A stretch of DNA of 64,000 nt. Origin: Nocardioides panacis. GTDB taxonomy: Bacteria > Actinomycetota > Actinomycetes > Propionibacteriales > Nocardioidaceae. The position numbers and the translations under genes were made by a program. The stretch covers positions 1,550,001 through 1,614,000 of the forward strand of contig NZ_CP077062.1 in the NCBI RefSeq assembly GCF_019039255.1. Direction: 5' to 3'. Shown here one piece after another: positions 1 through 64,000 of the stretch. Under the pieces are notes generated by a model, which searched no databases, was not told where the DNA came from, and saw nothing but the letters and a program-made list of their open reading frames with translations. Position 1 is the first letter of the stretch, and every line of letters begins with the position of its first letter.

Positions 1-1169
1 CACAGCTCGGGGAGCTCGGGAGCGATCGCGGTGAGCACCTCGCCGGACGCCTTGCGGGTCGCGACGCCCTTCTCGTCGGCGGGGAAGGAGGGCAGTGCCT
101 TCTCCCACCCGGCCGGAAGGGTGCGGGTGCGCATCCGGTCGAAGAGCTCCTTGCGCTGCCGGTAGCGGGCGGCCCAGGCGTCGAAGGACTCCTGCCACTC
201 CGCCTCGGCCCGCTTGCCGCGCTCGATGGCGCCGCGGGTGTGGGCGATGACGTCGTCGGGGACCTCGAAGGTCTGCTCGGGGTCGAAGCCCATAATCTTC
301 TTGGTGGCCGCCACCTCGGCCTCGCCGAGCGCGGACCCGTGCGACTTGCCGGTGCCCTGGGCGTTCGGGGCCGGCCAGGCGATGACGGTCTTGAGCGCGA
401 TGAAGCTCGGGCGGTCGGTGACCCGGCGGGACTTCTCGAGCGCGTCCCACAGCTCCTGGACGTTCTCCTCGTAGCGGGTGCCGCCGTTGGTCCAGTCGAT
501 GCGGTGCACGTCCCAGCCGTAGGCAGCGTAGCGCGCGGCCACGTCCTCGGTGAACGCGATGTCGGTGTCGCCCTCGATGGAGATGTCGTTGTCGTCGTAG
601 ATCAGCGTCAGGTTGCCGAGCTGCTGGGTGCCGGCGATCGAGGAGGCCTCGGCCGACACGCCCTCCTCCAGGTCCCCGTCGCTGCAGATCGCGTAGATGT
701 GGTGGTCGAAGGGGCTCTCGCCCGCGGGGGCCTCGGGGTCGAGGAGGCCGCGCTCGCGGCGGGCCGCCATCGCCATGCCGACCGCGTTGCCGACGCCCTG
801 GCCCAGCGGGCCGGTCGTGGTCTCGACGCCGGCCGTGTGGCCGTGCTCGGGGTGGCCCGGGGTCTTGGAGCCCCAGGTGCGCAGCGCCTTCAGGTCGTCG
901 AGCTCGAGGCCGAAGCCGGCGAGGTAGAGCTCGGTGTACAGCGTGATGCTGCTGTGCCCGGCCGAGAGGACGAACCGGTCGCGCCCGACCCAGTCGGGGT
1001 TGGCGGGGTTGTGCCGCATCGCCTTCTGGAAAAGCGTGTAGGCGACCGGCGCGAGGGCCATCGCCGTGCCGGGGTGGCCGTTGCCCACCTTCTGCACCGC
1101 GTCCATCGCGAGCACGCGTGCGGTGTCCACCGCGCGCTTGTCCAGGTCAGTCCAATCGAGCTTGGTCAC
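1..1169 (-). CDS. tkt: Transketolase, N-terminal part (cut by the window edge)
   Basis: Thiamine-diphosphate enzyme of the non-oxidative pentose phosphate pathway that moves two-carbon ketol units between sugar phosphates in the cytoplasm. The visible 389 residues read MTKLDWTDLD, then the VGNGHPGTAMALAP segment, the GPLGQGVGNAVG segment and the diphosphate-binding region around CSDGDLEEG with a following Asn, all in the order known for transketolases. The C-terminal half (pyrimidine-binding and C-terminal domains) lies outside the window. The start is GTG at 1169, preceded by a purine-rich GAGAGGA ribosome site. It is divergent from ctaB across a 202-bp gap, an arrangement common in actinobacteria. 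The family call is secure. Confidence 0.95.
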   Translation of the reverse strand, partial: MTKLDWTDLDKRAVDTARVLAMDAVQKVGNGHPGTAMALAPVAYTLFQKAMRHNPANPDWVGRDRFVLSAGHSSITLYTELYLAGFGLELDDLKALRTWGSKTPGHPEHGHTAGVETTTGPLGQGVGNAVGMAMAARRERGLLDPEAPAGESPFDHHIYAICSDGDLEEGVSAEASSIAGTQQLGNLTLIYDDNDISIEGDTDIAFTEDVAARYAAYGWDVHRIDWTNGGTRYEENVQELWDALEKSRRVTDRPSFIALKTVIAWPAPNAQGTGKSHGSALGEAEVAATKKIMGFDPEQTFEVPDDVIAHTRGAIERGKRAEAEWQESFDAWAARYRQRKELFDRMRTRTLPAGWEKALPSFPADEKGVATRKASGEVLTAIAPELPEL

Positions 1170-1371
1170 GAGCGGGTCCTCTCAGAACACGGGGTGGTTC
1201 AACCGGACCCGAGCCTACTCAGCCCGGGTGAGCAGTGGCACACCGTCCCACCGTCGCCCGATGCCGGCCCCGAGGGCACGGCGCACTAGACTCACCGGTG
1301 CCCGTCGGGCGTTGCCGTAAACGCGTGCCGACGGAGCCGTTGCCAGAGTCTCCGACCAGCAGAGGTTCCTC

Positions 1372-2313
1372 TTGACCGCCGTCGACCCCCAGGTGTCCGC
1401 GCCTCCACGGACCGACGGCCCGACCTCTGTGCGCGACGTGCTCGGTGCCTACGTCGGGCTGATGAAGCCCCGGATCATCGAGCTGCTGCTGCTCACCACG
1501 GTGCCGGTGATGTTCCTGGCGCAGCGCGGCGTGCCGCCCCTGGGCCTGGTGGTCGCCACCGTCCTCGGCGGCACCCTGTCGGCCGGCAGCGCCAACGCGC
1601 TGAACTGCGTGTACGACGCGGACATCGACCAGCGGATGCGCCGGACCCGGCGGCGTGCCCTGCCCCGGCACATGGTCAGCACCCGGGCCGCCCTCGTCTT
1701 CGGCCTCGCGCTCGGCGTGGTCTCCACGCTGTGGCTCGGGCTGCTCGTGAACTGGCTCTCGGCCGGCCTGGCGCTCGCCGCCAACGTCTTCTACGTGGTC
1801 GGCTACACGATGATCCTCAAGCGGCGCACCACCCAGAACATCGTCTGGGGCGGTGCCGCGGGCTGCTTCCCGGCGCTGATCGGCTGGACCGCCGTGACGA
1901 ACCAGCTGGCGTGGGCGCCGGTCGTGCTGTTCATGGTGGTGTTCTTCTGGACCCCGCCGCACTTCTGGGCGCTGGCGATCCGCTACCGCGAGGACTACGC
2001 CGCGGCCGACGTGCCGATGCTGCCGGTCAAGGCCGGGGCCAAGGTGGTCGCGAAGCAGATCGTGGCGTACTCCTACGTGATGGTCGCGACCTCCCTGCTG
2101 CTCTGGCCGGTCGCGGGCACGGGCTGGTTCTACCCGGTGGTCGCGGCCGTCCTGGGTGCCGCGTTCCTGGTCGAGTCGCACCTGCTGCTGCTCCGCTCGC
2201 GGGACACCGACGACGTCGTGGCCCTCAAGCCGATGCGGTTGTTCCACTGGTCGAACATGTACCTCTCCCTGCTGTTCGTGGCGGTCGCGCTCGACCCCCT
2301 GCTGCTGCGCTGA
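1372..2313 (+). CDS. ctaB: Protoheme IX farnesyltransferase (haem O synthase)
   Basis: Membrane prenyltransferase that adds a farnesyl group to haem B to make haem O for cytochrome oxidase. The 313-residue protein has about nine hydrophobic segments. It carries the UbiA-family aspartate motif [15 protein letters not shown] (about residues 78-92) and the second conserved loop [12 protein letters not shown] (about residues 206-217). The TTG start at 1372 follows an AGAGG ribosome site. Haem A synthase, the next enzyme of the pathway, lies at 5694-6608 on the other strand, and a SURF1 oxidase-assembly protein is at 26536-27300. Length and motifs are normal for the family. Confidence 0.96.
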
Positions 2314-2329
2314 TGCGACTGCCCGCACG

Positions 2330-2905
2330 ATGAGCCCGACCCGCGCGGAGCTGGAGTCGGCGCGCGACCGGCTGCTGCCGGACGTGGTCGGCCCGGGCCT
2401 GCGGGTGCTGTTCAGCGGGATCAACCCGGGGCTGCTGTCGGCGTGGACCGGGCTGCACTTCGCCCGGCCGGGCAACCGGTTCTGGCAGGCGCTGCACGCG
2501 TCCGGGTTCACCCCGCGGCTGTTCCGCCCCGACGAGCAGCAGGAGCTGCTGACCCTCGGGCTGGGCATCACGAACGTCGCCCCGCGGGCCACGGCGCGCG
2601 CCGACGAGCTGGGCCGGGACGAGGTGGTCGCCGGGGGAGCGGTCCTGCGCGCGAAGGTCCTGGCGCTCGAGCCGCAGTGGCTGGCCGTGGTCGGCGTGAC
2701 CGCCTACCGCACCGCGTTCGCGGACCGGAAGGCGGTCGTGGGACCCCAGGAGGGCACAGTGGGCGGCACCCGGGTGTGGGTGCTCCCGAACCCCAGCGGG
2801 CTCAACGCGCACCACACGGCACAGTCGCTGGGCGAGGAGTTCGCGCGGCTCCGGAGCCGTCTGCTGCCGTGGTCCCCCCGTAGGGCCGAACATGGGCATT
2901 TCTAG
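2330..2905 (+). CDS. mug: Mismatch-specific (G/U, G/T) DNA glycosylase, MUG family
   Basis: Predicted base-excision repair enzyme that removes uracil or thymine mispaired with guanine. The 191-residue protein shows the MUG active-site motif FSGINPGLLSA (about residues 27-37, catalytic Asn in GINPG), then GLHFARPGNRFWQAL, and the second family motif LPNPSGLNAHH (about residues 152-162). The ATG at 2330 lies 16 bp after the ctaB stop, so it is probably cotranscribed with ctaB; the open frame extends further upstream inside ctaB, but nothing conserved is found there. I see no strong ribosome site. The family assignment is firm; substrate range is inferred from the family. Confidence 0.9.
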   Translation: MSPTRAELESARDRLLPDVVGPGLRVLFSGINPGLLSAWTGLHFARPGNRFWQALHASGFTPRLFRPDEQQELLTLGLGITNVAPRATARADELGRDEVVAGGAVLRAKVLALEPQWLAVVGVTAYRTAFADRKAVVGPQEGTVGGTRVWVLPNPSGLNAHHTAQSLGEEFARLRSRLLPWSPRRAEHGHF

Positions 2906-2984
2906 CCATGTCACGACCGGGGGGCCGGTGTGACGATGGGTCTCTCTTCCCGGAGTAGAACGTAGCGGTCGCAGGGGGTTCTCC

Positions 2985-4112
2985 ATGCAGCTAGGTCAGC
3001 AGGGCCATGCCCACAGACGGCTCGCGGTCGTCGGCACGGCGGTCGCCTGCGCCTCCGTCATCGTCGGCACCGCCGCCGCCTGGCCGGACGCCGGCCGCGA
3101 CCCCGGTGCGGCGCCTCGGGCGAGCGCGGCCGGGTGCACGGCCACCGTGCTGCCCACGCTCGGCGGCCGGGGCGGCACGGTCGTGGCGACCAGCGGCAAC
3201 GGCCTCTCGGTCGGGATCGCCCAGGACCGCACCGGCCAGGCGCGGGCGCTGCTCTGGCGCCAGGGCCGCCCGGTCCGGCTGGGCGTCCGTCTCGACGCGG
3301 CGATGCCCACCGGGGTGAACCGCCAGGGGGTCGTGGTGGGCACCGGCTTCGACCAGGCCCGCCAGCAGCTGGTGGGCTGGTGGTGGTCCGCCGGAAGGGT
3401 GCACCTGCTGCCCGTGCGCCACGGGGACGTGGCGATGCCCGAGGCCATCGACGACCGCGGCCGCGTCGTGGGCGCCCTGGTCGCCGACGAGGACCACGCC
3501 GACGGCCCCGGGGCCGATGAGGACGAGCGGGCGGCGTTCTGGCCGCGGGTGACCTCCCTCCCGCGTGAGCTGCCGCCGCTGCCCGGTGACAGCGCCGCGC
3601 ACGCCGCGGCGATCGCCGCGGACGGCACGGTGGGCGGGGTCTCCGTCGGCGAGGGCGGACGACCCGTCCTGTGGAAGGCGGGACGGGCGACCGGACTGCC
3701 CGGGCTGCGCGGCTCCTACGGCCAGGTCCGCGGCTTCGACGGCGTGGGCCGTCCGGTCGGCGACGCCCAGGGCTCCGGCGGGATGCACGCGGTGGTCTGG
3801 GCCCGCGCCGGGCAGCCCCGCGACCTCGGCACGCTGGCCGGCGGTCGGCACAGCGTGGCGATGTCCGGCGCGTCCGGTGACCCGGTGGGCTCCAGCGCCG
3901 ACCCCGCTCCGGGCGGCGGCTCCTACGACGCTCCGGTGGTGTTCCGCGGCGGCCGGGCCCAGGGCCTGCCGCTGCCACGCGCCGGGGGCACCCGCGCGGT
4001 GGCCGGCACCGCCATCGACGCGGTCACCGTCGGCCGCACGCTCCGGGCCGTGGGCTACTCCGCCGACGCCGTCGGCACCCGACGCCCGACCGTCTGGAGG
4101 TGCGTCCGATGA
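2985..4112 (+). CDS. Exported protein with HAF-type repeats, function unknown
   Basis: The 375-residue protein begins with a basic stretch and a hydrophobic segment (about residues 12-32) followed by Ala-rich sequence, so it is probably secreted. The mature part repeats a short pattern in which Gly-rich turns alternate with 'AVVW/ALLW' and 'DLGTLAGGRHSVA' type strands. This resembles HAF repeats of extracellular beta-propeller-like proteins. An acidic insert lies near residues 165-185. The ATG follows an AGGGGG ribosome site. Its last codon overlaps the start of the exported metallophosphoesterase gene (ATGA), so the two are translationally coupled and probably work outside the cell together. 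No catalytic motif is seen. Confidence 0.75.
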   Translation: MQLGQQGHAHRRLAVVGTAVACASVIVGTAAAWPDAGRDPGAAPRASAAGCTATVLPTLGGRGGTVVATSGNGLSVGIAQDRTGQARALLWRQGRPVRLGVRLDAAMPTGVNRQGVVVGTGFDQARQQLVGWWWSAGRVHLLPVRHGDVAMPEAIDDRGRVVGALVADEDHADGPGADEDERAAFWPRVTSLPRELPPLPGDSAAHAAAIAADGTVGGVSVGEGGRPVLWKAGRATGLPGLRGSYGQVRGFDGVGRPVGDAQGSGGMHAVVWARAGQPRDLGTLAGGRHSVAMSGASGDPVGSSADPAPGGGSYDAPVVFRGGRAQGLPLPRAGGTRAVAGTAIDAVTVGRTLRAVGYSADAVGTRRPTVWRCVR

Positions 4113-5749
4113 CGGCGCGGCGCCGGCGGCTCGAGGCGGTCCTGATCGTCCTCGCCCTCGCCCTGGTCCTGGCCTCCGCCGGTGCGCTGCTGCGCACCAC
4201 CGACACCGCCTCCGCGGCGGCGCCGGTCTCCCTCGGCTTCGCCGGTGACACCGGCGGGAACAGCACCACCACCAAGGTCGTCGACGCGGCCCGCACCGCC
4301 GGCGTCGACACGTTCGTGAACCTCGGCGACATGTCCTACTCGCAGGTGACGCCCGAGTCCGCCTGGTGCAACCTGATCAGCGCGCACACCGGGACGATGC
4401 GCTACCAGCTCACCGTCGGCAACCACGAGGACCAGGACGGCCCCGACGGGATCTGGTCGAACTTCGCCTCCTGCCTGCCGGACCGGACCGCGGCGAGCGG
4501 GTCCTACCCCCGGCAGTACTACTCCGACTTCCCGCAGTCCCAGCCGCTGGTCCGCACGATCGTGGTGTCCCCGAAGCTCATCTTCAACGAGGGCAGCAGC
4601 TACTGGTCCTACAAGCCGGGCACGCAGGGCTACACGTTCGTGTCGTCGGCCATCGACAGCGCCCGGGCGGCCGGCATCCCGTTCGTCGTCGTCGCGATGC
4701 ACATGTACTGCCTGTCCCTGGTGGACTTCCCCTGCGCGGCGAGCCCGGACCTGATGAACCTGCTGTTCCAGAAGAAGGTCGACGTCTACCTGCAGGCCCA
4801 CGACCATGGCTACGCGCGGTCCAAGCAGCTCGCGCTGAGCTCCTCGTGCACGTCCATCAAGGTCGGCGCCTTCAACCCCGCCTGCGTCGCGGACGCGAGC
4901 CCCACGTCGTCGTACGCCAGCGGCAGGGGGACCGTGCTGGCCACGGTCGGCTCCGGCGGCCGCTCGCTGAACAAGGAGAACCCCAACAAGATCGAGGGGC
5001 CCTACTTCCAGAGCTACATGGGCACCAACAACAACCCGACCTACGGGTTCCTGAAGCTGGACGTCTCGAGCACGGCGCTCACCGGCACCTTCGTGCGGGC
5101 CTCGGGCGGCAGCTACAGCGACCAGTTCACGATCACCCGTTCGGGGGCCACCGCGACCAGCACGGCGACCGCGACCAGCACGGCGACCGCGACGTCGACC
5201 GCGACCGCCACCCAGACAGCGACCCAGACGGCCTCCAGCACCGCGACCAGCACCGCGACCGGCGGGCCCGCCCAGACGCTGCTCCCGGTGGCCGACTCGT
5301 GGACCGGCAGCGACCTGCCCACGACCACGCACGGCTCCGAGACGGCGCTGTACGTGGACGGGTCGCCGGTGAAGACGACGTACCTGAAGTACGACCTCTC
5401 CGCGCTCGCCGGCCGCACCGTCGTGGGGGCGGCGCTCAGCTTCACCACCACGACCGGCACGTCGAGCGGCTCCCCGGACACCACGTCCGTGCGCTCGGTC
5501 GCGGACACCTCGTGGACGGAGGCCGCGCTGACCTACACCAACCGCCCCGCCGTGGGTGCGGCGCTCGGTTCGGTCAGCGGGACCGCTCCGAACACGACGT
5601 ACACCGTGCAGATCCCGCCGAGCCTCGTCCAGGGCTCGCTGGGCCGGCAGATGTCGCTGGCGCTGGACAGCCCCGGTGGGGACGCGTTCTACATCAACTC
5701 ACGGGAGTCGGCCGGCGCACCGGCGAAGCTGGTCCTGACGCTGCAGTGA
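4109..5749 (+). CDS. Secreted metallophosphoesterase with C-terminal DNRLRE-like domain
   Basis: The 546-residue protein is predicted to be an extracellular phosphohydrolase of the calcineurin/purple acid phosphatase superfamily. A signal peptide (about residues 1-36, ending ASAAA) is followed by metal-site motifs in order: GFAGDTGG (GD), NLGDMSYS (GD), VGNHED (GNH), VVAMHMY (H) and LQAHDHGYAR (GHxH-like, here AHDH). A linker of alternating Thr-Ala-Ser (about residues 348-390) leads to a C-terminal DNRLRE/CBM96-like beta domain that starts near LLPVADSW. The first ATG overlaps the upstream stop; a GTG three codons earlier is possible. The 3' end overlaps ctaA by 56 bp on the other strand. Substrate is unknown; phosphate scavenging is a reasonable guess. 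Confidence 0.88.
   Translation: MTARRRRLEAVLIVLALALVLASAGALLRTTDTASAAAPVSLGFAGDTGGNSTTTKVVDAARTAGVDTFVNLGDMSYSQVTPESAWCNLISAHTGTMRYQLTVGNHEDQDGPDGIWSNFASCLPDRTAASGSYPRQYYSDFPQSQPLVRTIVVSPKLIFNEGSSYWSYKPGTQGYTFVSSAIDSARAAGIPFVVVAMHMYCLSLVDFPCAASPDLMNLLFQKKVDVYLQAHDHGYARSKQLALSSSCTSIKVGAFNPACVADASPTSSYASGRGTVLATVGSGGRSLNKENPNKIEGPYFQSYMGTNNNPTYGFLKLDVSSTALTGTFVRASGGSYSDQFTITRSGATATSTATATSTATATSTATATQTATQTASSTATSTATGGPAQTLLPVADSWTGSDLPTTTHGSETALYVDGSPVKTTYLKYDLSALAGRTVVGAALSFTTTTGTSSGSPDTTSVRSVADTSWTEAALTYTNRPAVGAALGSVSGTAPNTTYTVQIPPSLVQGSLGRQMSLALDSPGGDAFYINSRESAGAPAKLVLTLQ
5150..5275 (+). repeat. Low-complexity repeat coding a Thr/Ala/Ser linker
   Basis: Short ACCGCGACCAGCACGGCG units occur twice in perfect tandem (5150-5167 and 5168-5185), followed by diverged copies. 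They encode alternating Thr-Ala-Ser between the phosphoesterase and the C-terminal domain. Such repeats can change length by slippage, and the linker is probably a flexible, possibly glycosylated stalk. Confidence 0.8.
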
Positions 5750-6608
5750 CCCGCTCGCGGACGCTGACCAGCAGCCAGGTCATCGCCGCCGAGAGCAGCG
5801 AGGCACCGAGCAGGTGCACCGCGACCAGCACGACGGGCAGGTCGGTGAAGTACTGCACGAAGCCCACCAGGCCCTGCGCGAGCTCGACGACGAGGAGCAC
5901 GGTCGCGGCCCTGCGGACGGCCGCGGGGGCGTCCGCGCTCCGCAGCACCAGCACCGCGGCGACCGTCAGACCGACCAGCAGGAACACCAGGTCGGTGTGC
6001 AGCTGGGTCAGCGAGCGCGGGTCGAGGCCGTTGCGCGGGGCGTGCACGTCGCCGGCGTGCGGGCCGCTGCCGGTCACCACGGTGCCGACGTACAGCACCG
6101 CCCAGCCGGTGACGAAGACCGCCCGGGTCAGCCAGACCACGCCGGAGGGCACCAGCGGCAGGGCCGGGCCGTCGCCCTCGTCGAGCCGGCGGATCAGCAC
6201 CACCGAGAGCCCGACCATCGCCAGGGACACCAGCAGGTGGAACGACACGATCCAGGGGTTCAGGTCGGTCAGCACGGTGATGCCGCCGATGACCGCCTGC
6301 GCGGGCACCCCGAGGGCCAGCAGGAACGCCAGCCTCCGGACCGCGCGGCGACCGTAGCGCCAGGCGATCACCAGGGTCGCGATCGCCACCGCGGCCACCA
6401 CGAAGGTGAGCATCCGGTTGCCGAACTCGATCGCGCTGTGGATGCCGAGCGCCCGGTGCGGCACGAACGACCGGTCCGTGCAGCGCGGCCAGGTGGGGCA
6501 GCCCAGCCCGGAGCCGGTCAGCCGCACGACGCCGCCGGTGACGACGATCAGCACGTTCACCACCAGCGACGCCACGGCCGCCGGTCGCATCCATCGGGTC
6601 ACGGTCAC
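5694..6608 (-). CDS. ctaA: Haem A synthase (COX15/CtaA family)
   Basis: Integral membrane enzyme that oxidises the C8 methyl of haem O to give haem A for aa3-type cytochrome oxidase. The 304-residue protein has eight hydrophobic segments and the paired haem-ligand histidines expected for the family: RALGIHSAIEFGNR, VSFHLLVSL, LTQLHTDLV and LVAVHLLGA. It also has the conserved TGSGLGCPTWP loop, with cysteines in CPTWPRC. I chose GTG 6608 because it overlaps the stop of the ABC permease gene as GTGA; an in-frame GTG at 6614 is an alternative. It closes a three-gene run with the ABC transporter, an arrangement also seen in mycobacteria. Confidence 0.93.
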   Translation of the reverse strand: MTVTRWMRPAAVASLVVNVLIVVTGGVVRLTGSGLGCPTWPRCTDRSFVPHRALGIHSAIEFGNRMLTFVVAAVAIATLVIAWRYGRRAVRRLAFLLALGVPAQAVIGGITVLTDLNPWIVSFHLLVSLAMVGLSVVLIRRLDEGDGPALPLVPSGVVWLTRAVFVTGWAVLYVGTVVTGSGPHAGDVHAPRNGLDPRSLTQLHTDLVFLLVGLTVAAVLVLRSADAPAAVRRAATVLLVVELAQGLVGFVQYFTDLPVVLVAVHLLGASLLSAAMTWLLVSVRERVTAASGPASPVRRPTPVS

Positions 6609-7368
6609 TCCCACGTGAAGGTCCTCGCGGTCAGGGCGGTGCCGACGGCGGTCCAGCCGGCCAGCACGAGCAGGGGTACGACGGGGAAGCCGGCGTCGAG
6701 GAACGCGGTCCGCATGCCGGCGCCGAGGGCCCCCGACGGCAGCAGCGAGAGCACGCCCGCGGCGGGACCGTAGGAGGTCGCGGGGAACACGACGGCACCG
6801 CCGGCCATCAGCAGCAGGTAGACCAGGTTGGCCGCCGCCAGGGTGGCCTCGGCCCGCAGCGCGCCGGCGACGAACAGGCCGAGGGAGGCGAACGCCGCGG
6901 TGCCGAGCAGCGTGCAGGCCAGTGCCCCGAGCAACCCGGCGAAGGACACCGCCGGCGACCAGCCGAGCAGCGCGGCCGCCCCGCCGATGACCACGAACTG
7001 GAGCACCTCGACGACGAGCAGCGCGCCGATCTTGCCGGCGAGCAGGCCGGACCGGGGGAGCGGTGAGGAGCCGAGCCGCTTGAGCACCCCGTAGCGGCGC
7101 TCGAAGCCGGTCGCGATGGCCAGCGAGGTGAAGCTCGTCGACATCACCGCGAGCGCCAGGATGCCGGGCGTCAGCGTGTCCACCGGGCTGTGGGAGAAGG
7201 TCAGGTCGAAGTGCTTGGCCGCGGAGATCCCGCCGACCAGCACGATCAGCGGGATGACCACCGCGAGCAGCAGCTGCTCGCCGTTGCGCAGGATCAGCCG
7301 GGTCTCCATCCGGGCCTGCGCGAGCACCATCCGCGGCAGCGGGGCGGCGCCCGGCATGGGGGCGAAGG

Positions 7369-7372
<4 letters not shown>
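6605..7372 (-). CDS. ABC-2 type transporter permease
   Basis: The 255-residue protein has six hydrophobic segments and is the membrane half of a type-2 ABC exporter. A conserved GFERRYGVLKRLGSSPLP stretch (about residues 88-105) follows the second membrane segment and matches the coupling region of ABC-2 permeases. The ATG at 7372 overlaps the stop of the ATPase gene (ATGA), and its own stop overlaps ctaA, so ATPase, permease and ctaA form one operon. In mycobacteria the homologous pair beside ctaA is annotated as antibiotic or haem-related export, but the substrate is not shown by sequence. Paired function with the upstream ATPase is likely. Confidence 0.9.
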
Positions 7373-8329
<957 letters not shown>

Positions 8330-8341
8330 GTCCTCAGTCTA
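8330..8341 (-). promoter_or_regulatory. Leaderless promoter -10 of the ABC ATPase gene
   Basis: On the minus strand TAGACT (8341-8336) is followed by six bases and then GTG 8329. This spacing puts the transcription start on the first base of the codon. It is the main reason for choosing the upstream start of the ATPase. Confidence 0.6.
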
Positions 8342-8396
8342 GGAACCCGGGTCGGGTGCTCCGGCGAGCGCCCCGGGCAGGTAAGGGGATCCTTAT

Positions 8397-8435
8397 TTGA
8401 AACTGCCGCACCAATAACGACACAATGATGTTGTG
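8397..8435 (+). promoter_or_regulatory. sufR promoter with overlapping palindromic operator
   Basis: TTGAAA (8397-8402) and CACAAT (8421-8426) are separated by 18 bp and fit -35 and -10 elements. The -10 ends 6 nt before GTG 8433, so the transcript is probably leaderless. A perfect inverted repeat CACAA-N5-TTGTG (8421-8435) covers the -10 element and the start codon. Other SufR proteins bind short palindromes of this kind and repress their own operon, so this is the best operator candidate; binding is inferred. Confidence 0.65.
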
Positions 8436-9128
8436 GAAATCCACGAGGCAGTCGACTCCCCCACCCGCGAGCGGGTGGCCCGGACGTTGCTCGAGCTCGG
8501 CCCCAGCACGGCGGCCGTTCTCGCGGAGCGTCTGGAGCTGACCCCTGCCGCCATCCGTCGCCACCTCGACCAGATGCTGGCCGAGGGTGCGATCGAGGCC
8601 CGCGAGCCGCGGGTCTACGGCGCCCGGGGCCGGGGCCGGCCGGCCAAGGTCTTCGCGATCACCGACGCGGGCCGCGACCGGTTCGACCAGCAGTACGACG
8701 ACCTCGCCGTCCAGGCGCTGCGGTTCCTGGAGGAGACCGGCGGGGACGCGGCCGTGCTGGAGTTCGCCCGTCGCCGGGTCGCCGGCATCGAGACGCACTA
8801 CGACGCCATCGTCGCGGGGGAGCCCGGCATCGCGCCCTCCCAGGCGCTGGCCCGGGCGCTCACCCAGGGTGGCTACGCTGCATCGGTCCGTCAGGGGCCG
8901 GTCGGCGAGCAGCTCTGCCAGCAGCACTGCCCGGTCTCCCACGTGGCCCACGAGTTCCCCCAGCTCTGCGAGGCCGAGACCGAGGTCATCTCCAAGGTCC
9001 TCGGCCGGCACGTCCAGCGGCTGGCCACGATCGCCCACGGCGACGGGGTGTGCACCACCTGCATCCCTGCCGCCAGAACCACGTCACCGTCGCACCAGTC
9101 ACAGGCACAGGAGAGGTTGACTTCATGA
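8433..9128 (+). CDS. sufR: SufR, Fe-S-sensing repressor of the suf operon
   Basis: The 231-residue protein has an N-terminal winged helix-turn-helix (about residues 10-75, including [13 protein letters not shown]) and a C-terminal cysteine cluster. The cluster reads [25 protein letters not shown], followed by CTTC near residue 207. SufR proteins use such cysteines to hold a Fe-S cluster and repress suf genes when clusters are plentiful. The GTG start is leaderless, overlapped by the palindrome at 8421-8435. The 3' end overlaps sufB by four bases (ATGA), so regulator and assembly genes are transcribed and translated together, which implies feedback control. The C-terminal tail after the last Cys is polar and variable. 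Confidence 0.93.
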
Positions 9129-10543
9129 CCACCATCGACCAGCGCAACCCCGAGCTCGAGGGCATCGGGCGCTACGAGTTCGGTTGGTCCGACTCCGACA
9201 CCGCCGGCGCCACCGCCCAGCGCGGCCTCAGCGAGGACGTGGTGCGCAACATCTCGAACCTCAAGAGCGAGCCGCAGTGGATGCTCGACATGCGTCTGAA
9301 GGGCCTCAAGCTCTTCCACCGCAAGCCGATGCCCACCTGGGGCGGCGAGCTCGAGACGATCGACTTCGACAACATCAAGTACTTCGTCCGCTCGACCGAG
9401 AAGCAGGCGGCGACCTGGGACGACCTCCCCGCGGACATCAAGAACACCTACGACAAGCTCGGCATCCCCGAGGCGGAGAAGCAGCGTCTGGTCTCCGGTG
9501 TCGCCGCGCAGTACGAGTCCGAGGTCGTCTACCACCAGATCCGCGAGGACCTGGAGGAGCAGGGCGTGATCTTCGTCGACACCGACACCGCGCTGCGCGA
9601 GCACGAGGAGATCTTCAAGGAGTACTTCGGCACCGTCATCCCGACCGGTGACAACAAGTTCTCCGCGCTGAACACCTCGGTCTGGTCCGGCGGCTCGTTC
9701 ATCTACGTCCCCAAGGGCGTGCACGTGGACATCCCGCTGCAGGCCTACTTCCGGATCAACACCGAGAACATGGGCCAGTTCGAGCGCACGCTGATCATCG
9801 TCGACGAGGACGCCTACGTGCACTACGTCGAGGGCTGCACGGCGCCGATCTACAGCTCGGACTCGCTGCACTCCGCGGTCGTCGAGATCATCGTGAAGAA
9901 GGGCGGCCGCTGCCGCTACACGACGATCCAGAACTGGTCGAACAACGTCTACAACCTGGTGACCAAGCGCGCGACCTGCGAGGCCGGCGCCACCATGGAG
10001 TGGGTCGACGGCAACATCGGCTCCAAGCTGACGATGAAGTACCCCGCCGTCTACCTGATGGGCGAGCACGCCCGGGGCGAGACGCTGTCCATCGCCTTCG
10101 CCGGCGAGGGCCAGCACCAGGACGCGGGCGCCAAGATGGTGCACGCGGCCCCGCACACCTCGAGCTCGATCATCTCCAAGTCCGTGGCGCGCGGCGGCGG
10201 TCGCACGTCGTACCGCGGGCTCGTCCAGGTCAACGAGGGCGCCCACCACTCCGCGAGCATCGTGAAGTGCGACGCGCTGCTGGTCGACCAGATCAGCCGC
10301 TCGGACACCTACCCCTACGTCGACGTCCGCGAGGACGACGTGTCGATGGCCCACGAGGCGACCGTCTCGAAGGTCTCCGACGACCAGCTCTTCTACCTGA
10401 TGAGCCGGGGCATGGAGGAGGACGAGGCGATGGCGATGATCGTCCGCGGCTTCGTGGAGCCGATCGCCAAGGAGCTCCCGATGGAGTACGCCCTCGAGCT
10501 CAACCGGCTCATCGAGCTGCAGATGGAAGGCGCGGTCGGCTGA
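9125..10543 (+). CDS. sufB: Fe-S cluster assembly scaffold SufB
   Basis: Core scaffold subunit of the SufBCD complex on which Fe-S clusters are built before transfer to apo-proteins. The 472-residue protein is full length and shows the SufB hallmarks [45 protein letters not shown] and [13 protein letters not shown]. The ATG start overlaps the sufR stop. SufD follows after 43 bp, then ferredoxin, sufC, sufS, sufU and sufT in one direction. In actinobacteria this is usually the only complete Fe-S system and essential, so it is expected to be intact, and it is. Confidence 0.97.
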
Positions 10544-10586
10544 CCTGCCCACCCCGTCCGACCTCCCCGAACCCGAAAGCGAAGTA

Positions 10587-11776
10587 GTGACTGTTACCGA
10601 GAGCCCTGCCGTCGCAGGCGCGGTGGAGACGACCACCAAGCTGGCGTCCCACCTGCACCCTGTCGCGTCCTTCGACCTCGACGACCACCCGATGCCCACC
10701 GGCCGCGAGGAGGTCTGGCGCTTCACGCCGCTCAAGCGGCTGCGCGGCGCGCTGGACGACGTCGCGGGCGACACCGACGCGGTGACCTACGACGTCACCG
10801 GCGCCGAGGGCCTGCACGTCGGCACGCTGGCCCCGGGGAGGCCCCCCGGGGCAGCGCCCTGGTGCCGGGTGACCGGGCGGCGGCCGTCGCCTCGAAGAAC
10901 ACCGAGAAGGCGCTGCACGTGAAGGTGCCGGCCGACACGGTGGTCGACGAGCCCGTGCACGTGGTGGTCACCGGTGCCGCGGACCTGCGCAGCAACGCGC
11001 ACCACGTCCTCGAGGTCGGCACCCACGCCAACGTCACGTTCGTGCTGGAGCACCGCGGGTCCGGCATCCACGCCGGCAACCTCGAGGTGATCGTCGGGGA
11101 CGGCGCCAACGTCTCGGTGATCAGCATCCAGGACTGGGACGACGACGCCGTGCACGTCGGCCAGCACGAGGCCCTCGTCGGCCGGGCTGCGACGTACCGG
11201 CACGTGTGCATCTCCTTCGGTGGCGACACCGTCCGGCTGAACTCCACCGTCCGGTACGACGGACCGGGTGGCGAGGCCGAGATGCTCGGCCTGTACTTCG
11301 CCGACGCCGGCCAGCACCTCGAGCACCGGCTGTTCGTCGACCACAACGCGCCCAAGACGCGCAGCAACGTCGACTACAAGGGCGCGCTGCAGGGCGAGGG
11401 CGCGCACGCCGTGTGGATCGGCGACGTGCTGATCCGCAAGGTCGCCGAGGGCATCGAGACCTACGAGTCCAACCGCAACCTGGTGCTCACCGACGGCTGC
11501 CGCGCCGACTCGGTCCCGAACCTCGAGATCGAGACCGGCGAGATCGAGGGCGCGGGCCACGCGTCCACGACCGGCCGCTTCGACGACGCGCAGCTGTTCT
11601 ACCTGCAGGCGCGCGGGATCCCCGAGGAGGAGGCCCGCCGGCTGGTGGTGCACGGTTTCTTCGCCGACATCATCCGCAAGATCGGCGTCCCGAACATCGA
11701 GGAGAAGCTGCTCGCGACCGTCGAGGCCGAGCTGGAGAAGAACGTCACCAAGCAGGTGGGCGGGGCGGCGTCATGA
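10587..11776 (+). CDS. sufD: Fe-S cluster assembly protein SufD (split by a frameshift near 10838)
   Basis: Partner of SufB in the SufBCD complex, needed for iron acquisition during cluster assembly. Two adjoining frames encode it: residues MTVTESPAV to about GTLAPG from GTG 10587, and GSALVPGDRAAAVAS to the C-terminus in another frame that lacks its own conserved N-terminus. Adding one G to the GGGG at 10835-10838 (or removing two bases from the nearby C6G4 stretch) restores a continuous 396-residue SufD with normal motifs such as HLEHRLFVDHNAPKTRSNVDYKG. The gene should be essential, so a sequence error is more likely than a true lesion. It ends with an ATGA overlap into the ferredoxin gene. 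Confidence 0.9.
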
Positions 11777-12096
11777 CGTTCACCCGCGCCTGCGGCGTCT
11801 CCGACGTGGCGCCCGGCACGGCCCTCGCGGTCGACGTCGACGGCACCGACGTGGCGCTCGTGCACGAGGGCGACGACTGGTACGCCGTCGCCGACGAGTG
11901 CTCGCACGCCGCGATCCCGCTCTCCGAGGGCGAGGTCGAGGGCTGCGAGATCGAGTGCTGGCTGCACGGCTCGCGCTTCGACCTCCGCACCGGCAAGCCC
12001 AGCGGCCCGCCCGCCACCGAGCCGGTCGTGGTCTACGCCGTGCAGGTCGACGGCGACGACGTCCTGGTCGACGTCACCACCCCGATCAACCACTGA
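11773..12096 (+). CDS. Rieske-type ferredoxin encoded inside the suf operon
   Basis: Small 107-residue protein with a Rieske [2Fe-2S] site: CSH (C-x-H) near residue 43 and CWLH (C-x2-H) near residue 64, in the order and spacing of non-haem oxygenase ferredoxins. It lacks membrane segments, so it is a soluble electron carrier. The ATG overlaps the sufD stop, and sufC follows 32 bp later. This position is conserved in actinobacterial suf operons, which suggests a role in supplying electrons or acting as a cluster client during assembly rather than in an oxygenase. No oxygenase gene is nearby. The family is clear; the partner is not known. Confidence 0.9.
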   Translation: MTFTRACGVSDVAPGTALAVDVDGTDVALVHEGDDWYAVADECSHAAIPLSEGEVEGCEIECWLHGSRFDLRTGKPSGPPATEPVVVYAVQVDGDDVLVDVTTPINH

Positions 12097-12128
12097 CTTT
12101 CGAAGCAACGGAACTGAGGGAACAACAG

Positions 12129-12902
12129 ATGGCAACGCTGGATATCCGCGACCTGCACGTCACCGTCGAGACCGAGGACGGCCCCAAGGAGATCCTCAAG
12201 GGGGTCGACCTGGTGATCCGCGAGGGCGAGACGCACGCGATCATGGGCCCCAACGGCTCGGGCAAGTCCACCCTGGCCTACTCGATCGCCGGCCACCCGA
12301 AGTACACCGTCACCGGTGGCTCGGTCACCCTCGACGGCGTGGACGTCCTCGCGATGTCCGTCGACGAGCGCGCCCGCGCCGGGCTGTTCCTGGCGATGCA
12401 GTACCCCGTCGAGGTCCCCGGCGTCTCGGTGTCGAACTTCCTGCGCACCGCGAAGACCGCCATCGACGGCGAGGCCCCCAAGCTCCGCACCTGGGTCAAG
12501 GACGTCAACGCCGCCATGGGCGCGATGAAGATGGACCCCACGTTCGCGACCCGCTCGGTCAACGAGGGCTTCTCCGGCGGCGAGAAGAAGCGCCACGAGA
12601 TCCTCCAGCTCGAGCTGCTCGACCCCAAGGTCGCGGTGCTCGACGAGACCGACTCCGGCCTCGACATCGACGCGCTGAAGATCGTCTCCGAGGGCGTCAA
12701 CCGCTACAAGGAGAAGGGCGACAAGGGGGTCCTGCTGATCACGCACTACACGCGGATCCTGCGCTACATCAAGCCCGACTTCGTGCACGTCTTCGTCGAC
12801 GGCAGGATCGCCGAGGAGGGCGGGTCCGAGCTGGCCGACCGTCTCGAGGCCGAGGGCTACGACCGCTTCCACGACGACGAACGCCTGAGCCCGCCCCTCT
12901 GA
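12129..12902 (+). CDS. sufC: SufC, ATPase of the SufBCD complex
   Basis: Cytosolic ABC-type ATPase that drives conformational change in SufB-SufD; it has no membrane partner. The 257-residue protein has Walker A GPNGSGKST (about residues 40-48), signature FSGGEKKR and Walker B VAVLDETDSGLD. The EKKR after the signature and DETDSGLD rather than DEPT are typical of SufC. The ATG start at 12129 is preceded by a GAGGGA ribosome site. Downstream sufS begins after 16 bp. Confidence 0.97.
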   Translation: MATLDIRDLHVTVETEDGPKEILKGVDLVIREGETHAIMGPNGSGKSTLAYSIAGHPKYTVTGGSVTLDGVDVLAMSVDERARAGLFLAMQYPVEVPGVSVSNFLRTAKTAIDGEAPKLRTWVKDVNAAMGAMKMDPTFATRSVNEGFSGGEKKRHEILQLELLDPKVAVLDETDSGLDIDALKIVSEGVNRYKEKGDKGVLLITHYTRILRYIKPDFVHVFVDGRIAEEGGSELADRLEAEGYDRFHDDERLSPPL

Positions 12903-12918
12903 CGGAAGGAAGCCGACC

Positions 12919-14196
12919 ATGACGGTCGACACCGCGCACCTGCCCGGTCTGCTGGACGGGCTCGACCTGATCCGGGCCGACTTCCCGATCCTGTCGCGCA
13001 CGATGGCCGACGGGCACCCGCTCGTCTACCTGGACAGCGCGAACACCTCGCAGAAGCCGCAGGTGGTCGTCGACGCCATGGTCGACCACCTCGAGCGGCA
13101 CAACGCGAACGTCGCGCGCGCCATGCACCAGTTGGGCGCCGAGTCGACCGCCGGGTTCGAGGGGGGCCGCGACAAGGTCGCCGCCTTCCTCAACGCTCCG
13201 TCGCGCGACGAGGTGGTCTTCACCAAGAACGCCTCCGAGGCGATCAACCTGGTGGCCAACACCCTTGCCTGGGCCGAGGGCCCGCTGGCGGTCGGCCCCG
13301 GGGACGAGGTGCTGATCACCGAGATGGAGCACCACTCCAACATCGTCCCGTGGCAGCTGCTCACCGAGCGCAAGGGCGCGAGGCTGCGCTGGTTCGGGCT
13401 GACCGACGACGGTCGGCTGGACCTCTCGAACATCGACGAGCTGATCAACGAGCGCACCAAGGTGGTCTCGCTGACCTGGGTCTCGAACATGCTCGGCACC
13501 GTCAACCCGGTCGCGGAGATCACCCGCCGCGCCCACGAGGTGGGTGCCCTGGTGCTGGTCGACGCCGCGCAGGCGGTGCCGCAGATGCCCGTCGACGTGC
13601 AGGCGGTGGACGTGGACTTCCTGGTCTTCACCGGCCACAAGGTCACCGGCCCGACCGGCATCGGCGTGCTGTGGGGACGCCGGTCCGTGCTCGAGCAGCT
13701 GCCCCCGTTCCTCGGCGGCGGCGAGATGATCGCCACCGTGACGATGGAGCGGTCGACGTACGCCGGGATCCCGCACCGATTCGAGGCCGGCACCCCGCCG
13801 ATCGTCGAGGCCGTGGGTCTCGGGGCGGCCGTCGACTACCTCGCCGCGATCGGGATGGACCACGTCCGGGCCCACGAGGAGGCGATCACCCGCTACGCCC
13901 TCGAGGGGCTGGCGACGGTCTCCGGGCTGACCGTGCTCGGGCCGCAGGACGCCGCGCTGCGCGGCGGTGCGATCTCCTTCGAGATCGACGGAGTGCACCC
14001 GCACGACGTGAGCCAGGTGCTCGACAGCCTGGGGATCGCCGTCCGCGCCGGGCACCACTGCGCGAAGCCCGCGCACAAGCGGTACGGCGTGCAGAGCTCG
14101 ACCCGGATGTCGTCGTACCTCTACACGACCCCGGCCGAAATAGACGCGCTCGTCGAGGGGTTGGAGTACACCAAGACGTACTTCAAGGTGGCCTGA
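12919..14196 (+). CDS. sufS: Cysteine desulfurase SufS
   Basis: PLP-dependent, group II cysteine desulfurase that takes sulfur from cysteine and hands it to SufU. The 425-residue protein has the PLP lysine in FTGHKVTGPTGIG (about residues 236-248), the cofactor-contacting EMEHHSNIVPWQ, and the catalytic cysteine in RAGHHCAKPAHKRYG (about residue 380). The start ATG at 12919 has a GGAAGGAAG ribosome site. SufU begins one base after the stop. An in-frame G6 run at 13158-13164 is correct here, which shows that not every long G run in the window is damaged. Confidence 0.97.
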   Translation: MTVDTAHLPGLLDGLDLIRADFPILSRTMADGHPLVYLDSANTSQKPQVVVDAMVDHLERHNANVARAMHQLGAESTAGFEGGRDKVAAFLNAPSRDEVVFTKNASEAINLVANTLAWAEGPLAVGPGDEVLITEMEHHSNIVPWQLLTERKGARLRWFGLTDDGRLDLSNIDELINERTKVVSLTWVSNMLGTVNPVAEITRRAHEVGALVLVDAAQAVPQMPVDVQAVDVDFLVFTGHKVTGPTGIGVLWGRRSVLEQLPPFLGGGEMIATVTMERSTYAGIPHRFEAGTPPIVEAVGLGAAVDYLAAIGMDHVRAHEEAITRYALEGLATVSGLTVLGPQDAALRGGAISFEIDGVHPHDVSQVLDSLGIAVRAGHHCAKPAHKRYGVQSSTRMSSYLYTTPAEIDALVEGLEYTKTYFKVA

Positions 14197-14197
14197 C

Positions 14198-14674
14198 ATG
14201 GATCTCGACGCGCTCTACCAGGAGATCATCCTGGACCACTACAAGAACCCGCACCATCGCGGTCTGCGCGACCCCTACGAGGCCGAGGTGCACCACGTGA
14301 ACCCGACCTGCGGGGACGAGATCACCTTGCGGGTGCACCTGTCCGGCACCGGCGACGACACGGTCATCGCGGACGTGTCCTACGACGCGGAGGGCTGCTC
14401 GATCAGCCAGGCCGCGACCTCGGTGATGACCGACCTCGTGATCGGCAAGCCGCTCGACCAGGCGCTGTCGGTGCACGAGAGCTTCCTGACCCTGATGCAG
14501 GGACGCGGCGGGGTCGAGCCCGACGAGGAGGTGCTGGAGGACGCGATCGCGTTCGCCGGCGTCGCCAAGTTCCCGGCCCGGATCAAGTGCGCCCTGCTGT
14601 CCTGGATGGCCTGGAAGGACGCGACGTCCCAGATCGTCGCAGGCACCCAGACCGAATCGAAGGAGATGTCATGA
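14198..14674 (+). CDS. sufU: SufU, zinc-dependent sulfur transferase for Fe-S assembly
   Basis: The 158-residue protein receives sulfur from SufS. It begins MDLDALYQEIILDHYKNP as SufU proteins do and has the three zinc-binding cysteines in NPTCGDE (residue 43), EGCSISQ (near 66) and RIKCALLSW (near 130), with the acidic residue of the first motif as probable fourth ligand. An insert between the second and third cysteines distinguishes SufU from scaffold IscU. The stop overlaps the ATG of sufT (ATGA). It is immediately downstream of sufS, its known partner. Confidence 0.95.
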   Translation: MDLDALYQEIILDHYKNPHHRGLRDPYEAEVHHVNPTCGDEITLRVHLSGTGDDTVIADVSYDAEGCSISQAATSVMTDLVIGKPLDQALSVHESFLTLMQGRGGVEPDEEVLEDAIAFAGVAKFPARIKCALLSWMAWKDATSQIVAGTQTESKEMS

Positions 14675-15048
14675 CCGACACCGCTCACACGCCCGACCAC
14701 AGCGACCTGCCCGAGGTGGACACCTCCGGCTCGACCATGACTGTCTCCAAGGACGACGTCGTCGAGGCCATGAAGGACGTCGTCGACCCCGAGCTCGGGA
14801 TCAACGTCGTCGACCTGGGTCTCGTCTACGACGTGCACCTCGACGAGGGCACCAACGTGGTGCTGGACATGACGCTGACGTCCGCGGCCTGCCCGCTGAC
14901 CGACGTCATCCAGGACCAGACCAACCAGGCCCTCGAGGGTCTCGTCAACGACGTGACGATCAACTGGGTCTGGATGCCGCCGTGGGGCCCCGACAAGATC
15001 ACCGAGGACGGCCGCGAGATGCTGCGCGCCCTCGGCTTCAACGTCTGA
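14671..15048 (+). CDS. sufT: SufT-like Fe-S assembly factor (DUF59/MIP18 family)
   Basis: Small 125-residue cytosolic protein of the DUF59 family, which helps to mature Fe-S proteins. The domain runs from about residue 28 to the end and contains DVVDPELGINVVDLGLVY and the conserved cysteine in LTSAACPLTDVI (near residue 73). The short N-terminal extension is acidic and probably disordered. It overlaps sufU and is the last gene of the suf operon; the next gene downstream lies on the other strand, with only 3 bp between the two stops. The mycobacterial counterpart is Rv1466. Confidence 0.92.
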   Translation: MTDTAHTPDHSDLPEVDTSGSTMTVSKDDVVEAMKDVVDPELGINVVDLGLVYDVHLDEGTNVVLDMTLTSAACPLTDVIQDQTNQALEGLVNDVTINWVWMPPWGPDKITEDGREMLRALGFNV

Positions 15049-15051
15049 GGC

Positions 15052-15192
15052 TCACTCCGGGCCCCGGTCGGCGATCGCCGCGAGGCTCTGCGCGATCGAC
15101 ACCAGGGCGAGGGCCTGCACCGCGTCCCACGTGCCCGGCTTCAGCGTGGCGGCGACCTCGGCGGCCTGGTCCGCGAACTCCTGTGCGCTCAT
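15052..15192 (-). CDS. Small 46-residue protein, unknown function
   Basis: A 47-codon frame from ATG 15192 to TGA 15052 encodes MSAQEFADQAAEVAATLKPG followed by an amphipathic helix (WDAVQALALVSIAQSLAAIAD). It has no membrane segment or metal motif. Support for its being real comes from its promoter: TAGCCT on the minus strand (15204-15199) lies 6 nt before the ATG, and a matching element drives the divergent gene at 15215. It is tail to tail with sufT. The helix could bind a partner protein. I do not recognise the family. Confidence 0.6.
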   Translation of the reverse strand: MSAQEFADQAAEVAATLKPGTWDAVQALALVSIAQSLAAIADRGPE

Positions 15193-15214
15193 GCGTGAAG
15201 GCTAGGTTGTCCGC
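15193..15214. promoter_or_regulatory. Back-to-back leaderless promoters in 22 bp
   Basis: The plus-strand element TAGGTT (15203-15208) sits 6 nt before GTG 15215. The minus-strand element TAGCCT (15204-15199) sits 6 nt before ATG 15192. The two share a TA step, so two RNA polymerases cannot occupy both at once. Confidence 0.6.
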
Positions 15215-15832
15215 GTGACCACCGCCCGCACCGTGCTCGTCCCGGCCGGTCGCGTGGTGCGCTGGTTCGAGAACTTCGGCACCCGGCACGGCGCCACCTC
15301 GGCGGTGGTGTCGTCCGGGTGCCTGTCCGTCTCCGCGGCCGACGGCGCCACCGCCGTCGCCGCGCTGCCCTTCGGCGCCCGGTACGACGGACCCGCCGAC
15401 GCCACCGCGTTCGCGCACGCCGTGGACGCCCCGGCCCGGTGGGGCGTGCTGCTGGTGCGCAAGGGCGGCTTCGCCGTCGCGACCGTCTCCGGCCTGGCCG
15501 TCGCCGAGTCCAAGGTGGGGCAGCGGCACGTGCAGGGCCGCACCAAGGCCGGCGGACAGAGCCAGCAGCGGTTCGCCCGGAGGCGCGACAACCAGGCGCG
15601 CCAGGCCTACGAGGCAGCCGCCGACCACGCGGCCCGGATCCTCACCGGGCGGCTGACCGCTCTGGCGTGCGGGGGAGACCGGTCCGCCGTCGACGCCGTC
15701 CTCTCCGACCCGCGGCTGGTGCACCTGGTCGACGTACGGGTGGAGCCGTGGCTGCCCGTCCCGGACCCCCGCCGGTCCGTGCTCGACCGGGCGGTCCTCG
15801 ACGCTGCCTCCGTCTCCGTCGAGGTCACCTGA
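15215..15832 (+). CDS. Vms1-family peptidyl-tRNA hydrolase (acVLRF1 type)
   Basis: The 205-residue protein matches the actinobacterial VLRF1 group related to eukaryotic Vms1/ANKZF1 and eRF1, which cleave peptidyl-tRNA on split or stalled large ribosomal subunits. The diagnostic segment is HVQGRTKAGGQSQQRFARRR (about residues 109-128), where GRTKAGGQSQQ resembles the GGQ-type catalytic loop with its conserved Gln. The rest is a compact alpha/beta domain. The GTG start is leaderless, with TAGGTT 6 nt upstream. It is likely part of ribosome rescue. The family match is from motif recognition; activity is inferred. Confidence 0.85.
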   Translation: MTTARTVLVPAGRVVRWFENFGTRHGATSAVVSSGCLSVSAADGATAVAALPFGARYDGPADATAFAHAVDAPARWGVLLVRKGGFAVATVSGLAVAESKVGQRHVQGRTKAGGQSQQRFARRRDNQARQAYEAAADHAARILTGRLTALACGGDRSAVDAVLSDPRLVHLVDVRVEPWLPVPDPRRSVLDRAVLDAASVSVEVT

Positions 15833-15975
15833 GGGCGGGTCCCGGTCGACCGCCGCATGGCACCGCCCGCGCTCCCATGCGGGCTACAGACAACCGGGTG
15901 CTCCGGGTGGAGCATGGAGGGTACAAGTTGGCCCGGACCTCGCCGACGTCGCAGACGTTGGAACGAGAGGTACCC

Positions 15976-16389
15976 GTGAGCCTCGACTCCCGCCCCGCAG
16001 CCGAAGTCTCCTCACGCCGGCCGGTGGTGCCGATCGTCCGTCAACGACAGCGGCCGTCCTCGTCCGCCCGGAGCTACCAGTGGGGCTGCTGGCGGGTGGT
16101 CGAGGCGGTCGGCGACCTCGACCTCGCGGTGGTGCCGCTGCTGCGCGGCCTAGTCGTGGGCGCGCCGCCGCACGTGGTCTTCGACCTGCGCTGCGTGACC
16201 TTCCTCGACGCGGGCGTGCTCGGCATCTTCGTGGCCACCCGTGCGCACCAGGGCCAGGCGCACGGTGCCGTCCGCATCGCGACCCCCTCCCCGATGGTGC
16301 GCAGGCTGCTCGCGATCACCGGGCTCGAGCTGGTCCTGCCGTCGTTCGAGTCGCTGGCGGGCGCCGCCGCCGGTCACGAGTCCTGCTAG
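15976..16389 (+). CDS. STAS-domain protein (anti-sigma factor antagonist type)
   Basis: The 137-residue protein has a polar N-terminal tail (residues 1-38) and then a STAS domain. The domain shows EAVGDLDLAVVPLL, the core VVFDLRCVTFLDAGVLGIFV (a DxSxxxFxDSxGL-like element in which the phosphorylated Ser is replaced: FLDAGVLG has Ala where Ser is usual) and a C-terminal ITGLELVLP. The missing Ser suggests it is not switched by a kinase in the standard way. GTG 15976 follows GAGAGG. An upstream in-frame extension to ATG 15877 is possible but less likely. Partner unknown. Confidence 0.8.
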   Translation: MSLDSRPAAEVSSRRPVVPIVRQRQRPSSSARSYQWGCWRVVEAVGDLDLAVVPLLRGLVVGAPPHVVFDLRCVTFLDAGVLGIFVATRAHQGQAHGAVRIATPSPMVRRLLAITGLELVLPSFESLAGAAAGHESC

Positions 16390-16431
16390 CGCGTTCCACC
16401 CGGCGGGTCTCCCGGAGCGGCACCGTCCCGC

Positions 16432-17034
16432 TCAGTCGTCGAGGCCGCGCGCGGACAGCGCCTCGCCGAGGGCGTCCGCGTGCCGCAGCGACCGGACGAT
16501 CAGCGGGACCGCGAACGCCCGCGGGCTCGCGGTCAGGCCCCGGGCCCGCTGCGCGTCCCGGACCCCCTCGGCGAGGCTGACGACCACGGGGACGCAGCGG
16601 ATCCCCAGCGCGATCAGCAGCCCGATCCGCTCCGGGTCGACGCGGAGGACCCGCAGCGGCCCGCAGGCGAACACCACGGCGTCCACCAGCTCGGTGGTCC
16701 GCGTCGTCAGCGTGACCAGGGCGGCGAGCAGGACCAGCACGGCCAGCACCCCGACGACCACGACGGCCCGCTCCCAGCCGTTGACCACCACGTGGAACCC
16801 GGCGGTGACCAGTCCGATCCACAGCAGCGGGCGGAGCTGGCTGCCCACGGTGCGCAGCGACAGCCCGGCGACGACGTACGCCGCGAGCACGACCGCGAGC
16901 GCGACGGGGACCTGCCAGGCGTGGTGCAGGAACACCGACCCGACGCCGGCGGCGATCATCACCAGCAGCTTGAGCCCGGCCCGGGCCCGGTGCAGGGGCG
17001 AGGTCCCGGGCACGTACAGCCCCAGCGGGCTCAC
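16432..17034 (-). CDS. bioN: Biotin ECF transporter, transmembrane T component BioN
   Basis: The 200-residue membrane protein has four or five hydrophobic segments and two Ala-Arg-Gly motifs near the C-terminus (RARGLTASPR and LSARGLDD). These are the coupling motifs that EcfT proteins use to contact their ATPases. GTG 17034 overlaps the bioM stop (GTGA). With BioM and BioY it should form the energy-coupling factor complex for vitamin uptake; biotin specificity comes from BioY at the head of the same run. It is the last gene, and the STAS gene faces it across 42 bp. Length is at the short end for EcfT. Confidence 0.85.
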   Translation of the reverse strand: MSPLGLYVPGTSPLHRARAGLKLLVMIAAGVGSVFLHHAWQVPVALAVVLAAYVVAGLSLRTVGSQLRPLLWIGLVTAGFHVVVNGWERAVVVVGVLAVLVLLAALVTLTTRTTELVDAVVFACGPLRVLRVDPERIGLLIALGIRCVPVVVSLAEGVRDAQRARGLTASPRAFAVPLIVRSLRHADALGEALSARGLDD

Positions 17035-17723
17035 GCCATCAGCTTCCGGTAGAACGCCACCGCCGAGGCGGGGGAGTCGTCGCAGACCACCCGTCCGCCG
17101 TCGAACACCAGCACCCGGTCGAAGCCGTCCAGCAGGTCGAGGTGGTGGGTGACCAGCAGCACCTGCTGCGGCAGGGCGGCGACCACCCGGCTGATCATCG
17201 TGGCGTTGCGGAGGTCGAGCAGCGTCGTCGGCTCGTCCATCACGAGCACGTCCGGCTCGGTGACCAGCACCGACGCCAGCGCGAGCAGCTGCTTCTGGCC
17301 GCCGGAGAGCAGGTGGGCGGGGTGGTCGGCGTGCCCGGCCAGCCCGTACGACGCCAGCGCGGCGTCCACGCGCGCCCGGACCTCGGGCTTGGACAGTCCA
17401 CGGCGGCGCAGCCCGAACGCCACGTCCTCCGCCACCGTCGGCATCACGATCTGGGCGTCGGGGTCGGTGAAGCAGAAGCCGACCCGGCGGCGCACCTCGC
17501 GGCCCTGGGTGCGGGTGTCGAGCCCGTCGACGGTGACCGTGCCCGCGCTGGGCAGGACCAGCCCGTTGACCGTCCGGGCGAACGTCGACTTGCCGGACCC
17601 GTTCGCGCCCACCACGCCGACCCGCGGCTCGGAGATCCGCAGGTCCACGTCGGCCAGCACGGTCCGCGCCCCGGTGTGCTCGCCGTAGCGGTGGGTGACG
17701 CCGCGCGCCTCGATCACCGGCAT
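17031..17723 (-). CDS. bioM: Biotin ECF transporter ATPase BioM
   Basis: The 230-residue ABC ATPase has Walker A GANGSGKST, a Q-loop FTDPDAQIVMPTVAEDVAFG (the ECF-type Q-helix), signature LSGGQKQL and Walker B VLVMDEPTTLLDL. The combination of 'PDxQ...EDVAFG' with a short length is characteristic of ECF ATPases (CbiO/BioM). The ATG at 17723 overlaps the end of the thiolase-like gene by 10 bp, and its stop overlaps bioN. So bioM and bioN are translationally coupled to the thiolase-like gene. Confidence 0.88.
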   Translation of the reverse strand: MPVIEARGVTHRYGEHTGARTVLADVDLRISEPRVGVVGANGSGKSTFARTVNGLVLPSAGTVTVDGLDTRTQGREVRRRVGFCFTDPDAQIVMPTVAEDVAFGLRRRGLSKPEVRARVDAALASYGLAGHADHPAHLLSGGQKQLLALASVLVTEPDVLVMDEPTTLLDLRNATMISRVVAALPQQVLLVTHHLDLLDGFDRVLVFDGGRVVCDDSPASAVAFYRKLMA

Positions 17724-18806
17724 CGCTCGACCACCATCGCGACACCCTGGCCGCCGCCGACCGCGATCGCCGCGAGCCCGTAGCGGCCCCGCCCGGCCCG
17801 GACCAGCTGCGAGAAGAGCCGGACGAGCAGCACCGCCCCGGACGCGCCCCAGGGGTGCCCGAGCGCGAGTGCCCCGCCCTCGACGCAGACCCGCGACGGG
17901 TCCAGGCACAGCGCGTCGCAGCAGGCGAGGACCTGCCCGGCGAACGCCTCGTTCAGCTCGACCACGTCGAGGTCGCCGACCCGGAGGCCGGCCAGGTCCA
18001 GCGCCTGCTCGGCGGCGGGGACCAGGCCCAGGCCCGGGAGGTTCGGGTCGACGCCGGCGGTCGCGGTGGCCAGCACCCGCAGCCCGGGGACGCCGAGCCG
18101 GCGGTGGGTGTCCGCGTCGACGACCGTGACCGCGGCCGCTCCGTCGTTGACGCCGCACGAGCTGCCGGCGGTGACCGTGCCGCCCTCGACGGCCGGGCGG
18201 AACGCGGGCCGGAGCCGCGCCAGCCGGTCGACGGTCAGGCCGGTCCGGGGCCGCTCGTCGCGACGTACGTCCCCGACGGGCACCACCTCGTCGTCGAAGC
18301 CGCCCGCGTCGCGGGTGGCGGCGGCCAGCGCGTGCGAGCGGGCGGCGTACGCGTCCTGCCGCTCCCGCGACACCCCGGCCTTCTCCGCGAGGACGTCGGC
18401 GGCGAAGCCCATGTCGGGGTCGCCCAGCGAGGCCGGCGCGAAGGCCGCGCGCTCCGGCCGGGTCGACGTGGACGCGGACTCCACGCCGCCGGCCAGCACG
18501 ACGCCCCCCCGAGGACCGGACGAGCGCGCAGGCCACGTCGACGGCCGCGAGACCGGAGCCGCACTGCCGGTCGACCGTCAGCCCCGGTACGTCGACCGGG
18601 AGACCCGCGGCCAGCGCGGCGACGCGCGCGACGTCGCCGCCGGGGCCGGTGCAGTTGCCGAGCACCACGTCGCGGACCGGCTCGTCGAGACCGGCGGCCA
18701 GCGCCCGGAGCACCGGTGCCGCGAGGTCGGCCGCCGGCACGGACGCCAGGGCACCGCCGGCGGTGCCGATCGGGGTGCGCAGCGCGGCGACGATGACGGG
18801 GCTCAC
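17714..18806 (-). CDS. Thiolase-like protein (one-base shift at 18505-18511)
   Basis: Thiolase-superfamily enzyme, read as one protein of 363 residues after removing one C from the C7 run at 18505-18511. It has the acyl-accepting cysteine in DRQCGSGLAA (near residue 83), VNDGAAAV, ELNEAFAGQ and the histidine motif ALGHPWGASGA. The second catalytic cysteine of the CxGGGxG motif is replaced by Ala (LAAIAVGGGQG, 17725-17760). Classical thiolase chemistry is therefore doubtful. It lies between an acyl-CoA ligase and bioM in the biotin-transport run. GTG 18806 has a leaderless TAGGTT element that overlaps the stop of the preceding gene. Confidence 0.85.
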
Positions 18807-18818
18807 GCGCTGAACCTA
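18807..18818 (-). promoter_or_regulatory. Leaderless -10 of the thiolase-like gene
   Basis: On the minus strand TAGGTT (18818-18813) lies 6 nt before GTG 18806. Its first three bases are the stop codon of the acyl-CoA ligase, so the lower genes of the run could also be transcribed separately. Confidence 0.5.
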
Positions 18819-19778
18819 GACCAGCCGGGTGGCGCGCTCGTCGGCGCCGGACACCAGTGAGACCAGGGCCGCACGGTCGACCTTGCCGGCCGGGGTGAGC
18901 GGCAGGTCGGCGACGTGGAACCAGACGCGGGGCCGGTGCGCCCCGGCGAGGGCCCGGCGAGCCTCGGCGAGCAGGGGACCGTGGTCGCCGGGAGAGGTCA
19001 GCACGACCGCGAGGACGGCCCCGAGGTCCTCGTGGGGCAGCCCGACCACGACGACCTCTCCGGTCGCCGCCGCCCGCAGCACCGGCTCGACCGCGGACAG
19101 CGGCACCGTCGCACCGCCGGTGGTCACCGCGTCGGGACGGCCGAGCACGACCAGGCGGCCGTCGGCCAGCAGGCCGTGGTCACCGACGGTGGCGAACCCG
19201 TCCGCGTCGCGGCGCAACGGCCCGGGGGACCCGGCGTACCCGTCGCAGACGAACGGCGACCGCACCCAGATCTCCCCGTCGCGGACCTGGACCCGCACGC
19301 CCGGGAACGGCCGCAGGTCCTCGGCGTGCGCGCCCCAGGCGACGAAGGAGAGCTCGGCGGCGCCGTAGTAGTGGTGCACGGTGGCGCCGGCCGCCACGGC
19401 GCGGTCGTGCAGCCCGGGGGAGAGCCGGTCACCGGCGACCACCACGGTCACCCCGGCCAGCGCCGGTCCGAGGACCCTCGCCAGGTCACCGGGGGTGAGG
19501 TGGGCGTGCGTCGCCTGCGCGAGGTCGTCCACGAGCCGCGCCCCGGTGACCGTCGCGTGCACCGCCGCGAACAGGTTCATCGTCGCGGCCAGCGGCCCCG
19601 GCACCCAGACCCGGGATCCGGCGCCGAGCCCGGCCAGCCGGGAGACGGCGTCGAAGGAGGAGACCCAGGAGTCCGTGGTGCGCACCACGGCGCGGGCCGA
19701 CCCGGAGGTCCCGGAGGTGCCCAGGCGGACGGGTACCCGCGCCGCGTGCGCGGCCAGGAAGTCCGCGACCTCAGACAG
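18816..19778 (-). CDS. AMP-dependent acyl-CoA ligase (MenE/fatty-acyl ligase type), no standard start codon
   Basis: ANL-superfamily adenylating enzyme. Core motifs are present: GTSGTSGSAR (ATP-binding A3, TSGTTG-like), YYGAAE (A5), VGDHGLL with GRPDAV (A7-A8) and TPAGKVDR (A10, catalytic Lys). The first ATG/GTG/TTG in frame is GTG 19688, but that would remove the A3 motif. The frame continues upstream to CTG 19778 (LSEVADFLAAHAARVP), which overlaps the bioY stop by 8 bp; I give this as the likely start (320 residues). The protein is short for the family. It resembles MenE in length, but its bioY-thiolase-bioMN context suggests another acid. Substrate unknown. Confidence 0.75.
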   Translation of the reverse strand: MSEVADFLAAHAARVPVRLGTSGTSGSARAVVRTTDSWVSSFDAVSRLAGLGAGSRVWVPGPLAATMNLFAAVHATVTGARLVDDLAQATHAHLTPGDLARVLGPALAGVTVVVAGDRLSPGLHDRAVAAGATVHHYYGAAELSFVAWGAHAEDLRPFPGVRVQVRDGEIWVRSPFVCDGYAGSPGPLRRDADGFATVGDHGLLADGRLVVLGRPDAVTTGGATVPLSAVEPVLRAAATGEVVVVGLPHEDLGAVLAVVLTSPGDHGPLLAEARRALAGAHRPRVWFHVADLPLTPAGKVDRAALVSLVSGADERATRLV

Positions 19779-20364
19779 GCGTGCGCTCCGCGTGCCGGCG
19801 GGCGGGCGCGCCGAGCAGGCCCGGGTAGGCCGCGTGCACGCCGCGCGCGACGAGCGCCGCGACCACGACCTTGACCAGGTCGCCGGGCAGGAAGATCCAG
19901 GTGGAGACGGCCGCGGCCTGCACCGAGATGCCGGCGACCAGCGCGATCCCGGCGATGCCCAGCGCGTAGAGCACCACGACGCCGCCGAGCAGGTTGGCCA
20001 CGATCCCCCAGGGCAGCCGGTACGTCGACCCGCCGCGCTCGGTCAGCCAGCCCACCACGAACGCGGCCACCGGCCAGCCCACCAGGAACCCCACCGACGG
20101 CGTCGCGAACACGCCTAGACCACCGCGTCCGCCGGCGAGCAGCGGCAGCCCGACCGCGACCAGCACCAGCAGCAGCACCAGCGACGCGGAGCCGCGGCGC
20201 GCGCCCAGCACGGCGCCGGCGAGGATCACGCCCAGCGACTGCGCCGTGATCGGCACCGTGAAGCCGGGCGGGGTGAGCGCGGGGACGAGACCCAGGGCGG
20301 CGACGACGCCGGCGAAGGTCGCGACCAGCGCGAGGTCACGGGAGGTCGAGCGGGGAGCGGTCAC
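19771..20364 (-). CDS. bioY: Biotin ECF transporter substrate-binding component BioY
   Basis: The 197-residue integral membrane protein captures biotin for the ECF module. It has six hydrophobic segments and BioY signatures: PITAQSLGVILAGAVLG (about residues 34-50), GLPLLAGGRGGLGVF and TPSVGFLVGWPVAAFVVG. GTG 20364 has TAGACT 7 nt upstream on its strand, so the transcript is probably leaderless. I see no BirA or BioQ site in the 14 bp before it. It heads the run bioY, ligase, thiolase-like, bioM, bioN. No biotin biosynthesis gene is in the window, so uptake may be important for this organism. Confidence 0.93.
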   Translation of the reverse strand: MTAPRSTSRDLALVATFAGVVAALGLVPALTPPGFTVPITAQSLGVILAGAVLGARRGSASLVLLLVLVAVGLPLLAGGRGGLGVFATPSVGFLVGWPVAAFVVGWLTERGGSTYRLPWGIVANLLGGVVVLYALGIAGIALVAGISVQAAAVSTWIFLPGDLVKVVVAALVARGVHAAYPGLLGAPARRHAERTPV

Positions 20365-20377
20365 GGCCGGGAGTCTA
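20365..20377 (-). promoter_or_regulatory. Leaderless -10 of bioY
   Basis: Minus-strand TAGACT (20377-20372) is 7 nt before GTG 20364 and only a few bases after the stop of the upstream metalloprotease gene. Confidence 0.5.
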
Positions 20378-20378
20378 C

Positions 20379-21305
20379 TCAGAGCGTGCGGGCCGAGAAC
20401 GTGTCGCACGCCTCGAGGGTGCCCTTGCTCAGCCCGGTGCTGAACCAGCGCATCCGGGACTCCGCCGAGCCGTGCGTCCAGGAGTCCGGGTCCACCCGCC
20501 CGGACGTCTTGCGCTGGATCCGGTCGTCGCCCACCGCGGCGGCCGCGTCGAGAGCCCGGTTGATGTCGTCCTGGGTGAGGTCGAGGATGTACGGCTCGCC
20601 GCCCGAGTCGTCGGCGGTCGTCGCGTACTTCGTCCAGATGCCCGCGTAGCAGTCGGCCTGCAGCTCGAGCCGCACCGCGTCGCTGTTCCGGCCCTGCTGG
20701 GTGCGCACCTTGGCCATCGTGCCGAGCAGGTCCTGGACGTGGTGGCCGTACTCGTGGGCGAGGACGTAGGCCTGGGAGAACGGCCCGCCCTTGGCGCCGA
20801 GCTGCCCCTCGAGCATGTCCTTGAAGAAGGTGGTGTCGAGGTAGACGTGCTTGTCGGTCGGGCAGTAGAACGGCCCCACGTCGGCGGTCGCGTTGCCGCA
20901 GCCGGTGCCGAGGCCGCCGCTGAAGATCGTGGTCGTCGCGTCGGTGTAGCGCGGCCCGCCCTGCTGGGGCAGTGCCTCGGCCCAGAACGCCTGGATCGAG
21001 TTCACGTCGGCGACCAGCGCGCAGTCGGGGTCCTGGTTGGCGTCGGTGCCGGTCCGGCACTGGTCGAGCGAGGTGCTGCCGGTCGCCCCCGGGTCGGTGG
21101 AGCCGGTCGAGCCGCCTCCGCCGCCGAGCTGGCTCTGCACCAGGAAGATGATGACCAGCACCACCAGGCCGCCGATGCCGCCACCGACCTTGAGGCCGCC
21201 GCCGCCCCCGCCCATCGGGAATCCGCCGCCACCGCCGCCGCTGCTGCTGCCGCGGCGGTTGTCGACCTGGCTCCGGTCGAGCCGGGCCTTGGGGTTGTAG
21301 CGCAT
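20379..21305 (-). CDS. ypfJ: YpfJ-type neutral zinc metallopeptidase, membrane anchored
   Basis: The 308-residue protein has a Gly-rich N-terminal cytoplasmic tail (residues 20-45), one membrane segment (IGGLVVLVIIFLVQSQL, about 46-62) and an extracytoplasmic zinc-peptidase domain. The zinc site is VLAHEYGHHVQDLLG (HExxH, near residue 172), and the third ligand region LELQADCYAGIW follows as in the family. Cysteines in the domain may form disulfides. The polyglycine stretch is coded by a GCC/GCG-rich repeat at 21186-21250. ATG 21305 follows GGAAGG. Proteins of this family are conserved but their substrates are unknown. Confidence 0.9.
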   Translation of the reverse strand: MRYNPKARLDRSQVDNRRGSSSGGGGGGFPMGGGGGGLKVGGGIGGLVVLVIIFLVQSQLGGGGGSTGSTDPGATGSTSLDQCRTGTDANQDPDCALVADVNSIQAFWAEALPQQGGPRYTDATTTIFSGGLGTGCGNATADVGPFYCPTDKHVYLDTTFFKDMLEGQLGAKGGPFSQAYVLAHEYGHHVQDLLGTMAKVRTQQGRNSDAVRLELQADCYAGIWTKYATTADDSGGEPYILDLTQDDINRALDAAAAVGDDRIQRKTSGRVDPDSWTHGSAESRMRWFSTGLSKGTLEACDTFSARTL

Positions 21306-21343
21306 GCCACTGCCTTCCGTTCGGTGGCGGCACTGTACCCGCG

Positions 21344-21349
21344 TAGACT
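21344..21349 (+). promoter_or_regulatory. Predicted -10 element of the ABC-F transcript
   Basis: TAGACT is followed by six bases and then ATG 21356 of the six-codon ORF. If used, it gives the ABC-F gene a leader of about 79 nt. Confidence 0.45.
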
Positions 21350-21355
21350 GGACCC

Positions 21356-21376
21356 ATGAGGTGCGCCACCGACTGA
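21356..21376 (+). CDS. Predicted six-residue leaderless upstream ORF (MRCATD) before the ABC-F gene
   Basis: ATG 21356 to TGA 21376 encodes MRCATD. TAGACT at 21344-21349 is exactly 6 nt upstream, the same layout as the leaderless genes in this window, so transcription probably starts at this ATG. The ABC-F gene begins 58 nt after the uORF stop, and a weak CGGAC/GTCCG hairpin lies between. This would suit translation-dependent attenuation, but there is no direct proof. Confidence 0.35.
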   Translation: MRCATD

Positions 21377-21434
21377 GTCCGGACGTCGCTCCATGTCCGT
21401 TTCCTGATCTACAGCTCGTCGAGGTTCGCTTCCC

Positions 21435-23033
<1,599 letters not shown>

Positions 23034-23043
23034 AGTGCGCCGC

Positions 23044-23848
23044 ATGGAGAGCAGCGGGTTCGACCCTGAGGTCCTGGAGCGCGGCGGGCTGACGTTCGAG
23101 GAGAACGGCCTGGTCGCCACCATCACCCTGAACCGTCCGGCGACGAAGAACTCCCAGACGCCCGCCACCTGGCACGCGCTGCGGATCATCGGCTCGTCGC
23201 TCTCGCCCGGGGTCCGGGTGGTCGTGGTGCAGGGCGCGGGGGGACTCGTTCTCCTCGGGCCTGGACCGGCGGATGCTCAGCCCCGACGGGCTGCACGGCG
23301 AGACCTCGGTGCTGCAGATGCTGGACATGCCCGACGGGGAGATGGCCGAGAGCATCGCCACCTGGCAGGAGGGCTTCACCTGGCTGCGCCGGCCGGAGAT
23401 CATCAGCATCGCCGCCGTCCGGGGCGCGGCGGTCGGTGCCGGCTTCCAGCTCGCGCTGGCCTGCGACCTGCGGGTGGTCACCGAGGACGCCCGGTTCTCG
23501 ATGCGCGAGCCGATCCTCGGGCTGGTCCCGGACCTGACGGGAACAAAACCCCTCGTCGACCTTGTTGGCTACTCGCGAGCCCTGGAGATCTGTGCCACCA
23601 CCCGGTGGGTCACCGCGGACGAGGCACGCGACATCGGGCTGGTGACGGCTGTCGTGGCCTCCGACGAGCTCGACGGAGCCGTCGCCGACCTGGCGGCCGC
23701 GTTGACCGCCCCGATCTACGGAGCGGTCACCGAGACCAAGGCTCTGCTGCAGAGCGCGTCGCGGCTCGATCTCGAGGAGCAACGGCTGGCCGAGCGTGAA
23801 GCACAGGTGCGCCGGTTCCGTGAGCTCGCGTCCCTGATGGGCGAATGA
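23044..23848 (+). CDS. Enoyl-CoA hydratase/isomerase family protein (one-base shift at 23238-23243)
   Basis: Crotonase-fold enzyme that would hydrate or isomerise acyl-CoA. Two frames join into a 267-residue protein when one G is removed from the G6 run at 23238-23243, giving VQGAGDSFSSGLDRRML, the first oxyanion-hole region. The second oxyanion loop is AVRGAAVGAGFQLALACDLR and the acidic active-site region is REPILGLVPDLTGT. The N-terminal domain is LTFEENGLVATITLNRP. Start ATG 23044, with a leaderless -10 at 23031. It lies between the ABC-F gene and an ABC exporter, neither of which suggests a pathway. Confidence 0.87.
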
Positions 23849-23885
23849 CCCGACCGCACGAGCGGACGGAGACGGAGGTGGGCAG

Positions 23886-25757
23886 ATGTCGATGGGTTCC
23901 GGCATGGGACCGGTGTGGCGGCACATGCGCACCGACCGCAGCATCGCCGAGCAGAAGCTCGGCAGCAACACGGTCCGGCGGGTGCTGGGCTTCGCCCGGC
24001 CGCACCGCCGCACGATCGGGTTCTTCCTGCTCCTCACGGTCTTCGACGCCGCCCTCGTGGTGGTCACCCCGCTGCTGGTCAAGAGGATCGTCGACGACGG
24101 GATCCTGAAGCAGGACAGCCGGCTGGTGGTCCTGCTCGCGCTCGCCGCCGCCGGTGTCGCGGTCGTCGACGCGGCGCTGGGGCTGGCGATGGGCTGGCTG
24201 TCCTCCCGGATCGGGGAGGGGCTGATCTTCGACCTCCGCACCTCGGTCTTCGCGCACGTCCAGCGGATGTCGCTGGCGTTCTTCACCCGCACCCAGACCG
24301 GCGCGCTGGTCTCCCGGCTCAACAACGACGTGATCGGCGCCCAGCGTGCGTTCACCTCCACGCTCTCCAGCACGGTCTCGAACCTGATCAGCCTGGTCGT
24401 GGTCGGCGTCGTGATGCTGGCCCTGTCCTGGCAGGTCACGTTGCTCTGCCTGGCGACGTTCCCGATCCTGCTGGTCGCCTCGCGCTGGGTCGGCCGCCGG
24501 CTCGCCGGGCTGACCCGCGAGCAGATGCAGGGCAACGCCGACCTCGGCAACTCGATGACCGAGCGGTTCAACGTGGGCGGCGCGATGCTGCTCAAGCTGT
24601 TCGGCCGCCGCGACGAGGAGGACGCCGCGTTCGGCGTCAAGGCCGGGCTGGTCCGTGACCTCGGCATCCGGATCACGGTCATCACCCGGGTCTTCGCGGC
24701 CACCCTGATGCTGATCCCGGCCCTCGCCACCGCGCTGGTGTACGGCGTCGGCGGCGTCCTCGTGATCCAGCAGACGCTGACCGTCGGCACCCTGCTCGCC
24801 CTGGCCACCCTGCTGCTGCGGCTGCTCGGTCCGCTGCAGGGGCTCTCCAACGTCCGCATCGACGTGATGACCGCCCTGGTCAGCTTCGAGCGCGTCTTCG
24901 AGGTGCTCGACCTGCCCTCGATGATCGACGAGCACCCCGACGCCGTCGAGCTCTCCCACGTCGCCGGCCGGGTCGAGTTCGAGCACGTCGCGTTCCGCTA
25001 CCCGCGCGCCGACGAGGTGTCGCTGGCCAGCCTCGAGACGGTGGCCCGCGCCGAGTCCCGGGACACCGGCCTGGTCCTCAAGGACGTCACCTTCACCGCC
25101 GAGCCCGGTCAGATGGTCGCCCTGGTCGGCCCCTCCGGCGCCGGCAAGACCACCATGACGCACCTCGTCGCGCGGCTGTACGACGTGACCGCGGGCGCCG
25201 TACGCGTGGACGGGCACGACGTCCGCGAGGTCACCCTCCAGTCGCTGGAGGACGCCGTCGGCTACGTCACCCAGGACGCCCACATGTTCCACGACACCAT
25301 CCGCGCCAACCTGCAGTACGCCCGCCCGGGTGCCACCGACGAGGAGATCTGGGACAGTCTCGACGCCGCCCAGATCGGCGTGCTGGTCCGCAGCCTGCCC
25401 GACGGTCTCGACACCGTCGTGGGGGACCGCGGCTACCGGCTCTCCGGCGGCGAGCGCCAGCGGCTCGCGATCGCCCGGCTGCTGCTCAAGGCACCGTCGA
25501 TCGTGGTCCTCGACGAGGCGACCGCGCACCTCGACTCCGAGTCCGAGGTCGCCGTGCAGCGGGCCCTGGACCGGGCGCTCGTGGGCCGCACGTCCCTGGT
25601 CATCGCGCACCGGCTCTCCACGGTCCGCAACGCCGACCTGATCCTGGTCGTGGACGACGGCCGGGTCGTGCAGTCCGGCACCCACGCCAGCCTGCTGTCC
25701 GACGGCGGCCTGTACGCCGCGCTCTACGAGACCCAGTTCGCGGTCCGCTCGGCCTGA
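23886..25757 (+). CDS. ABC exporter, fused membrane and ATPase domains
   Basis: The 623-residue protein is a half-transporter of the MsbA/multidrug type. Six membrane segments lie in about residues 40-330, with a typical coupling pattern after RMSLAFFTRTQTGALVSRLNNDV. The C-terminal ATPase has Walker A VGPSGAGKTT, Q-loop YVTQDAHMFHDTIRANL, signature LSGGERQR, Walker B IVVLDEATAHLD and the H-loop AHRLSTV. It would work as a homodimer or with another half. ATG 23886 follows a GGAGGTGGG ribosome site; ATG 23892 is an alternative start. Substrate unknown; lipid or drug export is typical of the family. Confidence 0.93.
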   Translation: MSMGSGMGPVWRHMRTDRSIAEQKLGSNTVRRVLGFARPHRRTIGFFLLLTVFDAALVVVTPLLVKRIVDDGILKQDSRLVVLLALAAAGVAVVDAALGLAMGWLSSRIGEGLIFDLRTSVFAHVQRMSLAFFTRTQTGALVSRLNNDVIGAQRAFTSTLSSTVSNLISLVVVGVVMLALSWQVTLLCLATFPILLVASRWVGRRLAGLTREQMQGNADLGNSMTERFNVGGAMLLKLFGRRDEEDAAFGVKAGLVRDLGIRITVITRVFAATLMLIPALATALVYGVGGVLVIQQTLTVGTLLALATLLLRLLGPLQGLSNVRIDVMTALVSFERVFEVLDLPSMIDEHPDAVELSHVAGRVEFEHVAFRYPRADEVSLASLETVARAESRDTGLVLKDVTFTAEPGQMVALVGPSGAGKTTMTHLVARLYDVTAGAVRVDGHDVREVTLQSLEDAVGYVTQDAHMFHDTIRANLQYARPGATDEEIWDSLDAAQIGVLVRSLPDGLDTVVGDRGYRLSGGERQRLAIARLLLKAPSIVVLDEATAHLDSESEVAVQRALDRALVGRTSLVIAHRLSTVRNADLILVVDDGRVVQSGTHASLLSDGGLYAALYETQFAVRSA

Positions 25758-25768
25758 CCGGTCCTGGC

Positions 25769-25774
25769 TAGGGT
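25769..25774 (+). promoter_or_regulatory. Leaderless -10 of the SDR gene
   Basis: TAGGGT ends 6 nt before ATG 25781. Confidence 0.45.
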
Positions 25775-25780
25775 GTCCGC

Positions 25781-26539
25781 ATGGATCTCGGTCTGCAGGG
25801 ACAGGTGTACGTCGTCACGGGCGGCTCGGGCGGCCTCGGCCTGGCCACCGCCACGGCGCTGGTGGCCGACGGCGCGCGGGTCGTGCTGTCCGGCCGGCAC
25901 GCGGAGAGCGTCGGGCAGGCCGTCGAGCAGCTCGGCGCGACCCACGCGACCGGGCTGGTGGCCGACAACGCCGACCCCGGCACCCCCCGGGCGCTCGTGG
26001 AGGCCGCCCGGTCGACCTACGGGCGGCTCGACGGCGCCCTGGTCTCCGTCGGCGGCCCGGCCGCCGGGACGATCATGGACACCCCCGACGAGGACTGGGC
26101 CGCGGCCATCGAGTCGGTGTTCCTCGGCGGGCTGCGCCTGGGCCGCGAGATCGGCCGCGAGCTCGAGGCGGGCGGCTCGATCGCCTACGTGCTGTCCTCC
26201 TCGGTGAAGTCGCCGATCCCCGGGCTGGCCATCTCCAACGGCCTCCGCCCGGGCCTGGCGATGATCGCCAAGACGCTCGCCGACGAGCTCGGGCCGCGCG
26301 GGATCCGGGTCAACGGCCTGCTGCCGGGCCGCGTCGAGACCGACCGGGTGCGCTGGCTCGACGAGCAGAGCGGGGACGCGGCGTCCGCGAAGGAGAAGGC
26401 GTCCCAGGGCATCGCGCTGCGTCGCTACGGCCGTCCCGAGGAGTTCGGCCGCGTCGCGGCGTTCCTGCTCTCGCCGGCTGCCGGCTTCGTCACCGGGGTG
26501 ATGCTGCCGGTCGACGGCGGCATGCTGCGGTCGCTCTAG
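25781..26539 (+). CDS. Short-chain dehydrogenase-like protein lacking the YxxxK catalytic pair
   Basis: The 252-residue protein has the Rossmann dinucleotide motif VVTGGSGGLGLA (about residues 11-22), the NAG-like VSVGGPAAG and the C-terminal VTGVMLPVDGGM of classical SDR enzymes. The catalytic segment usually reads YxxxK, but here it is PGLAISNGLRPGLAM, so both Tyr and Lys are absent although the preceding Ser stretch (LSSSVKS) is kept. Known SDR subfamilies have similar 'SNxxR' changes. It is probably a divergent reductase or a non-catalytic nucleotide binder. It ends in a 4-bp tail-to-tail overlap with the SURF1 gene. Confidence 0.85.
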   Translation: MDLGLQGQVYVVTGGSGGLGLATATALVADGARVVLSGRHAESVGQAVEQLGATHATGLVADNADPGTPRALVEAARSTYGRLDGALVSVGGPAAGTIMDTPDEDWAAAIESVFLGGLRLGREIGRELEAGGSIAYVLSSSVKSPIPGLAISNGLRPGLAMIAKTLADELGPRGIRVNGLLPGRVETDRVRWLDEQSGDAASAKEKASQGIALRRYGRPEEFGRVAAFLLSPAAGFVTGVMLPVDGGMLRSL

Positions 26540-27300
26540 GACCCGCTCGGGACCTTCTCGCGCTGGCGCACCGGCGGCGGGTTCCGCAGCTTCTTGCGCT
26601 CGTCGTAGGCGAGGTAGAAGAACCCGAAGACCGCGAGCACCCCGAAGAACCACCACTGGAGCCCGTAGAAGAAGTGCGGGCCGTTGCCCAGGTCGGGCAG
26701 CTCGGCGTGCTCCAGCGGCTCGGCGGGCTTCGGCGACTCGGTCTCGACGTCCACGAAGCCGCCGTACACCGGCACGTCGAGCTGCGGCGCGATCTCCGCG
26801 CTCGAGATCGCCCGGGTGGACATGTCGGTCACGGTCGCGGCGCTGCCGGTGGCGTCGGCGCGGACGTAGCCGACCACCGTCACGGCGCCCTTCGGCGGCG
26901 CCGGGGGAGTGACGGCCTCGGCGCCGGAGTTGCCGGTCTGCATCCAGCCGCGGTCCACCAGCAGCGCGGTGCCGTCGGCGGTGACCAGCGGCGTCACCAC
27001 GTCGACGCCGGAGGCGCCGTCACGGGTCTGGTAGCGCACGATCACCGAGGACCGCGGGTCGTAGGTGCCGGTGGCCTTCACCCGGCGCCACTCGTCGCCG
27101 GTCGCGGACGGCCGTCCGACCCGCAGCACGTCACCCACCGGCGCCGGCTCCGCCTTGAGGTTGGCCCGGGTCTGGGCGTTGGTGCTCTCCCGGTCGTGCA
27201 GACGGTGGAACTGCCACTGGCCCAGCAGGTAGCAGCCGTAGGCCAGCACGACGACCACGACGGCGAACAGCGCCCAGCGGCGGCTGACCATGAACCTCAC
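26536..27300 (-). CDS. SURF1-family cytochrome oxidase assembly protein
   Basis: The 254-residue membrane protein helps to insert haem A or assemble cytochrome c oxidase. It has one membrane segment at each end (about residues 8-28 and 212-232) with a periplasmic domain between, as in SURF1. Family motifs include LGQWQFHRLHDRE, YDPRSSVIVRYQTRDGASGVDVVTPL and LLVDRGWM, and the C-terminal FYGLQWWFFG. GTG 27300 is chosen because TACCCT on the minus strand (27313-27308) ends 7 nt upstream. ATG 27291 is an alternative. It fits with ctaA and ctaB elsewhere in the window. Confidence 0.9.
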   Translation of the reverse strand: MRFMVSRRWALFAVVVVVLAYGCYLLGQWQFHRLHDRESTNAQTRANLKAEPAPVGDVLRVGRPSATGDEWRRVKATGTYDPRSSVIVRYQTRDGASGVDVVTPLVTADGTALLVDRGWMQTGNSGAEAVTPPAPPKGAVTVVGYVRADATGSAATVTDMSTRAISSAEIAPQLDVPVYGGFVDVETESPKPAEPLEHAELPDLGNGPHFFYGLQWWFFGVLAVFGFFYLAYDERKKLRNPPPVRQREKVPSGS

Positions 27301-27398
27301 GTCTCCGAGGGTAGTCCGCGGCCCTCCAGGCCTGCCGGGTCCCGATCCCTCATGTGATCTGGAGCACGTGCAGCGGTGTCCGGTGCCCACTCACCTCG

Positions 27399-27404
27399 TA
27401 GACT
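27399..27404 (+). promoter_or_regulatory. Leaderless -10 of moaA
   Basis: TAGACT ends 6 nt before ATG 27411. Confidence 0.5.
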
Positions 27405-27410
27405 GGTGCA

Positions 27411-28409
27411 ATGACTTCTGCAGCGCTTGCCGACGGCTTCGGGCGGGTCGCCACCGACCTCCGGGTCTCGCTCACCGACCGCTGCAACCTGCGGTGCTCC
27501 TACTGCATGCCCGCCGAGGGCCTGGACTGGCTGCCCAACGACGACGTGCTCACCGACGACGAGGTCGTCCGGCTGATCACGATCGCGGTCGAGCGCCTCG
27601 GCGTGCGCGAGGTCCGGTTCACCGGCGGCGAGCCGCTGCTGCGCCGCGGGCTGCCCGACATCATCCGTCGTACGGCGGCCCTGTCCCCGCGTCCGGACAC
27701 CTCGATCACCACCAACGCGCTGGGCCTGACCCGCACCGCCCGGGCGCTCGCGGAGGCCGGGCTCGACCGGGTGAACGTCAGCCTGGACACGGTCCGCGAG
27801 GAGGACTTCAAGACCATCACCCGCCGCGACCGGTTCGCCGACGTGGTCGCCGGGCTGGCCGCGGCCGCCGAGGCCGGCCTGGGGCCGGTCAAGGTCAACG
27901 CGGTGCTGCTGCGCGGCATCAACGACGACCAGGCGCCCGAGCTGCTCCAGTGGTGCATGGACCGCGACTACGAGCTGCGCTTCATCGAGCAGATGCCGCT
28001 CGACGCCCAGCACGGATGGAGCCGCGAGGCGATGGTCACGGCCGACGAGATCTTCGACTCCCTGGGCAGCGCGTTCGTGCTGGAGCCTGCGGAGGAGCCG
28101 CGGGGCAGCGCCCCGGCCGAGCTGTTCACCGTCGACGGCGGACCGCACACCGTCGGCGTGATCGCGTCGGTGACCCGGCCGTTCTGCGGCGACTGCGACC
28201 GGGTGCGGCTGACCGCCGACGGTCAGGTCCGCAACTGCCTGTTCGCCCGCGAGGAGAGCGACCTGCGCGGTGCGCTGCGCGGCGGCGCCGACGACGCGGA
28301 GATCGCCCGCCGCTGGCAGGCCGCGATGCTCACCAAGCGTCCGGGCCACGGCATCGACGACGTGACGTTCCTGCAGCCCAGCCGCCCGATGTCGGCCATC
28401 GGGGGCTGA
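27411..28409 (+). CDS. moaA: GTP 3',8-cyclase MoaA (molybdenum cofactor biosynthesis)
   Basis: Radical SAM enzyme that starts molybdenum cofactor synthesis by converting GTP to cyclic pyranopterin precursor, together with MoaC. The 332-residue protein has the radical-SAM [4Fe-4S] motif DRCNLRCSYCMP (CxxxCxxC, about residues 23-34), VRFTGGEPLL, and the C-terminal cluster motif CGDCDRVRLTADGQVRNC. It ends with Gly-Gly, needed in MoaA. The transcript is probably leaderless (TAGACT at 27399). No other moa gene is in the window, so the pathway is split. Confidence 0.95.
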   Translation: MTSAALADGFGRVATDLRVSLTDRCNLRCSYCMPAEGLDWLPNDDVLTDDEVVRLITIAVERLGVREVRFTGGEPLLRRGLPDIIRRTAALSPRPDTSITTNALGLTRTARALAEAGLDRVNVSLDTVREEDFKTITRRDRFADVVAGLAAAAEAGLGPVKVNAVLLRGINDDQAPELLQWCMDRDYELRFIEQMPLDAQHGWSREAMVTADEIFDSLGSAFVLEPAEEPRGSAPAELFTVDGGPHTVGVIASVTRPFCGDCDRVRLTADGQVRNCLFAREESDLRGALRGGADDAEIARRWQAAMLTKRPGHGIDDVTFLQPSRPMSAIGG

Positions 28410-28460
28410 GCCCGGCGTGCCGGGTTCCCGGCTCCGAGCGCGACCGGACAGAATGACCTC

Positions 28461-29093
28461 ATGCGACTGTTTGCTGCCATCGTTCCGCCCCGGCCGGTCC
28501 TCGACGAGGTCCGGGCCGTGGTCGACTCGGTCCGGCCCGCCTCGGAGCCGGCACCCAAGCGAGGCCTGTTCTCCCGAGGCGGGGGACGCGGCCCGGTCGT
28601 CGAGGACGAGACCAACGACGAGCTGACGCAGCCGCCGGTCGAGCTGATGTACCTGCCGCTGACCGGCTTCGGCAACGTCACCCTCGGCGACTCGGTGCAT
28701 CTCGCCAAGGCGCTGCGCAACGAGGCCCTCACCTGGGCCCCCGCGACCCTGCACGTCGCCGGCGGCACCGCCCTGGAGTTCAAGGGCGACGAGTCGGTGT
28801 GGGCCAAGCTCGACGGCGACATCGACGCCCTGAACACCATCGGCCGCGGGGTCCCGCAGGTCGTGCAGCGGCTCGGCTTCTTCGTGGACCGCCGCCAGTT
28901 CCGCCCGTGGCTCGAGGTGGGCACGATCACCGACACCACCACCGCGCCGTACCTGCAGGCCGTCGTGGACGCCCTGGAGGCCTTCCACGGCCGGTCGTGG
29001 GAGGTCGACGCGATCTCGCTGATGAAGGGGCTGCCCGACGAGGGGCCGGACGCCTTCGAGGAGCTCGAGCGGATGCCGCTCGCTCCTCGCTAG
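28461..29093 (+). CDS. 2H phosphoesterase (LigT/ThpR)-like protein without the HxTx motifs
   Basis: The 210-residue protein begins MRLFAAIVPPRPVLDEVRAVV, as ThpR/2'-5' RNA ligase-like proteins do, and its order of strands and helices fits the fold. The two catalytic HxTx tetrapeptides are missing: where the first should be is LMYLPLTGFGNV, and where the second should be is FRPWLEVGTI. A charged insertion (about residues 30-55) is also atypical. It may bind nucleotides or RNA without cleaving it. It overlaps the stop of the GGDEF-EAL gene by 4 bp on the other strand. Function unknown. Confidence 0.75.
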   Translation: MRLFAAIVPPRPVLDEVRAVVDSVRPASEPAPKRGLFSRGGGRGPVVEDETNDELTQPPVELMYLPLTGFGNVTLGDSVHLAKALRNEALTWAPATLHVAGGTALEFKGDESVWAKLDGDIDALNTIGRGVPQVVQRLGFFVDRRQFRPWLEVGTITDTTTAPYLQAVVDALEAFHGRSWEVDAISLMKGLPDEGPDAFEELERMPLAPR

Positions 29094-31447
29094 ACCGACG
29101 GGGAGACGCGGGCCGGGTCGCGCTGCGGGATCGCCGGCAGCGCGCGGTTCTCGGCGATCACCTTGACCAGCTGGTCCAGCGGCATCGGCCGGTGCATGAG
29201 GTAGCCCTGGGCGAACGGCGCGTGCACGTGGTCGCGCAGGTGGTCGAGCTGGCTGGCCCGCTCGATGCCCTCGACGACCACGTCGAGCCCGAGTGCCTGG
29301 CCCATCATCGTGATCGAGCACAGCAGGGCGCACGAGCGCTCGTCGCGGTCGATGCTCTCCGAGAACGACAGGTCGGTCTTGATGATCCGCACCGGCATGT
29401 CCTGCAGGTAGCCGATCGAGGAGAAGCCGACCCCGAAGTCGTCGATCGCGAACGGCACGCCGCGGTCGGCCAGCGTGGACATCGCGCTCATCGACGCCGG
29501 ATCGGTGCCGATGCCGTCGCGCTCGGTGATCTCCAGGACGAGGGTCGCGCCGTCCATCTTGGCCATCGCCCGCTCGACCTTGGTCACGAAGTCCGGCTCC
29601 CGCAGCTGCTTGGCGGAGATGTTCACGCTGACGTTGAAGTCGCCGCCCGCGGCCCGGGAGATCACCGCGGCGTCACGGGCGGCCTGGTCGAGCACCACGT
29701 CGCCGAGGGCGACCACCAGACCGGTCTCCTCCGCGACCCGGATGAACACGTCCGGGGGTACGTCGACCCCGTTGGACTTCCAGCGCGCCAGCGCCTCGAC
29801 GCCGGTGATGTAGCCGGTGGAGGCACGCACGACGGGCTGGTAGACGAGCGTGAGGTCGCCGGCGGCCACGGAGGCTCGCAGGGACTCCACGAGCTCGAGG
29901 CGCTGGAGGCGCGAGCGGCCGATGGCCCGCTCGTACTCCACCCACTGGTTCTTGCCGCGCGCCTTGGCCTCATACATCGCCAGGTCGGCGTTGCGCAGCA
30001 TGCTCTCGGCGGTCTCGCTGCTGTCGCCGAACGCCACCCCGATGCTCGCGGACAGCGCCAGCTGGTGGCCGGCGACGTGCGCGCCCCGGCTGAGCGAGGT
30101 GAGGATCCGGTCGCAGGCGGTGCTGACCTCGGGCGGGTTCACGTCCTCGAGGAGCAGCGCGAACTCGTCGCCGCCGAGCCGGGCCACGGTGTCGCTCTGC
30201 CGCACGCACTCCCGCAGCCGCTGGGCGACGTCGATCAGCACCGCGTCCCCGGCCGCGTGGCCGAACCGGTCGTTGACCGGCTTGAAGCCGTCGAGGTCGA
30301 CGAACAGCAGCGCGATCCGGTTGCCGCGCCGGCGCGACATCTGCAGCGCGTGCTCGACCCGGTCGAGGAGCAGCCCGCGGTTGGGCAGGTTCGTGAGCAG
30401 GTCGTGACGGGCCAGGTGGGTCATGTCCTCGGTCAGCCGGAGCCGGGCGAAGGCGTCGGAGGAGACCGCCACCATCGCCTCGAGGGCCTGCTGGTCGGCG
30501 GTGGTCGTGGACCGGGCACGGTGCTGGCCGGGCGCCACGATCCAGCTGTCCCGCTGGCCGTCGCGCAGCTGGGCGCCGATCTCGTGGGCGCCGGGCGGGG
30601 TGGACCGGACCTCGACCTGCCCGATCCGCAGCAGCCGGCGGGCGTCGTCGGTGAGCGCGTCGACGACCTGGCGGGTGTCGGACAGCGTCTGGGCCCGGAC
30701 GGCCGCGTCGAACAGCACGCTGAGCCGCCGGGCGTTCTCCCGGCCGCGGTTGACCGCGCGGGTGGCGACGAGCAGCGTCACGAGCGGGACGGCGAGCAGC
30801 AGCAGGGTGTAGAGCTCCAGGTGGCGGGCGACCACGGCGCCGAGGTAGCCCAGCGAGTCGAACGGCACGAAGCAGGCGATCGCGAAGAGCGTGCCGCGCT
30901 GCACCAGGTGCCCGCGCACCGGGGTGTCGGTCTCGATGGCGACCGAGACCGCGGACGTGAGGTAGTCGGTGGCGAAGTAGCAGGCTGCGGCCAGCGCGAC
31001 GGCGACCAGCTCCCGGAAGGTGTCCTCGCCCTGGGGGCCGCGGACCTGGAAGACGACCGCGGCGGCGACCCCGCCGCCGAGGAACCCGACGCCGAGGTTG
31101 AAGAGCTTGACGGCCTGCCGCTTGTCGGTGGTCATCTGGGTGACCAGCACGCCGAGCGCCCAGATCACGACCGCCTCGTAGGGGCTCTTCAGGGTGCAGA
31201 GCAGGAACATCAGCACGCTGGAGTCGAAGCCGACCTCGATGCCGCCCTCGCCGCTGTCGAGCACCATCGGGAACTTCGCGATGATCACGATCAGCGGGAT
31301 GCAGACGAGCGCCAGCGCGTTCATCTGGACGCCGTCCTGGACCAGCCGGACCGTCGACCAGACGACCACGAACACCCCCGAGAGGAGGACGCCGAGGTCG
31401 AACCAACGGCTGCGCGACGCGAACAGCGCAGCGAGCGGTCGAGCCAT
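29090..31447 (-). CDS. Membrane GGDEF-EAL protein (c-di-GMP synthesis and breakdown)
   Basis: The 785-residue protein has about six N-terminal membrane segments (residues 15-230) of an unknown sensory type, a helical/GAF-like linker (about 230-340), a GGDEF domain with the intact motif ARLGGDEFALLL and an EAL domain with intact motifs GVEALARW, VNISAKQL, LEITE, DDFGVGFSS and KTD. Both activities, cyclisation of GTP and hydrolysis of c-di-GMP, are therefore possible. ATG 31447 follows a GGAGGT ribosome site. It is the only c-di-GMP enzyme with intact motifs here; the polysaccharide synthase at 37086 carries a degenerate GGDEF. Confidence 0.93.
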   Translation of the reverse strand: MARPLAALFASRSRWFDLGVLLSGVFVVVWSTVRLVQDGVQMNALALVCIPLIVIIAKFPMVLDSGEGGIEVGFDSSVLMFLLCTLKSPYEAVVIWALGVLVTQMTTDKRQAVKLFNLGVGFLGGGVAAAVVFQVRGPQGEDTFRELVAVALAAACYFATDYLTSAVSVAIETDTPVRGHLVQRGTLFAIACFVPFDSLGYLGAVVARHLELYTLLLLAVPLVTLLVATRAVNRGRENARRLSVLFDAAVRAQTLSDTRQVVDALTDDARRLLRIGQVEVRSTPPGAHEIGAQLRDGQRDSWIVAPGQHRARSTTTADQQALEAMVAVSSDAFARLRLTEDMTHLARHDLLTNLPNRGLLLDRVEHALQMSRRRGNRIALLFVDLDGFKPVNDRFGHAAGDAVLIDVAQRLRECVRQSDTVARLGGDEFALLLEDVNPPEVSTACDRILTSLSRGAHVAGHQLALSASIGVAFGDSSETAESMLRNADLAMYEAKARGKNQWVEYERAIGRSRLQRLELVESLRASVAAGDLTLVYQPVVRASTGYITGVEALARWKSNGVDVPPDVFIRVAEETGLVVALGDVVLDQAARDAAVISRAAGGDFNVSVNISAKQLREPDFVTKVERAMAKMDGATLVLEITERDGIGTDPASMSAMSTLADRGVPFAIDDFGVGFSSIGYLQDMPVRIIKTDLSFSESIDRDERSCALLCSITMMGQALGLDVVVEGIERASQLDHLRDHVHAPFAQGYLMHRPMPLDQLVKVIAENRALPAIPQRDPARVSPSV

Positions 31448-31515
31448 GTGACCTCCGGTTCGGGGTGGGCGAGCACCAGTATCCGGCAAGGAGGCGGCTC
31501 GTTTGTGGTTTTCGG

Positions 31516-31725
31516 TCAGCCCGCGTCGACGGGGCCCGACGGGTCCAGCGGTTCGACGTCGCGCAGGAACCCGCGCGCGCCGAGGAAGTCCCCGAGGGAC
31601 GTCCGGTGCTCGTCGCAGGCCAGCCACGACTTGCGACGGTCGGGGGTGTGCAGCTTGGGGTTGTTCCAGAGGAGCGACCAGACCGCGGGCGCCTGGCACC
31701 CCTTGGCCGAGCAGATGGGGGACAT
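31516..31725 (-). CDS. Small actinobacterial cysteine/histidine protein
   Basis: The 69-residue protein has CSAKGC near the N-terminus and CDEH further on (about residues 5-10 and 37-40), which could bind one zinc. The core WNNPKLHTPDRRKSWLACDEH is familiar from a conserved actinobacterial family, sometimes labelled acetone carboxylase without good reason. ATG 31725 is leaderless (TAGCGT 7 nt upstream). It sits alone between the GGDEF-EAL gene and a terminator. Function unknown. Confidence 0.75.
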   Translation of the reverse strand: MSPICSAKGCQAPAVWSLLWNNPKLHTPDRRKSWLACDEHRTSLGDFLGARGFLRDVEPLDPSGPVDAG

Positions 31726-31778
31726 GGGTCCCACGCTAGCCACCGGCCGTTCGCCCGCCGGGCACCGGGAGAAAGTGC

Positions 31779-31814
31779 GACGCCGGACGACCACGGGGGG
31801 AGTCGTCCGGCGTC
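31779..31814. terminator. Strong GC hairpin, probable terminator
   Basis: GACGCCGGACGAC (31779-31791) and GTCGTCCGGCGTC (31802-31814) form a perfect 13-bp stem with a 10-nt loop. It lies in the gap between two leftward genes and could end the transcript of the DUF3099 gene at 31925-32224. There is no clear U tract, as is usual in actinobacteria. Confidence 0.65.
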
Positions 31815-31924
31815 ACGTAGAGCAGCGAACTCAGACGGGGGAGACTGAGCTCGCTGCGAGAAGGATTGTTGCACGCAGCAGACGCCGAATCCAACGAGGT
31901 GTCAGATACGCGCCGGAGCAGTTT

Positions 31925-32224
31925 CTACGTGTCTGGACCACTTTCGAGCGCGCGGCGCTCGGGGTCGGGGTCGAAGTACTCCGGGCCGCCCGGGTCCGGT
32001 GACACCCCGGCGTTGGCGAGCACCACCGCGACGTACGGGAGCAGGAACGAGCCGGCGATGAAGATCCACATGAACCAGTGGCCGATGCTGACGATCGCCA
32101 GCACGAAGCACAGCGTCCTGATCCCCATCGAGATGAGGTACCGACGCTGCCGGATCGCGATGTCGGCGTGGTGACTGCGGGTCGCGGTGGTGATCCGGAC
32201 GGCCTCCGGCTCTCTGCGGGCCAT
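31925..32224 (-). CDS. DUF3099-family small membrane protein
   Basis: The 99-residue protein has two membrane segments (LISMGIRTLCFVLAIVSI and MWIFIAGSFLLPYVAVVLA, about residues 30-75) and an acidic C-terminal tail ending in DPDPERRALESG. The N-terminus ARREPEAVRITTATRSHHADI and layout match the DUF3099 family of actinobacteria. ATG 32224 is leaderless (TACGGT 6 nt upstream on the minus strand). Function is not known. Confidence 0.8.
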   Translation of the reverse strand: MARREPEAVRITTATRSHHADIAIRQRRYLISMGIRTLCFVLAIVSIGHWFMWIFIAGSFLLPYVAVVLANAGVSPDPGGPEYFDPDPERRALESGPDT

Positions 32225-32333
32225 GCCCCCACCGTACGTCGACCCCGGGCACGGACCTACGGCGTGCGCTCTACGATCGGGCCAACCCGCCTCGTGCGGC
32301 CCGTCCCGACCCAGCCCGACCGATGGAGGACCC

Positions 32334-32546
32334 ATGTCCAACCGTGTCTACCGCGTCACCGAGATCGTCGGCACCTCGCCCGACGGCATCGACCAGGCCA
32401 TCCGCAACGGCATCGAGCGGGCCTCCCAGACCCTGCGGCACCTCGACTGGTTCGAGGTCACCCAGGTCCGGGGCCAGGTCAAGGACAACACCGTCGAGCA
32501 CTTCCAGGTCGGCCTCAAGCTCGGCTTCCGTCTCGAGGACGAGTGA
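32334..32546 (+). CDS. Dodecin (flavin-storing dodecamer)
   Basis: The 70-residue protein is a dodecin: YRVTEIVGTSPDGIDQAIRNGIERASQTLRHLDWFEVTQVRG. Twelve copies build a hollow sphere that stores or buffers flavins or CoA. The Trp in HLDWFEV (residue 39) corresponds to the residue that stacks on the flavin. The ATG follows GGAGGACCC, a good ribosome site. It is probably monocistronic. Confidence 0.93.
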   Translation: MSNRVYRVTEIVGTSPDGIDQAIRNGIERASQTLRHLDWFEVTQVRGQVKDNTVEHFQVGLKLGFRLEDE

Positions 32547-32584
32547 TTCCGCATACCGCCCGGTAGCCGATAGCGTCTCGACGC

Positions 32585-33289
32585 ATGAGCAGATCGGTAC
32601 TCGTCACCGGGGGAAACCGGGGCATCGGCCAGGCCATCGCGGCGGCGTTCGTCGCCAACGGGGACCAGGTGGCCATCACCTACCGCAGCGGCGAGCCGCC
32701 CGAGGGCGTGCTGGCGGTGCGCTGCGACGTCACCGACGCCGCCTCGGTCGAGGCGGCGTTCACCGAGATCGAGGCCGCGCACGGCCCGGTCGAGGTGCTG
32801 GTCGCGAACGCCGGCATCACCGCGGACACGCTGGTGCTCCGGATGAGCGAGGACGACTGGTCCCGCGTCATCGACACCAACCTCACCGGCTCCTTCCGGG
32901 TGGCCAAGCGGGCCACCAAGGGCATGCTCCGGATGCGCCGCGGCCGGCTGATCTTCATCTCCTCGGTCGTCGGGCTGCTCGGGTCCGCCGGCCAGGTCAA
33001 CTACGCGGCGAGCAAGGCCGGGCTGGTCGGCATGGCCCGCTCGCTGGCCCGCGAGCTCGGCAGCCGGTCCATCACCGCCAACGTGGTGGCCCCCGGGTTC
33101 GTCGAGACCGAGATGACCGCCGTGCTGCCCGAGGAGACCCAGGCGCGGTACAAGGAGCAGATCCCGCTCGGCCGCTACGCCAGCACCGAGGAGGTCGCCG
33201 CCGTCGTGCAGTGGCTCGCCTCGGACGGCGCGGCCTACGTCACCGGGGCGGTCATCCCCGTCGACGGTGGCCTGGGCATGGGGCACTGA
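32585..33289 (+). CDS. fabG: 3-oxoacyl-ACP reductase FabG (MabA type)
   Basis: NADPH-dependent ketoreductase of fatty acid elongation. The 234-residue SDR has GGNRGIGQA (cofactor), NAGI, the catalytic Ser-Tyr-Lys in SSVVGLLGSAGQVNYAASKAG and the C-terminal VTGAVIPVDGGLGMGH. The lack of an N-terminal insertion and the pairing with an InhA-type enoyl reductase 56 bp downstream match mycobacterial fabG1-inhA. A TAGCGT element at 32571 is 8 nt before the ATG. Confidence 0.94.
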   Translation: MSRSVLVTGGNRGIGQAIAAAFVANGDQVAITYRSGEPPEGVLAVRCDVTDAASVEAAFTEIEAAHGPVEVLVANAGITADTLVLRMSEDDWSRVIDTNLTGSFRVAKRATKGMLRMRRGRLIFISSVVGLLGSAGQVNYAASKAGLVGMARSLARELGSRSITANVVAPGFVETEMTAVLPEETQARYKEQIPLGRYASTEEVAAVVQWLASDGAAYVTGAVIPVDGGLGMGH

Positions 33290-33345
33290 GCAGGTCCCGG
33301 CAGATCCCGCACGCGACGCACACCAACCAGAAGGAGCACGACGGC

Positions 33346-34116
33346 ATGGGCATTCTCGAGGGCAAGCGGATCCTGGTCGCAGGCGTCACCCTGGACACCT
33401 CCATCGGCTTCGCCACCGCGAAGGTCGCGCAGGAGCAGGGGGCGACGGTGCTGATCTCGAACTTCGGCCGGGCCCTCGGCATCACCAAGCGGATCGCCAA
33501 GCGGCTGCCGACGGAGCCGCCGGTGCTCGACCTCGACGTGACCAACGAGGAGCAGCTCGCCGGGCTCGCGGACGCCGTCCGTGAGCACGTCGACGGCCTC
33601 GACGGCGTCGTGCACTCCATCGCCTACGGCAACCCGGCGACGATCCTGGGCGGCAAGTTCCTCGAGGGGCCGTGGGAGGACGTGGCGCAGGCGGTGCAGG
33701 TCTCGGCGTACTCCCTCAAGTCGCTGACCACGGCCTGCCTGCCGCTGATGGGGCCCGGCGGGAGCGTGGTGGGGATGACCTTCGACGCCCAGGTCGCCTG
33801 GCCCGGCTACGACTGGATGGGCGTCGCCAAGGGCGCGCTCGAGTCGTGCAACCGCTACCTCGCCCGCGACCTCGGTCCGCTGGGCATCCGCTCGAACCTG
33901 GTCAGCGCCGGTGCGCTCAAGACGCTGGCGGCCAAGGCCATCCCGGGGTTCGAGAAGTTCGAGGACGAGTGGGAGGCGCGGGCCCCGCTCGGCTGGGACC
34001 CCGCCGACCTGGAGCCCACCGCCCGCTCCGTCGTCGCGCTGCTCAGCGACTTCTTCCCGAAGACCACGGGCGAGATCGTGCACGTGGACGGCGGCTACCA
34101 CGCCATGGGGGCGTGA
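33346..34116 (+). CDS. fabI: Enoyl-ACP reductase, InhA/FabI type
   Basis: NADH-dependent enoyl-ACP reductase, the last step in each elongation round and the class of enzyme inhibited by isoniazid adducts and triclosan. The 256-residue protein has the cofactor region GVTLDTSIGFATAKVAQEQGA and the catalytic YDWMGVAKGAL (Tyr-x6-Lys), very close to InhA of mycobacteria. ATG 33346 follows AAGGAG. It forms an operon with fabG. The next gene, a Mur ligase relative, probably has its own leaderless promoter. Confidence 0.94.
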   Translation: MGILEGKRILVAGVTLDTSIGFATAKVAQEQGATVLISNFGRALGITKRIAKRLPTEPPVLDLDVTNEEQLAGLADAVREHVDGLDGVVHSIAYGNPATILGGKFLEGPWEDVAQAVQVSAYSLKSLTTACLPLMGPGGSVVGMTFDAQVAWPGYDWMGVAKGALESCNRYLARDLGPLGIRSNLVSAGALKTLAAKAIPGFEKFEDEWEARAPLGWDPADLEPTARSVVALLSDFFPKTTGEIVHVDGGYHAMGA

Positions 34117-34136
34117 GGGGCGCGCACCGGCCCCGG

Positions 34137-34142
34137 TAGCGT
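34137..34142 (+). promoter_or_regulatory. Leaderless -10 of the Mur ligase gene
   Basis: TAGCGT ends 7 nt before GTG 34150. Confidence 0.45.
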
Positions 34143-34149
34143 CCGTGCG

Positions 34150-35845
34150 GTGACTTCCGCACTCGTCGAGCTCCGGGTCCTCGAAGGACCGAACCTCTAC
34201 TTCCCGCGCGCCGCGATCAAGCTGACCCTGGACCTCAGCGCGCTGATCGACGCGCAGGAGTGGGTGGCCATGCGCTTCGCCACCCGGATCGGCCTGCTGA
34301 AGGCCCGTCCGGGGGGCGCCGGGCAGCGGTTTCCGGCAGCGGTTCGCGGCCCGGGCGATCGAGCGCCTGGTGCGCCAGATCGCGGCGGAGGCGGGCACGA
34401 CGCGGCTCGCGCTGCGGGTCCGGCCGACCAACGACGTGCACCAGGTCGTGGTGGCGTTCCCGTGGCGCAACCGCACCCGCGCCCAGGCGCTCGGCCGGGC
34501 CGTCGCGGAGGTGCTCGACTCGCTGCTCAGCCCCGACCTCGAGGAGCTGGTCAGCCACGCCGCCGAGTCGGTGCGCGCGTCCGACCCCGGCCCCGGACCC
34601 ACCACGCTGCGGCCGCGGGTGCCGATCGTCGCGGTGACCGGCACCAACGGCAAGACCACGACCTCGCGGATGGTCGCGCACATCGCCCGCACGCACGGCC
34701 TGCACGTCGGCTGGTCGAGCACGGACGGCATCTACGTCGACGGCGAGCTCGTCGAGGCCGGCGACTACTCCGGTCCGTCCGGCGCCGGCCGGGTGCTGGC
34801 CCACAAGCAGGTCCAGCTCGCGGTCACCGAGACCGCGCGCGGCGGCATCCTGCTCAAGGGCATCGGGCTGACCCACAACGACGTCTCGGTGTTCACCAAC
34901 GTCTCCGCGGACCACCTCGGGCTGCACGGCATCGACACCCTGGACCAGCTCGCGGAGGTCAAGGGCGTCGTACCCCGGATCACCAAGGCCTCGGGCTGGG
35001 CGGTGCTCAACGGCGACGACCCCCGGGTCTACGCCACGCGCAGGTCGATCAAGGCCACGCCGTGGGTGTTCTCCCGCGACCCCGACTCGCCGGCGATCCG
35101 GGAGACGCTGTCCGAGGGCGGGCGCGCCACCACGGTGATCGACGGCTGGCTCTCGGTGCTCTACCCCGACAGCGACGCCGACCCGCTGGTGGAGGTCGTC
35201 GACATCCCGATGACGCTGGCCGGGCTGTCCCGGTTCAACGTCGAGAACGCCCTCGGTGCCGCCTCCGCGGCGCTGGCGGTCGGGCTGCCGCGCGCGGCCG
35301 TCGTCGAGGGGCTCACGTCGTTCCGCCCGGACCCCGCGCACAACCCGGGCCGGATGAACTTCTTCTCCCACGACGACGTGAGCGTGGTCATCGACCTCGC
35401 GCACAACGAGGCCGGCCTCGAGGCGCTGATCGAGATCATGAACGGCGTACGTCGACCGGGCTCACGGCTGCTGCTCGGCCTGGGCGCGGTGGGGGACCGG
35501 CAGGACGACCTCGTCGACCGGCTCGGGGAGATGGGCGCCCGCGACGCGGACGTCGTGGTGGTCGCGCACAAGGAGAAGTACCTGCGCGGCCGCACCACCG
35601 AGGAGCTCGACGCGCTGTTCCGGTCCGGCGCCGCGCGGGTGGGCGTCGAGGACGTCCCGGCGTACCCCACGGAGGTGGCTGGGCTGGCCGCCCTCGTCGC
35701 GCAGGCCGGTCCCGGGGACGTCGTCGCGCTGATGTGCCACGAGGACCGCCAGGGTGTCTACGACTGGCTGGCGGCCCACGGGTTCACGGTCGACGCCCCC
35801 GAGACGCTGCGCGACAAGGTGCGTGCGGCGGCGGCTCAGGCCTGA
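34150..35845 (+). CDS. Cyanophycin-synthetase-like Mur ligase without ATP-grasp domain (one-base shift at 34311-34323)
   Basis: After removal of one G near 34311-34323, the two frames give a 564-residue protein. Residues 1-160 resemble the N-terminal domain of cyanophycin synthetase (VLEGPNLYFPRAAIKLTLDL, compare CphA ETRVYRGANVWSYDKAIHL). From about residue 160 a Mur-ligase domain begins with AVTGTNGKTTTSRMVAHI and includes ARGGILLKG, ADHLGLHG, NGDDPRV and HNEAGLEAL. The ATP-grasp domain that lies between them in CphA (40927-43683 here) is absent. It should join an amino acid or peptide to an acid using ATP. Substrate unknown. Confidence 0.85.
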
Positions 35846-37089
35846 GGCCTGCCGACCAGGTCCGGGTAGTACTCCCGGGGACGACCGTCCCGGTCGCGCA
35901 GCATCCGGAGCTTGCTGGTCGGCTGCTCGATGACCCGGAAGCTGACCCAGCCCACGGCGACCGAGCCGGCCAGCACGATGGCCAGGGTGAGCGGCAGCGC
36001 CTGGTCGGCGCGACCGATCAGGCCCCAGTGCTGGAACAGCATCATCAGCGGCTCGTGCCACATGTAGGTGCTGTAGCTGATCAGGCCGAGCCAGGTGATC
36101 CCCCGCCAGGACAGCATCCTCGACCACAGCTGCCCGGGTGCGCCGAGCACGGTGCTGGCCATCAGCAGGAACCAGCCGACGGCGGCGAAGTCGTGGAACA
36201 CGACCTGCCCCCAGGTGCCCGGGTCGGACAGCAGGGCGCCGCCGAGCACGACGGCCACGCCGAGCCAGCGCACCAGTGCCGGGGCGGCACCGGAGAGCAG
36301 CGGCCGACCCTGGCGGGCGGCGGCGATCACGGCGAGCAGCATGCCGGCGCCGAAGGCGCCGAACCGGGCCTGCGGGCCGAAGTAGGCCGGCCAGTTGTCG
36401 AACGGGATGTCGAGGGCCAGGAAGGCCACCGAGTTCCAGACGAACGGCACGACGGTGAGCACGGCGGCCCCGGAAGCGAGCAGCTGCACCCGGCGGCGGC
36501 GGGAACCGAGGCGCGTGCAGGCGCGCACCGCGAGCGGCCCGAGCAGCACCAGGACGCCGTAGAAGATCACCTCGAGGCTCATCGACCAGGTCGGGCCCAC
36601 GGTGTAGAAGATCCGCTCCCGGTCGAAGACCTGGAGGAACAGCAGGTGCTCGACGAGGTCGAGCCAGTCGCCGGGCAGGGCGGGGTTGCGGATCGCCCAC
36701 ACCACGGTGACACCGATCCAGTAGAGCGGCAGGATCCGGACCGCCCGTCGGAACAGGAACTGGCGGGCGGGTCGCACCGGGGTGCGGTCCAGCGCCGCGC
36801 GGGCGTAGGACAGGGTCAGGAGGTACGACGACATCAGGAACAGGATGTCGACGGTCTCGAACCGCGCGAGCGCGCCCAGCACGGGGTTCAGCTCGCGGCC
36901 GCTCTGGGCGGCGTACTGGAAGACGTGGAAGACGACGATCGTCAGGCCCACGAGCCCGCGGTAGCCCTCGAGCTCGCGGGCGCGCCCGCGGCTGGGTGCG
37001 CCCTCGGGGGAACCGGAGCGGGGCCGGGTGCCGGCCTCGGAGTCGGTGGGGGTGACGTCGGCGGGACGGTCGGTGCTCAGCGTGGTCAT
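35836..37089 (-). CDS. Acyltransferase family 3 (OafA-like) membrane protein
   Basis: The 417-residue protein has about ten membrane segments and the family-3 acyltransferase signature: ELEGYRGLVGLTIVVFHV (about residues 38-55, with catalytic His), the later RFLFRRAVRILPLYW and the WSMSLEVIFYG motif. Such enzymes add acetyl or other acyl groups to polysaccharides or glycans on the cell surface. The ATG overlaps the stop of the GT2 fusion gene (ATGA), so the two are coupled, and it likely modifies the polymer made by that enzyme. The stop overlaps the Mur ligase gene tail to tail by 10 bp. Confidence 0.92.
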   Translation of the reverse strand: MTTLSTDRPADVTPTDSEAGTRPRSGSPEGAPSRGRARELEGYRGLVGLTIVVFHVFQYAAQSGRELNPVLGALARFETVDILFLMSSYLLTLSYARAALDRTPVRPARQFLFRRAVRILPLYWIGVTVVWAIRNPALPGDWLDLVEHLLFLQVFDRERIFYTVGPTWSMSLEVIFYGVLVLLGPLAVRACTRLGSRRRRVQLLASGAAVLTVVPFVWNSVAFLALDIPFDNWPAYFGPQARFGAFGAGMLLAVIAAARQGRPLLSGAAPALVRWLGVAVVLGGALLSDPGTWGQVVFHDFAAVGWFLLMASTVLGAPGQLWSRMLSWRGITWLGLISYSTYMWHEPLMMLFQHWGLIGRADQALPLTLAIVLAGSVAVGWVSFRVIEQPTSKLRMLRDRDGRPREYYPDLVGRPQA

Positions 37090-39488
37090 GCGCTCACCTC
37101 CTGGTGGTCGCGTGCGGTGTCGGTGCTGCGGTCCGTGCTGCGGTCGGTCGTGCCGGCGGAGCGGGGGGTGACGTTCCACTGGGCCTCCCCGACCAGCTCC
37201 TTCACCTGGGCGATCCGGCCGATGATGTTCTTCCACTCGGTGTAGACCACCGAGGACACCAGCAGGTGGCTCCAGAACCAGGAGGAGCGCTCCCGGATCT
37301 CGGGCACGGCCAGCCGCCAGGCGAACAGCGTCTGCGCCGGCCCCACGGCCAGCGTGAACAGCGTGGTCAGCAGGAGCGCCGGGGCCAGCCAGTCGAGCTG
37401 GGTGATCCCGCCCTCGCGGTAGGCCGTGTAGGCCAGCACCGGGAACATCTGCAGGGACAGCCACGGGTAGATCTCGCGCCAGCCCAGCAGGAACGCCAGC
37501 CCGCCCTTCTGGCGGAGGCTCAGGTGCGGCGAGGCGATGGTCAGCCGCAGGTGCTTGCGGGAGACCTGGAACCAGCCCTGGGCCCAGCGGGCGCGCTGCT
37601 TCCACAGCGACGTCACGTTGGTCGGGGCGAGCTCGTAGGAGATCAGCGCCGGGTCGGAGGCGATCTTCGCGCCGGCGGCCAGCACCCGCAGCGTCGAGTC
37701 GATGTCCTCGGTGAGCATCGAGCCGTGCATCCGGGTCTCGGCCAGCAGGCTGGTGCGCCAGTAGCCGTTCGAGCCGCCGAACAGGCCGAAGCCGTGCAGG
37801 GCCGCGCGGCCGGGGTGGCTGACGGCGTAGATCGACTCGAACTCGACCGCGACGGTGCGGGCCACCAGGGAGGCGTCGCCGTTGCGGATCACGCAGTGCC
37901 CCTGCACGACGTCGTACCCGTTGGACAGCCAGCGCCACGCGCGCTGGAACGCACCCGGTTCGGGGTGGTGGTCGGCGTCGAACATGCCGACGAACTCGCC
38001 GGTGACGTGGCTCATCGCCGCGTTCACGTTCTGCGCCTTCGAGGTGCTGTTCTCCACCTTGAGCGGCAGGATCCGCGGGTCGAGGCGGGCCATCTCCCAC
38101 AGCTCGTCCTCGACGGCCATCGGGTGCGGGGTGTTGTAGGCGACCAGGATCTGGAACGGCCCGGGGTACTCGACGCGCTGGAAGGCCTCGACGGTGTCGA
38201 CGATCGTGGCGGCCTCGTTGGGGAGGTACGCCGCGATCACCGCGGTCGCGCCGGGGTGCGGGGCGCCCGGCTCGTCCGGCGGACGCTGCGGGTCGAGGGC
38301 GTAGAACCCCTCGAGCCAGATCGCGCCGGCGGTGACCAGCAGCGCAGCCATCACCACCCAGTAGGCGATCCCGGAGACGTCCCAGCCGACCGCGCCGAGG
38401 GCGAGGTAGCCGAGGAACGGCAGGCCCACGCCCAGGACCAGGGTGAGCAGGAACTGCGCGGGCAGCCGGAGCCGGTTGCCCACCGTGGCCGCGGAGCGGC
38501 GGAGCCGGCCCGGACCGCGACGGTCGGGGTCGGTGGCCGGCTCGAGCGACGGGGTCCACTCCACGGGCAGCAGGTCGAGGTGGTCGCCGGCCACCCGCAC
38601 GGCGCTCAGCGCCCGGTCGCGCAGCTGCGCGCCGCTGGAGGCGGTGGCGAACGAGGTCCAGCCGGTCACCGGGGTCACCCGGACGACGTCCTCGTTGCCG
38701 AGCGCGAAGCGGGTCGCGGCGATCCGCCGGGCCAGGGCGCCGAGCCGTCGCTCGACCTCCTGGGGGCCGGACTCCGGCAGCAGCAGGAGCAGCCGGCCGT
38801 CGCGGTCGACACCGGCGCGCTCCAGCCCCTCGGGGGAGTCGGCGATCAGCTCGGTGACCTGGGTCGCGATCTGGGTGGCCGCGCCGCCGCCGAAGCGGTC
38901 GAGCAGCCGGGGCATCTCCTGCAGCTCGACGATGCCGAGGCCGCCGTTGCGGCGGGCGCGGAGGCCGCGCTCGAGCTCCCGGCCGGCCTCGTCGACAAAG
39001 GTCGTCTCGGAGAGCAGGCCGGTGCGCAGGTCCCGGCTGACGAGGGAGGCCGGGACCGGGGGACGGGCGGTCTTGGACCGCACGCGGGCGGCCAGCTCCA
39101 CGCCGGAGACGCTGGGCGGCAGGCAGTCGTCGGCGCCCAGCGCGAGGCCGGTCAGCACCTCCTCCTCGTCGCCGCTGGTGAGCAGCAGCACGGGCACGGT
39201 GCGGCCGGGCCGCGCCTCGCGCAGCCGGCGCAGCAGGTCGAGCCCGTCGGGGCCGTGGCCGCCGACGGAGGCGACGACGACGTCCGGACGCAGCCGGGAG
39301 AAGGCCGCGAGGGGGTGCTCGCCGGGACGGCGGTCCACGACGACGAAGCCGCACGCGCGCAGGGCCGCCCGGGCCTCGTCGGCGAAGGGGCTGTCGTCGA
39401 CCAGCAGCACGGTGGAGAGCGGCTGGCCCGGGGTCTCGTCCGGGGTCTGGTCCGGGGTGGAGAGGGGGCGTGAGGTCAAGGCTGTCAC
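37086..39488 (-). CDS. Polysaccharide synthase: pseudo-receiver, degenerate GGDEF and GT2 glycosyltransferase fusion
   Basis: The 800-residue protein has three parts. Residues 26-140 are a receiver domain (LLVDDSPFADEA) in which the phospho-acceptor Asp is Ser74 and the conserved Lys is Pro. Residues 150-310 are a GGDEF-like domain whose signature is replaced (GVDRDGR, near 226). Residues 340-800 are a GT2 domain between membrane segments, with FDADHH (503-508), TEDID (593-597) and QRARWAQGW (631-639), the DxD, TED and Q(R/Q)xRW motifs of processive cellulose/hyaluronan-type synthases. Catalysis is intact while the signal domains look inactive, so they may bind a ligand. It is divergent from the GH30 lipoprotein gene with 27 bp between starts. 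Confidence 0.9.
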   Translation of the reverse strand: MTALTSRPLSTPDQTPDETPGQPLSTVLLVDDSPFADEARAALRACGFVVVDRRPGEHPLAAFSRLRPDVVVASVGGHGPDGLDLLRRLREARPGRTVPVLLLTSGDEEEVLTGLALGADDCLPPSVSGVELAARVRSKTARPPVPASLVSRDLRTGLLSETTFVDEAGRELERGLRARRNGGLGIVELQEMPRLLDRFGGGAATQIATQVTELIADSPEGLERAGVDRDGRLLLLLPESGPQEVERRLGALARRIAATRFALGNEDVVRVTPVTGWTSFATASSGAQLRDRALSAVRVAGDHLDLLPVEWTPSLEPATDPDRRGPGRLRRSAATVGNRLRLPAQFLLTLVLGVGLPFLGYLALGAVGWDVSGIAYWVVMAALLVTAGAIWLEGFYALDPQRPPDEPGAPHPGATAVIAAYLPNEAATIVDTVEAFQRVEYPGPFQILVAYNTPHPMAVEDELWEMARLDPRILPLKVENSTSKAQNVNAAMSHVTGEFVGMFDADHHPEPGAFQRAWRWLSNGYDVVQGHCVIRNGDASLVARTVAVEFESIYAVSHPGRAALHGFGLFGGSNGYWRTSLLAETRMHGSMLTEDIDSTLRVLAAGAKIASDPALISYELAPTNVTSLWKQRARWAQGWFQVSRKHLRLTIASPHLSLRQKGGLAFLLGWREIYPWLSLQMFPVLAYTAYREGGITQLDWLAPALLLTTLFTLAVGPAQTLFAWRLAVPEIRERSSWFWSHLLVSSVVYTEWKNIIGRIAQVKELVGEAQWNVTPRSAGTTDRSTDRSTDTARDHQEVSA

Positions 39489-39515
39489 TCGGTCTCCTCT
39501 GGCAGGGTGGTCACG

Positions 39516-40937
39516 ATGAACGTTCAGGAAGGTGGTCGCGGCGCGGCCCGCAGCGGGCTCGGTCGCGCGGCGGTGGCCGTGGCGGTCGTCTGGTGCTGTC
39601 TCGTGGCCGCGTGCACGTCGACCACCCGGGAGGGCTCCGGCTCCGCACCTGAGGTGCGCGCCTGGGTCACCACGGCGTCCGGCAGCGAGAAGCTGTCCGA
39701 CCGTGGCCCGGTCCCGTTCGTCACCGGAAGGTCCGGCAAACCCGACATCGTCGTCGAGAACGGACGACGCTACCAGCAGTTCTTCGGGGTCGGCGCATCG
39801 ATCACGGGGTCCTCCGCCGTGTTGCTCGACACGTTGCCGGACGCCGTGCGCTCACGTGTGATGCGCGACATCTTCCAACCAGGGAAGGGGATCGGGCTCT
39901 CCGTGCTGCGCCAGCCGGTGGGCAGCAACGACTTCTCGACCAGCGACTTCTCCTTCGCCCCGGGCCGTGACGAGGACCACGTGCTGCCGCTGCTGCAGGA
40001 GGCCGCCCGGCTCGACCCGTCCCTCGCGGTGGTGCTCAGCCCGTGGAGCGCGCCGGCCGCCATGAAGACCACCGGGTCGCTGGTCGGTGGGTCGCTGCGC
40101 CCCGAGGACGCCGGCGCCTACACGGACTACCTGGTCGGCGCGGCCCGCGCCTACCTCGACGCCGGCGTCCCGGTGCGCGGGCTGACCGTGCAGAACGAGC
40201 CGAGCTTCTCGCCTGCGTCGTACCCCGGGATGACGCTGGACACCGAGCAGCAGCGCACCCTGCTGCGCGACCACGTGGCGCCGGCCCTGCGACGGGCCGG
40301 GCTGCGGTTGCACCTGTGGGCGCTCGACGACAACTTCGACCGCTGGCCGGACGCCGACGCGCTGCTCTCCGACCCGGCCACCCGGCAGGCGGTGTACGGC
40401 GTCGCGTTCCACTGCTACCGCGGGGACGTGGCGGCGCTGCGCGAGCTGCGGGACCGGCACCCACGCGTCGCGGTGTCCGTCAGCGAGTGCAGCGGGGGAG
40501 CGTGGTCGGGCGGCTTCGCGCGCGAGCTGCGCTACGAGGCGCGCACGATGCTCGTCGGCGCGGTCCGCAACGGCGCGGCCTGGCTGGTGAAGTGGAACCT
40601 CGCCCTCGACCCGCGGGGCGGTCCGACGCACGGCGGCTGCCAGGACTGCCGCGGCCTGGTCACGGTGGACCCGGCGACCGGCACGGTCACCCCCAGCCCG
40701 ACGTACTACGCGTTCGGCCACCTGGGACGGTTCGTCACGCCGGGCGCGCGGGTGATCGGTGCCACCGCCCGCTCCGGCTCGCACCTGGACACCGTGGCGT
40801 TCCGGAACCCGGACGGCTCCCACGTGCTGGTCGTCTTCAACGACGGGGGCAGCACGCGGGACGTCCGGGTCGGCACCGGTGACCGGACCTTCGGCTACCG
40901 GCTGCCGGCGGGGGCGCTGGCCACGTTCACGTGGTGA
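39516..40937 (+). CDS. GH30-family glycoside hydrolase, lipoprotein
   Basis: Predicted extracytoplasmic beta-glycosidase anchored by lipid. A signal sequence ends in a lipobox (LVAAC, near residue 33). The TIM-barrel part carries the acid/base Glu in TVQNEPSF (Glu228) and the nucleophile Glu in SVSECSGG (Glu324), which are the GH30 landmarks, and the C-terminal beta domain follows. I start at ATG 39516 with an AGGGTGG ribosome site; GTG 39507 is possible. Divergent from the polysaccharide synthase by 27 bp, so it could trim, release or remodel its product. The 3' end overlaps cphA by 11 bp. The sugar linkage cannot be read from sequence. Confidence 0.9.
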   Translation: MNVQEGGRGAARSGLGRAAVAVAVVWCCLVAACTSTTREGSGSAPEVRAWVTTASGSEKLSDRGPVPFVTGRSGKPDIVVENGRRYQQFFGVGASITGSSAVLLDTLPDAVRSRVMRDIFQPGKGIGLSVLRQPVGSNDFSTSDFSFAPGRDEDHVLPLLQEAARLDPSLAVVLSPWSAPAAMKTTGSLVGGSLRPEDAGAYTDYLVGAARAYLDAGVPVRGLTVQNEPSFSPASYPGMTLDTEQQRTLLRDHVAPALRRAGLRLHLWALDDNFDRWPDADALLSDPATRQAVYGVAFHCYRGDVAALRELRDRHPRVAVSVSECSGGAWSGGFARELRYEARTMLVGAVRNGAAWLVKWNLALDPRGGPTHGGCQDCRGLVTVDPATGTVTPSPTYYAFGHLGRFVTPGARVIGATARSGSHLDTVAFRNPDGSHVLVVFNDGGSTRDVRVGTGDRTFGYRLPAGALATFTW

Positions 40938-43683
40938 AGTCGGGGTCGCCCACCGGGCCGTCGGTGGTCTGCCCGGAGCCGGCCTGGGCCTGGTTCGACC
41001 AGTTCTCCAGCTCGGACATCACCGTGGGGTGCTTGTCGACGCAGACCACCACGAGGTCGCCCGGGTTGGCGCGCGACATCGCGTGCCGGACCGCCTCGAT
41101 CTCGTCGAGGACGATCTCCAGCTGCTTGCAGCGCGCGCCGGCGTCCCGGCTGGCCCGGACGCCCTCGGCGACCAGCTCCGCGGTGGCGCCGCGCTCGCGG
41201 CCGCGCAGCGACACGTCCTCGCGGACCACGACGACGTCGAAGTGCTGGGCCGCGATGGCCCCGAGCTCCCGCATGTCGTCGTCGCGCCGGTCGCCGGCGG
41301 TGGCGATCACGCCGATCCGCGACGGCCGGCCCAGGTCACTGGTGGTCGCCATGCTCTCCCCGACCCGGTCGACGAAGTCGCCGAGCGCCTTCATGCCGGG
41401 GGCGTTGTGGCAATAGTCGACGATGACCTGCACCCCGTTGACCTCGACCTCGTTGAGCCGGCCGGGGGAGAGGTAGTAGCTCGTCGAGAAGGTCCGCAGG
41501 CCCTGCCGGATGTCGTGCAGGGGTGCACCGGCCGCGAACGCGGCGGCCGCGGCCGCCAGGGCGTTCTGCACGTTCATCCGGGCCTTGCCGCCGAACGTCG
41601 CCGGCAGGAGGTGGGTCCAGGCGAGCTGCATCTCGCGGCGACCGTGCTTGACCACGATCATCTCGCCGCGCTCGCTGGGCTCGAGGACGAGCGCCTTGCC
41701 GCCGCGACGGCAGTGCGCGTCGATCATCTCGCGCTCCTCCGAGCCGGGCTCGGACATCGAGAACCAGACGACCTGGCCGGAGCACTTGCGGCGCATCGCG
41801 CGGACCAGCGGGTCGTCGGCGTTCAGCACGGCGTGACCGTCGCGCGGGACCGCCTCGACGATGACCGCCTTGACGTCCGCGAGCTGCTCGACGGTGTCGA
41901 TGCCGCGCAGGCCGAGGTGGTCGGGCTGCACGTTGAGCACCACGGCGACGTCGTTGCGCTCGTAGCCGAGTCCCTCGCGCAGGATGCCGCCGCGGGCCAC
42001 CTCGAAGACGCCGAAGTCCACGCGCGGGTTCTGCAGCACCATCCGGGCCGACTTGGGCCCGGACGCGTCCGAGCGGATCACCAGGCGCTCGTCGATGACC
42101 ACGCCGTCCGTCGAGGTCATGCCGACCTTGCGGCCCATGCCCTTGAAGATGTGCGAGATCATCCGCGACGTCGTGGTCTTGCCGTTGGTGCCGGTGACGG
42201 CCACGATCGGGATGCGGCTCGGGGCACCGGGCGGGAACAGCATGTCCACGACCGGCTTGGAGATGAACTGCGGCTCGCCGATGGTCGGATGCGTGTGCAT
42301 CCGGAAGCCCGGGGCGGCGTTCACCTCGCAGATCGCGCCACCGGTCTCACGGACCGGCTCGGTGATGTCGGGGCAGATGAAGTCGATGCCGGCGATGTCG
42401 AGGCCGACCATCCGGGCGGCCTCCTCGGCGATCTCGACGTTCTCGGGGTGCGCCTCGAAGGTGCGGTCGATCGAGATGCCGCCGGTCGACATGTTGCCGG
42501 TCAGGGTGAGCTTGACCGTCTCGCCGGCGGGCGGCACGTCGCCGAGCTTGTAGCCCTGGTCGGCGAGCAGCGCGACCGCTGCGTCGTCGACCTTGATCCG
42601 GGTGAGCACCTTCTCGTGGCCGACGCCGCGGCGCGGGTCGGCGTTGGTCAGCTCGACGAGGTCCTCGATGCTGCTCCGGCCGTCGCCGATCACGTGCGCG
42701 GGCACCCGCTCGGCCACCGCGGCGAGCCGGCCGTCGATGATCAGGCAGCGGTAGTCGCGCCCGGTGATGTAGGACTCCACGATCACCACGCCCCGGCGGG
42801 ACTGGTCCTTGGCGATCGGGAACGCCGCGCGGACGTCGTCGGCGTCCTTGAGGTCCAGGCAGACGCCCCGGCCGTGGTTGCCGTCGAGCGGCTTCACGAC
42901 GACCGGGAAGCCGATCCGCTCGGCGACGGTGGCGGCCTGGTCGGCGGTGCGCACCGACTCCTGCTTGGGCACCGGGAGGCCGGCGGCGCCGAGCAGCCGG
43001 GTGGTGAGGTCCTTGTCGGAGGCCACGTCGACGGCGATGGCACTGGTGGCCGACGTCATCGTCGCGCGGATCCGCTTCTGGTGGACGCCCTGGCCGAGCT
43101 GGACCAGCGAGTGCTGGTTGAGCCGGATCCAGGGGATGTCGCGGGAGACGGCCTCGTCGATGATCGCCTGGGTGGACGGGCCGAACGACGTGCGCTCGGC
43201 GCGCAGGATGAAGGCCTCGCGCTCCTTGTCCCAGTCGAACTCCGGGTCGGCCTCGACGAGGTGGTTCACCAGGCGGACGGCGAGCCGTGCCGCCGCGATG
43301 CCGACCTGCTCGTCGACGTACCCGTAGACGATGTTGTAGTGGCCCTTCCGGCCCTTCACCGAGCGGGTCTTGCCGCGCCGGATGTCGTGGCCGACCTCCT
43401 GCTGCAGCGCCAGGGCGGCGTGCTCGGCGACGTGACCCAGCCAGGTGCCCTCGTTCAGCCGCTCGACGAAGCCGCCGCGCCGGCCGCGCGAGCAGGAGTG
43501 CTCCCGCAGGCCGGGCAGCAGCTGCAGCAGGTTGTCGGTGAAGCCCGTCAGCGTGTTGGTCGGGAACTCCTCGAGCGACCCGAGGTCCACCACGAGGTGG
43601 ATCGCCTTGTCGTAGGACCAGACGTTCGCGCCGCGGTAGACGCGGGTCTCGAGGATGGACAGGTCGGGGGACGGGGTGCTCAT
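40927..43683 (-). CDS. cphA: Cyanophycin synthetase
   Basis: Makes cyanophycin, a poly-aspartate backbone with arginine side chains, by two ATP-dependent ligations. The 918-residue protein has the three expected parts: an N-terminal domain (residues 1-165, beginning ILETRVYRGANVWSYDKAIHL), an ATP-grasp domain (about 215-475, VVKPLDGNHGRGV and ICEVNAAPGFRMHTHP) that adds Asp, and a Mur-ligase domain (about 490-900, VAVTGTNGKTTTSRM) that adds Arg. The ATG at 43683 overlaps the cyanophycinase stop. It is unusual to find this storage polymer outside cyanobacteria and some proteobacteria, though other actinobacteria have it. Confidence 0.94.
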   Translation of the reverse strand: MSTPSPDLSILETRVYRGANVWSYDKAIHLVVDLGSLEEFPTNTLTGFTDNLLQLLPGLREHSCSRGRRGGFVERLNEGTWLGHVAEHAALALQQEVGHDIRRGKTRSVKGRKGHYNIVYGYVDEQVGIAAARLAVRLVNHLVEADPEFDWDKEREAFILRAERTSFGPSTQAIIDEAVSRDIPWIRLNQHSLVQLGQGVHQKRIRATMTSATSAIAVDVASDKDLTTRLLGAAGLPVPKQESVRTADQAATVAERIGFPVVVKPLDGNHGRGVCLDLKDADDVRAAFPIAKDQSRRGVVIVESYITGRDYRCLIIDGRLAAVAERVPAHVIGDGRSSIEDLVELTNADPRRGVGHEKVLTRIKVDDAAVALLADQGYKLGDVPPAGETVKLTLTGNMSTGGISIDRTFEAHPENVEIAEEAARMVGLDIAGIDFICPDITEPVRETGGAICEVNAAPGFRMHTHPTIGEPQFISKPVVDMLFPPGAPSRIPIVAVTGTNGKTTTSRMISHIFKGMGRKVGMTSTDGVVIDERLVIRSDASGPKSARMVLQNPRVDFGVFEVARGGILREGLGYERNDVAVVLNVQPDHLGLRGIDTVEQLADVKAVIVEAVPRDGHAVLNADDPLVRAMRRKCSGQVVWFSMSEPGSEEREMIDAHCRRGGKALVLEPSERGEMIVVKHGRREMQLAWTHLLPATFGGKARMNVQNALAAAAAAFAAGAPLHDIRQGLRTFSTSYYLSPGRLNEVEVNGVQVIVDYCHNAPGMKALGDFVDRVGESMATTSDLGRPSRIGVIATAGDRRDDDMRELGAIAAQHFDVVVVREDVSLRGRERGATAELVAEGVRASRDAGARCKQLEIVLDEIEAVRHAMSRANPGDLVVVCVDKHPTVMSELENWSNQAQAGSGQTTDGPVGDPDFTT

Positions 43684-44672
43684 ACGTGATCTCCTTCGGC
43701 CGACTGGCGGGCACGGCGGCGGCGCAGCACGGTGGGCGAGATGTCGCCCGCGGCGATGTCCCGAGCCAACCGCTTGAGGTCGCGACCCGCAACCGCGAGC
43801 TCCTCGGCCTCGCCGGGGTCCACGACCGGCGCCTCGCGCACCAGCGTCTTCTCGGTCAGGTTGAACGCCGAGCCGGCCGGCAGCACGTGCAGCTGGACCC
43901 CGGAGGCGAGCAGGGGAGCGGTACGACGGGCCTCGTGGGCGTTCGACACGACGTTGCGGCCGTCGAACACGGTGACCACGCCGCGGCCCACGACGCGCAT
44001 GATCTCCGCGCCGTTCTCCTCGGTGATCACGGCGCCGGTGTCCTCGTCCACGCCGATGCCGAGCAGGCCCGGGCTCTGGGCGACCAGCATCAGCAGCCGG
44101 CCGTAGCGGTTGCGCTGCCCGAAGTGCTGGTCGATGACCACGTCGCGGATCAGGCCGAGGCCGGCCGCGAGCTGGGTCATCCGCTGCTTGGGCGTCGAGC
44201 CGCCGGTGCCGAACGCGACCATGTGCGAGCTCTGGATGCTGGCACCGGCGCTGGTCCCGCCGACGACGACCCCGCGGGCGTGGGCGGCCTTGATGGCCTC
44301 GCCGAACGCGGTGCCGTTGACGATCGCGGAGAGCTTGAGCTGGTTGCCGCCGGTCATGAAGATGCCGGTGACGTCGTCGAGCAGGCCGACCACCTCGGGG
44401 TCCTCGGCGGCCTCCCGGCTGTCCGGCCGGGCGGCGACGACGTCGGCCGCGCCGAGCTTGCGGAACAGCGCGTCGTACACCTCGACGACCTCGGGCCCCA
44501 GCGAGCTCGCGGTCGGGATGACGGCGATCTTGGCGTCCCGGCCGCCGGCCAGGGAGAGGAAGGTCTTCAGCACCGTCCGGCGGCCGAGCTTGTCCTCGGC
44601 ACCGCCGATGGCGATGAGTGGCCCGGGTCCTGAGGGGGGAGTCCTGTCTGTCGATGTCGGCTTCGCTGGCAT
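43680..44672 (-). CDS. cphB: Cyanophycinase (peptidase family S51)
   Basis: Serine exopeptidase that releases beta-Asp-Arg dipeptides from cyanophycin. The nucleophile is in VVGGTSAGASI (the GTSAGA motif), with GGNQLKL upstream and DQHFGQRNRYGRL downstream, all typical of S51. From ATG 44672 the protein has 330 residues. A second reading starts at ATG 44688, 7 nt after TAGGCT (44701-44696), and enters the same frame if one G is removed from the G6 run at 44634-44639, giving MPNGPDASEAD as N-terminus. Synthesis and breakdown genes are coupled by an ATGA overlap, so the polymer is probably a dynamic nitrogen store. Confidence 0.93.
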   Translation of the reverse strand: MPAKPTSTDRTPPSGPGPLIAIGGAEDKLGRRTVLKTFLSLAGGRDAKIAVIPTASSLGPEVVEVYDALFRKLGAADVVAARPDSREAAEDPEVVGLLDDVTGIFMTGGNQLKLSAIVNGTAFGEAIKAAHARGVVVGGTSAGASIQSSHMVAFGTGGSTPKQRMTQLAAGLGLIRDVVIDQHFGQRNRYGRLLMLVAQSPGLLGIGVDEDTGAVITEENGAEIMRVVGRGVVTVFDGRNVVSNAHEARRTAPLLASGVQLHVLPAGSAFNLTEKTLVREAPVVDPGEAEELAVAGRDLKRLARDIAAGDISPTVLRRRRARQSAEGDHV

Positions 44673-44721
44673 CTGGACCGTTCGGCATGCAGCGCAGCCT
44701 ACGGGGTGCCAGAGTTGGCCC

Positions 44722-45234
44722 GTGACTGACCGGCGGCGCTTGATCGTGATGCGGCACGCGAAGGCCGAGCCCTTCGCGTCCAGCGACCATGCCCGCACCC
44801 TGACCGACCGTGGACTGGCCGGGGCGCGGGACTCCGGGGCGCACCTGCGGGGGCTCGGGGTCGCCCCCGACTACGCGGTGGTGTCCTCCGCGGTGCGCAC
44901 CCGCCAGACCTGGGACGCGGTCGTCGAGGCGGCCGGCTTCACGGACTGCGAGGTCTCGTTCGACGACGCGGTGTTCTCCGGCAGCCCGGACGTGGTCCTC
45001 GAGGCGCTGCGGGCCGCACCGGCCGACGCCGGCACGGTGATGTTCGTGGGCCACAACCCCACGGCCGGGTTCCTGGTGCACTTCCTCGACGACGGCGAGG
45101 GCGACCCTGCCGCCCTGTCCGACCTGCTGCACGGCTTCCCGCCCGGGGCCGTCGCGCTGCTCGACGTCGGTGTCCCGTGGGCCGACCTCGGCCCCGAGAC
45201 CGCCCGGGTCGTCGCCTTCCACCAACCCGCCTGA
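44722..45234 (+). CDS. sixA: Phosphohistidine phosphatase SixA
   Basis: The 170-residue histidine-phosphatase-fold protein has the catalytic RHG-like motif LIVMRHAKAEPF (residues 7-18), Arg in SSAVRTRQT and the second His in MFVGHNPTAGF. It would remove phosphate from phosphohistidine proteins. The GTG at 44722 is divergent from the cyanophycinase gene. I see no ribosome site, and the -10 is uncertain. Length matches SixA. Confidence 0.88.
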   Translation: MTDRRRLIVMRHAKAEPFASSDHARTLTDRGLAGARDSGAHLRGLGVAPDYAVVSSAVRTRQTWDAVVEAAGFTDCEVSFDDAVFSGSPDVVLEALRAAPADAGTVMFVGHNPTAGFLVHFLDDGEGDPAALSDLLHGFPPGAVALLDVGVPWADLGPETARVVAFHQPA

Positions 45235-45268
45235 CCAGACCGGTCCGGCGCACCCACCGGTGCCCGGG

Positions 45269-46492
45269 TCAGCGCCGCGCCAGGGGTGGTTCGGGGGTGG
45301 TGACGCCGTCGAGGGCGTCGGCGGCCTCGACCTCCTCGCGGCTGATCCCGAGCAGGTACATGATCGAGTCGAGGTAGGGGACGTTGACCGCGGTGTCGGC
45401 GGCCCGCTGCACGACCGGCTTGGCGTTGAACGCGATGCCCAGGCCGGCGGCCGACAGCATGTCGAGGTCGTTGGCGCCGTCGCCGATCGCGACCGTGGCC
45501 CCCTCGGCCACGCCGGCCTCGGCGGCGAAGCGGCGCAGCGCCTCCGCCTTGCCGGCCCGGTCGACGACCCGGCCGACGATCCCCCCGGTCAGCCGGCCGT
45601 CGACGATCTCGAGCTCGTTGGCCGCGGCGAAGTCGATCCCGAGGTCGGCCGCGATCCGGTCGGTGACCTGGGTGAAGCCGCCGGACACGATCGCGAACCG
45701 GTAGCCCAGCCGCTTCAGGGTGCGGACCAGCGTCCGGGCGCCCGGGGCGAGCTCGAGGTCGTCGTACACCAGGTCCAGCGCGGACGCGTCCAGGCCGGCG
45801 AGCAGCCGCACCCGGGCGCGCAGCGACTCCTCGAAGTCCAGGTCGCCGTGCATCGCCTGGTCGGTCACCGCCGTGACCTCGTCGAGGCAGCCGGCGTGCG
45901 CGGCCAGCATCTCGATGACCTCGCCCTGGATCAGCGTCGAGTCGACGTCCATGACGACCAGCCGCATGCCGTGCCGCAGCAGGGTGGCGGGCTGGACGGC
46001 CACGTCGACCGACTGGCGCGCAGCCTCCTCGGCGAGCGTCACGCGCAGCCGGTCGGGGTCGGCGCCGGAGACGTGCAGCTCGATCGCGGTGACCGGGTAG
46101 CGCGCCATCCGCTCGATCCGGTCGATGTTCGCCCCGGTGTCGGCGATCCGCCCGGCGATCGCGGCGACGGCCGCGGGCTTGAGCGGCATGCCGAGCACCG
46201 TCACGTGGCTGCGGCCCTCGGGACGGCTGCGGTTGTCACCGGTGCCGCGGTCGACGTCCACCTGCATGCCCAGGTCGTCGGCGACCCGCTCCAGCGCGCC
46301 GCGCAGCGCCTTCCAGTCCCGGGGCACGGTGACCAGCACGCCGAGCACCAGCCGACGGCGCAGCAGGATCTGCTCGATGTCGAGGACCTCGACGCCGAAC
46401 GCGGCGAGGGTCGAGAAGACCGTCGACGTGACACCCGGCCGGTCCTTGCCGGTCAGCGTGATGAGCAGGGTCTTCGGGTCGTCTTCGTCCAT
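45269..46492 (-). CDS. serB: Phosphoserine phosphatase SerB, with two N-terminal ACT domains
   Basis: Last step of serine biosynthesis. The 407-residue protein has two ACT regulatory domains (about residues 7-85 and 95-170), which bind serine as a feedback ligand in mycobacterial SerB2, then a HAD phosphatase domain. The catalytic motif is VMDVDSTLIQGE, motif II is VSGGF, motif III has the Lys in DRAGKAEAL and motif IV is GDGANDLDML. The ATG at 46492 follows the upstream hypothetical gene (stop at 46506) by 13 bp. Confidence 0.94.
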   Translation of the reverse strand: MDEDDPKTLLITLTGKDRPGVTSTVFSTLAAFGVEVLDIEQILLRRRLVLGVLVTVPRDWKALRGALERVADDLGMQVDVDRGTGDNRSRPEGRSHVTVLGMPLKPAAVAAIAGRIADTGANIDRIERMARYPVTAIELHVSGADPDRLRVTLAEEAARQSVDVAVQPATLLRHGMRLVVMDVDSTLIQGEVIEMLAAHAGCLDEVTAVTDQAMHGDLDFEESLRARVRLLAGLDASALDLVYDDLELAPGARTLVRTLKRLGYRFAIVSGGFTQVTDRIAADLGIDFAAANELEIVDGRLTGGIVGRVVDRAGKAEALRRFAAEAGVAEGATVAIGDGANDLDMLSAAGLGIAFNAKPVVQRAADTAVNVPYLDSIMYLLGISREEVEAADALDGVTTPEPPLARR

Positions 46493-46505
46493 GTCGCGCC
46501 CGAGG

Positions 46506-47240
46506 CTAACGGTCCCAGGGGAACGAGCAGGCGGCCACCAGGCCCCGTCTCGCAGCGTGGTCGAGCGGCCCGAGCGCCTGCCGGCGGGCATCCGCCTCGG
46601 CCGCGGTGATGCTGCCCCCGTCGTCCTCGAGCGCGAGGTCCACGATCGTGCGGCAGCGGGTCGCGAGCGCGGCCAGCCGTACGGCGCGGGGCGCCATGCC
46701 GTGCGGGAACACGAAGTCGGCGGCCTGCCGCAGGGCCATCAGCTCGTCGGCGACCTCGGGACGCCAGCGCGCCACGTCGAGGTCGGCGAGCACGTCCGTG
46801 GTCCGCACGAGGGTCTGGCGCAGCGACTGGTCGGCCTCGGACGGGTCGGGCACCTGGCGGCGGGACACGGCCGGGTGACAGCTCCACACCACACCGGCCC
46901 CCGCGCGGTGCGGCACCAGGCCGAGGTCCGCACCGTCCAGCACGACGCCCTCCCCGACGTCGACGACCTCGACGTTGAAGGCGCTCGGGCCGGCCAGGCC
47001 GAGGGGGTCGCCGGGCGCGGGGAGCGCGATCCCGGCGCCGGTCGCGCCGTGCCCGCGCAGGATGCCGAGCGCGACGATCAGGGGCTGCGGACCGTCCGTC
47101 CCGGGCAGGCCGACGACGTCGTGGGCCGCGTCGTCGCCGACGATCGCGTCGCGACTGTCGTCCAGGCTGGTCGATCCGGCCACCCAGGCCGAGAACCACA
47201 GCGCGAACCGCGCCGAGTCGGGAAGGGGCGGAGAGCTCAC
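46506..47240 (-). CDS. Conserved hypothetical protein upstream of serB
   Basis: The 244-residue protein has no membrane segments and no motif I recognise. It has a repeated acidic/Pro-rich N-terminal half, an FNVEVVDVGEGVVL strand, and an alpha-helical C-terminal half with RWRPEVADELMALRQAADFVFPHGMAPRA. GTG 47240 is preceded by TAACCT at 6 nt, so it is leaderless. It is in line with serB, 13 bp upstream, and may be cotranscribed. Similar proteins occur beside serB in other actinobacteria as far as I recall. No function is proposed. Confidence 0.8.
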   Translation of the reverse strand: MSSPPLPDSARFALWFSAWVAGSTSLDDSRDAIVGDDAAHDVVGLPGTDGPQPLIVALGILRGHGATGAGIALPAPGDPLGLAGPSAFNVEVVDVGEGVVLDGADLGLVPHRAGAGVVWSCHPAVSRRQVPDPSEADQSLRQTLVRTTDVLADLDVARWRPEVADELMALRQAADFVFPHGMAPRAVRLAALATRCRTIVDLALEDDGGSITAAEADARRQALGPLDHAARRGLVAACSFPWDR

Positions 47241-47252
47241 CCGACGAGGTTA
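47241..47252 (-). promoter_or_regulatory. Leaderless -10 of the hypothetical gene before serB
   Basis: Minus-strand TAACCT (47252-47247) ends 6 nt before GTG 47240. Confidence 0.5.
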
Positions 47253-47353
47253 CGCAGCGCGCTGACGGCCGGTCGCCGCACCCTGGGCGGGAGGGTTCCG
47301 TATAGGTTGGGCCCGGCACCAAGCCGTCGACGCCGAGGGAGACCCTGCACCAC

Positions 47354-48154
47354 ATGGACGCCGTTCTCGAGCTGGCCGACGTCACGGTGCGTCGCGGGCA
47401 GGCCACGTTGATCGAGGGGATCGACTGGACCGTCGAGGAGGACGAGCGCTGGGTGGTCCTGGGGCCCAACGGCGCCGGCAAGACCACCCTGCTGCAGATC
47501 GCCTCCGCGCAGATCCACCCGACCTCGGGGGTCGCCGGGATCCTCGGCGAGGTGCTCGGCACCGTCGACGTGTTCGAGCTGCGGCCGCGGATCGGGCTGA
47601 CCAGCGCGGCCCTGGCCGAGCGGATCCCCCGCGAGGAGCGCGTGCACGACGTGGTGGTCTCCGCCTCCTACGGCGTCCTCGGGCGCTGGCGCGAGCACTA
47701 CGACGACCTCGACCACGCCCGCGCCGAGGAGCTGCTCACCGAGGTCGGTGCCGGGCGGCTGACCGACCGCACGTTCGGGACCCTGTCCGAGGGCGAGCGC
47801 AAGCGGGTGCAGATCGCCCGGGCGCTGATGACCGACCCCGAGCTGCTGCTGCTCGACGAGCCGGCCGCGGGCCTCGACCTGGGCGGACGCGAGGACCTGG
47901 TCTCCACCCTGTCGGTGCTCGCGATGGACCTGATGTCGCCGGCGACGGTGCTGGTCTCCCACCACGTCGAGGAGATCCCGCCGGGCTTCACCCACGCCCT
48001 GCTGCTGCGCGAGGGCAAGGTGGTCGCGGCCGGCCCGATGGAGCACGTGCTGACCGAGGAGATCATCTCCACGACCTTCGGGATGCCGATGACCCTGCGG
48101 CACGAGGACGGCCGCTGGGCGGCGCGTCGACGTGCCCGGCACCTGAACCCCTGA
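47354..48154 (+). CDS. Stand-alone ABC ATPase
   Basis: The 266-residue ATPase has Walker A LGPNGAGKTTLL, signature LSEGERKRV, Walker B LLLLDEPAAGLDL and the H-loop SHHVEEI. There is no permease next to it and no membrane segment. The layout is like ModF/YlmA-type ATPases that have no known transporter. A TATAGGTT element lies about 46 nt upstream. The following nfeD gene has its own leaderless promoter. Confidence 0.85.
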   Translation: MDAVLELADVTVRRGQATLIEGIDWTVEEDERWVVLGPNGAGKTTLLQIASAQIHPTSGVAGILGEVLGTVDVFELRPRIGLTSAALAERIPREERVHDVVVSASYGVLGRWREHYDDLDHARAEELLTEVGAGRLTDRTFGTLSEGERKRVQIARALMTDPELLLLDEPAAGLDLGGREDLVSTLSVLAMDLMSPATVLVSHHVEEIPPGFTHALLLREGKVVAAGPMEHVLTEEIISTTFGMPMTLRHEDGRWAARRRARHLNP

Positions 48155-48158
48155 CGGC

Positions 48159-48164
48159 TAGGCT
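48159..48164 (+). promoter_or_regulatory. Leaderless -10 of nfeD
   Basis: TAGGCT ends 6 nt before ATG 48171. Confidence 0.5.
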
Positions 48165-48170
48165 GACGAC

Positions 48171-48629
48171 ATGAACCTCCCGGACGGGTTCGACGCATGG
48201 GCGGCCTGGCTCGGCCTGGCTGTCGCCCTCGGCGTGCTCGAGCTGTTCAGCCTGGACCTGATCCTGCTGATGCTCGCCGCCGGCGCCATCGTCGGGATGC
48301 TGGTCTCCCTGACCGGCGTGGACCTCTGGGTGCAGGTGGTGGCCGCGGTGGTCGCCTCCGTCGCCGCCCTCGGCGTGGTGCGGCCCAGCGTCGTCAAGCG
48401 GCTGCACACCGGCCCGAACCTCGTCCTCGGCCACGAGGCGCTGGTCGGCCGGCAGGGGCTCGTGGTCCAGGAGGTCTCCAGCCAGGCGGGTCAGATCCGC
48501 GTCGGCGGCGAGATCTGGACGGCCCGTCCGTACGACGACGACCAGGTCATCCCGGTCGGCGCGAAGGTCGACATCTTCCAGATCAAGGGCGCCACCGCGC
48601 TCGTCCACCACGTCCCCGAGCTCGGCTAG
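48171..48629 (+). CDS. nfeD: NfeD-like membrane protein
   Basis: The 152-residue protein has two or three membrane segments (residues 10-75) and a C-terminal OB-fold (about 90-150, with GHEALVGRQGLVVQEV). This is the short NfeD1b form, without the protease domain. It pairs with the SPFH-domain gene 59 bp downstream, as NfeD and SPFH proteins commonly do. The pair is thought to organise membrane microdomains. Confidence 0.9.
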   Translation: MNLPDGFDAWAAWLGLAVALGVLELFSLDLILLMLAAGAIVGMLVSLTGVDLWVQVVAAVVASVAALGVVRPSVVKRLHTGPNLVLGHEALVGRQGLVVQEVSSQAGQIRVGGEIWTARPYDDDQVIPVGAKVDIFQIKGATALVHHVPELG

Positions 48630-48688
48630 CCCGACCGGGAACCGTCGCACTCCAGCCGGATCCACCGAGGAACAGAGAGGGGGCACCG

Positions 48689-49798
48689 ATGTACCTACTG
48701 GTGCTGTTCGTGCTGATCGTGGCGTTCGCCGTCGCGGTGCTGGCGAAGACCATTCGCATCGTCCCGCAGGCCCGCGCCGGGATCGTCGAGCGGTTCGGCA
48801 AGTACAAGGCGAGCCTGCCGGCCGGGCTGAACGTGGTCGTGCCGTTCGTCGACAAGGTGCGCTACATGATCGACCTGCGCGAGCAGGTGGTCTCGTTCCC
48901 GCCGCAGCCGGTGATCACCGAGGACAACCTGGTGGTGTCCATCGACACCGTCATCTACTTCCAGGTCACCGACCCGGTCGCCGCGACGTACGAGATCGCG
49001 AACTACATCCAGGCGGTCGAGCAGCTGACGATGACCACGCTGCGCAACATCGTCGGCGGCATGGACCTCGAGCAGGCGCTGACCAGCCGCGACGAGATCA
49101 ACAACCGGCTGCGCGGGGTCCTGGACGAGGCGACCGGCAAGTGGGGGATCCGGGTCAACCGGGTCGAGCTCAAGGGCATCGACCCGCCGCCGTCGATCAA
49201 GGACTCGATGGAGAAGCAGATGCGCGCGGATCGCGACAAGCGCGCCGCGATCCTCACCGCCGAGGGCCAGCGGCAGTCCGCGATCCTCACCGCCGAGGGC
49301 GGCAAGCAGGCCGCGATCCTGAACGCCGAGGGCGACCGCGAGTCGCTGATCCTGCGCGCCCAGGCCGACCGCGAGGCGCGGATCCTCAAGGCGCAGGGTG
49401 AGGGCCAGGCCATCCAGACCGTCTTCCAGGCGATCCACGACGGCCGCCCGGACCAGTCCCTGCTGGCCTACCAGTACCTCCAGATGATGCCGAAGATCGC
49501 GGAGGGCAGCGCGAACAAGGTGTGGATCGTGCCCAGCGAGATCGGCAAGGCGCTCGAGGGCCTCGGCTCCACGATGAACACGCTGAGCGGCATCCCGGAC
49601 AAGGTCGACGGCCCGCGCACCCGCGTGGACATGGGTCCGGCCGAGCCCGACGTGCCGATGGACTCCGCGCTGGAGACCACCCATGCGGAGGTGGCCGCTG
49701 CCATCGCGGCCGCCGAGGCGTCCAGCAACCTGCGCACGCCGTCGCCCTCGCCGTCCTCCGAGGCCGCGCCCGACCCCGAGGAGCCCACCGTCCAGTGA
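48689..49798 (+). CDS. SPFH/stomatin-family membrane protein (QmcA-like)
   Basis: The 369-residue protein has one N-terminal membrane segment (1-20), an SPFH domain beginning IVPQARAGIVERFGKY (about 26-190) and a coiled region of repeated AEGxxxxAIL units (about 185-240), then a Pro/Ser-rich acidic tail. It assembles rings in the membrane with NfeD. ATG 48689 follows GAGAGGGGG. The stop overlaps a GTG that may be the true start of the next gene. Confidence 0.92.
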   Translation: MYLLVLFVLIVAFAVAVLAKTIRIVPQARAGIVERFGKYKASLPAGLNVVVPFVDKVRYMIDLREQVVSFPPQPVITEDNLVVSIDTVIYFQVTDPVAATYEIANYIQAVEQLTMTTLRNIVGGMDLEQALTSRDEINNRLRGVLDEATGKWGIRVNRVELKGIDPPPSIKDSMEKQMRADRDKRAAILTAEGQRQSAILTAEGGKQAAILNAEGDRESLILRAQADREARILKAQGEGQAIQTVFQAIHDGRPDQSLLAYQYLQMMPKIAEGSANKVWIVPSEIGKALEGLGSTMNTLSGIPDKVDGPRTRVDMGPAEPDVPMDSALETTHAEVAAAIAAAEASSNLRTPSPSPSSEAAPDPEEPTVQ

Positions 49799-49810
49799 GC
49801 CCCCCTGGAG

Positions 49811-50566
49811 ATGGTGGCGATCTTCTTCGCGGGGATGGCCGCCGGCACCATCAACACCGTGGTGGGGTCGGGAACGTTGATCACGTTCCCGACCCTTCTC
49901 GCGATCGGGATCCCCCCGGTGACCGCGAACGTGTCCAACACCCTCGGCCTGGTGCCGGGCTCGCTGTCCGGGGCGATCGGCTACCGGCGCGAGCTGTCCG
50001 GCCAGCGCGAGCGGCTGCTGCGGCTCGGGTCCGCGTCCGTGCTCGGCGGCGTCAGCGGCGCCGTGCTGCTGCTGGTGCTGCCCGCGCAGGCGTTCCAGGC
50101 GATCGTGCCGGTGCTGATCGCGCTCGGCTGCGTGCTGGTCGTGCTCCAGCCGATGATCAGCCGGCGGGTGGCCGCCCGGGCCGCCGCCCGCGGCGTCGAG
50201 CGGCCCGAGCACGGCGCGCTCTGGGTGTGGCTGCTGGTGTACGGCGCCGGGGTGTACGGCGGCTACTTCGGCGCCGCGCAGGGCGTGCTGCTGATGGCCG
50301 TCCTCGGCGTCGGACTCACCGAGACGATGCAGCGCAACAACGCCACCAAGAACGTGCTCGCCCTGCTGGTCAACCTGGTGGCGGCGATCCTGTTCATCTT
50401 CGTGGCCGACATGAACTGGACCGTCGCGGGGCTGATCGCCGTGGGCTCGGTGATCGGCGGCCAGATCGGCGCCACCGTCGGGCGGCGGCTGCCGGCCTGG
50501 GCGCTGCGGGCGTTCATCGTGGCGGTCGGGGTCGCGGCCCTGACCCAGTTCCTGATCGGCAGCTGA
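49811..50566 (+). CDS. TauE/SafE-family permease
   Basis: The 251-residue protein has eight membrane segments. The first repeat begins FAGMAAGTINTVVGSGTLITFP and the second includes GVYGGYFGAAQGVLLMAVLG, the paired Gly-rich motifs of TauE/SafE exporters of sulfonate-type or sulfite anions. The ATG at 49811 works as a start. A GTG at 49795 overlapping the SPFH stop (GTGA) would give MSPLEMVAIFF if the C6 run at 49800-49805 had five C, so the true start may be upstream and broken by an extra base. Substrate unknown. Confidence 0.88.
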   Translation: MVAIFFAGMAAGTINTVVGSGTLITFPTLLAIGIPPVTANVSNTLGLVPGSLSGAIGYRRELSGQRERLLRLGSASVLGGVSGAVLLLVLPAQAFQAIVPVLIALGCVLVVLQPMISRRVAARAAARGVERPEHGALWVWLLVYGAGVYGGYFGAAQGVLLMAVLGVGLTETMQRNNATKNVLALLVNLVAAILFIFVADMNWTVAGLIAVGSVIGGQIGATVGRRLPAWALRAFIVAVGVAALTQFLIGS

Positions 50567-50574
50567 CCTGCGGG

Positions 50575-51319
50575 TCAGTCGGTGAAGCAGCGCGTCCGGA
50601 ACCGGTCGAGCAGCTCCGCGGGCACGGCGGACGTGTCGACCTCGACGCGGCCGTAGAGCCAGAGCAGCAGGTCCGCGGCGCCGGCCTCGACCACCGGGCC
50701 GCCCGTGCCGCCCCGCTCGACGTGCACGGTGCCGGGCCGGGAGCCGTCGGACAGCGCCCAGCGGTCGCCGGTGTCGGCGGCGACGAGGGTGAACGCGCCG
50801 TCCAGGATGCCCTCCGGCGGGTCGTCCGGGTCCTCCTCGGAGGGGACGGAGAAGGCCAGGAACTCGTCGACCGAGTCGGCGGCGACCGCCGGGGAGATGA
50901 CCAGCGCGTCACCGGCGGCGTGCACGGCGTCCCAGTGGTGCACCGCCGCCTCCTGGACCTGGTGGCGGGTCACGAAGGCGACGTCCTGCCGCCAGCCCGC
51001 CCAGGTCCAGCAGAAGTCGTCCTGGCCGGCCTCCCGGAGCACTGCGACGAGCCGGGCGGCCCCGGCCACGAAAGCGTCGACGAGCCCGTCGTCGGCGGCC
51101 CGCGCCGGTCGGCGGGACTCGTCGGGGGGGAGCGTCGAGCCGCTCCTCGACGATCGTGGCCCAGAACCAGTGCACCCCGGTGAGGTGGGAGACCAGGTCG
51201 GCCACCGACCACTCCGGGCAGTGCTCGACCCGCGCGTCGAGGTGGTCGCGGGTCGCGTCCGCGAAGCCGGCGCTGTGCACGGTGATCGCACCGAGGGCGT
51301 CGAAGGTCGAGAGCGTCAT
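50575..51319 (-). CDS. Maleylpyruvate isomerase-like (DinB-fold) protein, one-base shift at 51124-51130
   Basis: Two frames join into a 247-residue protein when one G is removed from the G7 run at 51124-51130. The N-terminal DinB-like part has WSVADLVSHLTGVHWFWATIV (about residues 34-54) with the metal-site His, and later HQVQEAAVHHWDA, as in the TIGR03083 (mycothiol-dependent maleylpyruvate isomerase) family. The C-terminal half is an SCP2-like domain. Such proteins use mycothiol, which actinobacteria make. ATG 51319 has TAGGTT 7 nt upstream, so the transcript is leaderless. Substrate unknown. Confidence 0.82.
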
Positions 51320-51332
51320 GGGAGGCAACCTA
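51320..51332 (-). promoter_or_regulatory. Leaderless -10 of the maleylpyruvate isomerase-like gene
   Basis: Minus-strand TAGGTT (51332-51327) ends 7 nt before ATG 51319. Confidence 0.5.
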
Positions 51333-52289
51333 GCCGGGGGCTCCGACGTAGGCATCCATCCAGCGGGTGATCTCCTCGAACACCCGGGTCCGCACCGGCT
51401 CCGCGGACAGCGTGACGTCGTGCAGCGCACCCTCCACCCGGACCAGCGTGACGTGGTCGGCCAGCTTGTGGCCCCACTTCCGGATCAGCTCGACGTCCAG
51501 CACGATGTCGGTGCGCGAGCACGACTCGTCGTACTCCTTGGGGCGGCCGCTGGCCGCGGACGTGAGCACCAGCACGGGTGCCGTGACCGCGAGCCCCCGG
51601 TGCGCCCGCGCGTGCCCCCGGCGTACGGCGCGCAGCCAGCCGGCGTACACCGGCCAGGACTCGAGCGGCTTCCAGGCCAGGTCGAAGTCCCACTCGCCCT
51701 CGTGGGCGTGGTGCAGGCTGCGGGCGTAGAAGCCGGACACGTCGCGGGGGATCGTCAGGTGCGGCCGGCGTGCGCCGATCTGGTCGATCGCCTTGGTGCC
51801 GGCGGTGCGCAGCAGCAGGCTGCCCTGCAGGTCGAGCCAGGGGGAGTTGAGCACCAGCGCCGCCACCTCGGGGCCGCGGTCGTGCACCCACAGCGGGGTG
51901 ACCAGGCCGCCGGTGGAGTGCGCGGTGACCACGACGTGGTGGTGGCCGTCCCGCTCGGTGATCCGCCGGTACGCCTCATCGAGCTCTTCGTAGTACGCGC
52001 CCAGGTCGGTGACGAAGTTCGGCGTCTGGTGCTCGCGCAGCGAGCGGCCGTACTTGCGCAGGTCCAGGGCGTAGAAGTCGTAGCCCCGCGCCACCCAGTA
52101 GTCGGCCGCCGCGGTCTGGAAGAAGTAGTCGGCGAAGCCGTGCACGTGCAGCACGGCCTTGCCGCGCGGCCCGCGCGAGGGCCGGTGCACGAGGGTGGCG
52201 ACGACGGCGCCCTCCTCGTCGTCGGCCAGCTCGAGGGTCTCGGCGCGGTAGGGCCGGCCCAGGACGTCGACGGTGCGCTCGTGGGTCAC
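51330..52289 (-). CDS. Alpha/beta hydrolase (monoglyceride lipase-like)
   Basis: The 319-residue protein has the alpha/beta-hydrolase fold: oxyanion region VLHVHGFADYFFQ, nucleophile Ser in VVTAHSTGGLVTP (about residues 121-133), and the C-terminal catalytic His in GALHDVTLS, with Asp in the preceding loop. No signal peptide is seen, so it is cytoplasmic. It resembles serine aminopeptidase/lysophospholipase-type hydrolases. The stop is next to the promoter of the maleylpyruvate isomerase-like gene. Substrate unknown. Confidence 0.88.
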   Translation of the reverse strand: MTHERTVDVLGRPYRAETLELADDEEGAVVATLVHRPSRGPRGKAVLHVHGFADYFFQTAAADYWVARGYDFYALDLRKYGRSLREHQTPNFVTDLGAYYEELDEAYRRITERDGHHHVVVTAHSTGGLVTPLWVHDRGPEVAALVLNSPWLDLQGSLLLRTAGTKAIDQIGARRPHLTIPRDVSGFYARSLHHAHEGEWDFDLAWKPLESWPVYAGWLRAVRRGHARAHRGLAVTAPVLVLTSAASGRPKEYDESCSRTDIVLDVELIRKWGHKLADHVTLVRVEGALHDVTLSAEPVRTRVFEEITRWMDAYVGAPG

Positions 52290-52309
52290 GCCGCCATCCT
52301 GCCGTACGC

Positions 52310-52345
52310 CGACGGCCCGGCCCCCGTGAGGGGACCGGGCCGTCG
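52310..52345 (-). terminator. Terminator hairpin downstream of katA
   Basis: CGACGGCCCGG (52310-52320) and CCGGGCCGTCG (52335-52345) form an 11-bp perfect stem with a 14-nt loop that can itself pair in part (CCCC/GGGG). It lies 18 bp after the katA stop on the minus strand. Confidence 0.75.
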
Positions 52346-52362
52346 GGTGCCTGCAGCCGCTG

Positions 52363-53904
52363 CTAGCCGGCGTGCGAGCGGGTGGTCTCCTCGATCACGC
52401 CACGACGCTCGGTCGGGCCGGGGGCCGGACCGTCCTCGGGGAGGCCGGCGTTGACCAGCTCCTCGATCTGCTTGCCGGTGTCCGCGTCCACGTTCTTCCA
52501 GTACTCCAGGACGCGCGGCAGGGTCTCCGGCTTCACACCGCCGAGGATGTGTCCCGCCACGTTGGTGACGAAGCGCCCGCGTGCAGCGTCGTCCCACACC
52601 TCGCGGACCAGCGTCCCGGCCTGGCCGAAGTCGTCGTCCTCGGCGCGCAGCGAGTAGGCGGAGCGCACCATCTCACCGTCCACCTCCCAGCTGTCCTCGG
52701 CGACACCGGTCTCGTCGCTGTACGGGTCCCCGTGGGAGTTCGGGGCGTACTTCGACCGGTCGCCGGTGTGGTCGTAGGCCATCGGACCGTCGAACTGGTA
52801 GGTGTAGGCGCCCTCGACCCGGTGCCGGTTGACCGGCAGCTGCTGGTAGTTCGGGCCGATGCGGTAGCGCTGGGTGTCGGCGTAGGCGAACACCCGGCCC
52901 TGGAGCATCTTGTCCGGGCTGGCCGCGATCCCGGGCACCAGCGAGCTCGGCGCGAAGCTGGCCTGCTCGATCTGGGCGAAGAAGTTGTCCGGGTTCTTGT
53001 CCAGCGTCATCGTGCCGACCTTGATCAGCGGGTAGTCGCTGTGCGGCCAGATCTTGGTGAGGTCGAACGGGTTGTAGCGGTAGGTCTTGGCCTCTTCGTA
53101 GGGCATCACCTGGACGCTGAGGGTCCAGGACGGGAAGTCGCCGTTCTCGATGGCGTCGTACAGGTCGCGACGGTGGAAGTCGGAGTCCTCGCCGGCGATC
53201 TCGTTGGCCGCCTCCTGCGTCAGGTTGCGGACGCCCTGGGCGGAGTGGAAGTGGTACTTCACCCAGAACTTCTCGCCGGCGGCGTTGATCCACATGAAGG
53301 TGTGCGACCCGTAGCCGTTCATCTCCCGCCAGGAGGCCGGGATGCCCCGGTCACCCATCAGGTAGGTGACCTGGTGGGCCGACTCCGGGTTGTTGACCCA
53401 GAAGTCCCACTGCATGTCGTTGTCGCGCAGGCCGCTGCCGCCGCGGCGCTTCTGCGAGCGGATGAAGTGCGGGAACTTGATGGTGTCGCGGATGAAGAAC
53501 ACCGGGGTGTTGTTGCCGACGAGGTCGTAGTTGCCCTCGGTCGTGTAGAACTTCAGCGCGAAGCCGCGCGGGTCGCGCCAGGTGTCCGGGCTGCCCTGCT
53601 CGCCGGCGACCGTGGAGAAGCGCGCCAGCATGTCGGTCTTCGCACCGGGCTGGAACAGCGCGGCCTTGGTGTAGGCCGACACGTCCTCGGTGGTCTCGAA
53701 CGTGCCGAAGGCACCGGAGCCCTTGGCGTGCACGTTGCGCTCCGGCACGCGCTCGCGGTTGAAGTGCGCCATCTGCTCGAGGTTGTGGTGGTCGGTCAGC
53801 AGGATCGGACCGGTGTCGCCGAGGGTGAGCGAGTTGCGGTCGCTCGCCGCCGGGGATCCGGTGCCGGTCGTGGAGCCGGTGGGTCGGGCCTGGTTCTGGG
53901 TCAT
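52363..53904 (-). CDS. katA: Haem catalase, monofunctional
   Basis: Breaks hydrogen peroxide into water and oxygen. The 513-residue protein has the catalytic His in [18 protein letters not shown] (near residue 57), the Asn in [22 protein letters not shown], and the haem-ligand Tyr in [22 protein letters not shown] (near residue 337). It is a small-subunit, clade 3-type catalase by length. It lies 49 bp downstream of furA in the same direction, with a GGAGGAGACC ribosome site. FurA regulation of katA with its own gene is typical of actinobacteria. Confidence 0.97.
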
Positions 53905-53953
53905 GGTCTCCTCCAGTTGTGCTGCTGGTCGCGTCGTGACGGTCGTACGGCGG

Positions 53954-54406
53954 TCAGGTGACCGTCGACCGGGTGGAACATGTGTCGCAGAGTCCCCAGA
54001 ACGTCACCTCGGCCTCGTCGACCACGAACCCCGGCGCGTGCCGGTCGAGGTCGGAGGGGTCCAGGCAGGGGGCGGCCCCGGTCGCGCAGTCGACGTCCAC
54101 CACGGCGCCGCAGCCGCGGCAGACCAGGTGGTGGTGGTTGTCGCCCACCCGGAGCTCGTAGCGGGCCGACGAGCCGGCGGGCTGGATGCGCCGGACGATG
54201 CCGCGGTCGGTGAGCGTGTTGAGCACGTCGTAGACGGCCTGCGTGGACACCTGGCCCACGTCGGCGCGGACCGCCCCGATCACCGTGTCGGCACCGGAGT
54301 GCGGGGTGGCGACCAGCGCGGCCATCACCGAGACCCGCTGCTTGGTCACCCGCAGGCCGTGCTCGCGCAGGGACTGGGCGGGGTCGGTGGTCGGGTCGGT
54401 GTGCAT
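53954..54406 (-). CDS. furA: FurA-type peroxide-sensing repressor
   Basis: The 150-residue Fur-family regulator has a winged-helix DNA-binding domain (about residues 10-85, with [18 protein letters not shown]) and a dimerisation domain with the metal-site [12 protein letters not shown] and a second pair CDTC near the C-terminus. In actinobacteria such a protein next to a catalase gene represses furA-kat and is inactivated by peroxide. It is divergent from no gene; an upstream ABC operon in the same direction ends 46 bp away. ATG 54406 is leaderless, as for mycobacterial furA. Confidence 0.93.
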
Positions 54407-54445
54407 CGGTACGACTCAACCACCGTTTCTGGAGTGAGTCAAGAA
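54407..54445 (-). promoter_or_regulatory. furA-katA promoter with FurA box
   Basis: On the minus strand TTGACT (54442-54437) is a -35 and TTGAGT, 17 bp downstream (54419-54414), is a -10 ending 7 nt before ATG 54406. The segment TTGACTCACTCCAGAAAC matches the FurA site known from mycobacteria and streptomycetes, and GACTCA/TGAGTC arms (54414-54419, 54435-54440) are inverted. FurA would cover the promoter. Confidence 0.75.
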
Positions 54446-54452
54446 AACTCGG

Positions 54453-55400
54453 TCAACTGCGCTGGTAGATCTCCCGGATGACCGCCTCGATGTCCGGCTC
54501 CTGGATGGACAGGTCGGCCACGTCGTAGGCCGCCGCCACCGCGGCGACCACCGGCGCGGCGCTCGCGCCCGCCGGGAAGCACAGCCACTGCCGCGGCCCC
54601 TCGACCTTCACCACCACCGCCCCCGGTACGTCGATCGCGGGGGCCTCGTCCACGAGGTCGACGACCAGCGTGCGGGTCGAGGCGCCCTGGTCGTGCAGCC
54701 CGGCCAGCGAGCCGTCGTACACGAGGGAGCCGCGGTCGATCACCATCACCCGCCGGCACAGCTGCTCGATGTCCTGCAGGTCGTGGGTGGTCAGCAGCAG
54801 CGTCACCTGCCGCTCGGCGTTCACCCGGCGCAGGAACTCCCGCAGCCGGCCCTTGCTGACCACGTCGAGACCGATCGTGGGCTCGTCGAGGTACAGGATC
54901 TCCGGGTCGTGCAGCAGCGCCGCCGCGATGTCGCCGCGCATCCGCTGCCCGAGCGACAGCTGCCGCACCGGGGTGTCCAGCAGGTCGCCGAGGTCGAGCA
55001 GCTCGGTGAACTCCGCGAGGTTGCGGCGGTGCCGGGCGGTGTCGACGCGGTAGATCCGGCGCAGCAGGTCGAACGAGTCGCGCAGCGGCAGGTCCCACCA
55101 CAGCGTCGTTCTCTGGCCGAACACCACGCCGATCCGGCGGGTCAGCTCGACCCGGTTCCTCGACGGGTCGATGCCCGCGACGCTGAGCCGCCCGGAGGTC
55201 GGCACCAGGATGCCGGTGAGCATCTTGATCGTCGTGGACTTGCCGGCGCCGTTCGGCCCGATGTAGCCCACCATCTCGCCGCGCTCCACGGTGAACGACA
55301 GGTCGCGGACGGCCTGCACCACCTCCGTCGTACGGCGCAGGCGACCGGCCCGGCGGCGCACCGTGAAGTCCCGCCTCAGGTCCTCGACCTCGATCAGCAC
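54453..55400 (-). CDS. ABC-2 transporter ATPase (COG4586 type)
   Basis: The 315-residue ATPase has Walker A GYIGPNGAGKST, Q-loop FGQRTTLWWDLPLRDSF, signature LSLGQRMRG and Walker B LYLDEPTIGLDV. The VFGQRTTLWWDLP segment is a signature of COG4586 ATPases, which pair with the two permeases encoded upstream (55402-57016). All three genes are in one run with 1-bp gaps or small overlaps. It is probably an exporter; the substrate is unknown. Confidence 0.93.
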   Translation of the reverse strand: MLIEVEDLRRDFTVRRRAGRLRRTTEVVQAVRDLSFTVERGEMVGYIGPNGAGKSTTIKMLTGILVPTSGRLSVAGIDPSRNRVELTRRIGVVFGQRTTLWWDLPLRDSFDLLRRIYRVDTARHRRNLAEFTELLDLGDLLDTPVRQLSLGQRMRGDIAAALLHDPEILYLDEPTIGLDVVSKGRLREFLRRVNAERQVTLLLTTHDLQDIEQLCRRVMVIDRGSLVYDGSLAGLHDQGASTRTLVVDLVDEAPAIDVPGAVVVKVEGPRQWLCFPAGASAAPVVAAVAAAYDVADLSIQEPDIEAVIREIYQRS

Positions 55401-55401
55401 G

Positions 55402-56226
55402 TCAGCTCCCGGTGGATCGGTAGTGGCGCACGCCGGTCCGCCAGGCGAGGGCGGCCAGCGTGCACAGGACGAGGGCGACCACCGGCGCCGCGAAGCGCAG
55501 CCAGCCCGGCAGGCCGAAGGGGTCGGGAACGTCGAGGATGAACAGCGCGGGGTACCAGTTCACGAACGCCACCGGCACCAGGAAGGTGAGCGCCTTGACC
55601 ACCTCGGTGGGGTAGATCGTGAGCGGGTACTGGGTCATCGTGTTCCCGCCGTAGGTGAAGGCGTTGGCGACCTCCGAGGCGTCCCCGCTGACGAACTGGA
55701 AGGTCGCGCCGAGCACGAACAGGCCCAGGAAGATGGCCGCGCCGCACACCAGCATCGAGCCCAGCATCGCCAGCCGCGCCGGGCCCCAGTCGACGTGCAC
55801 GACGCTCAGCGACCAGGCCAGCACCGCGGCACCCTGGGCGATCCGGCCCACCCGGCGGAACGCGAACTCGTCGGCGCACATCTGCGCGAACACCCCGACC
55901 GGCCGGACCATCATCGCGTCGAAGGTGCCGAGCCGGACCCGCCGGCCCAGCCGCTCGACGTTGCCGACCGCGAGGTCCGCGAGCCCGAGGCAGACCGCCG
56001 TGGCGCCGTACAGGAAGCCGATCTCGCCGAGGCCGAAGCCGCCGAGCGCGTCGACGTTGGCGAACATGATCACGATCGCCACGAAGTCGACGCCGGTGAT
56101 CACCAGGCTGGAGAGGGTGAGCACCACGAACGACGTGCGGTAGCTCCACCCGACGCGGACCCACATCCCGGCGAGGATCGTGAACGCGCGCAGGTCCCAG
56201 GCGACCCGCGCGACCCGGTCAGCCAC
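55402..56226 (-). CDS. ABC-2 family permease (COG3694 type)
   Basis: The 274-residue membrane protein has six hydrophobic segments and no ATPase domain. FDAMMVRPVGVFAQM and TYGGNTMTQYPLTIY segments match the second permease of COG4586/4587/3694 transporters. It lies between permease one (overlap of 8 bp at 56219-56226) and the ATPase gene (1-bp gap). Confidence 0.9.
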   Translation of the reverse strand: MADRVARVAWDLRAFTILAGMWVRVGWSYRTSFVVLTLSSLVITGVDFVAIVIMFANVDALGGFGLGEIGFLYGATAVCLGLADLAVGNVERLGRRVRLGTFDAMMVRPVGVFAQMCADEFAFRRVGRIAQGAAVLAWSLSVVHVDWGPARLAMLGSMLVCGAAIFLGLFVLGATFQFVSGDASEVANAFTYGGNTMTQYPLTIYPTEVVKALTFLVPVAFVNWYPALFILDVPDPFGLPGWLRFAAPVVALVLCTLAALAWRTGVRHYRSTGS

Positions 56227-57016
56227 CCTGGACCACCACCCGGCGGTCGGCCAGCCGGAGCACGCCGGAGCACCCGAGCAGCAGCACCGCGCCCCAGCCG
56301 GCCTGGAACGCCAGCCCGCCGAGCACGGCGGCGCCGTGCCGCTGCCCGAGCCAGATGTCGATCGGGACCTGCACGAACGCCGACCAGGGGAGCGCCAGGA
56401 CCACGCTGCGGAACGGCTCGGGGAACAGCACCAGCGGGACGACGAGGCCGGAGAAGAACATCGCGAAGACCGACGAGAGCGTCAGCAGCCCGGTCTGGTC
56501 GAGCAGCCAGAAGGAGCTGGACGCGACGAGCATCCGGATCGAGAAGCTCACCACCACCCCCAGCGCCACCGAGACCAGGAAGGCCAGGTAGGTCAGCGGG
56601 GAGGTCGGGAAGTGCAGGTGGAAGAGCAGCGCGCCGACGATCGTGGGCGCGACGCCCCGGGTGAGCAGGTGGTACGCCGCGCGTCCGAGGTCCCCGGCCA
56701 GGAACCAGCCGAGGAAGCTCACCGGCCGGTAGAGGTCGATCGCCACGTCGCCGGTGCGGATGCGTTCGGCCACGTCGTCGGTGGTGCCGCCGTTCCAGAT
56801 CGCGATCGTCATGATCATCGCCTGGGCCAGCCAGCAGTAGGTGAGCGCGTCGGTGACGTCGTACCCGCCGGCGTGCGGGTTCTCCTTCCACACAGCGATG
56901 TAGGAGAAGGAGATGATCACGCCGAACACCGAGTTGGTGAAGATGCCGGCGAGGGTCGCCGCGGTGTAGGTCGAGTAGCGCCGGAACGAGCTCAGCGCGA
57001 CGGCGACGTACAGCAC
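56219..57016 (-). CDS. ABC-2 family permease (COG4587 type)
   Basis: The 265-residue protein has six membrane segments. The coupling-type loop VAERIRTGDVAIDLYRPVSF (about residues 82-101) is typical of COG4587 permeases and is mirrored in the second permease (RVRLGTFDAMMVRPVG). GTG 57016 is the first gene of the three-gene run; the PEBP gene lies 62 bp upstream in the same direction. Confidence 0.9.
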   Translation of the reverse strand: MLYVAVALSSFRRYSTYTAATLAGIFTNSVFGVIISFSYIAVWKENPHAGGYDVTDALTYCWLAQAMIMTIAIWNGGTTDDVAERIRTGDVAIDLYRPVSFLGWFLAGDLGRAAYHLLTRGVAPTIVGALLFHLHFPTSPLTYLAFLVSVALGVVVSFSIRMLVASSSFWLLDQTGLLTLSSVFAMFFSGLVVPLVLFPEPFRSVVLALPWSAFVQVPIDIWLGQRHGAAVLGGLAFQAGWGAVLLLGCSGVLRLADRRVVVQGG

Positions 57017-57078
57017 GGCTTCCCCCTGGTCGGTCCGCGCGAGGCGGGCCGCTCACTCTACGCGAGGGGTGCGACGGC

Positions 57079-57606
57079 TCAGTGCTGGTAGGTGCCCTTC
57101 AGGACGGCGCGGCCGGCGGTCTTGAACGCCAGGTTGAACGACACGACCGCGGGCGACGCGTCGGCGTCCACGCCGAGCTTCTCCTCGGTCACCGCGTGCA
57201 CGACGAAGTAGTAGCGGTGCACCTGGTCACCTGCGGGCGGCGCGGCGCCCATGAAGCCGTGGCCGCCGCCGTCGTTGCGGCACATGAACGCCCCGCCGGG
57301 CAGCTCGGCGCCCTCGGCACCGGCACCGGCGTCCAGGCTCGTGACGTCCGCGGGCAGGTCCACGAGCACCCAGTGCCAGAACCCCGACGGGGTCGGGGCG
57401 TCCGGGTCGAAGCACGTCACCGTGAAGCTCTTGGTGCCCTCCGGGGCGCCGGACCAGCTCAGCTGCGGGGAGGTGTTGCCGGCGTCGGCGACCTGGTCGT
57501 CCTTGAGGGGCCGGCCCTCGGTCACGTCGTCGCTGGTGACGGTGAACGACGGCACGGACGGGAGCAGCTCGTAGGGGTCGGGGCTGACGGGACGGTCGAG
57601 GCTCAT
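57079..57606 (-). CDS. YbhB/YbcL-type PEBP-family protein
   Basis: The 175-residue protein has the phosphatidylethanolamine-binding fold: [42 protein letters not shown] (about residues 42-83, with the DPDAP and HWVL ligand-site motifs), then [22 protein letters not shown]. No signal peptide is present, so it acts in the cytoplasm. The ATG follows AAGGAGAA. In bacteria such proteins are often called Raf kinase inhibitor-like, but function is unknown. Confidence 0.92.
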
Positions 57607-57713
57607 GGATTCTCCTTCACGCAGGCACGGCGGGACATCGCCGAACATAGCGCGGGGTCCCGCCCATCGGGCCCGTCCGGGACGCGAGGGCCGGGGCGGG
57701 GAGAATGGCCCGC

Positions 57714-58794
57714 ATGACCGACCCCCGCCTGTCCGAGGTGCTGTCCGCGATCGAGCCGCTCGACGAGGAGGCGATGACCGACGCCCGCGCACGCCAGGCC
57801 CAGCTCACCAAGCCGGCCGGGTCGCTCGGCGCCCTCGAGGCGGCGTCGGTGCGGCTCTGCGGCATCCAGCGGACCTGCCCGCCCGCCGCGCTCGCCCGCC
57901 CGGTGGTGGCCGTCTTCGCGGGCGACCACGGGGTGCACGCGCAGGGCGTGACGCCCTGGCCGCAGGAGGTCACCGCCTCGATGATCGCGAACTTCCGCGC
58001 CGGGGGGAGCCGCGGTCAACGTGCTGGCGCGGCAGGCCGGCGCGGACGTGTTCGTCGTGGACATGGGGGTCGCGGCGGACCTGGTGGCCGGCCCCGACCT
58101 GTTCGACCACAAGGTCCGGAAGGGTACGTCGGACCTGGCGACCGGCCCGGCGATGAGCCGCGACGAGGCCGTGCAGGCGCTGCTGGCGGGCGTCGAGGTC
58201 GCGCACCGGCTGGTCGCGGAGGGCTACGACTGCCTGCTCACCGGCGACATGGGCATCGCGAACACCACCCCGTCGGCCGCGCTCGTCGCGGCCTTCACCG
58301 GCTCCGCCCCCGGCCGGGTGACCGGACGGGGCACCGGGGTCGACGACCCGACCCTGGGCCGCAAGGTGCAGGTGATCGCCTCGGCGCTCCTCGACCGGCC
58401 GGTCACGGACGACCCGGTGGAGACGCTCGCCTCGCTCGGCGGCTTCGAGCACGCCGGGATCGCCGGCTTCGTGCTGGGCGCCGCGGCGCTGCGGGTGCCG
58501 GTGATCCTCGACGGCGTGATCGCCGGGGCCGCCGCGCTGGTCGCGCAGGCCCTGGCGCCCGCGGCCGTAGGGCACTGCTTCGCCGGCCACCGCAGCGTCG
58601 AGCCCGGTCACGCGGTCGCCCTGGACCGGCTCGGCCTGCGCCCGCTGGTCGACCTCGACCTGCGGCTCGGGGAGGGCACCGGGGCGGTGCTGTCGTTCCC
58701 GATCGTGGAGTCCGCCGGCGCCCTGCTGCGCGAGATGGCGACCTTCGACTCCGCCGGGGTGGCCCGCAAGGACGCGGGGGAGGAGCTCGCGTGA
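57714..58794 (+). CDS. cobT: Nicotinate-nucleotide-dimethylbenzimidazole phosphoribosyltransferase CobT (one-base shift at 58002-58007)
   Basis: Makes alpha-ribazole phosphate for the lower ligand of cobalamin. Two frames join into a 359-residue protein when one G is removed from the G6 run at 58002-58007, giving [18 protein letters not shown]. Motifs are [13 protein letters not shown] (residues 31-43), [45 protein letters not shown] and [14 protein letters not shown], as in CobT. ATG 57714 is chosen over 57705 for ribosome-site spacing. The stop overlaps the next gene by GTGA, linking it to the siroheme/cobalamin methyltransferase. Confidence 0.9.
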
Positions 58795-60035
58795 ACGACG
58801 ACTTCCCGCCGTACCCCTCCGGGCTGCGGCTGCAGGGCCGCCGGGTGCTGGTCGTCGGCGGCGGCCACGTCGCCCAGCGCCGGATCCCGCGGCTGATCGC
58901 CTCCGGCGCCGACGTCGTCGTGGTCTCGCCGGTCACCACCCCGGCCGTCGAGGGCCTGGCGGGAGCCGGGGAGATCACCTGGCACGAGCGCGGCTTCACC
59001 GACGGCGACACCACCGACGCGTGGTACGTCATCGCGGCCACCGACGACGAGGCCGTCAACGACCGGGTCAGCGCCGAGTGCGAGGCGCAGCGGATCTTCT
59101 GCGTGCGCGCCGACGACGCGACCCTGGCCACCGCCTGGACGCCCGCGGTGGGCCGGCACGCCGGGGTCACGGTCGCGGTCCTGGCCAACCGGGAGCCCCG
59201 CAAGTCCGCCGCGGTCCGCGACGCCGTCGTGGCCGCGCTCCGCGACGGCAAGATCGCGGCACCGCACGACGAGGACCGCACCCCCGGCGTGGTGCTCGTC
59301 GGCGGCGGTCCCGGCGACCCGGAGCTGGTCACCCTCGCGGCGCGGCGCGCGCTGAGCGAGGCCGACGTGGTCGTCACCGACCGGCTCGCGCCGCGCGAGC
59401 TCCTCGACGAGCTCGCGCCCGACGTCGAGCTGATCGACGTCAGCAAGCTGCCCCGCGGGCGGTCCGCGGCCCAGGAGGAGATCAACCGCGTCATCGTCGA
59501 CCGGGCGCTCGCCGGCAAGCGTGTGGTGCGCTTCAAGGGCGGCGACTCGTTCGTCTACGGCCGGGGCTACGAGGAGGCGCTCGCCTGCCAGGAGGCCGGC
59601 GTCCCGTGGACCGTGATCCCCGGGCTGACCAGTGCCATCTCGGTGCCCGCGGTCGCCGGCATCCCGGTCACCCACCGCGGCGTCGCCCACGAGTTCACGG
59701 TGATCTCCGGGCACCTGCCGCCCGACCACGCCGACTCGCTGGTCGAGTGGGACGCGGTGGCCCGGCTGCGGGGGACCGTCGTGCTGCTGATGGCGGTGCA
59801 GAACCTGCCGCTCATCGCCGACCGGCTCGTGGCCGGCGGGCGGAGCGCGCACACCCCGCTGGCGATCGTGTCCGAGGGCACGATGCCGGGCGAGCGTACG
59901 CTCTTGAGCACGCTGGGTTCGGTCACCGAGGACATGGCCCGCGAGCAGGTCCGCCCGCCCGCCATCGTGGTGATCGGCGACGTCGTCGCGGTGGCCAACC
60001 CGGAGCGCTACGCAGCGGAACGGGAGACGACGTGA
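58791..60035 (+). CDS. cysG: Siroheme/cobalamin precursor enzyme: precorrin-2 dehydrogenase-uroporphyrinogen III methyltransferase fusion
   Basis: The 414-residue protein has an N-terminal NAD-binding part (LVVGGGHVAQRRIPRLIASGADVVVVSP, about residues 20-47) that oxidises precorrin-2, and a C-terminal SUMT domain with LVGGGPGDPELVTLAARRAL (about 168-187), VRFKGGDSFVYGRG and VPWTVIPGLTSA. It makes precorrin-2 and sirohydrochlorin for siroheme and cobalamin. The ferrochelatase function is usual in CysG, but I cannot verify it here. GTGA overlap with cobT; the K+ channel gene follows by another GTGA overlap. Confidence 0.92.
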   Translation: MNDDFPPYPSGLRLQGRRVLVVGGGHVAQRRIPRLIASGADVVVVSPVTTPAVEGLAGAGEITWHERGFTDGDTTDAWYVIAATDDEAVNDRVSAECEAQRIFCVRADDATLATAWTPAVGRHAGVTVAVLANREPRKSAAVRDAVVAALRDGKIAAPHDEDRTPGVVLVGGGPGDPELVTLAARRALSEADVVVTDRLAPRELLDELAPDVELIDVSKLPRGRSAAQEEINRVIVDRALAGKRVVRFKGGDSFVYGRGYEEALACQEAGVPWTVIPGLTSAISVPAVAGIPVTHRGVAHEFTVISGHLPPDHADSLVEWDAVARLRGTVVLLMAVQNLPLIADRLVAGGRSAHTPLAIVSEGTMPGERTLLSTLGSVTEDMAREQVRPPAIVVIGDVVAVANPERYAAERETT

Positions 60036-60526
60036 CGGACCGACGACACCATCTTCCCGCCTGGTTCACCGGCGTCGCGCCGCTGCCGGGCATCCTGCTG
60101 CTGTACTTCGCCGTCCCGCTGCGTCCCCCGGACACGAGCGTGCACCTCGGGGTGTCCGTCCTGCTCACCCTCATCGGCATCTCCCTGGTCGCGGCGGTGA
60201 TCATCCGCGAGGCCAAGGGGCTGTCCTCGGGCGACGAGCGGCACATCACCGTCGTGCACCTGGTGGCCCTGGTCGAGGTGGCGATGGTCACCTTCGCGCT
60301 CGCCTACTACACGATGGCGATCCACAGCCAGCAGCAGATGTCCGGGATCCGCACCCGGCTGGACGCGCTGTACTTCTCCGCGACCACCACGACCACCGTC
60401 GGGTACGGCGACATCCACCCGATCGGGCAGCTGGCCCGCGGCCTGGCCACGGTCCAGGTCAGCTTCGACGTGGTCTTCGTCGCAGCGCTCGCGGGGCTGA
60501 TCGGACGGACCCTGCGCGAACGGTAG
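60032..60526 (+). CDS. Potassium channel subunit, ion-channel family
   Basis: The 164-residue membrane protein has about four segments and the pore motif ATTTTTVGYGDIHPIGQLARG (about residues 118-138), with the selectivity filter TVGYGD. It would work as a tetramer. There is no cytoplasmic RCK domain. GTG 60032 overlaps the stop of the methyltransferase gene. The partners are metabolic enzymes, so this grouping appears incidental. Confidence 0.9.
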   Translation: MTDRRHHLPAWFTGVAPLPGILLLYFAVPLRPPDTSVHLGVSVLLTLIGISLVAAVIIREAKGLSSGDERHITVVHLVALVEVAMVTFALAYYTMAIHSQQQMSGIRTRLDALYFSATTTTTVGYGDIHPIGQLARGLATVQVSFDVVFVAALAGLIGRTLRER

Positions 60527-60529
60527 GTT
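60524..60529 (+). promoter_or_regulatory. Leaderless -10 of the SpoU methyltransferase gene
   Basis: TAGGTT ends 6 nt before GTG 60536. The element overlaps the stop codon of the channel gene. Confidence 0.5.
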
Positions 60530-60535
60530 GCGCGG

Positions 60536-61339
60536 GTGGCCGTGCTGATCGACATCGACGACGCCGAGGACCCGCGGCTCTCCGACTACCGCGACCTGCG
60601 CGACGTGCAGCTCCGCAAGAACCTCGAGGCCGAGCACGGCCTGTTCCTCGCCGAGGGCGAGAAGGTGGTCCGCCGCGCGCTGGAGACCGGCTTCCCCGCC
60701 CGGTCGTTCCTGATGGCGCCGCGCTGGCTCGACGGGCTGGCCGACGTGCTCGCCACCAGCGACGCACCGTGCTACGTGATGCCCGAGTCGCTGGCCGAGC
60801 AGGTCACCGGCTTCCACGTGCACCGCGGGGCGCTCGCCTCGCTGGAGCGCCGGCCGCTGCCCAGCGTGGAGAGCGTGCTGGCCGGCGCCCGCACCGTCGT
60901 GGTGCTCGAGGACATCGTCGACCACACGAACGTCGGGGCGATCTTCCGCTCCGCGGCCGCCCTGGGCGTCGACGCGGTGCTGCTCGCGCCGCGCTGCGCC
61001 GACCCGCTCTACCGCCGCTCGGTCAAGGTCGCGATGGGCGCGGTCTTCACCGTGCCCTACGCCCGCCTCGAGGACTGGTACGACGCCCTGCCGCAGGTCT
61101 CGGCCGCGGGCTTCACCACGGTCGCGCTGACGCTGGCCGACGACGCCCGCGAGATCGAGCAGGCGGTCGCCGGGCTGGACCGGGTCGCGCTGGTCCTCGG
61201 CAGCGAGGGGCACGGGCTGTCCCCGCGCTGGGAGCAGTCGGCCGACCGTCGCGCGGTGATCCCGATGCGCGAGGGCATCGACTCGCTGAACGTCGCCGCC
61301 GCCACCGCCGTGGCGTGCTACCTGACGATGCGGCGCTGA
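60536..61339 (+). CDS. TrmH/SpoU-family RNA 2'-O-ribose methyltransferase
   Basis: The 267-residue protein has an N-terminal substrate-binding domain (LEAEHGLFLAEGEKVVRRAL) and a SPOUT catalytic domain with the three SpoU motifs: LEDIVDHTNVGAIFRSAAALG, LVLGSEGHGL and IPMREGIDSLNVAAATAV, which bind S-adenosylmethionine in a knot. It modifies rRNA or tRNA; the exact site is unknown. The stop faces the sulfatase gene by 1 bp. Confidence 0.93.
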   Translation: MAVLIDIDDAEDPRLSDYRDLRDVQLRKNLEAEHGLFLAEGEKVVRRALETGFPARSFLMAPRWLDGLADVLATSDAPCYVMPESLAEQVTGFHVHRGALASLERRPLPSVESVLAGARTVVVLEDIVDHTNVGAIFRSAAALGVDAVLLAPRCADPLYRRSVKVAMGAVFTVPYARLEDWYDALPQVSAAGFTTVALTLADDAREIEQAVAGLDRVALVLGSEGHGLSPRWEQSADRRAVIPMREGIDSLNVAAATAVACYLTMRR

Positions 61340-61340
61340 G

Positions 61341-63032
61341 TCAGCGCCAGTAGCCGTAGCGCTTCTGCACCCCGCGCGACTGGGTGTTCGTGCCGGCCTC
61401 GTTCTCGCGCGGCGTGCGCTGGAACCGGTCCGGCAGGGGAGTGCGGCAGGCCTCGCCGACGCAGTCCTTGTAGGCCAGCCAGACCGCCTGCAGCCGGTCC
61501 CGGGCCTCGGCGTACGCCGGGTCGGAGATCCGGTTCTGCAGCTCGTTCGGGTCGGCGTCGAGGTCGTACAGCTCGCCGTCGCCGTCGGAGTAGCGGACGT
61601 ACTTCCAGCGTCCGGTCCGCACCCCGATCGTGTTGCGCGCGTCGTGGAACCCGGCGGCCTTGAGGAACGGGTCCTGCGGGAACACCCGGCCGGACTCCAG
61701 CCCCTCGGTGACCACCGGGACCGACCAGCCGTGGTCGGCGGTGACCGAGGAGGCCACCGAGACGCCGTCCTCGGGGTAGGGCATCAGCGAGGTCGCGCCG
61801 GCGAGCTCGGCGATCGTGGCGGTGACCCCGGGGGTGGTGACCGGGTCGAAGCGCTCGCCGTGCGGGATGCCTCGCCCGGCCATCACGAACGGCACCCGCA
61901 GCGAGGGCTCGTGCGGCTTGATCTTGCCCTGCCGCTGCCGGTGCTCGCCGAGGAAGTAGCCGTTGTCGGAGGTGAACATGAAGACCGTGTTGGCGTACTC
62001 CCCGGTGGCCTTCAGCCGCGCCACCAGGCGGGCGACCTCCTGGTCGAGCACGAACAGCGCCTCGGCCCGCTGCCGGGTCAGCGCCCGGACGCCGTACCAC
62101 TCGGCGGTGCTGAGCTCGGGGGCCTTGTCCATCGGGCGCGGCTTGTCGGAGATGTCGGCCTCGCTCGGGCCGCCGCCGACCGGGCGTCCGGACGCCCGGG
62201 TGATCTGCCGGTCGAACCTGCCGCGCACCCACGTCGGCCGGGCCGGGGTGGCGATCCGGCTGAACCCGCCGTCGGTGCGCGCCACGTGGCTCGGGTCGCC
62301 CTTCTCGCGCGGGCCCCCGAAGTGCGGTGCGACCGCCGAGAGGTAGAGGAAGAACGGCCGCGGCGAGCGGTGGTACTTCGTCACCAGGCCGCGGGCGAAG
62401 CGGCCCAGCACGTTGGTCTGGTACTGGCCCTGGTGGGTGTCGTCGATGCGGCCGTTCACGTTGAAGATCGTGTGCAGGTAGTTGTAGGTGCCGCCCGAGC
62501 GGTAGCCGCTGCCCGCGGGGCGCTCCACGGCGCCGTACCAGTCGGTCCAGCCGGCCGGGACGTAGTGGAAGGAGGGTCCGCCGGTGACCAGGGAGGGCTG
62601 GGCGCCGTACCCGTTGAGGTACTTCCCGACGAAGCCGGTCTGGTAGCCGGCCTGGTGCAGCGCGGTGGCGATCGTCGCGTGGTCGTCGAAGGACTGGAAC
62701 CCGTACGGGTCCTCGTGGGAGTAGACGTGGTGGTTGTGCGCGTAGCGGCCGGTCAGGAACGACGCGCGGGCCGGGCAGCACAGCGGGTAGGGGCTGAACG
62801 AGTTGCGGAAGGTCAGCCCGTGCCCGACCAGCAGCCGGCGCACCGACGGCATGAAGCGCAGGTCGTCGGTGCGCATGTCGTCGGCCATCACCACCACCAC
62901 GTTGGGCTTGGTGGAGGCCGCGGCGGCCGAGACCACCGGCGGCCCGCTCGGCGCGGGGTCGTCGGGGGTGAGGGCGAGCAGGGAGAGCAGCAGCGCGGCG
63001 GCGAGGGTCCCGAGAAGGAGCAGCCTGCGCAT
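61341..63032 (-). CDS. Exported sulfatase (arylsulfatase/choline-sulfatase family)
   Basis: The 563-residue protein has a signal peptide (about residues 1-22) and then the sulfatase domain VVVVMADDMRTDDL (metal-site Asp pair). The formylglycine motif is PLCCPARASFLTGRYAHN, where the second Cys is the modified residue (CxPxR, CPAR). TSDNGYFLGEH is the other metal site. A formylglycine-generating enzyme would be needed elsewhere. ATG 63032 overlaps the def stop by 1 bp (TGATG). Substrate unknown. Confidence 0.92.
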   Translation of the reverse strand: MRRLLLLGTLAAALLLSLLALTPDDPAPSGPPVVSAAAASTKPNVVVVMADDMRTDDLRFMPSVRRLLVGHGLTFRNSFSPYPLCCPARASFLTGRYAHNHHVYSHEDPYGFQSFDDHATIATALHQAGYQTGFVGKYLNGYGAQPSLVTGGPSFHYVPAGWTDWYGAVERPAGSGYRSGGTYNYLHTIFNVNGRIDDTHQGQYQTNVLGRFARGLVTKYHRSPRPFFLYLSAVAPHFGGPREKGDPSHVARTDGGFSRIATPARPTWVRGRFDRQITRASGRPVGGGPSEADISDKPRPMDKAPELSTAEWYGVRALTRQRAEALFVLDQEVARLVARLKATGEYANTVFMFTSDNGYFLGEHRQRQGKIKPHEPSLRVPFVMAGRGIPHGERFDPVTTPGVTATIAELAGATSLMPYPEDGVSVASSVTADHGWSVPVVTEGLESGRVFPQDPFLKAAGFHDARNTIGVRTGRWKYVRYSDGDGELYDLDADPNELQNRISDPAYAEARDRLQAVWLAYKDCVGEACRTPLPDRFQRTPRENEAGTNTQSRGVQKRYGYWR

Positions 63033-63631
63033 CAGCCGGCGCCGACCGGCCAGCCCGGGGGGAAGTCCTCGGCGGCGCCGTCGGCCTCCTTGAACAGCCG
63101 CTTGCGGGAGCGCTTGTTCAGCCGGTCGCCGAAGACCGTGCCGTGGCAGTGGTCCGACTCGTGCTGGAGGCAGCGGGCGAACAGGCCGTCGCCGGCGAAC
63201 CGGACCGGCCGGCCGTCGAGGTCCTGCCCCTCGACCTGGGCGTACGACGGGCGCGCGCACGGCACGAACGCGCCCGGCAGCGAGAGGCAGCCCTCCTCGC
63301 CGTCGTCGAGGCGGCGGTCGCGCCCCTCGGGAAGGAACAGCTCGGGGTTGCAGACCACGCCCACGTGCCGGACGCCCTGGTCGTCGGGGCAGTCGAAGAC
63401 GAACACCGAGCGGTCCACGCCGATCTGGCAGGCCGCGAGGCCGACGCCGTCGGCGGCGTACATCGTGGCGACCATGTCCGCGACCAGCGCCCGCAGCTCG
63501 TCGTCGAAGGCGGTGACCGGCTCCTGGGTGCGGTGCATCACCGGCTCGCCCCACCGGGTGATCGGGCGCACGGTGCCGCCCTCCGGGAGGGCCGAAGAGG
63601 GGGTCGACGGGGCGTCGGACTGCTCGGACAT
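63032..63631 (-). CDS. def: Peptide deformylase
   Basis: Removes the formyl group from nascent proteins. The 199-residue protein has the three family motifs: GVGLAA (motif I, near residue 63), EGCLSLPG (motif II) and QHESDHCHG (motif III, HExDH, metal ligands). The N-terminal extension is polar. ATG 63631 has TAGGTT 7 nt upstream, so the transcript is leaderless. It is divergent from the dehydrogenase-like gene across 88 bp. Confidence 0.95.
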
Positions 63632-63644
63632 GGCACAGAACCTA
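63632..63644 (-). promoter_or_regulatory. Leaderless -10 of def
   Basis: Minus-strand TAGGTT (63644-63639) ends 7 nt before ATG 63631. Confidence 0.5.
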
Positions 63645-63670
63645 GCCGACGGGCCCGCGTGACCCGCGCC

Positions 63671-63719
63671 ACGCCACGGTCCGTGGCGTGGTGTGTAACT
63701 CACAGTTACAGTAAGTCGC
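63671..63719 (+). promoter_or_regulatory. Two palindromes and leaderless promoter before the last gene
   Basis: ACGCCACGG-T-CCGTGGCGT (63671-63689) is a near-perfect palindrome. TGTAAC-N5-GTTACA (63694-63710) is a second one and overlaps TACAGT (63707-63712), a -10 element 7 nt before ATG 63720. A TetR-type repressor could bind the second palindrome and block transcription. No regulator gene is seen in the window for it. Confidence 0.55.
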
Positions 63720-64000
63720 ATGCCCGTCCCCCAGACGCCCCGCGGCCGCACCCGACGCCACGGGTTGACCTCCGGTGAGAAGCAGGACCCGATCGGCCTC
63801 GCCGTCGCGGTCCTGAACCGCCTCGCCCGGTCCTCCGCGCTCGACCGGTTCGGGCTGCGCGGGCCCACCGAGCGGGTGGTGTTCGAGGCGACCCGCACCG
63901 GCTTCCGCACGCTCGGCGCCGCCAGCCGCCCGTTCACCCGGGCCGGCTCGCGGCACGGCGCCCCCGCCCGGGTGCCCGCCGCGACCGGGGCCGGGCTCTT
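63720..64000 (+). CDS. Probable acyl-CoA dehydrogenase, N-terminal part (cut by window edge)
   Basis: The first 93 residues are visible, starting [20 protein letters not shown] and continuing with [35 protein letters not shown]. This helical N-terminus resembles the extra domain of large actinobacterial acyl-CoA dehydrogenases, but no catalytic motif is in view, so the call is tentative. ATG 63720 follows a leaderless promoter with a palindrome that may be the site of a TetR-type repressor, a common arrangement for fatty acid genes. Confidence 0.45.

Follow-up and report, generated by a model that had tools for sequence, protein, structure and literature searches.

The window, i.e., the whole stretch of 64,000 nucleotides of Nocardioides panacis DNA that was analyzed, contains a gene that begins with a GTG start codon, has an intact frame without internal stops, and encodes a receiver-like domain, a GGDEF-like domain, and a glycosyltransferase family 2 (GT2) membrane synthase in a single polypeptide (Table 1). 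With an acyltransferase gene and a GH30 glycoside hydrolase gene it forms a three-gene cassette flanked by two convergent cyanophycin genes, between which four congeners have 35–840 unaligned bases. The best NCBIfam model for the GH30 gene was endo-1,6-beta-glucanase at 230 bits, which is below the equivalog cutoff of 700; its closest solved entry was 5NGK (1.6e-53), and a lipobox-like LVAAC was noted by eye. No convincing repeats were found at the ends of the cassette, nor any convincing promoters, terminators, or tRNAs.

Table 1. Features of the locus in positions of the window; residue numbers refer to the 800-aa synthase protein.
Feature	Positions	Strand	Basis or details
Acyltransferase family 3	35836..37089	-	PF01757, 88 bits; 4-base overlap with synthase gene
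GH30 glycoside hydrolase	39507..40937	+	PF02055, 112.7 bits
Three-gene cassette (acyltransferase, synthase, GH30)	35844..40929	.	Four congeners lack it between the flanking cyanophycin genes
Receiver-like / GGDEF-like / GT2 membrane synthase, 800 aa	37086..39488	-	ORF and Pfam
Asp-less receiver, residues 26-142	39063..39413	-	Ser74 at acceptor, Cys122 at aromatic switch, Pro125 at Lys site
GGDEF-derived domain, residues 152-310	38559..39035	-	Without GGDEF motif; ExxE at RxxD site
Hydrophobic segments and GT2, residues 351-780	37149..38438	-	DxD, TED, QRARW present; YNT at DDG

The open reading frame, Pfam searches, and alignments confirm the fusion of a pseudo-receiver, a degenerate GGDEF domain, and a GT2 synthase that an earlier note on this DNA had proposed. 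Response_reg was detected at residues 27–136 of the window protein (36.7 bits, cutoff 30.2) and the GT2 family PF13641 at residues 412–638 (78.7 bits); the best Pfam match between them was GGDEF_2, which fell under the cutoff (E 0.036). Hydropathy runs at residues 342–397 and 698–716 mark membrane segments. PilZ had no Pfam match at E ≤ 1, in agreement with the distinction that the note had drawn from BcsA with PilZ.

A scan of species genomes, the check that the note had suggested, returned 295 relatives of the window protein and showed that the fusion, as recognized from sequence homology, is a widespread family and not unique to the window. The note's view of a putatively non-enzymatic module fused to a synthase is supported, and the fusion recurs in many genomes. 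The best 80 of the 295 relatives all align across the receiver and GGDEF-like parts, with one cut off inside GT2, and together with the window protein they comprise the 81 rows counted below. Because these are the best 80, the full layout is over-represented in the sample, and the counts do not give its share among all 295. Rows L022, L023, L026, and L028 were excluded from alignment A1, and L064, L084, L107, and L108 from the tree; L064, L107, and L108 are cut off, and L030 and L108 are near copies (517/529 positions). The receiver is missing in 12 same-family relatives, and six receiver-less relatives taken as one profile carry a GGDEF-like relic (hhalign 96.8%, E 2.8e-10).

Directed tblastn placed an acyltransferase gene directly downstream in 53 of the 76 loci whose downstream sequence extended for 1300 bases or more, and identified GH30 at 5 of 80 loci. 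Neighbor clusters from an all-against-all BLAST, which apparently were mostly shadow ORFs of high-GC DNA, were discarded, and directed tblastn was used instead. A GGDEF-EAL protein is encoded ~5 kb from the synthase gene in the window. A link to c-di-GMP through this gene was considered and rejected, as the context is not conserved (a relative in 1 of 80 loci, L070, within the stretches compared).

The synthase part of the window protein has DxD (504, 506), TED (593–595), and QxxRW (631–635), and these motifs are present in 81, 80, and 80 of the 81 rows, respectively, the one row with a gap at TED and QxxRW being L108, which is cut off there. The DDG motif of these synthases is involved in UDP binding. 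Opposite the DDG of BcsA (CDDGG aligned), however, the window protein reads YNT, and Y451 and N452 occur in 81/81 rows. The claim that the synthase keeps its catalytic motifs thus holds for DxD, TED, and QxxRW but not for the DDG site. The YNT change may bear on the donor sugar and even on the activity of the putative synthase. Equivalog scores were far under their cutoffs (PgaC, 75 vs 422; CelA, 45 vs 699).

Homology of the middle domain to GGDEF was evident at the level of the family, while the window protein alone remained under the Pfam cutoff. PF00990 was detected in 32 and Response_reg in 39 of 45 non-redundant members, and an N-terminal profile search aligned both domains through to PleD (6e-65) and to the REC-GGDEF protein 6ZXM (3e-40). 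Judged by this homology, the middle domain of the family is GGDEF-derived. The signature itself has been lost, as the note had stated: R-D-G-R-L (residues 229–233) lies opposite GGDEF in alignments to PleD and to the window's own GGDEF-EAL protein, and [ASG]G[DE][DE][FY] was found in 0 of 81 rows. The I-site RxxD reads ExxE in the window protein and is retained in 11 of the 81 rows. At the GTP site, Glu188 and Leu196 occupy what we take to be the positions of the metal-binding Asp and the guanine-binding Asn, respectively. The suggestion that the domain could bind GTP or c-di-GMP is thus unsupported, because RxxD is replaced and the GTP-site residues are changed, although a ligand may bind at a new site.

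In the receiver, Asp31, Asp32, and Thr104 are retained, Ser74 occupies the acceptor position (confirming by alignment the Ser-for-Asp replacement noted earlier), Pro125 replaces Lys, and Cys122 is at the aromatic switch. Receiver homology above the Pfam cutoff is therefore combined with loss of the acceptor Asp and its Lys partner, as in Asp-less (pseudo-)receivers rather than phosphorylatable ones. The acceptor Asp is present in 30 of 81 rows, 26 of them strictly canonical; the 51 Asp-less rows have Leu (49), Ser (1, the window protein), or Ala (1, L029). Cys122 is found in 51/51 Asp-less rows vs 4/30 Asp rows, and in these 55 rows R135, R142, R198, R224, G226, G231, and D305, which span both domains, are invariant (55/55), many of the rows being from closely related Streptomyces. 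Among the 45 receiver-bearing tree rows, the acceptor Asp changed twice; Cys122 changed once on the best tree, on a branch whose support of 76 is not strong. Asp loss in the window's branch looks secondary, since the metagenome-assembled genome (MAG) proteins L030–L032, which are nearest to the pair of the window protein and its Marmoricola partner L029, keep the Asp.

Histidine-kinase cores were detected within 3.5 kb of the synthase gene at 13 of 30 Asp-bearing loci vs 0 of 50 Asp-less loci (profile search, kinase cores only, E ≤ 1e-10), a contrast that depends on kinship (the tree yields just two independent pairs). Pfam confirmed HisKA and HATPase_c in 11 of the 13 loci; of the others, L054 lay outside the Pfam scan and L037 has HisKA without HATPase_c on the opposite strand. 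A Pfam batch covered 85 of 105 neighbor ORFs, drawn from 21 Asp-bearing loci out of the 30; it excluded ORFs that overlap the synthase end, thereby missing kinases, and detected HisKA in 6. A typed kinase motif pattern matched at L036 and L069. No kinase was nearby in 17 of the 30 Asp-bearing loci, including the nearest relatives L030–L032, of which L032 has a HATPase/SpoIIE hybrid >3 kb upstream. Kinase-like matches lie 4.3–4.7 kb away at the Asp-less loci L053, L061, and L080, and the profile search revealed no histidine-kinase core up to 7 kb from the window gene. Another count (28/30 vs 1/50) was discarded because some queries had receiver domains that matched the synthase itself. The kinase genes that often adjoin intact-receiver relatives had not featured in the earlier note.

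Collectively, we consider it somewhat more likely than not that a polymer synthase acquired a receiver-GGDEF module as its control arm, that this module is kinase-driven in some lineages, and that in the window protein it is non-enzymatic and independent of phosphorylation. The N-terminus of the synthase would descend from a receiver-GGDEF response regulator. In intact-receiver lineages the neighboring histidine kinase would phosphorylate the receiver, and the GGDEF-like domain would relay the resulting rearrangement to the synthase, such that the output is polymer and not c-di-GMP. With the kinase gone and the phospho-switch dead in the window's branch, the module would therefore work without phosphorylation, either as a determinant of oligomeric state or as a docking site for a partner. 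The window protein probably makes a sugar polymer, for which beta-glucan is the likeliest candidate; the acyltransferase of the overlapping gene would O-acylate this polymer and the GH30 enzyme would trim it. Several points count against this explanation: 17 of the 30 Asp-bearing loci have no kinase nearby, the kinase contrast depends on kinship, the divergence of the N-terminal parts may reflect decay, YNT replaces DDG, the window receiver still has the Asp pair and Thr, and the GH30 score is under the equivalog cutoff.

Alternatively, the N-terminal module could be functionless in the window's branch and in the course of being lost, like the receiver of other family members, which we regard as unlikely. 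Between the window protein and L029, identity is 68% in the receiver, 67% in the GGDEF-like part, and 87% in the synthase (crude omega of 0.48, 0.50, and 0.18, respectively), and omega against L031 reaches up to 0.89 and 0.99 in the receiver and GGDEF-like parts. The two N-terminal parts thus differ far more than the synthase and decay is therefore possible, as the 12 receiver-less relatives and the lack of a kinase near the window gene would also suggest. However, omega is <1 in both domains against L029–L032 (dS being unreliable at this GC), the open frame is retained in the window and L029, and the Cys122 rows, albeit Streptomyces-rich, share invariant positions in both domains. A distinctly unlikely course is stepwise conversion of a kinase-controlled synthase, in which the switch residue became Cys once, Asp was lost later (most simply twice), the kinase gene was lost, and the dead GGDEF hairpin gained a conserved R224-x-G-x-D-x-x-G-x-L signature, of which R224 is present in 55/55 Cys rows. 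The module would then be a new sensor, of a thiol or some small molecule, that directly gates the GT2 polymerase.

It appears quite improbable that gating of the synthase depends on c-di-GMP or GTP bound to the degenerate GGDEF domain or to the pseudo-receiver, as in PelD, PopA, or FimX. The published accounts of PelD, BcsE, FimX, ShkA, and Cle provide precedents, and the 11 rows with RxxD and the nearby GGDEF-EAL gene would be compatible with such binding, but 70 of 81 rows are without RxxD, the window protein has ExxE and replaced GTP-site residues, and the GGDEF-EAL relative recurs at a single locus. Most doubtful is a new chemical input in place of Asp phosphorylation, whether thiol redox at Cys122 or a Ser/Thr kinase acting on Ser74. 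The occurrence of Cys122 in every Asp-less row and its single change on the tree point in this direction, and a paper on aspartate-less receivers (PMC4395418) discusses whether Cys or Ser residues that occupy the acceptor position might be modified. Yet Cys122 follows a conserved GADD and may be structural, and phospho-Ser at Ser74, rejected as a main reading, is unlikely because Ser is found in 1 of 81 rows and is replaced by Ala in the partner row L029.

Proteins that combine a receiver with GGDEF usually act via a diffusible messenger, whereas here the module is joined straight to a polymer synthase. The family forms a natural series of intact receivers (often beside a kinase gene), dead receivers, and no receiver, and is suited to testing how a signaling domain transfers its state without c-di-GMP and what role an unphosphorylatable pseudo-receiver has. 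A polysaccharide locus of synthase, acyltransferase, and sometimes GH30 is indicated as well, and no description of it was found in the literature searched.

Among known systems, the REC-BcsA-like glycosyltransferase fusions of Methanobacteriaceae (MTH_548), recorded in three archaeal genera, likewise have receiver(s) fused to a PF13641 synthase; they are set apart by the absence of a GGDEF-derived domain from their description in PMC5847659. Aspartate-less receivers, which PMC4395418 describes as enriched with GGDEF outputs, share the missing phospho-acceptor, and 'glycosyl' has 0 occurrences in the main text of that paper. In published accounts, FimX is a GTP-sensing degenerate GGDEF protein and ShkA and Cle are pseudo-receivers that bind c-di-GMP. 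BcsA and PgaC/IcaA share GT2 with DxD, TED, and QxxRW; the window protein differs in having no PilZ, YNT for DDG, and scores far under the equivalog cutoffs. PelD and BcsE, according to PMC8461298, are likewise cases of catalytically dead GGDEF domains tied to polysaccharide synthesis, with PelD binding c-di-GMP through RxxD, but they are separate proteins, whereas the window domain is fused to its synthase and is without the RxxD of PelD. PleD and PopA, both REC-GGDEF response regulators (PopA in PMC10333796), have the same order of receiver and GGDEF-derived domain, with homology to PleD being detectable; the window protein, in contrast, has a single receiver (PleD aligns with two), neither a cyclase motif nor RxxD, and a GT2 synthase as its output.

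Pfam recognized a receiver and a GT2 domain in the window synthase, and matched the stretch between them only to a sub-threshold GGDEF_2 model (E = 0.036). Evidence that this stretch is a GGDEF homolog comes from relatives. Among 45 non-redundant N-termini of the family (44 loci and the window), Response_reg was detected in 39 and GGDEF in 32, and a profile of the family N-terminus aligned across both domains with PleD (6e-65) and with the REC-GGDEF protein 6ZXM (3e-40). The GGDEF-like part also matched the window's own GGDEF-EAL protein (hhalign, 94.7%, E = 6e-8), a relative of which was found in just one of the 80 best loci out of 295.

Features of the window, in window coordinates or residues of the synthase
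Feature	Position	Strand	Remarks
Half-length cyanophycin-synthetase-like ligase	34370-35845	+	matches C-terminal half of model only
Synthase ORF	37086-39488	-	800 aa
Receiver	residues 27-136	-	Pfam
Cys122	39123-39125	-	after GADD, at aromatic switch site
GT2 domain	residues 412-638	-	Pfam
YNT	residues 451-453; 38130-38138	-	aligned to BcsA DDG
Full cyanophycin synthetase	40927-43605	-	convergent with half-length ligase
Cyanophycinase	43680-44798	-	beside cyanophycin synthetase
GGDEF-EAL protein	29090-31699	-	intact-looking motif RLGGDEF; near cassette

The window receiver retains Asp31, Asp32, and Thr104, and carries Pro125 in place of Lys, Cys122 in place of Tyr/Phe, and Ser74 in place of the phospho-acceptor Asp, the last as the earlier note had read it. 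The loss of the GGDEF signature that it described is likewise borne out, with RDGRL at the aligned site. The RxxD site reads ExxE, and Glu188 and Leu196 align with PleD residues that we take to be the metal-binding Asp and the guanine-binding Asn, respectively. With these key residues replaced, the domain is expected to lack cyclase activity as well as both established sites, for c-di-GMP and for GTP, which argues against the earlier suggestion that it could bind either nucleotide.

The same fusion occurs in other genomes, where the earlier note had proposed to look for it. A scan of species genomes yielded 295 confirmed relatives, and the best 80 all align over the receiver and GGDEF-like parts (the record of one, L108, ends within GT2). 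These 80 include Streptomyces, Actinomadura, Cellulomonas, Demequina, Cryobacterium, and Mycolicibacterium, as well as MAGs of Frankiales, Pseudonocardiales, Chloroflexota, one Acidobacteriota, and an alphaproteobacterial affiliation. At E ≤ 1e-40, the window's family had relatives in 15 of 197 genomes and the phylum sample in 6 of 396, the window's genome being counted in each; none of the six other genomes of the window's genus had one. At E ≤ 1e-100, relatives were present in 23 of 199 genomes of genus g28, taken as Streptomyces. At L060 (3133-5730) and L049 (2459-4978), Chloroflexota relatives lie near genes for a GH94 phosphorylase and a sugar nucleotidyltransferase/phosphomutase fusion. 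The receiver is an optional part of this synthase family, being absent from 12 same-family relatives and from L027 of the phylum sample. In six of the 12, the aligned N-terminal domain matches the GGDEF-like profile, the match starting near residue 203 (hhalign, 96.8%, E = 2.8e-10); Pfam detected nothing in these six (GGDEF at E = 0.19 in one). The N-termini of L022 and L023 are short.

The synthase gene lies with acyltransferase and GH30 genes between two convergent cyanophycin genes. The acyltransferase and synthase genes share four bases at the synthase stop. Among the best 80 of 295 relatives, 76 have at least 1300 bases of downstream sequence, and in 53 of these an acyltransferase gene adjoins the synthase; 56 of the 80 loci contain one somewhere. 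The GH30 gene starts 18 bases from the synthase gene on the opposite strand and was found near 5 of these 80 (L029, L030, L032, L108, and L033). Its top model is endo-1,6-beta-glucanase (230 bits, below the cutoff of 700), and its closest solved structure is 5NGK, named glucosylceramidase by the depositors. Both cyanophycin ligases occur in five of seven genomes of the genus. In four of the six other congeners, the flanking genes converge across intervals of 35, 148, 279, and 840 unaligned bases; in the remaining two, with less complete assemblies, the left gene was not seen. Homology with the congeners ends at window positions 35830-35864 and restarts at 40930-40938. The three genes, absent between the convergent genes of four congeners, thus behave as a single unit that was either gained in the window's genome or lost in the others. 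The cassette ends showed no conspicuous repeats. The 840 bases in congener G055 (L116, 1914-2753) hold, by eye, an ABC-permease-like coding sequence, and this spot may thus take up DNA repeatedly.

Across the window and the best 80 of 295 relatives, the acceptor Asp is present in 30 of 81 rows, 26 of them with a strictly canonical receiver; Asp-less rows carry Leu (49), Ser (the window), or Ala (L029, its Marmoricola partner). A 58-row GT2 tree groups the window with L029 (SH-aLRT 98), and this pair in turn with the Asp-bearing MAG proteins L030-L032 (support 100). The acceptor changes twice among 45 receiver-bearing tree rows, or four times with receiver-less rows as a third state, and parsimony alone fits two losses as well as loss and regain. 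Cys occupies the aromatic switch site in all 51 Asp-less rows and in four of the 30 that keep Asp: L030-L032 and L108, the last nearly identical to L030 and outside the tree. This Cys maps to a single change, on a branch whose support (76) is not strong. The simplest order of events is that Tyr was first replaced by Cys and Asp was then lost, twice. Cys rows have their own conserved pattern at the former GGDEF hairpin (R224, G226, and G231 in 55 of 55; D228 in 52 of 55). In Streptomyces and Actinomadura rows, a PGPR-type stretch often replaces the receiver acidic pair; as a short motif, it is reminiscent of the c-di-GMP motif [Y/F]xGPx[R/K]R listed for Cle in a review (PMC10333796).

Among the best 80 of 295 loci, 13 of the 30 with the acceptor Asp and 0 of the 50 without it have a histidine-kinase core at most 3.5 kb from the synthase gene (Fisher p = 3.8e-7, ignoring kinship), and no such core lies within 7 kb of the window synthase gene. 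In 11 of these 13 loci, Pfam verified both HisKA and HATPase_c, and in 10 it also showed GAF or PAS sensor domains. In eleven loci, the core is encoded downstream of the synthase in the same orientation; it is upstream in L036 and on the opposite strand in L037. The kinase gene is followed by the acyltransferase gene in L033 and L069. The remaining 17 Asp-bearing forms, L030-L032 among them, have no nearby kinase. Kinase presence changes six times among 44 tree rows; with a looser label, just two independent pairs can be formed, too few for testing. Two-component control of intact forms is thus likely. Small ORFs directly 3' of kinase genes (L033, 5953-6327; L038, 5645-6022; L081, 9969-10370; L083, 10267-10677), probably matched because one query included a receiver, may encode free-standing receivers that belong to this system.

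The fusion, the residue losses, the kinase contrast, and the cassette are established at the level of sequence; from them we infer how the domains may be coupled and how the synthase, with its putative polysaccharide product, may be regulated. The GGDEF-like domain would link receiver to synthase, and in some members of the family a kinase would drive the receiver; in the window's branch, with receiver switch and kinase gone, the module would serve as an assembly or partner-docking domain. The kinase result slightly raised our confidence in this scheme, which we hold to be somewhat better than an even bet, and slightly lowered that in two rival readings. Alternatively, and less probably, the N-terminal module may be functionless in the window's branch and in the course of being lost. 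Window and L029 are 68% identical in the receiver, 67% in the GGDEF-like part, and 87% in the synthase, with crude omega of 0.48, 0.50, and 0.18, respectively; receiver omega between Asp-bearing pairs is 0.31 (L031-L032) and 0.38 (L030-L031), and values between the window and L031 reach 0.89 (receiver) and 0.99 (GGDEF-like part), which favor such decay; dS is unreliable at this GC content.

The three-part fusion of receiver, GGDEF-like domain, and GT2 was not found in the literature searched, with subscription journals mostly outside reach. Its elements have precedents in published work: receiver-GT fusions in Methanobacteriaceae (PMC5847659), Asp-less receivers (PMC4395418), PopA and c-di-GMP-binding pseudo-receivers (PMC10333796), degenerate GGDEF domains tied to polysaccharide in PelD and BcsE (PMC8461298), and FimX as a GTP-sensing degenerate GGDEF (PMC8846402). 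The earlier view that the synthase keeps its catalytic motifs holds for DxD, TED, and QRARW and fails at the DDG position of BcsA, where this family has YNT; Y and N are invariant in 81 of 81 rows (window and best 80 of 295), and donor binding may therefore differ from that of BcsA.
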